NCBI GenBank assembly: GCA_015272515.1
Contig: JACYLN010000003.1
Location: forward strand, 1 to 33,707
Reading direction: 5' to 3'
DNA: 33,707 nt
Source of the DNA: Leptolyngbyaceae cyanobacterium C42_A2020_001
GTDB taxonomy: Bacteria > Cyanobacteriota > Cyanobacteriia > Leptolyngbyales > Leptolyngbyaceae
Under the pieces are notes generated by a model, which worked only from the letters and a program-made list of their open reading frames with translations, ran no database searches and had not been told where the DNA came from. This document shows, piece by piece, positions 1 to 33,707 of the stretch; position 1 is the stretch's first letter, and every line of letters starts with the position of its first letter. Both the position numbers and the translations under genes were made by a program.

Positions 1-48
1 AGCGGGTTTTGGTCCCGCCATTCCTAGGTTCGAATCCTAGCGCCCCAG
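1..48 (+). tRNA. trnQ: tRNA-Gln(TTG), 3' part, cut by the window start
   Basis: The anticodon stem GCGGG (2-6) pairs with CCCGC (14-18) around the loop TTTTGGT, giving anticodon TTG at 9-11, which reads CAA glutamine codons. The T arm is CTAGG / TTCGAAT / CCTAG (24-40). It is followed by the acceptor strand CGCCCCA (41-47) and discriminator G48. No CCA is encoded, which is common in cyanobacteria. The D arm and 5' acceptor strand lie outside the window. Confidence 0.93.
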
Positions 49-144
49 TTGATTTAATTTTGAATAATCTGGAACACTTTAAGTGTTTTGTACTTCAGCC
101 TGTCCTACAAGAACAGCGATCGCGCTTTGCAGTATATAGCTTTG

Positions 145-202
145 GTCAGAACGCTTAGGACAGGAAAAAGTGGCAAAGCCAATGCTGGGTAGGCGTTCTG
201 AC
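145..202. repeat. 10-bp perfect inverted repeat downstream of tRNA-Gln
   Basis: GTCAGAACGC at 145-154 is the exact reverse complement of GCGTTCTGAC at 193-202. The 38-base spacer contains a small TGGC/GCCA hairpin. No T-run follows, so it is not a typical intrinsic terminator. It lies between the tRNA and the transposase remnant and could be an RNA structure or leftover mobile-element end. The rest of 49-326 shows no gene. Confidence 0.4.
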
Positions 203-326
203 TCGCCATAGCCACGTTACAGATGGCTACGGCTATAAATGTTCTAATGATACTGCCTGAGCCACTAAGGAATAGGGATTAAATAAGATCCCGCAATCAG
301 GCAAGGGGGAATAGGCTGACAGTAGC

Positions 327-697
327 ATGAAATTCTCGCAAAATCGATGCAACCCTACTCCCTGGAAATTGAACAATAAATGCGGGGCTTATGGGTTCTT
401 AGCCGAGAAGGAGCGGCGGCGGTATGCGGCAGTAGAAACGTTCAAACTGGGGTGGGGCAGCATAAAATCCATTAACCGACCGGTTGAGTGTGATGATAAA
501 GCGATATTCGCTATGTCTATATTGGCACTTCTCATGACACCTCAGAGTTTGCTTATGAAGCCGTTCGCCAGCGGTGGAATCGACAGGGTTCTCATCAATA
601 TCAAACGGCAGGATCGATTCTCCTGCTTGGTGACGCAGGAGTGATTTTTGAAAGTGTTGAAATGATCAAAGATGGGATGGCACAGGCGAAGACATAA
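327..697 (+). pseudogene. ISAzo13-like transposase remnant (internal deletion and frameshift)
   Basis: Two blocks in different frames resemble ISAzo13-family transposases. In the frame starting at 327, about 390-470 encodes EKERRRYAAVETFKLGWG, like the N-terminal region of that family. A second frame, about 503-640, encodes YVYIGTSHDTSEFAYEAV, then QRWNRQG and SILLLGDAG, like the DDE core where the second catalytic Asp lies. That frame stops at 695-697. The middle of the protein, including the first catalytic Asp, and the C-terminal half are missing. An intact member is over 400 residues; about 110 codons remain here. A 105-codon ORF (327-644) exists but its second half is out of frame with the homologous block. 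The assignment rests on recalled family motifs, not a search. Confidence 0.6.
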
Positions 698-809
698 ACA
701 GGTCTAGAAGTGTTTGTATTGATTCTCAACCAGGTATATCAGACAGGTTGTAAAGTAACTGAGACAAGAGATGTAATTCCGGCTTTTTTCAACTCACAAT
801 CCTTAGGAA

Positions 810-1754
810 TCAAAGTTGTGAATTTGAAAAGTTAACCTTGTGCTGAGCTAAAAATGAGAGAAACGGGGCGCGATCGCTCATGGCAGCTTGAGCACCGACT
901 TTTGTAGTTGCCAATGCGCCAGCCGCACATCCCCAGGTGAGGGACTGTTGTAGCGGTAACCCTTCTACCAGAGCAGCAGCAAATCCTCCAGCAAAGGCAT
1001 CGCCAGCCGCAACGGTATCGATCGCATTGACTGAAAACGCAGGCACAAACAGAGTTACATCTGGCGAAGCGCAGAATACTCCCTGAGCACCGAGTTTGAT
1101 CACAACCGTTTTGACCCCTTGCTGTTGCAGAATAGATGCGGCTTTTGCAGCCGTCTCTGGCGAATTGACCGAAAAACCCACCAGTTGTCCGGCTTCTACC
1201 TCGTTGGGAAGCAGAAAATCAACGAACGGATACAGATCGGCAATGGATTCAACTGGAGCCGGAGCTGGATCGAGCATGACCACAACCCCTGCTGCATGAG
1301 CCGCTTTTGCCGCTGCTTTCACAACTGGAATTGGAATTTCTAATTGCAACATCAGCACCTTTGTCTGAGGAATCTGTTGTTGCAAGCGTTCCACATCCGT
1401 ATCGTTCATTTGAGCGTTGGCTCCCAACACCCCGATGATCTGGTTCTCACCCATATCGGTCACGGTAATGATGGCAACGCCGGAATGGGTGGACCCATCT
1501 ACCATCACACCGCTGATGTCAACTGTTGCCGCTTGTAACGCCGCTAGCAATTCTTGCCCAAACGCATCGCCGCCTACCCGACCAATCATCACAGTGGGAA
1601 TGCCCAACCGCGCGATCGCCACCGCTTGATTTGCGCCCTTCCCTCCAGGCGTAGTGAAAAAGTTGGAGCCGATAATCGTTTCTCCAGGCAATGGCAGGCG
1701 TGGAGTCCGACTCACCAAATCCATATTGAGGCTGCCAAATACAATTACCGACAT
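810..1754 (-). CDS. rbsK: Ribokinase (PfkB family)
   Basis: Phosphorylates D-ribose to ribose 5-phosphate with ATP in the cytoplasm, feeding the pentose phosphate pathway and nucleotide synthesis. The protein is 314 residues, the usual length. The N-terminal PfkB substrate signature GGKGANQAVA begins at residue 37. The C-terminal anion-hole and catalytic signature reads TVAAGDAFAGG, with the catalytic Asp in AAGD as in RbsK proteins. The frame is open upstream to 1817, but the ATG at 1754 is preferred because AAGGAG lies about 7 bases upstream and MSVIVFGSLN is the normal PfkB beginning. It is the last of three minus-strand genes after the NDH-2 and DUF427 genes. No ribose transporter is nearby, so the natural substrate could be a related sugar. 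Confidence 0.9.
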   Translation of the reverse strand: MSVIVFGSLNMDLVSRTPRLPLPGETIIGSNFFTTPGGKGANQAVAIARLGIPTVMIGRVGGDAFGQELLAALQAATVDISGVMVDGSTHSGVAIITVTDMGENQIIGVLGANAQMNDTDVERLQQQIPQTKVLMLQLEIPIPVVKAAAKAAHAAGVVVMLDPAPAPVESIADLYPFVDFLLPNEVEAGQLVGFSVNSPETAAKAASILQQQGVKTVVIKLGAQGVFCASPDVTLFVPAFSVNAIDTVAAGDAFAGGFAAALVEGLPLQQSLTWGCAAGALATTKVGAQAAMSDRAPFLSFLAQHKVNFSNSQL

Positions 1755-1804
1755 CTTAGACTCCTTGTCCGGACGTTCGCGAAACGCCCCTTCAACTGCT
1801 CCTG

Positions 1805-2299
1805 CTACCAGCCCCAACTGCCAGCAGCACCCTTAAATGGGCCCACGATATCGCTTGTAATCCAGCCACCATAAAAATTCCCTGGCTGGGGTTCTACTTT
1901 TTCGCCATCGACATAACACCCATCCATCGGTGCAGGGTAGAAGGCAACATAGTCTTTAATATCTGCAAAGGCATGGGTGGGGTTGGGATAGTACCAGGCA
2001 ACGTTTTCTAACGTTTTCTCTCCTACGGCTACGTTGTAGTAAGCTCCTTGTCCCTTCCACTCGCAGTAAGTTGTGCGCGGGCTTTTCACCAGATACTGCA
2101 TTTGAATGTCGTCTGGTGGGAGGTAGTAAACCGGGGGGTGACTGGTTTCAAGCACTCGCTTAGCGCGGCGCGTATCGGCGATCGCCACACCATTCAAAAT
2201 AATTTGAATATGTTTACTGGTATCTTCTAGACGCGGTGGTCGGGGATAATCCCAAACAGATTCTTGTCCAGGTTGGGGCGGGATACGTTGGGGATGCAT
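1805..2299 (-). CDS. DUF427 family protein
   Basis: The protein is 164 residues from ATG 2299. It has the DUF427 pattern: VYYLPPDDI, then the SPRTTYCEWKGQG segment with the family's conserved Cys and Trp, AWYYPNP, and the YVAFYP strand. The fold is a small beta-barrel of unknown biochemical function. The frame can be extended to a TTG at 2308 that overlaps the upstream NDH-2 stop, but the ATG lies just 5 bases after that stop and is more plausible. Neither start has a strong ribosome binding site, so coupling to the upstream gene is likely. There is no signal peptide, so it is probably cytoplasmic. Confidence 0.82.
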   Translation of the reverse strand: MHPQRIPPQPGQESVWDYPRPPRLEDTSKHIQIILNGVAIADTRRAKRVLETSHPPVYYLPPDDIQMQYLVKSPRTTYCEWKGQGAYYNVAVGEKTLENVAWYYPNPTHAFADIKDYVAFYPAPMDGCYVDGEKVEPQPGNFYGGWITSDIVGPFKGAAGSWGW

Positions 2300-2304
2300 A
2301 GGTA

Positions 2305-3504
2305 TCAAGTCAGACTTTCTAAAACAGACGCGATCGGTTGAGTAATCCAGTTCAAACCGACACGGATTTGATGATCGAGGGTGGGCATTCGGTAAAGATA
2401 GGTGAGACGACGCGCCAAAACCGCAGGTAGCCCTTCCAGAGTAATGCCCAGGCTGGTGAGGGTAGCGTTGTCGGTGCCGAGGGTCATCATTTCACCAAGA
2501 TGGTGATAGCGGAAGGGCAGCAGGGGGCGATTCGTCAGTGATGCCCACAGGTTCCAGCCGACGTAATCGGCTTGCTGAATGGCGACCTGTGCAGTAGAGG
2601 CAACTTGCTGCCCATCGACATCTTTGCAGTCTGCTAAATCGCCAGCAGCAAAGACATCAGGATGCTCAACAACTTGCAGCGTTGGAGTAACAGTAATTTG
2701 ACCGCGTTGATTCTTTTTCAAGGGCAGAGCGGCGATCGCATCGGCAACTTGGGTGCCCACTGTCCACAACACCACCTCGACTGGGATGGTATCTACTGTG
2801 CCTTTGTAGTTCAGCGAAATTGTGTCGGCGGTGATCGCTTCTATGCTGGTATCCAGATCCAGCCAGATGTCCCGATCTTTCAGCGCTTTATCGGCTGCCT
2901 GCCGATTAAATTCTGTTGACGTTCTGAGAATGTGATCGGTAAGTTCAACAATACGAATTCGTCCTCGCTCTTTCAATCGGTCTGCGAGCTTACACGCTAG
3001 TTCAACGCCGCAGTATCCTCCACCCACGATCGCCACCCGAATGCGATCCCGATCTGAGGCTTCCAGCGATCGCAGCCGATCTTCTAAACGATAGGCATCG
3101 GTAACCGTGCGAAACGGTAAGGCATATTCGGCAGCACCCGGCACTTTGTTCAGTGGGGTTTCTCCCCCCATCGCCAACACCAATCGGTCATAAGACAACT
3201 CTGGTCCATCCTGGAGTTGTACTCGCTGTTCTGGTAGATCAATTCCAGCAACAGTGCCCTGGTAAAAGGTCACACCTGTACCCGCCAGCAAGTCTTGAAA
3301 TCGGGGGGCTACTTCCCAGTCTTGCAATTCTCCTGTCATCAGTTCGTACAACAACGGAGCGAAGACAAAGCGATCGCGGCGATCCACCAGCACAATCTCC
3401 GGCTTCTCCTGTTTGGTCCACGGCAATTCACTCAGCCGCAGGGCGGTATAGAGTCCGCCAAAGCCTCCACCCAAAATACAGATACGTGCGGGTTGCTCAC
3501 TCAT
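2305..3504 (-). CDS. ndbB: Type II NAD(P)H dehydrogenase, NdbB-like
   Basis: A single-subunit flavoprotein that moves electrons from NAD(P)H to a quinone without pumping protons. Cyanobacterial NdbB is known as a demethylphylloquinone reductase in phylloquinone synthesis. The 399 residues hold two Rossmann folds. FAD binding is at GGGFGG (11-16), NAD(P)H binding at GGGYCGVE (about 160-170), and the FAAGDLAD segment contacts FAD. The C-terminal part, with a LARRLTYLYRMP segment, probably supplies the amphipathic membrane anchor typical of NDH-2. Length and N-terminal sequence fit the NdbB branch better than the longer NdbA or NdbC, but only a tree would settle this. It is the first gene of a minus-strand group with the DUF427 protein and ribokinase. 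Confidence 0.82.
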   Translation of the reverse strand: MSEQPARICILGGGFGGLYTALRLSELPWTKQEKPEIVLVDRRDRFVFAPLLYELMTGELQDWEVAPRFQDLLAGTGVTFYQGTVAGIDLPEQRVQLQDGPELSYDRLVLAMGGETPLNKVPGAAEYALPFRTVTDAYRLEDRLRSLEASDRDRIRVAIVGGGYCGVELACKLADRLKERGRIRIVELTDHILRTSTEFNRQAADKALKDRDIWLDLDTSIEAITADTISLNYKGTVDTIPVEVVLWTVGTQVADAIAALPLKKNQRGQITVTPTLQVVEHPDVFAAGDLADCKDVDGQQVASTAQVAIQQADYVGWNLWASLTNRPLLPFRYHHLGEMMTLGTDNATLTSLGITLEGLPAVLARRLTYLYRMPTLDHQIRVGLNWITQPIASVLESLT

Positions 3505-3561
3505 AAATACAAAACTCTTCTTGGCTGGTTTCCCCTTCAGGATAGCGAATTCAACCCCGTC

Positions 3562-4200
3562 CTACCGTCCCAAATCCAGTAACTCATTGATAGCATTCGC
3601 GCATTTTTGCGTCACTGCCTCTAACTCTTCCCGTTTGGATGAGGTGGGCGGCATGATTAAATCACCCACTCGCACCGTAATTGGAACTGGGCGCGGCAGG
3701 GCAAACCCTTTTCGAAAAATGGCATGAGTTCCCCACAAACCTACGGGTAGCAGCGGCACCTGGGCTTTGGCAGCAATCATGGCTGCGCCCATTTTGGGAT
3801 CTGTGACTCGTCCATCACGGGTGCGGGTGCCAGTGATAAATACCCCAACCGCCCAGCCCTGTTCCAATGCGGCAAGGGCGGCTCGAATGGCACTGCGATC
3901 GGGCGAGCCACGTTTTACCGGATAAGCCCCATACAAGGTAATTGCTTGCTTCAGAACGGGCACCTGAAACAGTTCCTCTTTTGCCATATATGCCACAGGT
4001 CGCCGCATACAGTTTGACAACAGCGGTGGATCAAAATCGCTGGCATGGTTACTCACAATCACCAATGGGCCGGTTTGAGGAACTTTTTCCGCTCCGTAAA
4101 TTCGCCCTCTAAAGTAAGTATGCAGCGTTGGGCTAACTACCGGCCACTTAAACAGGTGATAGAGGAATAGGCTAGCAAATGGTTCGCGTTCTCTGCCCAT
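3562..4200 (-). CDS. plsC: 1-acyl-sn-glycerol-3-phosphate acyltransferase (PlsC family)
   Basis: Transfers an acyl chain to lysophosphatidic acid to make phosphatidic acid, the precursor of membrane glycerolipids. The 212-residue length is normal. Catalytic block I is NHASDFDPPLL (the HX4D motif). The acceptor-binding block, usually FPEGTRS, reads FITGTRTRDG, so the usual Glu is replaced by Thr. Block IV is VPLLPVGLWGT. It lies after plsX, fabH and fabD on the same strand, a known cyanobacterial grouping, but a 194-base G- and C-rich gap separates it from fabD. The altered acceptor motif leaves open a different acceptor preference. Confidence 0.86.
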   Translation of the reverse strand: MGREREPFASLFLYHLFKWPVVSPTLHTYFRGRIYGAEKVPQTGPLVIVSNHASDFDPPLLSNCMRRPVAYMAKEELFQVPVLKQAITLYGAYPVKRGSPDRSAIRAALAALEQGWAVGVFITGTRTRDGRVTDPKMGAAMIAAKAQVPLLPVGLWGTHAIFRKGFALPRPVPITVRVGDLIMPPTSSKREELEAVTQKCANAINELLDLGR

Positions 4201-4394
4201 AGGGGAAGGGGGGATAAGGGATAGGGGTGGAGAAGGGGGTAGGGGATAGGGGAGGTAATTGATGATTAGTCGTGGGTTGGTGGGTTAGGCAGGTGGGTGG
4301 ATGAAACTCTGCTCACTCGCTCAGTCCCCCACTCCCCCATCTTCCCCATCTCCCTCCACTTTCTGACTTCTGACTCCTATCTCCTGTCTCCTTC
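4201..4394. repeat. Intergenic G-run block facing C-run block
   Basis: On the plus strand 4201-4305 is dominated by GGGG/GGGGG runs separated by A and T, while 4320-4390 is dominated by CCCCC and TCTCC runs. The blocks are roughly complementary, so transcripts could form a long imperfect hairpin, and the G-runs could form G-quadruplexes. It lies between fabD and plsC. No ORF is convincing. Similar low-complexity spacers are common between cyanobacterial genes. Confidence 0.45.
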
Positions 4395-5273
4395 CTAGCC
4401 TGGAATTTCAGTCATGCTGCCGATGTTGACAAGTGCTAAATCGGGACAGGTCCGTTTAATTAAACCTGTTAATACTTTACCAGGACCAATTTCAATAACC
4501 TGTGTGATGCCTTCTTCGGGTAGTTGCAAGGAAATTTCGCGCCAACGGACGGAGCCTGTCATTTGCTGACTCAAGCGCTGTTTCAACAAATCAGCATCGG
4601 TGGCTGGAGTGGGGTCAACGTTTGATAGCACGGGAACCTGTGCAGACTGGAATGCCACAGCATCCAGCACTGTTTGAAATTCTGCGGCGACTTCTTTCAT
4701 TAATGGTGAGTGAAACGCTCCGCTGACGTTGAGTTTGACGGCTCGTTTGGCTTTCACGTTGCTCAGGATGGTTTCTACGGCTTCGGGTGTACCGGAAACA
4801 ACCACCTGTCCGGCATTATTGTCGTTTGCCAGAACAACTCCGGGTGTTTGCTGAAGTTGCTGATTAAGCTGGTCGCGATCGAAGCCGATAAGTGCTGCCA
4901 TTACACCTTTGGAGGTGCTATCCATCAACTCAGCCCGCCGTTTAACCAACGTCAAGCCTGTGGCAAAATCAAATACGCCTGCCGCATACAAGGCTACGTA
5001 TTCTCCTAAACTGTGACCCGCCACAACGTCTGGTTGTGACCCACGGGCTTTAATTTCGTCTACTAGCAGGCTTTCAACGACGTAGAGGCAGGGTTGCGTG
5101 TACAGGGTGCGGGAAAGGGTTTCCTCGCTCTGGCAGACCTCTACGATCGCCCAGCCTAAAATCTCATTCGCTTGGTCAAATTTTGCTTTGGCGTTTGGCA
5201 GTTCTAGCAAATCTATCCCCATGCCAACTGCCTGAGAACCTTGACCAGGAAACACCCATGCGGTTTTAGTCAT
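4395..5273 (-). CDS. fabD: Malonyl-CoA:ACP transacylase
   Basis: Moves the malonyl group from CoA to acyl carrier protein, supplying the extender unit for type II fatty-acid synthesis. The protein is 292 residues from ATG 5273. GQGSQ lies at the N-terminus, the nucleophile elbow is GHSLGEY, malonyl-binding Arg lies in VKRRAELM, and the catalytic His in GAFHSPLM. The frame also permits a TTG at 5288, but MTKTAWVFPGQGSQ is the usual family beginning. It follows fabH by 56 bases in the same direction, as expected for a plsX-fabH-fabD operon. Confidence 0.95.
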   Translation of the reverse strand: MTKTAWVFPGQGSQAVGMGIDLLELPNAKAKFDQANEILGWAIVEVCQSEETLSRTLYTQPCLYVVESLLVDEIKARGSQPDVVAGHSLGEYVALYAAGVFDFATGLTLVKRRAELMDSTSKGVMAALIGFDRDQLNQQLQQTPGVVLANDNNAGQVVVSGTPEAVETILSNVKAKRAVKLNVSGAFHSPLMKEVAAEFQTVLDAVAFQSAQVPVLSNVDPTPATDADLLKQRLSQQMTGSVRWREISLQLPEEGITQVIEIGPGKVLTGLIKRTCPDLALVNIGSMTEIPG

Positions 5274-5329
5274 TTCGCTCACAATCAATCGAACACCGTC
5301 TGACTATTGTACGGGTTCGTGCGATCGCC

Positions 5330-6328
5330 TTATCGTCCCCATTGGAAAACGGCGGCTCCCCAGGTTAAGCCCGCGCCAAAGCCAGAGGCAACGAGGGTTT
5401 CTCCAGGCTGAATGTTGCCCCGACGCACTTCCTCATCCAGCACGAGTGGAATCGACGCAGCGGACGTGTTGCCGTACTTTGCCAAATTACTGACGATCTT
5501 TTCGGGGGGAATTTTGAGGCGATCGCCCACCGCATCCAAAATTCGCTGATTTGCCTGATGCAGTAGTAACCAGTCCACATCGTTTGTCGTGAGATTGGCA
5601 CGGAACAAAGCTTTTTCAATTACTTCCGGCACCCGCCGCACTGCAAAGCGGTAGACCTCTTGCCCATTCATCGTGATCGGGTTAAAGGTGCCGCAACCAA
5701 TGGTCACCGTGTCAACTAAAGATTTCTCAGTTGGTTCGTAATTCAAATTCAAGTAATGGTTTTGGGTGCCGTCACTGCGGAGTTCAAAACCCAGAAGGCG
5801 ATCGCAATCATTGGCTTGCAACACCACGGCTCCAGCCCCATCGCCAAATAGAATGCAGGTGCGGCGATCACTCCAATCCACCCAACGAGACAAAACATCT
5901 GCCCCAATCAGCACAATGTTCTGGTAAACCCCAGTGTGGATATATTGAGCCGCCGTTACCAGCCCAAACACAAAGCCAGAACAGGCAGCAGTCAGGTCAA
6001 ACGCCACAGCCCTGGTTGCGCCAATCTCTGCCTGTACACGACACGCCGTACCAAACAGATCATCGGGTGTGGAGGTTGCCAGCAGGATCAGATCAATATC
6101 GGTAGGGGCTAATCCTGCCATCGCGATCGCAGCTTGCGCGGCTTCGGCTGCTAAGGTCGTCAATGTTTCTGATGGTGCGGCGAGTCGTCGCTGGCGAATC
6201 CCTGTGCGAGAGGCAATCCACTCATCCGACGTTTCCACAATTTGACCGAGTTGGTGATTGTCAAGAGCAGCGGCTGGTGCCGCAGAACCACTTCCCGTGA
6301 TCGCAACTCCTACCCCTGGTTGTTTCAA
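5330..6328 (-). CDS. fabH: Beta-ketoacyl-ACP synthase III
   Basis: Condenses acetyl-CoA with malonyl-ACP to start fatty-acid synthesis. The Cys-His-Asn triad is visible in DLTAACSGFVFG, HQANQRI and KYGNTSAAS. The protein is 332 residues. The start at 6328 is a TTG: no in-frame ATG lies near the N-terminus, a GGAG ribosome binding site lies about 7-8 bases upstream, and the following KQPGVGVAITGSGSAAP matches the beginning of other cyanobacterial FabH proteins. The gene lies 51 bases after plsX and 56 before fabD. Confidence 0.95.
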   Translation of the reverse strand: MKQPGVGVAITGSGSAAPAAALDNHQLGQIVETSDEWIASRTGIRQRRLAAPSETLTTLAAEAAQAAIAMAGLAPTDIDLILLATSTPDDLFGTACRVQAEIGATRAVAFDLTAACSGFVFGLVTAAQYIHTGVYQNIVLIGADVLSRWVDWSDRRTCILFGDGAGAVVLQANDCDRLLGFELRSDGTQNHYLNLNYEPTEKSLVDTVTIGCGTFNPITMNGQEVYRFAVRRVPEVIEKALFRANLTTNDVDWLLLHQANQRILDAVGDRLKIPPEKIVSNLAKYGNTSAASIPLVLDEEVRRGNIQPGETLVASGFGAGLTWGAAVFQWGR

Positions 6329-6379
6329 AGCAATTCTCCATACACTGCTGAAGACTATGTTAGACCGCGATCGTGCAGT

Positions 6380-7429
6380 TCAGGTTTCCGCTGGTTGACT
6401 GCTCACTGCCGATTCCCGACTACCTTCAACATAGTTCGCCCGAATTCGGTCTAAAACCTGATTGTCCACCGCTTCTCTCGCCAATCGAACCGCATTGAAA
6501 ATTGAGGGTGCTTGAGAACTGCCGTGACTAATGATGCAAATCCCATCTACACCCAGCAATAACCCACCACCATGTTCTGCGTGATCAATCCGTTGCTTGA
6601 TGCGCTTCAGGTTGGGCTTCAAAATCGAAACCCCCAACTTCCCGTGCATCCCCTGAGGCAGTTCCTCACGCAAAATCTGTAAAACCACTTCACCAACGGC
6701 TTCCGCGAACTTCAGCAGAATATTGCCCACAAAGCCATCGCAGACGATGACATCGAAATTGCCCGAAAGCACATCCCGCCCTTCCGCATTGCCAATGAAT
6801 GTCATGCGATCGCTTTCTTGCAAAAGCTGATGCGTTCGCAGCGCCAGTTCGTTGCCCTTACTCGGTTCCTCGCCGATATTCAATAAGCCAACTTTGGGAT
6901 CTGATACTCCCAGCACATACTGCGAGTAAATCGAACCCATGACCGCAAACTGCTCTAAAAACTTGGGGCGGCAATCTACATTCGCGCCCACATCCAATAC
7001 AATCACAGGTTTGCCAGCAATCATTGTTGGGAAAACCGCGCCGATCGCCGGACGATCAATTCCCGGTAACCGCCCCAAACGCAGTAGCCCCGCTGCCATT
7101 GCTGCACCAGAATGACCCGCAGATACAATGGCATCCGCTTTCCCTTTCTTCACCAAATCCATCGCGACATTAATTGACGCTTTGGGTTTACGCCGAAGAG
7201 CACTCAATGGCTCCTCGCCCATTTCCACGATATCTTCAGCCGGAACAATTTCTAGCGGCGATGAGGTTGTGTGATGGCGCATTGCGGCTTCGACCCGTTC
7301 CGGATCACCCACCAGCAACACTTCAACTCCCAATTCCTCTCGTGCTCTCAGTGCTCCAGCAACCACTTCACTGGGGGCGTGGTCTCCACCCATGGCATCA
7401 ATTGCAATCCGTGCCCGCGTCGATCCCAT
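6380..7429 (-). CDS. plsX: Phosphate acyltransferase PlsX
   Basis: Converts acyl-ACP to acyl-phosphate, the donor for the first acylation of glycerol 3-phosphate in the PlsX/PlsY route; it works at the membrane surface. The 349 residues start with RIAIDAMGGDHAP, the PlsX signature, and contain SAGHSGAAMAAG and VCDGFVGNILLK, other conserved blocks. It is the promoter-proximal gene of the minus-strand lipid cluster and is divergent from the phospholipase-D-like gene. The roughly 215 bases between them must hold both promoters. No clear ribosome binding site is visible before the ATG. Confidence 0.95.
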   Translation of the reverse strand: MGSTRARIAIDAMGGDHAPSEVVAGALRAREELGVEVLLVGDPERVEAAMRHHTTSSPLEIVPAEDIVEMGEEPLSALRRKPKASINVAMDLVKKGKADAIVSAGHSGAAMAAGLLRLGRLPGIDRPAIGAVFPTMIAGKPVIVLDVGANVDCRPKFLEQFAVMGSIYSQYVLGVSDPKVGLLNIGEEPSKGNELALRTHQLLQESDRMTFIGNAEGRDVLSGNFDVIVCDGFVGNILLKFAEAVGEVVLQILREELPQGMHGKLGVSILKPNLKRIKQRIDHAEHGGGLLLGVDGICIISHGSSQAPSIFNAVRLAREAVDNQVLDRIRANYVEGSRESAVSSQPAET

Positions 7430-7644
7430 CAGTCAGCGTTTGTTAAAAGTCCTACAAAACAAGAGTAGCGTAAGTCGCTTCAACCATTTTTACGTACAAG
7501 GTGATCTCTGCCTAGCCCGTCCTCTACTTTTTTTGGGAGGAATTTGCCATATACAGGCAAAATTAAAAATTTTGCGAATCCTTAATATTAATTTTAGATC
7601 TTATAGGGGCATTTTATAGATGAACCTTTGCATTTATTCTTGCT

Positions 7645-9390
7645 GTGCATCTACGCCTTTTCCCTTTTATTTCCGCCACGATCGCAATTTCATTAGGGCT
7701 AGCAAGCTGTCGGCAGCCAGAGCCACCGCAGATCGTGCGCCCCTTGCCCTTGCCACAGGACGAGCGAATTCAAGTCTACATGAATCAAAATGCGGCAGCG
7801 AGTTACACGGAGCCGTACCGAACCTATACCCGCAATGGCGACAATCTAGAGCAAATAATGATTGATGCGATTTCAGCCGCCCGCTCTACGGTGGATGTGG
7901 CTGTGCAAGAGTTGCGTCTGCCCGGTATTGCTCAGGCACTCGTTGATCGCCATCGAGCCGGAGTCAGGGTGCGCGTGATTTTGGAGAATACTTACTCCCG
8001 TCCTTACAGCCAGTTCACCGCCGAAGAGGTTGCTCGCTTACCCGAACGAGAGCGCGATCGCTACCAGGAAGCTCGCCGCCTAATTGACCTGAGCAACGAT
8101 GAGCAACTCAGCCAGGATGAAATTAACCAGCGGGATGCATTGGTGATTTTAGACAATGCCCAGATTCCTCGAATTGACGACACGGCAGATGGTTCTGCTG
8201 GCAGCAACTTAATGCACCACAAATTCATTGTGGTTGACAGGCAAACGGTGATAGTCTCCTCGGCAAATCTCACCACTAGTGATGTCCACGGGGATTTCAA
8301 ATCCCAACACAGCCGAGGAAACGCGAACAACTTACTGAAAATAGCCAATTCTGAACTGGCGACTCTGTTCACCCAGGAATTTAATGTCATGTGGGGAGAT
8401 GGACCCGGTGCCAACCCCGACAGTTTGTTTGGTGTGAAGAAGCCATTTCAGCCTGCGCGGCAAGTGATGGTAGGAACCACTCCAGTTGAGGTGCAGTTTT
8501 CGCCAACACCTGGCTCTATCGCCTGGGAGCAAAGCAGCAATGGACTAATTGGCAAAACCCTGGATAGTTCGACGCAATCCGTTCAAATGGCGCTGTTTGT
8601 GTTTTCTGATCAACGACTGGTGAACTTGCTGGAAAGCGTGCATCAACGCGGCGTGGCAATTCAAACCCTGATCGACCCTGGATTCGCGTATCGATCTTAT
8701 AGCGAAGCGCTAGATATGCTGGGGATCAGCCTGGCAGAAAACTGCAAACTGGAGGCAAACAACCGCCCCTGGAAAAATGCGATCGCCACCGTTGGTGTTC
8801 CCCGGATGCCTCCTGGCGATTTACTGCATCACAAGTTTGGCTTAGTTGATCGCCAAACCGTTGTGACAGGTTCTCACAATTGGACGGATGCTGCAAATAC
8901 AGGGAATGATGAAACTGTCCTGGTGATTCGTAATAGCACCGTTGCAGCTCATTATTACCGAGAGTTTGAACGACTCTACACCGGAGCTGTTTTGGGCATT
9001 CCACCTGCCATTCAAAAGAAAGCGAGTAGATTCAATCAGCAATGCCAAACTGCTCTTGCTTCCGTTACTCAACCTAGCCCAACAAAAAACAGTCGTTCGT
9101 CCGTCGCTTCACCGGTTCTAGCGTCTTCTCAGGAACTATTAGAGGTATCCAAAGCTCCAGCTAGGGCGAGATTAACTAGCAAATCTGCTCGTTCTCAGGA
9201 CAAACGAATTAATCTGAACACCGCGACTCAGGCAGAACTGGAACAGCTACCAGGAGTTGGACCTGCACTGGCAAAGCGGATAATTGCAGCCCGTCAATTG
9301 AAACGCTTTAGTTCCTTAGCCGATTTGGATAAGGTGTCGGGTATTGGTCCAAAACTATTGCAAAAACTGGAGAATCAAGTTGAATGGTAG
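7645..9390 (+). CDS. Phospholipase D-like lipoprotein with C-terminal helix-hairpin-helix domain
   Basis: The 581-residue protein starts at GTG 7645; an in-frame stop at 7621 rules out a longer form. Residues 1-22 form a lipoprotein signal with lipobox LASC (Cys22). Two phospholipase-D motifs follow: H191-x-K193-x4-D198 in HHKFIVVDRQ and H395-x-K397-x4-D402 in HHKFGLVDRQ, both complete. After a Ser/Pro/Thr-rich linker, residues about 515-581 form a ComEA-like tandem helix-hairpin-helix domain (INLNTATQAELEQLPGVGPA). PLD-family enzymes cleave phosphodiesters in lipids or DNA, and this DNA-binding tail suggests a nuclease acting outside the cytoplasmic membrane, for example on incoming or environmental DNA. 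That role is inferred. The gene stands alone, divergent from plsX. Confidence 0.85.
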   Translation: MHLRLFPFISATIAISLGLASCRQPEPPQIVRPLPLPQDERIQVYMNQNAAASYTEPYRTYTRNGDNLEQIMIDAISAARSTVDVAVQELRLPGIAQALVDRHRAGVRVRVILENTYSRPYSQFTAEEVARLPERERDRYQEARRLIDLSNDEQLSQDEINQRDALVILDNAQIPRIDDTADGSAGSNLMHHKFIVVDRQTVIVSSANLTTSDVHGDFKSQHSRGNANNLLKIANSELATLFTQEFNVMWGDGPGANPDSLFGVKKPFQPARQVMVGTTPVEVQFSPTPGSIAWEQSSNGLIGKTLDSSTQSVQMALFVFSDQRLVNLLESVHQRGVAIQTLIDPGFAYRSYSEALDMLGISLAENCKLEANNRPWKNAIATVGVPRMPPGDLLHHKFGLVDRQTVVTGSHNWTDAANTGNDETVLVIRNSTVAAHYYREFERLYTGAVLGIPPAIQKKASRFNQQCQTALASVTQPSPTKNSRSSVASPVLASSQELLEVSKAPARARLTSKSARSQDKRINLNTATQAELEQLPGVGPALAKRIIAARQLKRFSSLADLDKVSGIGPKLLQKLENQVEW

Positions 9391-9430
9391 GTTCCGTTTA
9401 GATAGCCCTTCCTTATCATTAAGCATGGAA

Positions 9431-9450
9431 CAACCTGTGGACGCAGGTTG
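9431..9450 (+). repeat. Short hairpin downstream of the PLD-like gene
   Basis: CAACCTG (9431-9437) pairs with CAGGTTG (9444-9450) around the loop TGGACG, about 40 bases after the PLD-like stop. No T-run follows. The surrounding 9391-9599 shows no convincing gene. A 39-codon ORF (9425-9544) spans the hairpin, and a 15-codon ORF with a good GGGAGG site begins at 9545 or 9548. Neither resembles a known protein. Confidence 0.35.
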
Positions 9451-9599
9451 TAGGGAGAGCTATGCATTTTGCCAGGGAGAAGTACTAAGTAAGCTTTTGA
9501 ATAAAGAGGTTTTCAGTCTTAACAGTTTGCTAAAGGGAGGTTGAATGATGAGTACGAAGTGGGAAAAACGCCACCCATTGCCGTCAAGCTGATAAGCTC

Positions 9600-9836
9600 C
9601 TAACTGTAGATTGCTTTCAACTTTAACGCCATTGGAAGGTTATTTCTGGATGCAAACGACATGGCAGTCAACCGAGTCTGAGCCGAAGGCGAGGACTTAA
9701 GCTTCGGCTGAGTCCATCTGCTACCACCGCCCACTCGCCGACCGGGCACCCCCTCGCGCCCTGCGAGTGCAGGCTCTGCGATCGAAAACATGAGAGCTAA
9801 GATTGAGAAACCGATTGTGATTTGACGAATATGCAT
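9600..9836 (-). CDS. Small secreted protein, possibly a truncated DUF928 protein
   Basis: The 78-residue ORF starts with a clear signal peptide (positive MHIRQ, hydrophobic core to about residue 20, cleavage near EPALA-G). The mature part begins GREGVPGRRVGGGSR, which resembles the first conserved block of cyanobacterial DUF928 secreted proteins, followed by a weak match to the LTAL block. Those proteins are normally over 200 residues, so this may be a truncated copy. No strong ribosome binding site is visible. The signal peptide supports a real or formerly real gene; the family link is tentative. Confidence 0.4.
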   Translation of the reverse strand: MHIRQITIGFSILALMFSIAEPALAGREGVPGRRVGGGSRWTQPKLKSSPSAQTRLTAMSFASRNNLPMALKLKAIYS

Positions 9837-10155
9837 GGTAGATGCCGGACAAACGCTTTACATTTATTAGGATGTCAAGTAATGAGTCTATGTCACCAGC
9901 GTTAAATCACCGAAGTCAACAATATGCTTCTTTGAGTTGTTCTCTGTAGACCGTTTTCTAACCCGTGGATCTACCAACGTATTTTTGTTTTTAACGTGAA
10001 TTCTGCAAATTTGCCCTTGTCTACCTTCTTTAAGGTGACGAGGGCAAGGATTTTCCCCAACCTCGTCGATTTGTTGTTTGAGGAAGCAAATCGACGAGGC
10101 ATGTTGCAGGTGGTGAGACAAGCAGCGCTGTTGAGCTATGAGGTGAAGAAACTGT
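9837..10155. other. Gene-poor spacer between mgtE and the small secreted gene
   Basis: This 319-base spacer has no gene I can recognise. It contains a perfect 13-bp hairpin (10061-10099), a smaller ACCTT/AAGGT hairpin just before it, and a plus-strand reading frame from GTG 9996 to the TGA at 10164-10166. That frame would encode 56 residues including LVDLLFEEANRRGML and overlap the 3' end of mgtE. A 91-codon minus-strand ORF here is low-complexity and unlike known proteins. Confidence 0.4.
10061..10099. repeat. Perfect 13-bp stem hairpin downstream of mgtE
   Basis: CCTCGTCGATTTG (10061-10073) and CAAATCGACGAGG (10087-10099) are exact reverse complements with a 13-base loop. In the mgtE direction the stem is followed by TTGGGGAAAATCC, not a T-run, so it does not look like a classic intrinsic terminator. 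It begins about 57 bases after the mgtE stop and could stabilise the 3' end of the transcript. Confidence 0.6.
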
Positions 10156-11499
10156 TCACCCAATGAATTTGAGAGTGAGGGATGTGAGGGATAGGAACGT
10201 TAAGAACCCAACTGTATCCAGTGTGGTGGTTAGTAATGGACCACTAATGAGGGCTGGATCGAGCCGTAAACGCTTGAGCGCCATCGGCAAGACGGTGCCT
10301 AACGTGACGGCGACAATAGTGTTGGTTGCCATGACAAATCCTGCCAATAAACACACCCAGCGCTCACTGGGTGGTGTCCAGATGAGGGAGAGGAGCACCA
10401 TTGTAATGCCGAGGGCGATCGCTGTACCTATGCCAGCTAACAGTTCTTTTCGCAGAATTCGCACCGTATCATCCGAGGTGATATCTCCCACTCCCAGAGA
10501 GCGAATCGTGACCGTAAGGGCTTGAATCCCAACTGTGCCCCCTGTATTGGAGAAGATGGGCATGATGACTGCTAACACGGGTACCATCGCAATGATGTTT
10601 TGAAACGGGGCGATCGCGCTGGATGCACCGATATAAAGTCCCATAATTGCCAATAGCCAGGGTAACCGATTTCGCAGTTTGGTTAAGGGTGGTGAAAGCG
10701 ACGATTCATCCCCGCCGCCGCCTGCCAACTTTTGGATGTCTTCGGTGGCAGCTTCTTCCAACACGTCCACTACATCATCAATGGTGACGATGCCGACGAG
10801 GCGTTCTTCCCGATCTACCACGGGCACTGCCAATAGGTCATAGCGTTTCAAAAGTTGCGCTGTTTCTTCTTGGGGCGTTTCGGTGTAGACCTTAATCACG
10901 CGATCGCTGGCGATATCGCCAATCAGCGCATTTGGCAGAGAGAACAATAATTGCCGCAACGAAACTACCTGTACCAGTTTGCGATTGTTGTCGGTGACGT
11001 AGGCGTAGTAGATCGTCTCTTTGTCTTCGTCATCCAAGCGAATTTTGCTGAGGGCTTCTGAGACGGTTAAGCCTTGCCGCAACCGCACATACTCGGTGGT
11101 CATAATCCGTCCAGCGGTGCCTTCGGGATAACCGAGAATGGTAGCAGTTGCTTGCCGTTCTTCTGAACTGAGGTTTTGAATCAAGCGCCGCACCACGCCG
11201 GCGGGCAGTTCATCAAACAGCTCGGCGCGATCGTCCGGACGCATATCTTCAATCAGATGGCGTACTTGAGCGGCGTGTAAAGAACCAATCAGTTCTTCTC
11301 GCACATCTAGCGGCAAATATTCAAATACATCCGTGGCCTGATCCTTATTGAGCAACCGAAACGCGATCGCACGACGTTCGGGCGGCAAGTCCACAATAAA
11401 ATCACCCACGTCGATCGCAGGCAGATCGTTCAACTCAAGCTTTAGCCGATTCCAGTCGGAAAGTTCCGACAGAGAGGCACGTCCTTCCTGGGTTAGCAT
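10156..11499 (-). CDS. mgtE: Magnesium transporter MgtE
   Basis: A Mg2+ channel of the inner membrane, gated by cytoplasmic Mg2+. The 447 residues follow the family order: an MgtE_N helical superhelix domain (about 25-130), a pair of CBS domains (about 135-255, with a second CBS at VPVVDREERLVGIVTIDDV), then a five-helix membrane domain (about 280-447) containing PIFSNTGGTVGIQ of the pore region. A strong GAGGAG ribosome binding site precedes ATG 11499. I looked for an M-box riboswitch in the roughly 300 bases upstream and saw none of its conserved blocks. Confidence 0.95.
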   Translation of the reverse strand: MLTQEGRASLSELSDWNRLKLELNDLPAIDVGDFIVDLPPERRAIAFRLLNKDQATDVFEYLPLDVREELIGSLHAAQVRHLIEDMRPDDRAELFDELPAGVVRRLIQNLSSEERQATATILGYPEGTAGRIMTTEYVRLRQGLTVSEALSKIRLDDEDKETIYYAYVTDNNRKLVQVVSLRQLLFSLPNALIGDIASDRVIKVYTETPQEETAQLLKRYDLLAVPVVDREERLVGIVTIDDVVDVLEEAATEDIQKLAGGGGDESSLSPPLTKLRNRLPWLLAIMGLYIGASSAIAPFQNIIAMVPVLAVIMPIFSNTGGTVGIQALTVTIRSLGVGDITSDDTVRILRKELLAGIGTAIALGITMVLLSLIWTPPSERWVCLLAGFVMATNTIVAVTLGTVLPMALKRLRLDPALISGPLLTTTLDTVGFLTFLSLTSLTLKFIG

Positions 11500-11828
11500 T
11501 GTGTTCTCCTCATTCTCCCGCGCGCTGGGAAACGAGGTTCGCCAGGCTACAGGAGGCTTCTACTGTCTGGTGATGGACTTGTGTCCATGGAAATTGCAGA
11601 ATTCAACATCGCTGTCCCAATTTGGGAAAAGCGCTGATTCCATGATAGAGCCTGTAGTCCCGATCCACAAGGAACTTGAGCGAACTTGCAACTAACGACG
11701 TACTTCTTCTCCAAAAACTCATAGTCTTATCTAACCCTGTGGAGTTAGGGAGTTAAAGCGGTCTGTCGCGATCGCGCCATCGCGGCAAGAAATGTTCTAT
11801 AGGATTTAGATAGTTTGTTGCGAGAGAT
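11500..11828. promoter_or_regulatory. Divergent intergenic region between mgtE and the response regulator
   Basis: About 330 bases separate the divergent mgtE and response-regulator genes, so both promoters should be here. A 13-base palindrome, TCCCAA-T-TTGGGA (11615-11627), could be an operator. I see no reliable -35/-10 pair and no gene. Confidence 0.3.
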
Positions 11829-11831
11829 GTG

Positions 11832-12272
11832 ATGGAAGAACTTTCGGTAGAACGCTTCATTTTAGTGGTTGAAAACAATCCTGCCCATGTACGGTTGATC
11901 CAAACGGTATTAAGCGAGAGTGCGGTGCCGCATCGGGTGATGGCGATCGCGGATGGCAATGAAGCAATGCATTTTTTGCAGCGTCAAGGCATTTATGAAA
12001 ATGTTGATCGTCCCGATTTAGTATTACTGGACTTAAATTTACCAGGCAAGGATGGTAGAGATGTGCTCGCAGAAATGAAAACCGATGTGCATCTGCGGCG
12101 TATTCCAGTAGTAGTACTGACCAGTTCAACCAGGGAAGAAGATGTGGTGACCAGCTACACGCTGCAAGGAAATTGCTATGTGATTAAATCTCACGAAATC
12201 GAGTCATTAATTCAAGTCGTTAAACGCATCGAAGAGTTTTGGTTAGGAATTGTAACTCTTCCATCAGAGTAG
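11832..12272 (+). CDS. Rcp1-like single-domain response regulator with altered acidic pocket
   Basis: The 146-residue receiver domain has the Rcp1-type C-terminal tail (IEEFWLGIVTLP), a feature of regulators that pair with cyanobacterial phytochromes. The phosphoacceptor is Asp67 in LVLLDLNLP, the switch Thr is in VVVLTSS, and the conserved Lys is Lys119. The acidic pair near the N-terminus reads E14-N15 (VVENNPAH) where the family has E-D, so one Mg2+ ligand is replaced by Asn. ATG 11832 is chosen over the GTG three bases upstream. It lies about 380 bases before the phytochrome gene on the same strand, suggesting a second, perhaps modified, output partner. Confidence 0.88.
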   Translation: MEELSVERFILVVENNPAHVRLIQTVLSESAVPHRVMAIADGNEAMHFLQRQGIYENVDRPDLVLLDLNLPGKDGRDVLAEMKTDVHLRRIPVVVLTSSTREEDVVTSYTLQGNCYVIKSHEIESLIQVVKRIEEFWLGIVTLPSE

Positions 12273-12565
12273 CGACTCATGGAATAAAAACGTTTTGTCA
12301 ACAATCACAATTTTTTGTCTTTAAATAGAACGTTTAAGGAATTTTTATCGCTGAATAAATCGGTTGGTTTCTGTTAGAAAACCTTCTGGTTTATTTAAGA
12401 ATTCTTCTTCCATATCTCATCGTCTTCTGCGCTATCCTGCTGACTGGGGAAGAAAATAGGAGATTAAAAGTAAAGAATTGCAGAACAGGTTTGACCCATC
12501 TGCAAACTCAACCTTGTCCATTGAAACTACTTTTATTTCTCCTAATTTTTGCAGGTTGATTGCTT

Positions 12566-12598
12566 CCACTTTTTGAAATCAATTTCAAAAAAAAGTGG
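12566..12598. promoter_or_regulatory. Long imperfect palindrome upstream of the phytochrome gene
   Basis: CCACTTTTTGAAAT (12566-12579) faces ATTTCAAAAAAAAGTGG (12582-12598), giving a 14-bp stem with a 3-base bulge in the A/T run and almost no loop. It ends about 52 bases before the preferred phytochrome ATG. It could be an operator, a 5' UTR hairpin or a cruciform. The rest of 12273-12620 is AT-rich with no gene visible. Confidence 0.5.
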
Positions 12599-12650
12599 AG
12601 ATGGTTCATAGAACAAATTATTGGATGTGATTCAAGTTTGGAGGGCGATG

Positions 12651-14960
12651 ATGGTAGAGAGGAATTTAGGGACGCAGGAGATTAATCTAACAAGTCTGAA
12701 GCAACCACCAATTCATGTACTAACTCAAATTCAACCGCATGGTGTGTTGTTGGTATTGCAAGAGCCGGAGTTAACCATTCTGCAAGTCAGTCGCAATTCG
12801 TCTACTGCACTCGGTATTTCAGCGGATCAGCTTTTGGGGCGATCGCTCGATGCCATTCTCGACCCCTTCCAGCTCGATCGCTTGCAGGTGGGCTTAGCTT
12901 ACAACAATCTGGATCTGATCAACCCCAGCAAAATTTGGGTGCGGCGTAAAGGCGATGATTATCAAGTGTTTGATGCCGTCTTTCATCGGAGTGCCGATAA
13001 CTTTTTAGTTCTGGAACTTGAACCCGCCCTGACGCAAGAAAACATTCCCTTCTTAAGCTTCTATCACCTGGCAAGAGCGTCGATTAACCAACTGGAAACC
13101 ACCTCCAGCCTGCGAGATTTTTGCCACATTATTGTCCAAGAAGTTCGCAACGTCACCGGGTTCGATCGCGTCATGCTCTACAAATTTGATGACGACGGAC
13201 ACGGCGAAGTCTTAGCAGAAGAAAAGCTCGACGAGATGGAATCTTACCTGGGCTTGCACTTTCCAGAGTCTGATATTCCTCAGCCCGCCCGCAAGATGTT
13301 CGTTTCCAACTGGATTCGGGTGATTCCCGACGCTCACGCAGAGCCAGTGGATTTACTTCCGGCAACCAACCCTGTGACCCATCAACCCGTTGACCTCACC
13401 CTCTCGATTCTCCGCAGTCCCTTCTCCTGCCACATGGAGTATTTGCACAACATGGGCGTGGGTTCATCCCTCACCATTTCGTTGATGAAAGACCAGAAAC
13501 TGTGGGGTTTAATCGCCTGTCACCACCGCACGCCCAAGTATGTACCCTACGAACTGCGGAAAGCTTGCGAATTTTTGGGACGGGTGATTTTTGCCGAAAT
13601 TTCCACGCGAGAAGAAGCTGCTGACTATAGCTACCGCACCATGCTGACACGAGTGCAGTCGGCATTGATTGAGCAAATGTCTGAAGCAGACAACTTTATT
13701 GATGGCTTGATTCAGCACGAACCAAACCTGCTGGATTTGACCGAGGCAACGGGAGCGGCGGTTTGCTTGAACGGCAAATGGACGATGCTTGGGCGCACCC
13801 CTACCGAAGAGGAATTGAACTACCTGCTGCAATGGTTGGCAAAAACGGTGGAAGACGACGTGTTTTACACTGACTCGCTGCCGTTGGTTTACTCCGATGC
13901 TCAACGGTACAAGGAAGTTGCCAGCGGGCTATTGGCGATTCCGATTTCTAAACGTAGTTATGTGCTGTGGTTTCGCCCGGAGGTGATTCAAACGGTGAAC
14001 TGGGGCGGCGATCCCAACCACGCCTACGAGTTGAAACAGTCTGACAATCAGGCGCGACTCTGCCCCCGCAAATCCTTCAGTTTGTGGAAGGAAACGGTAC
14101 GGTTGAAGTCGCTGCCGTGGAAGCCTGTGGAAGTTCAAGCATCGCTGGAGTTGCGGAAGGCGATCGTCAACATTGTGTTGCGCCAGGCAGAAGAGTTGGC
14201 GCTGCTAGCTCAAGACCTGGAGCGATCGAATGCCGAGTTGAGGAAATTTGCCTATGTTGCGTCTCACGACTTGCAGGAGCCATTGAACCAGGTCGCGAAT
14301 TACGTGCAACTGCTGGAAATGCGCTACCACGATCGCCTCGATCAAGATGCCAGCGAATTCATTGACTTTGCCGTGGAAGGGGTCAGCCTGATGCAAACCC
14401 TGATTGACGACGTGCTGGCATATTCAAAGGTTGATCTGAAGGGGATTGAGTGGGAACTAACCGAAGTAGAACGAGCGCTGAATCAGGCACTCAACAACCT
14501 GCGCGGACGAATTGCCGAAACGGAAGCCGTAATCACCTACGACTCAATGCCAACCATTGTGTCAGATGGCACCCAGTTGATGCAGTTGTTCCAGAACCTG
14601 ATCGGCAACGCCATTAAGTTCCAGAAAAAAGATGAGCCGCCTCATATTCATATCGGCGTGCAGCGGCAGGATGATGCCTGGCTATTCTCTGTGCAAGACA
14701 ACGGCATTGGCATTGCGCCCCAATACCGCGATCGCATCTTCGTCATCTTCCAGCGCCTGCACACCCGCGACGAATACCCCGGTTCCGGTATGGGACTTGC
14801 CATCTGCAAGAAGATTGCGGAATGTCATCGTGGACGAATTTGGGTTGAATCTGAACCGGGTAACGGCGCAACCTTCTATTTCACCATTCCTGTAGGAGGA
14901 CGCGATCGCAGCCATGCAACCGGATGGAAGAAACAAAACAATCTTTTTGATCGAAGATAA
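12651..14960 (+). CDS. cph1: Cph1/CphA-type phytochrome sensor histidine kinase
   Basis: A red/far-red photoreceptor that autophosphorylates and passes phosphate to an Rcp1 regulator. Domains in the 769 residues are PAS (about 20-125), GAF (about 145-315), PHY (about 330-505), HisKA and HATPase_c (about 515-765). Cys260-His261 in RSPFSCHMEYL matches the phycocyanobilin-binding Cys259 of Cph1. No N-terminal Cys of the biliverdin type is present. The DIP motif has Asp208, the PHY tongue has PRKSF (472-476), and the phosphoacceptor is His539 in ASHDLQEPL. ATG 12651 is preferred because GGAGGG ends 5 bases upstream; the frame is open back to a TTG at 12621. The last 47 bases overlap the next regulator gene. 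Confidence 0.95.
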   Translation: MVERNLGTQEINLTSLKQPPIHVLTQIQPHGVLLVLQEPELTILQVSRNSSTALGISADQLLGRSLDAILDPFQLDRLQVGLAYNNLDLINPSKIWVRRKGDDYQVFDAVFHRSADNFLVLELEPALTQENIPFLSFYHLARASINQLETTSSLRDFCHIIVQEVRNVTGFDRVMLYKFDDDGHGEVLAEEKLDEMESYLGLHFPESDIPQPARKMFVSNWIRVIPDAHAEPVDLLPATNPVTHQPVDLTLSILRSPFSCHMEYLHNMGVGSSLTISLMKDQKLWGLIACHHRTPKYVPYELRKACEFLGRVIFAEISTREEAADYSYRTMLTRVQSALIEQMSEADNFIDGLIQHEPNLLDLTEATGAAVCLNGKWTMLGRTPTEEELNYLLQWLAKTVEDDVFYTDSLPLVYSDAQRYKEVASGLLAIPISKRSYVLWFRPEVIQTVNWGGDPNHAYELKQSDNQARLCPRKSFSLWKETVRLKSLPWKPVEVQASLELRKAIVNIVLRQAEELALLAQDLERSNAELRKFAYVASHDLQEPLNQVANYVQLLEMRYHDRLDQDASEFIDFAVEGVSLMQTLIDDVLAYSKVDLKGIEWELTEVERALNQALNNLRGRIAETEAVITYDSMPTIVSDGTQLMQLFQNLIGNAIKFQKKDEPPHIHIGVQRQDDAWLFSVQDNGIGIAPQYRDRIFVIFQRLHTRDEYPGSGMGLAICKKIAECHRGRIWVESEPGNGATFYFTIPVGGRDRSHATGWKKQNNLFDRR

Positions 14961-15360
14961 CCGAGGCGATATCCGGCTGATCCAGGAAGCGCTCAAAGCC
15001 ACTACAACCCAGTGTGAGGTGGTAGTGGCACGAGATGGCATGGAAGCAATGGAATATCTGCGGCAGAATGGGGATCAGGAAACGGCATTTCATCCCGACC
15101 TGATTCTGCTGGATCTCAACCTGCCCAAAAAAGATGGTCGGGAAGTGCTAGCGGAAATCAAAGCCGACGATCGCCTCAAGCACATTCCCATCATTGTGCT
15201 GACCACCTCGCGCAACGAAGAGGACATCTTCAAGAGCTACGATTTGCACGTCAACTGTTACATCGCCAAATCACGTAATTTAACTCAACTGTTCAAAATT
15301 GTTCGGGGGATTGAAGAATTTTGGTTAGAGACCGCCACACTGCCGCCACCAAATCTGTAG
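14914..15360 (+). CDS. rcp1: Phytochrome response regulator Rcp1
   Basis: A 148-residue single receiver domain and the expected phosphate acceptor of the preceding phytochrome. Acidic residues E14-D15 (LIEDNRGD), phosphoacceptor Asp67 (LILLDLNLP), switch Thr in VLTTS and Lys in YIAKSRN are all present. The C-terminal IEEFWLETATLP matches Rcp1 proteins, which use this tail for dimerisation. The start lies inside the phytochrome gene (47-base overlap), and an AGGAGGA site lies about 13 bases before the ATG. This indicates co-transcription and probably translational coupling. Confidence 0.94.
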   Translation: MQPDGRNKTIFLIEDNRGDIRLIQEALKATTTQCEVVVARDGMEAMEYLRQNGDQETAFHPDLILLDLNLPKKDGREVLAEIKADDRLKHIPIIVLTTSRNEEDIFKSYDLHVNCYIAKSRNLTQLFKIVRGIEEFWLETATLPPPNL

Positions 15361-15371
15361 GCAATCTCTAC

Positions 15372-17363
15372 GTGCGTATGTTGCTGGTGGAAGATAACCC
15401 GGCAGAAGCCCGTTTTCTTCAAGAACTGCTCAAAGGCACACTGTTTGGACGGTTTGATCTGGTTCATACCCAGCGGCTCTGGGACGCGATCGCCTATCTC
15501 AACAAAGAATCCTTCGATTTGATCCTGCTGGATCTCACCCTGCCCGATAGCCAGGGGATTGAATCACTCGATTCCTTAATTCAACAAGCACCCAGTTTAC
15601 CCATCGTTGTGCTGACCAACACCAACGATGAAGAACTTGCCGTGGAAGCCGTGCGACATGGTGCCCAAGACTATTTAGTCAAGCGCAACATCAACCAGGA
15701 TTTGCTGGTGCGATCGCTGCGCTATGCCATTCAGCGCAAGCAGAGCCAGGAAGCTCTACGTGAAGCCAACGAGATTCTGGAATTGCGAGTACAAGATCGC
15801 ACCCATGAACTGGAAACCGCCAACAAACGCCTGCAACGAGAGGTGGAGCGTCGCCAACAGGTGCAAGAACGACTGGAACTGGCCCAAAAGGCAGGGAAAA
15901 TTGGCACCTTTGAGTGGAATATTCAGTCCAACGAAGTCACCTGGTCAGCGGAACTGGAGGCGCTATATGGTTTGACTCCAGGCAGTTTTGGGGGGCGGTA
16001 CGATCGCTGGGTACAAACGATTCACCCCGACGATCGCACCCGCACGGAACGTGAACTATGGCGCGCGATCGAGCAAAAGCAAGGACTCGACACTGAATTT
16101 CGCATTCTTCATACCCAGGAAGACACCCGCTGGATTGCCGTTAAAAGCAGTCTCTTCCACGACACAACCGGAAGACCACAACGCATGATCGGCATCCACA
16201 TGGACATCACCGAGAAAAAGCAGTTGGAAGCTCAGTTTCTGCGGGCCCAGCGGATGGAAAGCTTAGGAACCCTCGCCAGTGGCATCGCCCACGACCTCAA
16301 TAACATCCTCACGCCGATCCTTGCGGTCGTCCAACTTCTGCCGCTGAAATTTCCTGACCTGAGCGAGCAAAACACCCAACTCCTCAAAACCCTGGAAACT
16401 AGCGCCAGACGCGGAGCCGAACTGGTGAAACAAATCCTCTCATTTGCGCGGGGAGTGGAGGGTAAACGGGTGTCGCTCCAGGTGGATTATCTACTGGTAG
16501 AAATTCGACAAATCCTGGAGCAAACGATGCCCAAATCCATTGAAATTAAGATGGATTTGCCTGCGGACTTGTGGGCAATCTCCGGAGATGTCACTCAGTT
16601 GCATCAGGTCTTTGTCAACCTGTGTGTGAATGCGCGAGATGCCATGCCTCAAGGGGGCATTTTGCAAATTACCGCAAAAAACCAGTTTTTGGCTGAGCAG
16701 CAAGCCCGGATGCATTTAGAAGCAAATCCGGGACCCTACGTAGTTGTCACGATCGCGGATACGGGAGTTGGCATCCCAGCCAATCATCTGCACCAAATTT
16801 TTGACCCGTTCTTCACTACCAAAGACGTAGGTAAAGGCACGGGTTTGGGGCTATCGGCAGTGTTGGGTATTGTCAAAAGCCATGGCGGTTTTGCAGATGT
16901 GCAGAGCGAGGTAGGTAAAGGCAGCCAATTTCAAATTTACCTTCCGGCAATTCAAGCTACGACAGCTAATGCGGATGAAGGGATGGAACTCCTGTCGGGG
17001 CAGGGGGAACTGATTTTAGTCGTAGATGATGAAACCATCGTTTGCGAGGCGGTCAAAATTACGCTGGAAACTTATAACTATCAAGTTTTGATGGCAAAGG
17101 ATGGGGTTGAAGCGATCGCGCTCATTGCCCAGCACAAAAACGAGATCCAGGCTGTATTGATGGACTTGATGATGCCTTCGATGGATGGACTCGCCACCAT
17201 TCCACTGATGCAGCGCCTCAAGCCTGACCTGATTGCGATCGCCATGAGTGGTGTTCATTCTAAAGAGGCAGTGGCTCAAGCCCACAAAATTGGGTTCCAC
17301 GGCTTTTTACCCAAACCCTTCACCACCCTAGAATTGCTGCAAATTCTACAAAAACGGCAGTAA
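15372..17363 (+). CDS. Hybrid sensor kinase (REC-PAS-HisKA-HATPase-REC)
   Basis: The 663 residues run as follows: a receiver domain (about 1-125, acidic E7-D8, phosphoacceptor Asp54 in LILLDLTLP), a charged coiled coil (about 125-175), a PAS domain (about 175-285, with the WIAVKSS and DITEKK ends), a kinase core with His307 in SGIAHDLNN, an ATPase with VGKGTGLGLSAV, and a C-terminal receiver with Asp598 in LMDLMMPSMDG. GTG 15372 is chosen because MRMLLVEDN matches how such receivers begin; ATG 15378 and a far-upstream TTG at 15321 are alternatives. It starts 12 bases after the rcp1 stop, so it probably belongs to the phytochrome operon and could take or relay phosphate from it. Confidence 0.9.
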   Translation: MRMLLVEDNPAEARFLQELLKGTLFGRFDLVHTQRLWDAIAYLNKESFDLILLDLTLPDSQGIESLDSLIQQAPSLPIVVLTNTNDEELAVEAVRHGAQDYLVKRNINQDLLVRSLRYAIQRKQSQEALREANEILELRVQDRTHELETANKRLQREVERRQQVQERLELAQKAGKIGTFEWNIQSNEVTWSAELEALYGLTPGSFGGRYDRWVQTIHPDDRTRTERELWRAIEQKQGLDTEFRILHTQEDTRWIAVKSSLFHDTTGRPQRMIGIHMDITEKKQLEAQFLRAQRMESLGTLASGIAHDLNNILTPILAVVQLLPLKFPDLSEQNTQLLKTLETSARRGAELVKQILSFARGVEGKRVSLQVDYLLVEIRQILEQTMPKSIEIKMDLPADLWAISGDVTQLHQVFVNLCVNARDAMPQGGILQITAKNQFLAEQQARMHLEANPGPYVVVTIADTGVGIPANHLHQIFDPFFTTKDVGKGTGLGLSAVLGIVKSHGGFADVQSEVGKGSQFQIYLPAIQATTANADEGMELLSGQGELILVVDDETIVCEAVKITLETYNYQVLMAKDGVEAIALIAQHKNEIQAVLMDLMMPSMDGLATIPLMQRLKPDLIAIAMSGVHSKEAVAQAHKIGFHGFLPKPFTTLELLQILQKRQ

Positions 17364-17397
17364 GCTGCTCTTAGGAATGAGAATTAATTAAAGATGA

Positions 17398-17449
17398 AAA
17401 GTTAAAAGTTCAAAATGGCTTTCAGTAAGGTTTTGGCACTTTTAACTTT
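17398..17449. repeat. 12-bp inverted repeat downstream of the hybrid kinase
   Basis: AAAGTTAAAAGT (17398-17409) and ACTTTTAACTTT (17438-17449) are exact reverse complements with a 28-base loop. It lies 35 bases after the kinase stop and about 50 before ribD, where a terminator is expected, but the stem is AT-rich and no T-run follows. AT-rich elements of this kind are often dispersed in cyanobacterial genomes. Confidence 0.45.
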
Positions 17450-17500
17450 ACAGTTTGAATGATTCATTGTCCTTAGCTCATCTCTTATCCTGAAATCCAA

Positions 17501-18589
17501 ATGACTGCTAATCTTGACTCTGCCATGATGCGGCGTTGCCTGGAACTGGCAAACCAGGCTGCTGGTAAAACCGCTCCCAATCCCCTCGTGGGGTGCGTCA
17601 TTGTGCAGGATGGAATGGTGGTGGGCGAAGGAGTTCATCCTAAAGCTGGCGAGCCTCATGCCGAGGTGTTTGCCTTGCGGGCGGCGGGCGATCGCGCCAG
17701 AGGTGCCACACTTTACGTCAACCTGGAACCGTGCAGCCACTACGGACGCACCCCCCCCTGTGCCGATGCGGTGATTGCGGCAGGAGTAAAACGAGTTGTG
17801 GTAGGCATGATCGATCCCAACCCCAAAGTGGCGGGGAGCGGCATCGCCAAACTGCAAAAAGCAGGGATTGAGGTAACACTGGGCGTAGAAGAAGCTGCCT
17901 GTCAGGAGTTGAACGAAGCGTTTGTGCATCGCATTGAGCAGCGACAACCGTTTGGTATGCTCAAGTATGCAATGACGCTGGACGGCAAAATCGCCGCCCG
18001 TACCGGGCATAGCGCCTGGGTTTCCAGCGATGCGGCGCGGGCAGAAGTTCATAAACTGCGGGCTGGATGCGATGCGATCATCGTGGGGGGCAACACGGTG
18101 CGCCAAGACAATCCCCTGCTGACCAGTCGCCGCCCGGATCGCACTCCTTTGCGAGTCGTGATGACTCGATCGCTGGAACTTCCCAGCAATGCTAACCTTT
18201 GGAATACCAGCATGGCACCAACTCTTGTGTTCACCCAGCCCGATGCAAATTCAGCCTTACAAGCCAAACTGCGATCGCTGGGCGTTGAAGTTATAGAAGT
18301 AAAACCCCTGACTCCGACGATCGTCATGAAGCATCTTTACGATCGCGGTTGTCTGAGTGTGTTGTGGGAATGTGGCGGTACCCTGGCGGCGCGGGCGATC
18401 GTTGAGGGAGCGGTGCAGAAAGTGTTTGCCTTCATTGCGCCCAAAATTATTGGGGGTGCCGATGCGCCCTCCCCCATTGGCAACCTGGGTTTGACTAAAA
18501 TGACGGATGCATACTTGCTGGAGCGGATGCGCTGGCAAATGGTGGGGCCCGATTTGCTGGTGCAGGGCTATTTATTGCCAAAAGAGTGA
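17501..18589 (+). CDS. ribD: Bifunctional diaminohydroxyphosphoribosylaminopyrimidine deaminase / 5-amino-6-(5-phosphoribosylamino)uracil reductase
   Basis: Catalyses the second and third steps of riboflavin synthesis from GTP. The 362 residues comprise an N-terminal zinc deaminase (HAEVFALR, then EPCSHYGRTPPC with the two zinc cysteines) and a C-terminal NADPH-dependent reductase (from about residue 148, with YAMTLDGKIAARTG and IIVGGNTVRQDNP). Both halves look complete. No other riboflavin gene and no FMN riboswitch is visible nearby. The 3' end overlaps the convergent purN by 22 bases. Confidence 0.95.
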   Translation: MTANLDSAMMRRCLELANQAAGKTAPNPLVGCVIVQDGMVVGEGVHPKAGEPHAEVFALRAAGDRARGATLYVNLEPCSHYGRTPPCADAVIAAGVKRVVVGMIDPNPKVAGSGIAKLQKAGIEVTLGVEEAACQELNEAFVHRIEQRQPFGMLKYAMTLDGKIAARTGHSAWVSSDAARAEVHKLRAGCDAIIVGGNTVRQDNPLLTSRRPDRTPLRVVMTRSLELPSNANLWNTSMAPTLVFTQPDANSALQAKLRSLGVEVIEVKPLTPTIVMKHLYDRGCLSVLWECGGTLAARAIVEGAVQKVFAFIAPKIIGGADAPSPIGNLGLTKMTDAYLLERMRWQMVGPDLLVQGYLLPKE

Positions 18590-19227
18590 GCCGCTAGAGC
18601 GATCGCGGCTGGAAAAATTCGGTGTTCCTGTACCTGAATTCGGGCTTGTAAAGTCTCTAGGGTATCCTCAAGCAAAATCGGCACCGCTGCCTGCATCAAA
18701 ATCGGACCGCTATCCACTTCCAATCGCACTAAGTGGACAGTGCAGCCCGTGATCTTCACGCCTGCGTTGAAGGCTTGCTCAATTGCATGTGCGCCTTTGA
18801 AACTGGGCAGTAGACTGGGGTGAATGTTAATTACCCGATCAGGAAAAGCATCGATCAACACCGACGTGACAATCCGCATCCAGCCCGCCATAATGACCCA
18901 GTCTGCTCCAGATTCTTTCAGAGTGTGCACGATCGCCGTATCTAGCGCTTCGCGGTTGGCAAACTCGCGATGATTTAGCAGAACGGTGGGGCATCCCCAC
19001 CGTTCTGCCCGCGCCGCCACCTTTGCCCCCGGATTGTTGTAGATCACCACCTGAATTTGGGCATGGAGTTGCCCATCAGCAATTGCCTGCGCGATCGCTT
19101 CAAAGTTGGTACCGCTTCCCGATGCCATGACCCCCAGTTTCAGCGGTGACCCAGTTTGAGGAGAAACTGGAACTGGAACGGGTGAAATCAGGCTTTCGTT
19201 GGAATTAATTGGGGACGGCTGACACAT
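18568..19227 (-). CDS. purN: Phosphoribosylglycinamide formyltransferase
   Basis: Transfers a formyl group from 10-formyl-tetrahydrofolate to GAR in purine synthesis. Visible motifs are LGVMASGSGTNFEAI (phosphate binding), the catalytic Asn-His in NIHPSLLPSFKGAHA and the catalytic Asp in VDSGPI. ATG 19227 gives 219 residues, the usual length. An upstream ATG at 19287 would add 20 Ser/Pro/Thr-rich residues, and its GGGAGG lies directly against the codon, so I prefer the shorter form. Converges with ribD. Confidence 0.92.
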   Translation of the reverse strand: MCQPSPINSNESLISPVPVPVSPQTGSPLKLGVMASGSGTNFEAIAQAIADGQLHAQIQVVIYNNPGAKVAARAERWGCPTVLLNHREFANREALDTAIVHTLKESGADWVIMAGWMRIVTSVLIDAFPDRVINIHPSLLPSFKGAHAIEQAFNAGVKITGCTVHLVRLEVDSGPILMQAAVPILLEDTLETLQARIQVQEHRIFPAAIALAAHSFGNK

Positions 19228-19330
19228 GGATTCTTTAACCAAAAACGATGAAGGTGTGAGAGGCAACGGCGTTTTTCCGTCTTTCATCCTCCCACACCCT
19301 TCACTGTTTAAATTGCTGACTAGCGTTGTC

Positions 19331-19759
19331 TTATCTTTCCAGCAGGGGCTGAAAGTCTATGCGTTCCGCATGACCCCAAAAAGCTTCCAGATTGTAGAAT
19401 TCTCGCTCATGGGGCATCAAGACATGAACAATCACATCGCCGTAATCTTGCAATACCCAGGTAGACTCCGCCATGCCTTCTGTGTGGATGGGGGCACGGA
19501 GTTGTTCGTCCTGCACTTTGTCGGCAACGGCACCTGCGATCGCCCGCACCTGTGCCTTCGAGTAGCCCGTGACCAGCACAAAGTAGTCTGCCAGTAGCGA
19601 TACTTCCGTTACCCGCAGCAAAATAATGTCACCACCTTTGCGATCGTCGGCTGCCTGGATGGCAGTCAATGCTAAGGCAAGGCTGGTGTCTTGTTGGGCT
19701 GTGGGAGGATGAGAAACCGCCACGGAAGAGGATGAACGTATCGTCGAGAGATTTTGCAT
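19331..19759 (-). CDS. rsfS: Ribosomal silencing factor RsfS (Iojap family)
   Basis: Binds uL14 on the large ribosomal subunit and blocks subunit joining when nutrients are low. The 142 residues have a variable N-terminus of about 25 residues, then the RsfS domain with VSLLADYFVLVTGYSKAQ, STWVLQDYGDVIVHV and EREFYNLEAFW. It lies downstream of yqeK on the same strand, a common bacterial pairing, with a 141-base gap. Confidence 0.93.
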   Translation of the reverse strand: MQNLSTIRSSSSVAVSHPPTAQQDTSLALALTAIQAADDRKGGDIILLRVTEVSLLADYFVLVTGYSKAQVRAIAGAVADKVQDEQLRAPIHTEGMAESTWVLQDYGDVIVHVLMPHEREFYNLEAFWGHAERIDFQPLLER

Positions 19760-19900
19760 TCAGTAATAAATTCCTTGCGAATGTTACAGAGAGTCTGATG
19801 GGGAATAGAGGATGAAACTGGTTAGGGATAGAACGTACATCATCGCTTTGCTCCAAGTGTGAAATTCGAAACGTCCGTTGGTAGAAGACTGGTGTTTGAG

Positions 19901-20620
19901 TCATGGCGTTTGCCGAGGAGCGATCGCCATCTGCATCGCCCAATTTCGGGTCATGAGTGCCCGTGGATGGATTAAATGGCGACTTTCAAACAAATATTTC
20001 AAGGTGTACTCACTGGTGAGCCAAACCGCTCGGTGCAAATCATGCCAGCAGATTTCTCGCAGAGTTTGCAGGTCGGGCGTGTCTCCCCGTCCCGGTTCCA
20101 GGGTGTCTGCTAAGAACACCACACAACTGAGAGCACTCATTCCGGGAGAGCCGAGGGTGTGATTGGCAATTGCCTCCAATACAGAGACATCATGAATCCC
20201 AAATTCGGCTTTTGCGACGATCGCCCCCACATCGGCATGGAGTAAATGGGGATTGGCGGCGAACACTGGATCGATTTCCAAGCCATTTGCCGAGGCAAGT
20301 TGCAGTAGGCGCTTTGGCTGAAAACACTTTGCCAGGTCGTGCATCAGCCCAGCTTGAGCAGCTCGTTCAGCATCCAACTTGTGATGCAAAGCCAGCTTAA
20401 CTGCCATTTCCTCCACTCTCAAAACGTGCTGGAGGCGTTTTTCTGGAATGTTTTTGTCTAACCAGGCTAAAACTTTTTCCCGTTCATAGCAGCGGTCTGC
20501 TTCTGAGTTGTTCAGCCGTTCTACCAACATTCCAGATTCGTTTTCAGGCTCGCAAGCAGGTCGTTGATGCTTGGCATCATTTGCAAAAGTGGAATCCAAT
20601 GGGTTTAGGGATTCACGCAT
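19901..20620 (-). CDS. yqeK: YqeK-like HD-domain phosphohydrolase (probable symmetrical Ap4A hydrolase)
   Basis: The HD domain carries the expected metal ligands: His in QHVLRVEEMA, the HD pair in GLMHDLAKC, His in LHADVGA and NHTLGS, and Asp in FLADTLE. YqeK proteins hydrolyse diadenosine tetraphosphate to ADP. From ATG 20620 the protein has 239 residues, about 45 more than typical, because of a polar N-terminal extension. A later ATG at 20530 would remove most of it. A TTG at 20623 precedes the chosen start. The genes yqeK and rsfS are often neighbours. Confidence 0.87.
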   Translation of the reverse strand: MRESLNPLDSTFANDAKHQRPACEPENESGMLVERLNNSEADRCYEREKVLAWLDKNIPEKRLQHVLRVEEMAVKLALHHKLDAERAAQAGLMHDLAKCFQPKRLLQLASANGLEIDPVFAANPHLLHADVGAIVAKAEFGIHDVSVLEAIANHTLGSPGMSALSCVVFLADTLEPGRGDTPDLQTLREICWHDLHRAVWLTSEYTLKYLFESRHLIHPRALMTRNWAMQMAIAPRQTP

Positions 20621-20806
20621 CAATGCAAAAGGCTCCTGGCTCCTGTCTGGTTCATAGGTTGGCGGATAGTTTCAACATGTCTACTAAACAACAAAATAAC
20701 GGCGGGATCATTACCTTCTATTTTAGCCTACTGGATTAGGAGTGGATGGCTGCCAGATTGGTTGGGATTGCTTAGATAATAGAGGAGTTCGTATTCAAGA
20801 AGTGCT

Positions 20807-21469
20807 ATGCAAATTCGTGAAACCCTGTCAGAGCCAAGCCGTGAGCGCTCTTTTGACCTAGCCACCAATGGAACCTTGCCCAGTCGCATTGCCACCCTGA
20901 GCCGCACAACTGGGGAGACTGATGTTCAGGTAACGATAAATTTAGACGGCACTGGACAGTGTTCGGCGCAGACGGGGGTGCCGTTTTTGGATCATATGCT
21001 GCACCAGATCTCGTCTCACGGGCTGTTTGATTTGGATGTGAAGGCAACGGGTGATTACGAGATTGATGATCATCACACCAATGAAGATGTGGGAATTACG
21101 CTAGGCATGGCGCTACACAAAGCGTTGAGCGATCGCAAGGGCATTGTGCGCTTTGGTCACTTTGTAGCACCGCTGGATGAAGCCCTGATTCAGGTGGCGC
21201 TTGATTTTTCTGGTCGTCCCCATCTTAGTTATGGGCTGCAAATTCCTACAGAGCGAGTTGGAACTTATGACACCCAGCTTGTGCGAGAATTTTTTGTGGC
21301 AATCGTAAATCATGCTCAAATGACGTTACATATTCGCCAACTTGATGGCATTAACTCCCACCACATTATTGAAGCGACGTTCAAAGCCTTTGCGCGATCG
21401 CTCCGCATGGCCGTCGAAATTGATCCGCGTCGTGCCCACACCATCCCCAGTTCCAAAGGCGTGCTCTAG
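20807..21469 (+). CDS. hisB: Imidazoleglycerol-phosphate dehydratase
   Basis: Dehydrates imidazoleglycerol phosphate in histidine synthesis using two Mn2+ ions. The 220 residues hold FLDHMLHQ, the metal motif [10 protein letters not shown] and the second motif [12 protein letters not shown]. The N-terminal 25-30 residues before [14 protein letters not shown] are an extension relative to short HisB proteins. No phosphatase domain is fused. The BCP gene follows 42 bases later on the same strand. Confidence 0.95.
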
Positions 21470-21511
21470 AACTGCAACAATCAATCTTCAATCTCAATCT
21501 CAATTCCTCCT

Positions 21512-21970
21512 ATGGCTCTCAAAATTGGTGATCCCGCCCCAGACTTTAGCTTGTCAGATGCTAACGGCAACCTGGTGAGTCTGGCTGATCTCAAAGGACA
21601 ACGTGTTGTACTCTATTTCTACCCGCGCGACAATACCCCCGGCTGCACCAAAGAAGCCTGTGCCTTTCGCGACGCTTATGATGATTTTCAGGGAAAAAAT
21701 GTGGTGGTGCTGGGAGTCAGTACTGACGATGCGAAATCTCATGAGAAATTTGCAACAAAATTTAACTTACCGTTCCCGTTGCTGATTGATGAAGGGGGTA
21801 AAGTGGCTGAAGCGTATGAAAGCTACGGACTCAAGAAGTTTATGGGGAAGGAATACATGGGCATCACTCGCAATACGTTTGTGATTGGGGCAGATGGCGC
21901 GATCGAAAGAATTTACAAAAAAGTAAAGCCTGAAACCCATGTTGAGCAAGTTTTGGCAGACATTGCCTAA
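21512..21970 (+). CDS. bcp: Peroxiredoxin Q/BCP (thioredoxin-dependent thiol peroxidase)
   Basis: Reduces hydrogen peroxide and organic peroxides with thioredoxin. The 152 residues carry the peroxidatic Cys in TPGCTKEACAFRD with the resolving Cys five residues later, the atypical 2-Cys arrangement. The early GDPAPDF and the YFYPRDNTPG motif are typical. No signal peptide. TCCTCC-rich sequence precedes the ATG and no strong ribosome binding site is seen. Confidence 0.95.
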   Translation: MALKIGDPAPDFSLSDANGNLVSLADLKGQRVVLYFYPRDNTPGCTKEACAFRDAYDDFQGKNVVVLGVSTDDAKSHEKFATKFNLPFPLLIDEGGKVAEAYESYGLKKFMGKEYMGITRNTFVIGADGAIERIYKKVKPETHVEQVLADIA

Positions 21971-22110
21971 TGTAAGCGTTTGATGCAGATATTGAGAGTT
22001 CACCAGTTTCAGTAAAAGAGGTTGAATTTGCTGTTGAAGAGTTTACTGAGGCATACTGGTGCGCGAAGCATTCGCTGGGCGTTTGCTCCAACTTGCTGAA
22101 CTATTGAGTC

Positions 22111-22578
22111 ATGGTTTTATCGATGCGTCGATTATGGCATTTTGCACAAGGGGTGTTGGGAATTTTATTCCGGCATCCCGTCACAGGCACCAGCGTTATT
22201 CCAATATTGCCAGATGGTCGAATTGTTTTGATTCGGCGCAGTGACAACGGCAAATGGGCGCTGCCTGGCGGCATGGTGAATTGGGGAGAAGATATTGAAA
22301 CTACAATTCGACGAGAACTGAGAGAGGAAACAGGCTTAGATATTACGAAAGTTCGCCGTTTGGTGGGAGTCTATTCTGCTCCTGAGCGAGATGGGCGAGT
22401 TCATTCAATTTGCGTTGTCGTGGAAGTGGATGCTGATGGTCACTTGCAAGCAGAAGACACGATTGAAGTTTTGGATGTTAAAGCGTTTGAGCCATCTGCA
22501 ATCCCCATTGGAACTCTTTCCTATGATCACGATCGCCAACTGCAAGATTACTTTGATGGGCAAACAACCCTTGCCTGA
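22111..22578 (+). CDS. Nudix hydrolase
   Basis: The 155-residue protein has a complete Nudix box (GMVNWGE, then RELREETGL), which coordinates Mg2+ for cleavage of nucleoside diphosphates linked to another group. About 20 hydrophobic and basic residues precede the domain. The substrate cannot be told from sequence. It lies about 140 bases after the peroxiredoxin gene on the same strand. Confidence 0.9.
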   Translation: MVLSMRRLWHFAQGVLGILFRHPVTGTSVIPILPDGRIVLIRRSDNGKWALPGGMVNWGEDIETTIRRELREETGLDITKVRRLVGVYSAPERDGRVHSICVVVEVDADGHLQAEDTIEVLDVKAFEPSAIPIGTLSYDHDRQLQDYFDGQTTLA

Positions 22579-22643
22579 TACCGTACCAGTTCCCCAACCC
22601 CTGTTCTTAAATCTCGCCAAAATTAATCTAACTAACCTGAGAA

Positions 22644-22664
22644 CCTGCTAGTTTAACCAGCAGG
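22644..22664. repeat. Near-perfect palindrome between the Nudix and DUF4079 genes
   Basis: CCTGCT pairs with AGCAGG, and after one mismatch GTT pairs with AAC around a single T. The sequence ACCTTTAC follows instead of a T-run. It begins 66 bases after the Nudix stop and ends 45 before the DUF4079 ATG, so it could be a weak terminator or an operator for the downstream gene. Confidence 0.4.
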
Positions 22665-22708
22665 ACCTTTACACACGACAAACTTCTTGTCCTATAGAGA
22701 GGATTGGT

Positions 22709-23452
22709 ATGGATCTCGGCTTACCCGATATTCTGCGGCTTATACATCCAATACTCGCCGTTACGGTTATCTTCCCCAGTATTGGAATTGTGGTTTATAT
22801 GGCACTGCAAACCCGTCAACGGCGACTGCAAACGGTTGAAGGAGGAAAAAGCAAAATTCCGGCGGGGGTGGGGCAAGAACATCTCAAAGTAGGACGCTGG
22901 CTGGCTGGAGCTGTGGTTGGGATTGAATTATTGGGCATTACACGCCCCTTACTCGACAAAATTATCAAAGATCAACTCTGGAGCAAAGACCCCACTCAGT
23001 TTGCCCTGGTGCTGTTGATGTATGTTGTGGCGATCGGTTCCCTAATTTGCCTGTTTCGCGCCCGTCCAAAAGTATGGCGAGGAGTGTTTGCAACGCTATG
23101 TGGAGCCGCTGTGGTGGTGCTGTCACTTCAGCCTGGTATCTTTCGCCGCGACAACGGTCAACTTTTTCAGGGTGAATGGTATGTCTCTCACTGGTACTCC
23201 GGAGTTGCGGCTACCCTATTGATGATTTTTTCGCTGGCGATTATTCAAGATATTTACCAAGACCGTACTCACCGCTGGCGTGTGGCTCATACGGTGCTCA
23301 ATTCCATTGCAGTGTTGCTGTTTATTGGGCAGGGAGTTACCGGAACTCGCGACCTGCTAGAAATCCCCCTCAATTGGCAGGAACCGTACATTTATCAGTG
23401 TGATTTTGTGAACAAAACCTGCCCTCAAATTGCTCCACCGCCGCAAAACTGA
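22709..23452 (+). CDS. DUF4079 family membrane protein
   Basis: The 247 residues form about six membrane helices (approximately 10-33, 62-80, 97-117, 122-140, 162-184, 191-211), with conserved HWYSG and GVTGTRDLLEIP segments. The family is found mainly in cyanobacteria and chloroplast-bearing organisms and its function is unknown. AGAGAGGA lies about 8 bases before ATG 22709. It is followed after 10 bases by the GNAT gene. Confidence 0.85.
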   Translation: MDLGLPDILRLIHPILAVTVIFPSIGIVVYMALQTRQRRLQTVEGGKSKIPAGVGQEHLKVGRWLAGAVVGIELLGITRPLLDKIIKDQLWSKDPTQFALVLLMYVVAIGSLICLFRARPKVWRGVFATLCGAAVVVLSLQPGIFRRDNGQLFQGEWYVSHWYSGVAATLLMIFSLAIIQDIYQDRTHRWRVAHTVLNSIAVLLFIGQGVTGTRDLLEIPLNWQEPYIYQCDFVNKTCPQIAPPPQN

Positions 23453-23462
23453 AAGGTGATGC

Positions 23463-23945
23463 ATGGAAACCCGGATTGAACCTTATGATGCACCTCTGCT
23501 TGATGCGGTCGTGCGTCTGTCGCTGCGAGCCTGGGCACCCGTTTTTGAGTCGCTTGAACAAGTGATAGATAGTGAAATTTACCGGACATTCTATCCCGAT
23601 TGGCGTGTAGCTCAGCAAAAGGCGGTTGAGGATGTCTGTGCTGCCGAGGATACTCCTGTGTGGGTTGCGATCGCCGCAGATGCACCTGTAGGCTTTGTCG
23701 CTGTGAAGCTACATGCTGAGAGCCACATGGGTGAAGTGTATATGGTCGCGGTTGATCCAGACTTTCAAGGTCATGGGATTGGCACCGCTTTGATGGAATT
23801 TGCGCTTGCCTGGATGAAAGAGGCGGGAATGGCGATCGCGATGGTTGAAACGGGAGGCGATCCGGGTCATGCTCCTGCGCGTCGTACCTATGAAAAGTTG
23901 GGCTTTGGACTGTTTCCAGTCGCCCGATATTTTAAGAAGCTTTAA
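23463..23945 (+). CDS. GNAT family N-acetyltransferase
   Basis: The 160 residues form a GNAT fold. Motif A, which binds acetyl-CoA, is EVYMVAVDPDFQGHGIGTAL, and motif B is RRTYEKLGF. The substrate is unknown. Starts 10 bases after DUF4079, with GAAAGGTG before the ATG. Confidence 0.92.
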   Translation: METRIEPYDAPLLDAVVRLSLRAWAPVFESLEQVIDSEIYRTFYPDWRVAQQKAVEDVCAAEDTPVWVAIAADAPVGFVAVKLHAESHMGEVYMVAVDPDFQGHGIGTALMEFALAWMKEAGMAIAMVETGGDPGHAPARRTYEKLGFGLFPVARYFKKL

Positions 23946-24220
23946 AGCAAAGTGCTGAGTGCAAAGCGTTATAGCACTGCTCACAGGAAGCACAATATAA
24001 GGACAATCTTCCGCGGTTGAACTCGTTCTCAGGCAGAGCCACTATAAAACTGCCCCTTACAAATCCTTGATGAGTAATTTAATACAGAGTGACTATCTGT
24101 TGTCTTCTGCCTTAAAGTGTATTTTTGACAACAAATTGCAACGAATAAAGCCGTTGAGTTCGTGCAAACGCTAGAGTGATTAGCATTCTATCGTTGAGTG
24201 AATGTCGGAGTCCTCCCTCT

Positions 24221-24883
24221 ATGACCTACTCGGCACCCAGTCATACCGAGCCTGGATTTTGGGAAAACGAAATTTTGGATATGCTATTCCCGCGATCGCC
24301 CGTCCAGGCTGGGCAGTTTAACCAAGATTCTGATTTATTGCGGCAATTGCCCTTTATTCCAGGGCTGAAGGAACTGTTGATGACGCGACAGGTTCATGCA
24401 TTGGAACATGCAACGGTTTGGGTGTTGAGTAATATGGCAACCCAGCCGCGATCGCCCTTAAGCACTATTAATAGTGAATCGCTGGGTGGGCTATCTACTG
24501 AGCGTGGCTTCTACCTCTACGGTACAGTTGCCACCGAGGATCTGAGCCGGGCAGCGCAAACAGCTTTACGCCGCATTATTTCTGGTGAGTGGGAGTTGGC
24601 AGTTCATCCCCGTTGTGGCACAAACCTTTCGGTGGGAATGCTATTGGCAGCAGGTTTGGCACTGGGTGCTTCTGTTTTGCTGCCGCGTGGACCAATCGAG
24701 CAATTGTTGGGGGTGGGCGTGGCTACAATGACCGCAGCTCACCTGGCTCCGGAGGTGGGTGCCTGGGCACAGCGATACGTCACAACCGCGATTCCGTTTA
24801 ATCTGGCGATTTCTAATATTGTGGCGCTGCGCGATGCTCTGGGACGACCCGCCCATTTTGTGGAAGTTCGCTGGGTGGATTAA
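24221..24883 (+). CDS. DUF6391 family protein
   Basis: The 220 residues from ATG 24221 include RQVHALEHATVWVL, whose HALEHA core is highly conserved in this cyanobacterial family, SLGGLSTERGFYLYG, HPRCGTN and two hydrophobic helices (about 157-175 and 180-200). The function is unknown; the HALEHA motif suggests metal binding but that is inference. The frame is open to a GTG at 24176, but MTYSAPSHTEPGF is a more natural start. The stop shares the palindrome TTAA with the convergent DUF2470 gene. Confidence 0.75.
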   Translation: MTYSAPSHTEPGFWENEILDMLFPRSPVQAGQFNQDSDLLRQLPFIPGLKELLMTRQVHALEHATVWVLSNMATQPRSPLSTINSESLGGLSTERGFYLYGTVATEDLSRAAQTALRRIISGEWELAVHPRCGTNLSVGMLLAAGLALGASVLLPRGPIEQLLGVGVATMTAAHLAPEVGAWAQRYVTTAIPFNLAISNIVALRDALGRPAHFVEVRWVD

Positions 24884-25164
24884 GCTCCCGGTTGCCTTGC
24901 CTGCCGCACCATTGCAATTAGCGTTTGATGCGCGTCTTCCGAGTCTTGCAACACATGGTCAAACGTAACGCGGATGGAAACAGCCTCTCCATTCACCTGA
25001 GTCATCAAATCCATGCCTTCTGGGTCGATGGATTGCATCTCGGCAGCAGTAGCGGTGGGTGTGTTACCGTAAACTTTGGCGTAGAGGGCGATCGCGTCTG
25101 CATGATCTTCATTCATGTGTTTGCAAATGCGCTGGCTTACTTCGGGTGTAATTGGATCTGCCAT
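24880..25164 (-). CDS. DUF2470 domain protein
   Basis: The 94 residues form a stand-alone DUF2470 domain, recognised by ICKHMNEDHADAI, followed by the family's SIDPEGMDLM segment. The domain is otherwise found at the C-terminus of heme-binding, pyridoxamine-oxidase-like proteins. The free form in cyanobacteria has no proven role; heme or tetrapyrrole handling is plausible. ATG 25164 is preferred over ATG 25179. Confidence 0.87.
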   Translation of the reverse strand: MADPITPEVSQRICKHMNEDHADAIALYAKVYGNTPTATAAEMQSIDPEGMDLMTQVNGEAVSIRVTFDHVLQDSEDAHQTLIAMVRQARQPGA

Positions 25165-25302
25165 ACTCGTCACTCTCATTCAATGGTCATGGATCAGAAT
25201 ATCGTAAAACGTGGGGGAGTAGGGGCTGGTGGTTGGGGAGGATAGAGGTTCCGAGGGAATGGAATTTTGCATTTTACATATCTACCCCATTCTCGCTAAA
25301 CC

Positions 25303-26181
25303 CTATCCAGATCGCGGATCGAAGCCGTCGCGCAAGCCATCGCCCATCAAATTAAACGCCAGTACCATCAAGGTGATAAATAGCCCTGGAAAAAGCGTTG
25401 TCCAGGGAGAGGTGAGCGAGTATCCTCCTTTAAACGCATCTGCCAGCATGGTGCCTAATTCTGGTGTAGGCGGTTGGGCACCGAGACCCAAGAACCCTAA
25501 TCCAGCCGCTTCCAGGGTTGCCGTACCAATGGAGAGACTTGCCTGCACGATTACAGGTGCCAATCCGGCCGGAAGAATGTGTTGCCAAAGGATGTGTACC
25601 GGCGTTGCTCCTAATGCTCGTGCCGCCTGAACAAATTCTTGTTCTCGCAGGGACAGCACCATCGATCGCATCAGTCGAATATAAATGGGAATTTGCACAA
25701 CCGCGATCGCAATCATTGCTCCTTCAATGCTGGGTCCAGCTACAGTAACGATCGCGATTGCCAGCAGAATGGAAGGAAACGCCAACAAAATGTCGGTGAG
25801 CCAGTTGATCACACCCTCAACTCGTCCTCTCGCGTATCCGGCAATTAACCCCAGCGTCAGCCCAACTATCAACCCTAACCCAACCGATACCAGACTAATC
25901 AGTAAAGATGTGCGAATCCCGTACCACACCAGCGTCAAGACATCTCGCCCCAACGCATCTGTGCCAAACCAATGGCTGCTGCTGGGGGGTGCCAACCTTG
26001 CCAGGTAATCGCGGGCTGTTGCCGGATTGTATGGTTTGAGAATGGGAGCCAGGAACGCTAGAAAGACAAGGGCGATCGCGAGGACAAATCCAATTCTGCC
26101 CGCCGCAGATTGCCAAAAGCGTTTCCAGGCACGTTGAGTAAGAATATCCATCAAACCAAAACTCTGACTGCTTGAAGTCAT
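25303..26181 (-). CDS. ABC transporter permease, OppC/DppC family
   Basis: A membrane subunit for uptake of peptides, nickel or similar substrates. The 292 residues hold about six membrane helices, the N-terminal OppC helix and spacer (LKPYNPATARDYL), the SHWFGTDALGRDVL segment shared by OppC/DppC, and an EAA coupling loop (EQEFVQAARALGATPVH). The other subunits are absent from the window, so they must be encoded elsewhere. Divergent from the helicase gene. Confidence 0.92.
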   Translation of the reverse strand: MTSSSQSFGLMDILTQRAWKRFWQSAAGRIGFVLAIALVFLAFLAPILKPYNPATARDYLARLAPPSSSHWFGTDALGRDVLTLVWYGIRTSLLISLVSVGLGLIVGLTLGLIAGYARGRVEGVINWLTDILLAFPSILLAIAIVTVAGPSIEGAMIAIAVVQIPIYIRLMRSMVLSLREQEFVQAARALGATPVHILWQHILPAGLAPVIVQASLSIGTATLEAAGLGFLGLGAQPPTPELGTMLADAFKGGYSLTSPWTTLFPGLFITLMVLAFNLMGDGLRDGFDPRSG

Positions 26182-26260
26182 TCTCCCTCATCCCAACCAT
26201 CTGGCGCGGAAGTTTACAGTTCTAACAGATAAAGTCGTAGTGTAGTTCTGCTCACGCGTT

Positions 26261-28696
26261 ATGGGGATAACTGTTAATTGCGATCGCCTGCAACCGATTC
26301 AAGCCTGGTTTGAGCGGCAAGGATGGCAACCGTTGCCGTTTCAGCGAGAAGCCTGGGAAGCCTTTTTAGCAGGCAACAGCGGCATGATTCAGGTGCCCAC
26401 TGGTTCAGGCAAAACCTACGCGGCGGTGATGGGGGCGATCGCGGAGATGTTAGATACTCCAACGACTGGATTGCAACTGCTCTACCTCACGCCGCTGCGG
26501 GCACTTTCCCGCGATATCGAACACTCCATTCGCCGTCCGATTACAGAAATGGGTTGGAATTTGCGAGTCGAGTCGCGCACAGGTGACACCAGCAGTTCTA
26601 AGAAAACCCGACAACTGAAAAATATGCCAGAGATTCTGATCACCACACCGGAATCGCTAGCGCTAATGCTCTCTTACAAAGGAGCAGACCAGTTATTTAA
26701 GTCATTGCGAATGGTGATTTTGGATGAATGGCATGAGCTCATGAGTTCTAAGCGCGGCACTCAAACGGAATTATGCTTATCTCATTTGCGAAGTATCCAA
26801 CCCCAACTGCGGACATGGGCAGTTTCGGCAACGTTGGGTAATGTGGAGGAAGCCGCACAAACTGCCGTGGGACTGAATGTTAAACCTGTGATTGTGCAAA
26901 CTGATCTGAAGCGAGACACTGTGATTAAAAGCGTTTTGCCAAAATCGGTGGATACCTTTCCCTGGGCGGGTCATTTAGGTCTGCATTTATTTGAAGAATT
27001 AGTCAATGCTTTAGACATTCGTAAGTCTACGTTAATTTTTACCAATACTCGGTTCCAGTCTGAGCGCTGGTATCAGGCAATTTCGTTTGCCATGCCAGAA
27101 CATGCTGATAAGATTGCACTCCATCACAGTTCGATTGATTTTAGCGAACGAGCAGCGATCGAAGCGGGATTGAAGGAGGGACGGATCAAGTGGGTCGTTT
27201 GCACGTCTTCGCTGGATTTGGGGGTGGACTTTCAGCCTGTGGAACGGGTGGTGCAGATTGGCAGCGCCAAGAACATTGCAAGATTGCTGCAACGTGCGGG
27301 GCGATCGCAGCACGTTCCGCAAGGTACCTCTGAGATCTTTTTTCTACCTACCAATGCTCTGGAATTGCTGGAGATTTCAGCCTTTCGGCATGGGCTGGAA
27401 CAGGGCGCGATCGAGTCTCGCCGACCGCTGAATAAACCCTATGATGTGTTGATCCAGCATTTAGTCACACTCGCCTGTGGAGATGGTTTTCATCCAAAAC
27501 AGACTCTCAATGCGATTCGTCAAACGGTGTCCTACGCCAATCTTACAGACTCAGAATTTGACTGGATTTTGGAGTTTATTGAAAAAGGCGGAAAGTGTTT
27601 GAGTGCTTATCCTCGCTACCAGAAAGTAGTGCAGGAAAATGGCATTTATCGTGTCACCGATGCTCAAATGGCGCGCATGCATCGCATGAGTATCGGTACG
27701 ATTACTTCAAATCAACTGGTGCAAATTCGCTACATGACTCAAGGCACGATTGGCACCGTGGAAGAAGGGTTTGTGTCTAAACTACAACCCGGTGATGTCT
27801 TCTTTTTTGCGGGTAAGCAACTGGAATTTTTCATGCTGAAGGATATGGTGGTGTATGTCAAAGCGGCGAAGAAAAAATCAACGATTACACCCACCTGGGC
27901 AGGTGGAAATCTGGCAATTTCAGATACTTTAAGCACTCATTTAAGACAAGAAATTGAGCGAGTGAAGAAGTATCCTAAACAAAATGAAGAGTGCGATCGC
28001 CTATCCCCGATTCTACAAGCACAAAGCCGGATTTCTCAGCTTCCAGCGTCAAATGAATTTTTAATTGAATGCTGCAAAACTCGTGAAGGGCAACATCTCT
28101 ACGTCTTTCCGTTTGAAGGTCGGTTTGTGCATGAAGGGTTGGGTTTTCTCTGGGGGTACCGCTTTGCGAAACAGAAACAGGCAACGTTCACCATTTCCGT
28201 GAATGATTACGGATTTGAGATTTTAGCGCCAAAGGATTACCCATTTAAGGATTTATTCTCACAAGATTTTTTCAACTTAGACTCGTTGAATGATGATATT
28301 CAGTCGGGATTGAATATTTCGGAACTCACGAGCCGGAAATTTCGTGGCATCGCTCAAGTGTCCGGATTGGTTTTCAAAGGTTATCCTTCAGCGAAGAAAA
28401 CATCAAGTCAATTGCAAATCAGTTCGTCTTTGATTTATGAAGTATTCACCAAATATGAACCAGATAATTTGTTGCTCAAACAGGCAGAAATGGAAGTGTT
28501 GAATGAGCAGCTAGAAGTGCATCGGCTGGAAAAAACGCTCGATCGCTTGCGTCAGCTTACCCTGGTATGGAAAGAAACCAAACGTCCCTCTCCCTTTGCC
28601 TTTCCGCTGTTGGTGGAACGGCTGAACTCGCGTATGTCCAATGAGAGTTTGCTGGAACGCATCGAGTGGATGAAACAACAGTGGGCAAATAAATAA
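26261..28696 (+). CDS. Lhr-like DEXH helicase ('ligase-associated' type)
   Basis: The 811 residues form two RecA domains plus the winged-helix and Lhr core. Walker A is PTGSGKT (46-52), motif II is DEWH (155-158, followed by ELMSSKRG), motif III SAT (189-191), motif V SSLDLGVDF and motif VI RLLQRAGRSQH. DEWH with SKRG is typical of the Lhr branch found next to a DNA ligase, an exonuclease and a phosphoesterase in many bacteria, where it is thought to act in DNA repair. Here the downstream gene is a ComB-like phosphatase and none of those partners is in the window. The stop overlaps the next start (TAATG). Confidence 0.92.
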   Translation: MGITVNCDRLQPIQAWFERQGWQPLPFQREAWEAFLAGNSGMIQVPTGSGKTYAAVMGAIAEMLDTPTTGLQLLYLTPLRALSRDIEHSIRRPITEMGWNLRVESRTGDTSSSKKTRQLKNMPEILITTPESLALMLSYKGADQLFKSLRMVILDEWHELMSSKRGTQTELCLSHLRSIQPQLRTWAVSATLGNVEEAAQTAVGLNVKPVIVQTDLKRDTVIKSVLPKSVDTFPWAGHLGLHLFEELVNALDIRKSTLIFTNTRFQSERWYQAISFAMPEHADKIALHHSSIDFSERAAIEAGLKEGRIKWVVCTSSLDLGVDFQPVERVVQIGSAKNIARLLQRAGRSQHVPQGTSEIFFLPTNALELLEISAFRHGLEQGAIESRRPLNKPYDVLIQHLVTLACGDGFHPKQTLNAIRQTVSYANLTDSEFDWILEFIEKGGKCLSAYPRYQKVVQENGIYRVTDAQMARMHRMSIGTITSNQLVQIRYMTQGTIGTVEEGFVSKLQPGDVFFFAGKQLEFFMLKDMVVYVKAAKKKSTITPTWAGGNLAISDTLSTHLRQEIERVKKYPKQNEECDRLSPILQAQSRISQLPASNEFLIECCKTREGQHLYVFPFEGRFVHEGLGFLWGYRFAKQKQATFTISVNDYGFEILAPKDYPFKDLFSQDFFNLDSLNDDIQSGLNISELTSRKFRGIAQVSGLVFKGYPSAKKTSSQLQISSSLIYEVFTKYEPDNLLLKQAEMEVLNEQLEVHRLEKTLDRLRQLTLVWKETKRPSPFAFPLLVERLNSRMSNESLLERIEWMKQQWANK

Positions 28697-29433
28697 TGGG
28701 CAAATCAATGATCTTTACGCAAGCGGAATTTAATTTGCGCTGTGAATGGGGTGCAGCAGGGATTACCCAATTAGCGCCCATCAGCGATGTCGTGGTGATT
28801 GTCGATGTGTTGTCGTTTTCCACCAGTGTAGACATAGCCACCCGCAATGGCGCGATCGCCTTTCCCTACCGCTGGAAAGATGACTCAGCACTTGCTTATG
28901 CCCAATCCCTTCAGGCAGAACTAGCAGGACGCGATCGCGCGGCTGGCTATTCCCTCTCTCCAGCTTCGTTACTCTCGATTCCTGCTGGAACTCGCCTGGT
29001 GTTGCCCTCCCCCAACGGTTCAACGCTCAGTCTCAGTACGGGACAAACACCTACTCTCACGGGCTGTTTCCGCAACTGTCGGGCGATCGCTCAATATGCT
29101 CAAACCCTCGGTGCTAACATTGCTGTGATTCCCGCTGGGGAACGCTGGGCAGATGGCAGTCTTCGTCCCGCCTGGGAAGACTGGGTCGGCGCTGGAGCCA
29201 TTCTCAGCCATTTACCAGGAACCCGTTCGCCCGAAACTGAAGCCGCGATCGCCGCATTCCACCAGGCAAAAGACCAGCTTGCCACTTCGCTTGCCCACTG
29301 CGGTTCTGGCAAAGAATTAATTACCAGAGGGTTTGCGGCTGATGTAGAACTGGCAAGTCAACTCAACGTCAGCGATTGCATACCGCGTTTAGTTAACCAC
29401 GCCTACATCAATCAATCCCGCGATCGTGTGTAG
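28696..29433 (+). CDS. 2-phosphosulfolactate phosphatase family protein (ComB-like)
   Basis: ComB removes phosphate from 2-phosphosulfolactate in coenzyme M synthesis in methanogens. The bacterial homologues have uncertain substrates, and cyanobacteria are not known to make coenzyme M. The 245 residues contain VVVIVDVLSFSTSV, RLVLPSPNGSTLS and IPAGERWADGSLRPAWED, all conserved ComB blocks. The ATG overlaps the helicase stop by one base, indicating translational coupling. Confidence 0.88.
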   Translation: MGKSMIFTQAEFNLRCEWGAAGITQLAPISDVVVIVDVLSFSTSVDIATRNGAIAFPYRWKDDSALAYAQSLQAELAGRDRAAGYSLSPASLLSIPAGTRLVLPSPNGSTLSLSTGQTPTLTGCFRNCRAIAQYAQTLGANIAVIPAGERWADGSLRPAWEDWVGAGAILSHLPGTRSPETEAAIAAFHQAKDQLATSLAHCGSGKELITRGFAADVELASQLNVSDCIPRLVNHAYINQSRDRV

Positions 29434-29687
29434 ATGTAGTCATGCAAAAGATAGCGGAGCGAACAGCAAGCCTATCTAGAATGGACTTTTTAGCATAAGC
29501 TTGTCCTAACGACGCTTTTATTGCTGTCCATCACCAGCCGCAGATAGTTTCTAATGCTCATGAATAACCTCTCGGTGATTGGAATGCATAGACTTTGTTA
29601 ACTGGATAATTCGCAGTAACATCCTGAGAGACCGTGGTCATAAACATTGCCTACAACCAAGAACTTTTAGAGATTAAATGACAGGCT
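29434..29687. other. Spacer downstream of the ComB-like gene and of the TOPRIM-like gene
   Basis: This 254-base convergent gap is AT-rich and holds no recognisable gene, tRNA or strong terminator. Composition changes here from HIP1-rich, roughly 55% GC sequence on the left to about 40% GC on the right, so it is a plausible left border of an acquired segment. Confidence 0.4.
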
Positions 29688-30182
29688 TTACTTAACTTGA
29701 TTAAAAAGAAACGGCTTAACAGAAGAAACCATTCGCTCCAACTCTGTCTTGTTATGTATGAGAAGATCATGCCCCCATAATCCATCAGTATTATCAGCAC
29801 AATTAGCTGAAAGAGACTCTCCAATCGCTTCAAAACTCTTCCCAAGAGTACTTCTTAATTCCTCTGGATTAGATAAAACTCCAAGAACAAACACTTTGTC
29901 CTTTACATCATCTGGAATCTGTTTCTTTACGTAATCAAGGCGACCTTCTTCTCTATCAAAATCAATAAGTAATACAAACCATCTATTCGGATACTGTCGC
30001 ATTGTAGGTATAAAGTTCGTTGTGAACTTCTCTATTACTGCTTTCCAGCCACCGACATATGGCAAAACTTGAATTGATCGTGCATTCAGTTGAGGATGAA
30101 GCAAAAAAACATTTGCTAGGTCTGAGTCAGCCTCATCTTCGGGCAACACAAGAAGATGTGGCAAGTACTTATTAACGCTCAT
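29688..30182 (-). CDS. TOPRIM-like small protein partnered with an AAA ATPase
   Basis: The 164 residues match no named family I can state with confidence. The pattern suggests a TOPRIM or DUF4276/RloB-like fold: acidic motif LPEDEAD (Glu15, Glu17, Asp19) after a hydrophobic first strand, then D74-x-D76 in VLLIDFDREEG, then VFVLGVLSNPEEL. Such E...DxD arrangements bind Mg2+ in OLD-type and PARIS AriB nucleases. The C-terminal LWGHDLLIHNKTELERM looks conserved. The start overlaps the stop of the ATPase gene (ATGA, 30179-30182), so the two are coupled. No signal peptide or membrane helix. Function is inferred as the nuclease or effector arm of a two-protein system. Confidence 0.7.
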   Translation of the reverse strand: MSVNKYLPHLLVLPEDEADSDLANVFLLHPQLNARSIQVLPYVGGWKAVIEKFTTNFIPTMRQYPNRWFVLLIDFDREEGRLDYVKKQIPDDVKDKVFVLGVLSNPEELRSTLGKSFEAIGESLSANCADNTDGLWGHDLLIHNKTELERMVSSVKPFLFNQVK

Positions 30183-31282
30183 AATTCTGTATCACCAAGG
30201 ATTAAGCTATTTATAAGATCGCCACTAATAGATATTTCGCTCAGTGATCGAATCAAAGTTGGCTCTAGATGGCTTTTCCGATCAAGCAAAAAAGTATTTT
30301 CACTCGAAAATTTTCGGATAGCCTCTTCATTATGCGAGGTTGCCAAAAGTTGCCCATAGCTCTTGAAAGAACGTCGTAGAGAAATAACGAAATGTCCAAC
30401 CTCTGACAAAGACAGGTAATTATCAGGCTCGTCCCAGAAACAAAAAAGTGGTCCGTAATATTTATTAGCAGCTAAGACGACAGCGCAAAGGAAGAAACAT
30501 TTTTCTCCATCAGACAAGTCTTTAAATTCAATGGTCAAGTTTGTGTTATTTTTTTCAAACCTGACAATCATACTTTTGAAGTCTTTTCCGATTAATTCAT
30601 TTTGAATATCACTAATGTCGGGCATTACTGATTGGAGGTATTTGTCTATCTCCTTATAAGCAGCAGGATAGCGGCTCAGCAATCCTGAAAACCACTCTCC
30701 AAAATTTGAACCATCTCGTTTTGGCTCCAAAGTTTCACCGTTAGAGTCTCCAGTTATCAAACTTGGAATCGGAGCTAAAATAATCATGCGTGCGAGCCAA
30801 GTTCTGAAAATACGGAGTGGGTCTGTTTCCGACTGTTCCTGAATTACTGGAAGAGCAATAAGATGCCAATCCACCAAAAACTGAGCTTCTCGATTTCGTG
30901 AAGTAAGAGTAACTTGAGCTTCTTTTCTAGAGTAAACTGGCTCTCCTGAAACTAACAGTTGTTCTTCAAATAATCGAAGCTCTCTAAAGCCTTCTGGTAA
31001 CTCCAATGCAAGCACATATTTATACAACTTTCTTTCAAGTAGTGTCTCTATTTCAAATCGAATTGGAACGTTAGATCTGTTGGGGGGAAAATCTTTGGGT
31101 TGAACTAGTTGCCCAATCCTATTGATACCTCGACCAATGCTTTGAAGCAACTCTAGCGCACTAGCAATTGTTGATTTACCTACACCATTTCTTCCAATTA
31201 AAAGTGCGGATGACATTTTATCGAGAGAAAGCTCAAAATTCTCCAGACATCTGAAGTTATGTACATACAACCTTTGGAGCAT
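30179..31282 (-). CDS. AAA ATPase of the RecF/OLD/AAA_21 type
   Basis: The 367 residues have the ABC-like head of RecF/OLD-type ATPases: Walker A GRNGVGKST (30-38), signature LSDGE (256-260), Walker B FCFWDEPDNYLSL (Asp284, Glu285) and the H-loop LLATSHNEEA (His317). The N-terminal LQRLYVHNFRCLENFEL is typical of AAA_21/RecF-like proteins. It lacks a fused TOPRIM domain, so it is not a full OLD nuclease; the acidic partner is encoded by the overlapping downstream gene. The pair is AT-rich (about 35-42% GC in sampled lines) and free of HIP1 sites, unlike flanking genes. Defence pairs such as PARIS and RloAB have the same ATPase-plus-small-partner logic, but I cannot place it in a named system. 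Confidence 0.85.
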   Translation of the reverse strand: MLQRLYVHNFRCLENFELSLDKMSSALLIGRNGVGKSTIASALELLQSIGRGINRIGQLVQPKDFPPNRSNVPIRFEIETLLERKLYKYVLALELPEGFRELRLFEEQLLVSGEPVYSRKEAQVTLTSRNREAQFLVDWHLIALPVIQEQSETDPLRIFRTWLARMIILAPIPSLITGDSNGETLEPKRDGSNFGEWFSGLLSRYPAAYKEIDKYLQSVMPDISDIQNELIGKDFKSMIVRFEKNNTNLTIEFKDLSDGEKCFFLCAVVLAANKYYGPLFCFWDEPDNYLSLSEVGHFVISLRRSFKSYGQLLATSHNEEAIRKFSSENTFLLDRKSHLEPTLIRSLSEISISGDLINSLILGDTEL

Positions 31283-31476
31283 ATTAGAATAACTCCGAGT
31301 TTTGAGAAATGAAAGAACTTTTGGATAGTCTCCTTAACCAATGTACACTATCGACAAATTCAAACGGAGCCATACAGGGAAGGTATTGTTAGCTAAGCCT
31401 ACTACTCGTACCAAAAAGAATCTTCTTTCTGAGAAATCCTCTAAGCTTATATCAAAGCTAAAATCCCGAATCCCTT

Positions 31477-31833
31477 ATGTCTATTCAAGTTTACGGAATT
31501 CCTAACTGCGGTACCTGCAAAAAAGCTTTCACCTGGTTGGAGAGCAACGGCGTTGAGTACGAATTCATCAACACTAAAGAGCACCCGCCCACCCAAACTA
31601 TGATCCAGGAGTGGGTGAATGCCCTCGGCTCAAAACCGATGCGAAACACATCGGGACAATCTTACCGGGTATTGGGCACGGTCAAAGACGACTGGACCGA
31701 TGCTGAATGGGTGGAGGCGTTTGCCAACGATGCCATGCTGCTGAAACGTCCTCTGTTTGTTAAAGATGGAGCTGCGGTGCTGGTAGGTTTTCGCGACAAA
31801 GACGAGGTGATTCGGCAGAAGTTGGGCGTTTAG
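31477..31833 (+). CDS. Spx/MgsR/ArsC-family protein
   Basis: The 118 residues form a thioredoxin-like ArsC fold with the N-terminal redox motif GIPNCGTCKKAF (CxxC). The length and motif fit Spx, MgsR or YffB-type proteins better than arsenate reductase proper. C-terminal LLKRPLFVKDGAAVLVGF is the family's conserved end. No arsenic genes are nearby, so a redox or regulatory role is more likely than arsenate resistance. Its stop is 2 bases from the stop of the convergent CIA30 gene. Confidence 0.87.
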   Translation: MSIQVYGIPNCGTCKKAFTWLESNGVEYEFINTKEHPPTQTMIQEWVNALGSKPMRNTSGQSYRVLGTVKDDWTDAEWVEAFANDAMLLKRPLFVKDGAAVLVGFRDKDEVIRQKLGV

Positions 31834-31835
31834 AT

Positions 31836-32504
31836 TCAGTAAACCGCGATCGCCTTCACCAACAAACGAAACTCACCCGGTTGAAAATGGGGATTGAGTG
31901 CACCATTGTATTCAAATTTGCTGAGCATGAGTTGGAGCGATCGAATTCTTGCCGTATTCAAGCCCTGGGCGTTATTCACCGTTTTGGCACGAAACACTGG
32001 AGCCATTAAATTAAACGGAATTCGCACCGTCATCCACTGATCCGGCACCGTATCAAATGAATAGGCATAGGCAAGGCTATCCCAGGAATCTTCATCCCGA
32101 ATCAGGAACTTGTAGCGTTGCCCGTCTCCCTTCACCTGAAGCTCAATTCCACTGGAACCAGCTAAGTTTAGAGGCGGCTCAAAATTGCGGGTACGAATCG
32201 AGGCAAACCCACCAGAGTTGGCAGTCGAAACATAACCCGTAAATAGCGCGGCATCTTCCTGCCATTTCATCGAGCTAGCGCTGACACCGCCCATGACCAC
32301 ATCATCTAGCGCACCCCAGACTTGGGACAACGCATCAGATGGTTGGCTGAAGTCAAAAATTACACCCGCTTGGGGTTGGGGTGGTGGGGGAGGACTGGAA
32401 CCAAAAAGCATGTGTTGCAACCAACTAACGACTGGAATCGCTTCAAAGTAGGAGAGAGTCTGGAAAAATCGACCCGCATTCCACTGACGACTGGGTTGAG
32501 ACAT
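31836..32504 (-). CDS. CIA30 family protein (complex I intermediate-associated protein 30-like)
   Basis: The 222 residues contain the CIA30 beta-sandwich, identified by VWGALDDVVMGGVSAS, SGGFASIRTRNFEPP, GDGQRYKFLIRDED and the C-terminal PGEFRLLVKAI. In mitochondria the homologue helps assemble complex I. In cyanobacteria a link to NDH-1 assembly is possible but unproven. An N-terminal amphipathic stretch and Pro-run (SSPPPPPQPQ) precede the domain. Confidence 0.87.
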   Translation of the reverse strand: MSQPSRQWNAGRFFQTLSYFEAIPVVSWLQHMLFGSSPPPPPQPQAGVIFDFSQPSDALSQVWGALDDVVMGGVSASSMKWQEDAALFTGYVSTANSGGFASIRTRNFEPPLNLAGSSGIELQVKGDGQRYKFLIRDEDSWDSLAYAYSFDTVPDQWMTVRIPFNLMAPVFRAKTVNNAQGLNTARIRSLQLMLSKFEYNGALNPHFQPGEFRLLVKAIAVY

Positions 32505-32627
32505 GATTCAACCTCAAACAAACATTCAACCTGGAATACCCTCATTCTAATCACCCAGGCGCGATCGCTTGCTTAAAGTCCATAATTGTATTGTTAGACT
32601 GTGCCTCATTGATCGCTTCAGCAAAGA

Positions 32628-32995
32628 TCACAGGGCTTCGATTTTTACGATACCGCCCTCAACAGCATCAACTTGCAACCGATAACCGTAGAGCATTGCC
32701 ATTCCGAGCAGAGGTTCTGTTTCTGATTCTGCAATGTAAACGTCGCGGTACTGCCCATCCCAAATCACTATCGCAGTGTACAAATCAAATAAAGTTTCGC
32801 TTCCATCCCCAATGTAACAATATCAGATGCACTCCAGGGTAAATTCAGGGTAGCAATGATTGCAGAGGGTAAAGACAGAAACCCAGTGAATCCTGTATCA
32901 ATCACTGTTTCGCTTGCTTGTAGTTGCTGATTCGAGGTGCCTACAATAACAGTCAGCGTTGCTTCACGCCGTAAACTCACAACTCCTTGCATCAT
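32628..32995 (-). pseudogene. Retropepsin-like aspartic protease with a one-base frameshift
   Basis: The first 62 codons encode the catalytic DTG motif in ETVIDTGFTGFLSLP, a clan AA retropepsin-like protein. The frame then runs to a stop near 32768. In the next frame the reading continues with DGSETLFDLYTAIVIWDGQY, then LLGMAMLYGYRLQVD, ending at the TGA at 32628-32630, giving a normal protein of about 120 residues. Reading through needs one extra G in the minus-strand run GGGG (plus-strand CCCC, 32807-32810). So the copy has a 1-base deletion in a homopolymer: a real mutation, phase variation or sequencing error. The start overlaps the upstream gene's stop (ATGA). Confidence 0.75.
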
Positions 32996-33267
32996 GGATT
33001 TTTCTTCAGACTTCGCGCTCCAAAATGATCAACGGCGCGATGTCCAATCCGAATCACCCAAGGTTGAGCATTGGGATGTCGCTCAAATAGTCGATTAGTT
33101 GCGGGCACTACATTTTCATCGACCTCAAAATTTCCAGTTTCAATATCGATCGCCACAATTTTGCCTTCATTGCCTGCTTCAATTTGCTGCCGAATGCCAG
33201 ACTCATAAAGTTCTTGCCCACGTCGTGCCAACTCTTCTTTGCTGTAACGTCGTTGACGCACTGCCAT
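32992..33267 (-). CDS. Small hypothetical protein paired with the aspartic protease
   Basis: The 91 residues begin with a basic helix (VRQRRYSKEELARRGQELY) and continue with GKIVAIDIETGNFEVDEN, ending with a basic tail. I do not recognise a named domain. It overlaps the protease-like gene by 4 bases (ATGA), and such couples occur repeatedly in cyanobacteria, sometimes described as toxin-antitoxin-like. That role is not shown by the sequence. About 140 bases upstream lies the attC-proximal ORF. Confidence 0.65.
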   Translation of the reverse strand: MAVRQRRYSKEELARRGQELYESGIRQQIEAGNEGKIVAIDIETGNFEVDENVVPATNRLFERHPNAQPWVIRIGHRAVDHFGARSLKKNP

Positions 33268-33408
33268 CGGCTTGCCCTCGATTTCAACATTACCCCTTCA
33301 TTTTATCTTTAGTAGTGGAGATGGCATTCGCTGAAGGGAAACGAGAAAAAGAGTGATTGTTTGATTGCCTGCATCAACCTACCCACTGGCGGCGATCGCA
33401 CTTAGTAA

Positions 33409-33660
33409 TCAGTTGGTGGGCAAATTAACTATTTCTTGAATACCACGTTCTCGAAGTAACTTGGTTACATTTTCTCCAACAAACGAAACGGCATCAATAC
33501 TGAAGCTGTAAATGCAGTAATGAATCTCGCTTTCATCGTCAACAAACTCTTCTGATGTAACGATGCGAAGATCATTAATCTGCCAAGTTTCCCAATTTTG
33601 TTTGTTGATCCATGTAGGATTTCTGCTTTTCCTCTCAATCTTAATACGAGGGTTAACGGC
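33409..33660 (-). CDS. Short ORF without a normal start codon, next to an attC-like site
   Basis: The frame open from 33660 to the TGA at 33409-33411 encodes about 83 residues, including NPTWINKQNWETWQIND and IVTSEEFVDDESEIHYCIYS, ending in ERGIQEIVNLPTN. It looks like real coding sequence of unknown family, but no ATG, GTG or TTG occurs near its beginning. An in-frame TGA lies just upstream at 33661-33663. It could use ATT, or be the remnant of a cassette gene whose start was lost. The frame begins inside the attC-like core. Confidence 0.4.
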   Translation of the reverse strand, partial: AVNPRIKIERKSRNPTWINKQNWETWQINDLRIVTSEEFVDDESEIHYCIYSFSIDAVSFVGENVTKLLRERGIQEIVNLPTN

Positions 33661-33707
33661 TCAAATCAGCGGCGGCAGATCACCCTGAACTCAGCACCAG
33701 CAGTTCT
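33651..33707 (-). mobile_element. Candidate right half of an integron attC site (cut by the window end)
   Basis: On the minus strand, GCCGCTGATTTGAGCC followed by GTTAACC fits the right-hand attC consensus (GCSGCT..., a TCA/TGA-rich L' box, then CGTTRRRY) with one mismatch in the R' box. In attC sites the next cassette begins within the GTT, which is where the short ORF starts. The left half would lie beyond the window, so hairpin folding cannot be tested. Confidence 0.35.

Follow-up and report, generated by a model that had tools for sequence, protein, structure and literature searches.

The window analysed here, a stretch of 33,707 nucleotides (positions 1-33,707, forward strand, of contig JACYLN010000003.1 of Leptolyngbyaceae cyanobacterium C42_A2020_001), carries on its plus strand a gene for a 581-residue protein in which a lipoprotein signal, a bilobed phospholipase D (PLD) core and a tandem helix-hairpin-helix (HhH) domain are joined. 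The parts of the gene are as follows.

7645..9390 (stop codon included), + strand: lipoprotein gene (PLD core, EF-hand-type loop and HhH domain), probable ComA orthologue; GTG start, 581 aa
7645..7710, + strand: signal peptide and lipobox LASC, residues 1-22, with Cys22 predicted to be lipidated; Cys aligned in 51/58 orthologues
7747..8409, + strand: PLD lobe 1, about residues 35-255; structure model, PLDc_2
8044..8133, + strand: helix-loop-helix holding the EF-hand-type loop, residues 134-163; modelled helices 134-147 and 157-163
8086..8121, + strand: EF-hand-type loop DLSNDEQLSQDE, residues 148-159; liganding-type residues at positions 1, 3, 5 and 12 in 58/58 orthologues
8215..8268, + strand: HKD motif 1 (HHKFIVVD at H191), residues 191-208; H, K and D in 58/58
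8458..9042, + strand: PLD lobe 2, about residues 272-466; structure model, PLDc_2, aligns to Nuc 1byr
8827..8880, + strand: HKD motif 2 (HHKFGLVD at H395), residues 395-412; H, K and D in 58/58
9043..9198, + strand: linker, residues 467-518, mostly without confident structure; pLDDT below 50 at 479-518
9199..9387, + strand: ComEA-type tandem HhH domain, residues 519-581; HHH_3 1.8e-18, solved ComEA chains at E 5e-9 and 9.5e-9

The combination of a lipobox, two intact HKD motifs and a C-terminal HhH domain in one protein, described in an earlier note on this DNA, was confirmed from the open reading frame, the motifs and Pfam; the EF-hand-type loop is a further part, absent from that note. In the window protein, PLDc_2 matches in two stretches (E 3.3e-44) and HHH_3 at residues 519-579 (E 1.8e-18). 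The HxK(x)4D motifs at H191 and H395 are the only ones in the protein, and two such motifs in a bilobed PLD fold on a single chain assign it to the PLD superfamily. Among NCBIfam models, none scored above its curated cut-off; the best NucT model reached 56 bits against 297, and that of the DISARM protein DrmC 66.8 against 133. Solved chains matched by the core are mitochondrial cardiolipin hydrolase (Zucchini family), Nuc and NucT, and those matched by the tail are ComEA. The genome holds one match to the protein at E 0.001.

Upstream on the minus strand lie genes matching the fatty-acid synthesis families FA_synthesis, ACP_syn_III, Acyl_transf_1 and Acyltransferase, which we take to be plsX, fabH, fabD and plsC. 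The plsX-type gene adjoining the window gene is a neighbour in 7 of 51 loci and the next most shared neighbour family in 11, so that no conserved neighbourhood was found in these loci, several of which have short flanks, and operon or neighbourhood evidence was rejected. Elsewhere in the window, a response regulator is followed by a phytochrome-type histidine kinase (PAS_2, GAF, PHY, HisKA, HATPase_c) at 11829-14960, and the G+C content falls to 0.385 at 30001-31500, compared with 0.445-0.539 in the remaining 1500-base windows.

Conservation across relatives and an EF-hand-type loop

A genome scan yielded 31 loci, all cyanobacterial, which together with further genomes gave 58 intact orthologous frames, L027, L028 and L029 having been left out as frames split in pieces. 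A wider set of 77 rows includes a Vibrio plasmid protein; its tree omits L033 and L037, which were treated as duplicates of L003 and L011. Both HKD motifs keep their H, K and D in all 58 frames, D198 and D402 included, and 51 have a Cys at the position of Cys22, so that chance does not explain the architecture. The 12 frames without an HhH tail keep these catalytic residues too; thus, it is the catalytic core, not the tail, that is always retained. This bears on the possibility that the protein serves as a DNA receptor, its PLD core having a structural role and no catalytic one, a reading that would fit the ComEA-like tail and the rule in other competent bacteria, where, according to passages of one paper, the DNA receptor ComEA is nuclease-free (PMC12455585). 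Given the invariance of both motifs even where the tail is missing, we regard it as very improbable.

The tail itself is present in 46 of the 58 frames and in 53 of the 77 rows of the wider set, and a lipobox-like Cys, by a loose rule, in 62 of the 77; in some relatives, inspection by eye found a hydrophobic N-terminal segment without Cys in place of the lipobox. Hence the earlier description of a lipoprotein with an HhH domain holds for the window protein but not as a general rule. On the tree of the 77-row set, the fewest changes are 12 for the HhH tail, 10 for the lipobox-like Cys and 3 for the EF-hand-type loop, and the type of anchor has been swapped several times between a lipobox and an uncleaved hydrophobic segment. 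Because the HhH tail is found in L063, the deepest cyanobacterial row of the quick tree, and has a weak match in the Vibrio protein (HHH_3 4.1e-5, under the cut-off), it is probably old and was then shed repeatedly, the root being unsure with the Vibrio outgroup on a long branch. The plasmid collection held no locus covering 80% of the query, and its best matches were Vibrio plasmid proteins, with about 36% identity over 66%. One of these, from a Vibrio coralliilyticus plasmid (L062:5881-7332), is a PLD protein with about 36% identity over the core, without the EF loop and, by the rule used, without a lipobox; with its weak C-terminal HhH it represents the two-part plan outside cyanobacteria. 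At locus L069, a second frame of 103 codons, starting at 6704 on the plus strand downstream of the full gene, matches only query residues 383-467 and is perhaps a partial duplicate.

The loop at residues 148-159 has the build of an EF-hand, whose 12-residue loop carries acidic or amide ligands at positions 1, 3 and 5 and Glu at 12 and is set between helices. Across the 58 frames, position 1 is always D, position 12 always E and position 5 always D or N; at position 3, 57 frames have N or D and the window copy S, and position 6 is G in 38 but E in the window copy, which therefore falls outside the full canonical rule, as set in this analysis, that 37 of the 58 follow. In the wider set the loop occurs in 73 of 77 rows, missing from L071, L072, L081 and the Vibrio protein. 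When the window protein was shuffled 20,000 times, a looser form of the pattern arose in 41 cases. Pfam EF-hand families gave no match to the window protein at E up to 1; EF-hand_5 matched 23 of 40 members at that threshold, with a best E of 1.6e-4, and in the three relatives shown the best score was 16.9 bits against a cut-off of 25.9. From the pattern of its residues, the loop would bind Ca2+. Other cyanobacterial EF-hand proteins have been described in a paper whose text contains neither phospholipase D nor PLD (PMC7016017).

Modelled fold and related PLD enzymes

The structure model of the window protein (pLDDT 88.3, pTM 0.77) consists of a confident core and a confident HhH domain with a low-confidence linker between them. 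In structural alignments with VIA-align, Serratia phospholipase D 7e0m ranks first (Z 32.8, rmsd 3.1, 329 aligned), followed closely by PLD3 and PLD4 (Z 30.5-31.2, rmsd 3.0-3.3, 317-330 aligned); Streptomyces phospholipase D scores Z of about 25-26, and Nuc 1byr aligns on lobe 2 (Z 22.0, rmsd 1.5, 148 aligned). With a phospholipase on top and PLD3 and PLD4 just under it, the fold does not decide between nuclease and lipase. According to passages of the respective papers, the shortened gate loop of 7e0m has been likened to those of nucleases (PMC8004604), and PLD3 is a nuclease without phospholipase activity (PMC11653685). PLD-type nucleases have an elongated, positively charged groove at the active site, and the PLD chemistry cleaves the backbone via a phosphohistidine (PMC5714352).

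An enzyme that acts on envelope lipids, either a phospholipase D or a lipid transferase, and to which the HhH tail was added for regulation, would accord with the top structural match and with the best solved-chain sequence matches, which are named mitochondrial cardiolipin hydrolase, although one of them, 4ggk, has been called the endonuclease Zucchini (PMC5714352). Yet most relatives carry a ComEA-type HhH domain on the same chain, Nuc and NucT are matched as well, the cardiolipin synthase model scores 15 bits against 290, far under its cut-off, and the gene tracks ComEC, as described below, all of which makes a lipid substrate quite unlikely. We predict that the window protein acts on DNA rather than lipid. 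The earlier proposal of a DNA-binding protein with a phosphodiesterase core, anchored in the envelope, is well supported as a prediction from sequence and model.

ComEC: nuclease domain decay and shared presence

The metal motif of the ComEC nuclease domain, taken as H.[HDN].D[HG] beyond residue 350, occurs in none of the 35 ComECs from this class as against 21 of 30 from the other classes of the phylum, which are non-photosynthetic, in a sample that is not random and comprises the best-scoring rows over many families plus four short frames of family f23. The ComECs of G264 (333 aa) and G316 (117 aa), both incomplete, and that of G326, near a contig edge, were set aside. Similarly, Lactamase_B was matched in 0 of 6 ComECs of this class and in 4 of 4 from the other classes. 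A profile of 23 decayed ComEC domains nonetheless aligns with that of 21 intact ones over 221 columns (hhalign E 5.5e-21), the metal motifs being replaced, and the modelled C-terminal domain of the ComEC of the window genome (pLDDT 89.6) has as its best match the ComEC nuclease domain 9ic4 (Z 22.8, rmsd 3.0, 222 aligned), with the metal residues gone. The ComECs of G478, G546, G405 and G444 (512-544 aa) are too short to hold a nuclease domain. In G027 (C1:416584-417372, L096), the ComEC domain lies in an open frame of 2251 codons, other listed frames having mostly 510-940.

In passages of a previous paper, the prevailing ComEC profile in Cyanobacteria is one that lacks Lactamase_B (PMC6299819); what is new relative to these is that, in most of our sample, the domain persists as a decayed copy. 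More broadly, almost half of ComECs are described, in passages of another paper, as being without the nuclease domain, with strand degradation there posed as an open question (PMC8579336). A strict complementation between ComEC and the window protein is argued against by 9 of the 30 ComECs from other classes, which also are without the metal motif, in genomes without a match to the window protein at 1e-10.

The presence of the two genes was compared in 388 genomes of the class (completeness 95), with the window gene sought at E 1e-30 and ComEC at E 1e-10. The window gene was found in 330 and ComEC in 329; a recount by script gave 324 genomes with both, 53 with neither and 11 discordant. Six of the latter have the window gene without ComEC (G101, G278, G391, G483, G492, G559) and five ComEC without the window gene (G051, G157, G264, G326, G489). 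The G391 case perhaps reflects assembly gaps, since the secretin is missing too, and among the other five are the truncated ComEC of G264 and the edge-adjacent one of G326. At E 0.01, no trace of the PLD core was found in G051, G326 and G264, and G489 yielded only an HhH match. The sole match in G157 (C55:54950-55117, L153) is short, confined to residues 8-61 and perhaps a remnant. Fisher's test on the 388 genomes gives p 2e-52 with kinship ignored; since related genomes do not count as independent, this value is not used as a probability. Indeed, 17 of the 53 double-negatives are among the listed absences, and 16 of these are genomes of 1.6-1.9 Mb from family f19, the other being G393 (f50); with co-loss dominated by a single reduced-genome family, independent loss events are few.

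In a draw across the phylum, both genes are also absent from f20 (G111, G123) and f6 (G147, G183), and G143, which shares the genus code of the latter two, has both. Within this class, every genome listed had a match to the window protein at 1e-69 or stronger, whereas the genome-best matches listed from other classes were 1e-20 or weaker, and the other classes were therefore taken to be without an orthologue. Of 12 genomes that lack both genes, five keep the pilus secretin (G393, G111, G123, G165, G223) and seven have lost it; three or more lineages thus lost both genes without losing the secretin. MgtE, the sole control family tried, is kept in 11 of these 12, so that the loss is tied more closely to the DNA channel than to a single gene chosen arbitrarily; overall, MgtE is found in 60 of 70 genomes and is missing from 6 of the 47 that have both genes.

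The same domains and the same envelope anchoring would also serve a surface DNase breaking down DNA from outside the cell, whether as a source of phosphate and nucleosides or as a barrier, independently of transformation, and NucT of Helicobacter pylori has been linked to purine salvage as well as to transformation (PMC5714352). The presence of the window gene follows that of ComEC, however, which nutrient use does not require, and Pho-box-like pairs, scored at 13 of 16 matches to the consensus, are no commoner upstream of the gene (8 of 54 regions) than before other genes (56 of 310), so that phosphate regulation was rejected. We accordingly consider a role independent of transformation unlikely. 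Of the two functions suggested in the earlier note, nutrient-DNA degradation has thus found no positive support, and the processing of incoming DNA is favoured on the strength of the co-retention and co-loss with ComEC, the missing metal motif of ComEC and what has been published on ComA from Synechocystis.

A proposed role in DNA uptake and its relation to known systems

The window protein is very probably the orthologue of ComA, Synechocystis slr0197, the comparison being with the published description of slr0197 rather than with its sequence. Three points argue for this assignment: the description fits, in that the anchor, the HhH domain and the PLD core are all present in the window protein; the window protein is the sole exported protein of its genome with HHH_3 and a nuclease-type domain; and G014 encodes a protein of the same architecture. 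The primary papers on ComA are reportedly those of Yoshihara et al. 2001 and of Yura, Toh and Go (1999). The PLD core would be the endonuclease domain meant in the ComA description, and a review, in the passage available, reports on an slr0197 mutant as bearing on the need for the gene in transformation.

The window genome encodes five HHH_3 proteins, of which only the window protein combines an export signal with a nuclease-type domain. Another is Tex-like, has a YqgF resolvase-like domain as well and has its start cut off in the stretch examined, and a further one, of 204 aa, has no evident signal peptide. In the HHH_3 protein at L188:487-2763, pentapeptide repeats and HhH occur together. 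A lipoprotein-like protein of 336 aa (L187:651-1658) matches, at E 0.01, no Pfam family besides a borderline HhH; it could be another DNA-binding lipoprotein, perhaps the receptor or a partner, and has a counterpart of about 340 aa in the distant cyanobacterium G014 (L190:614-1672). Two nuclease families, PF01223, which we take to be that of EndA, and SNase (PF00565), were considered as rivals in the window genome and rejected, neither giving a match at E 1e-8; they are found in 18 and 48, respectively, of 70 selected genomes.

We propose, with a probability of roughly 0.65, that the window protein, most likely the slr0197 orthologue, acts in cyanobacterial competence as both nuclease and DNA receptor and supplies single strands to ComEC. 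The proposal draws on the observed architecture, the conservation of catalytic and loop residues, the modelled fold, the loss of the ComEC motif in the sample and the co-occurrence of the two genes, and it is from these that we infer DNA cleavage, Ca2+ binding, the choice of strand and orthology to slr0197. The protein would be held in the envelope by a lipid anchor, replaced in some relatives by a membrane helix, and the HhH tail, on its flexible linker, would grip incoming double-stranded DNA by its backbone. Its core with two HKD motifs would then cut phosphodiester bonds via a phosphohistidine, a chemistry that is not known to require a catalytic metal, so that the non-imported strand would be degraded or nicked and single strands passed to ComEC, whose own metallo-beta-lactamase-type nuclease domain would be catalytically dead in this class. 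Extracytoplasmic Ca2+ on the EF-hand-type loop may shape or switch lobe 1, tying activity or stability to Ca2+. Counted against a role in competence is the absence of the HhH tail from 24 of the 77 rows, where the gene nonetheless persists; such lineages would have to bind DNA by the core or via another protein.

More tentatively, and with somewhat less than even odds, the class as a whole may have given up the ComEC nuclease and come to use an anchored PLD nuclease fused to a DNA receptor and gated by an extracytoplasmic EF-hand. If so, strand degradation would have one more solution in addition to the ComEC domain and EndA, and DNA uptake in the class would be calcium-dependent; if Ca2+ controls the window protein, a plain component of the medium would control the transformability of biotechnological cyanobacteria. 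Because a conserved, anchored, DNA-binding PLD protein tracks ComEC in most genomes, the question of strand degradation becomes amenable to a simple mutant test with laboratory strains.

If the ComA reading holds, the window protein belongs to a known competence family; of interest are the EF-hand-type loop, a ComEC nuclease that has decayed throughout the sample of the class, and the direct test that these allow. The passages of the ComA literature that were available mention neither an EF-hand nor the PLD nature of the Synechocystis protein, both seen in the window protein, nor a link to ComEC decay or repeated loss of the HhH tail; searches by title and beginning of abstract, with subscription journals mostly outside their range, found no paper on a PLD-HhH protein of cyanobacteria. 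Whereas the window protein has a lipobox anchor, the PLD-EF-HhH protein of G014 (L077) is anchored by a hydrophobic N-terminal segment without the lipobox Cys. In passages of a paper by Wendt and Pakrasi, cyanobacterial ComA is said to resemble the gram-positive version, the gram-negative one being typically soluble and not membrane-anchored (PMC6567925). A genome-wide screen in Synechococcus elongatus lists ComEA, ComEC, ComF and DprA as competence factors, and its main text, in the parts available, contains no word beginning with nuclease or phospholipase (PMC7125226).

Among DNA-binding and PLD proteins of other systems, several show partial likeness to the window protein. PLD3 and PLD4, which are ssDNA exonucleases and lysosomal 5' exonucleases, have the same bilobed single-chain PLD core at 16-19% identity; according to the passages available, PLD3 is synthesized in the form of a type II membrane protein, comparable to the predicted envelope anchoring of the window protein, but has an HKD/HKE site where the window protein has two HKD motifs, and neither an HhH domain nor an EF-hand is mentioned for PLD3 or PLD4. 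ComEA, which is not known to have a PLD core, shares the HhH domain, with TIGR01259 matching residues 511-579 only (1.3e-18) at 67.1 bits against a whole-protein cut-off of 152.35. NucT has one HKD motif per chain and acts as a dimer, whereas the window protein has two in one chain. Like the window protein, NucT of H. pylori combines the PLD fold with a place at the envelope, being a membrane-associated periplasmic nuclease implicated in transformation (PMC5714352), and, in passages of a further paper, the ComEC of this species, which is without EndA, has no nuclease domain (PMC12455585). EndA belongs to a different family, one with no match in the window genome at E 1e-8 (PF01223), but passages of the same paper describe for Streptococcus pneumoniae a ComEC domain that is probably inactive and a separate membrane-bound nuclease, EndA, that does the work (PMC12455585), which is the division of labour that we propose here too.
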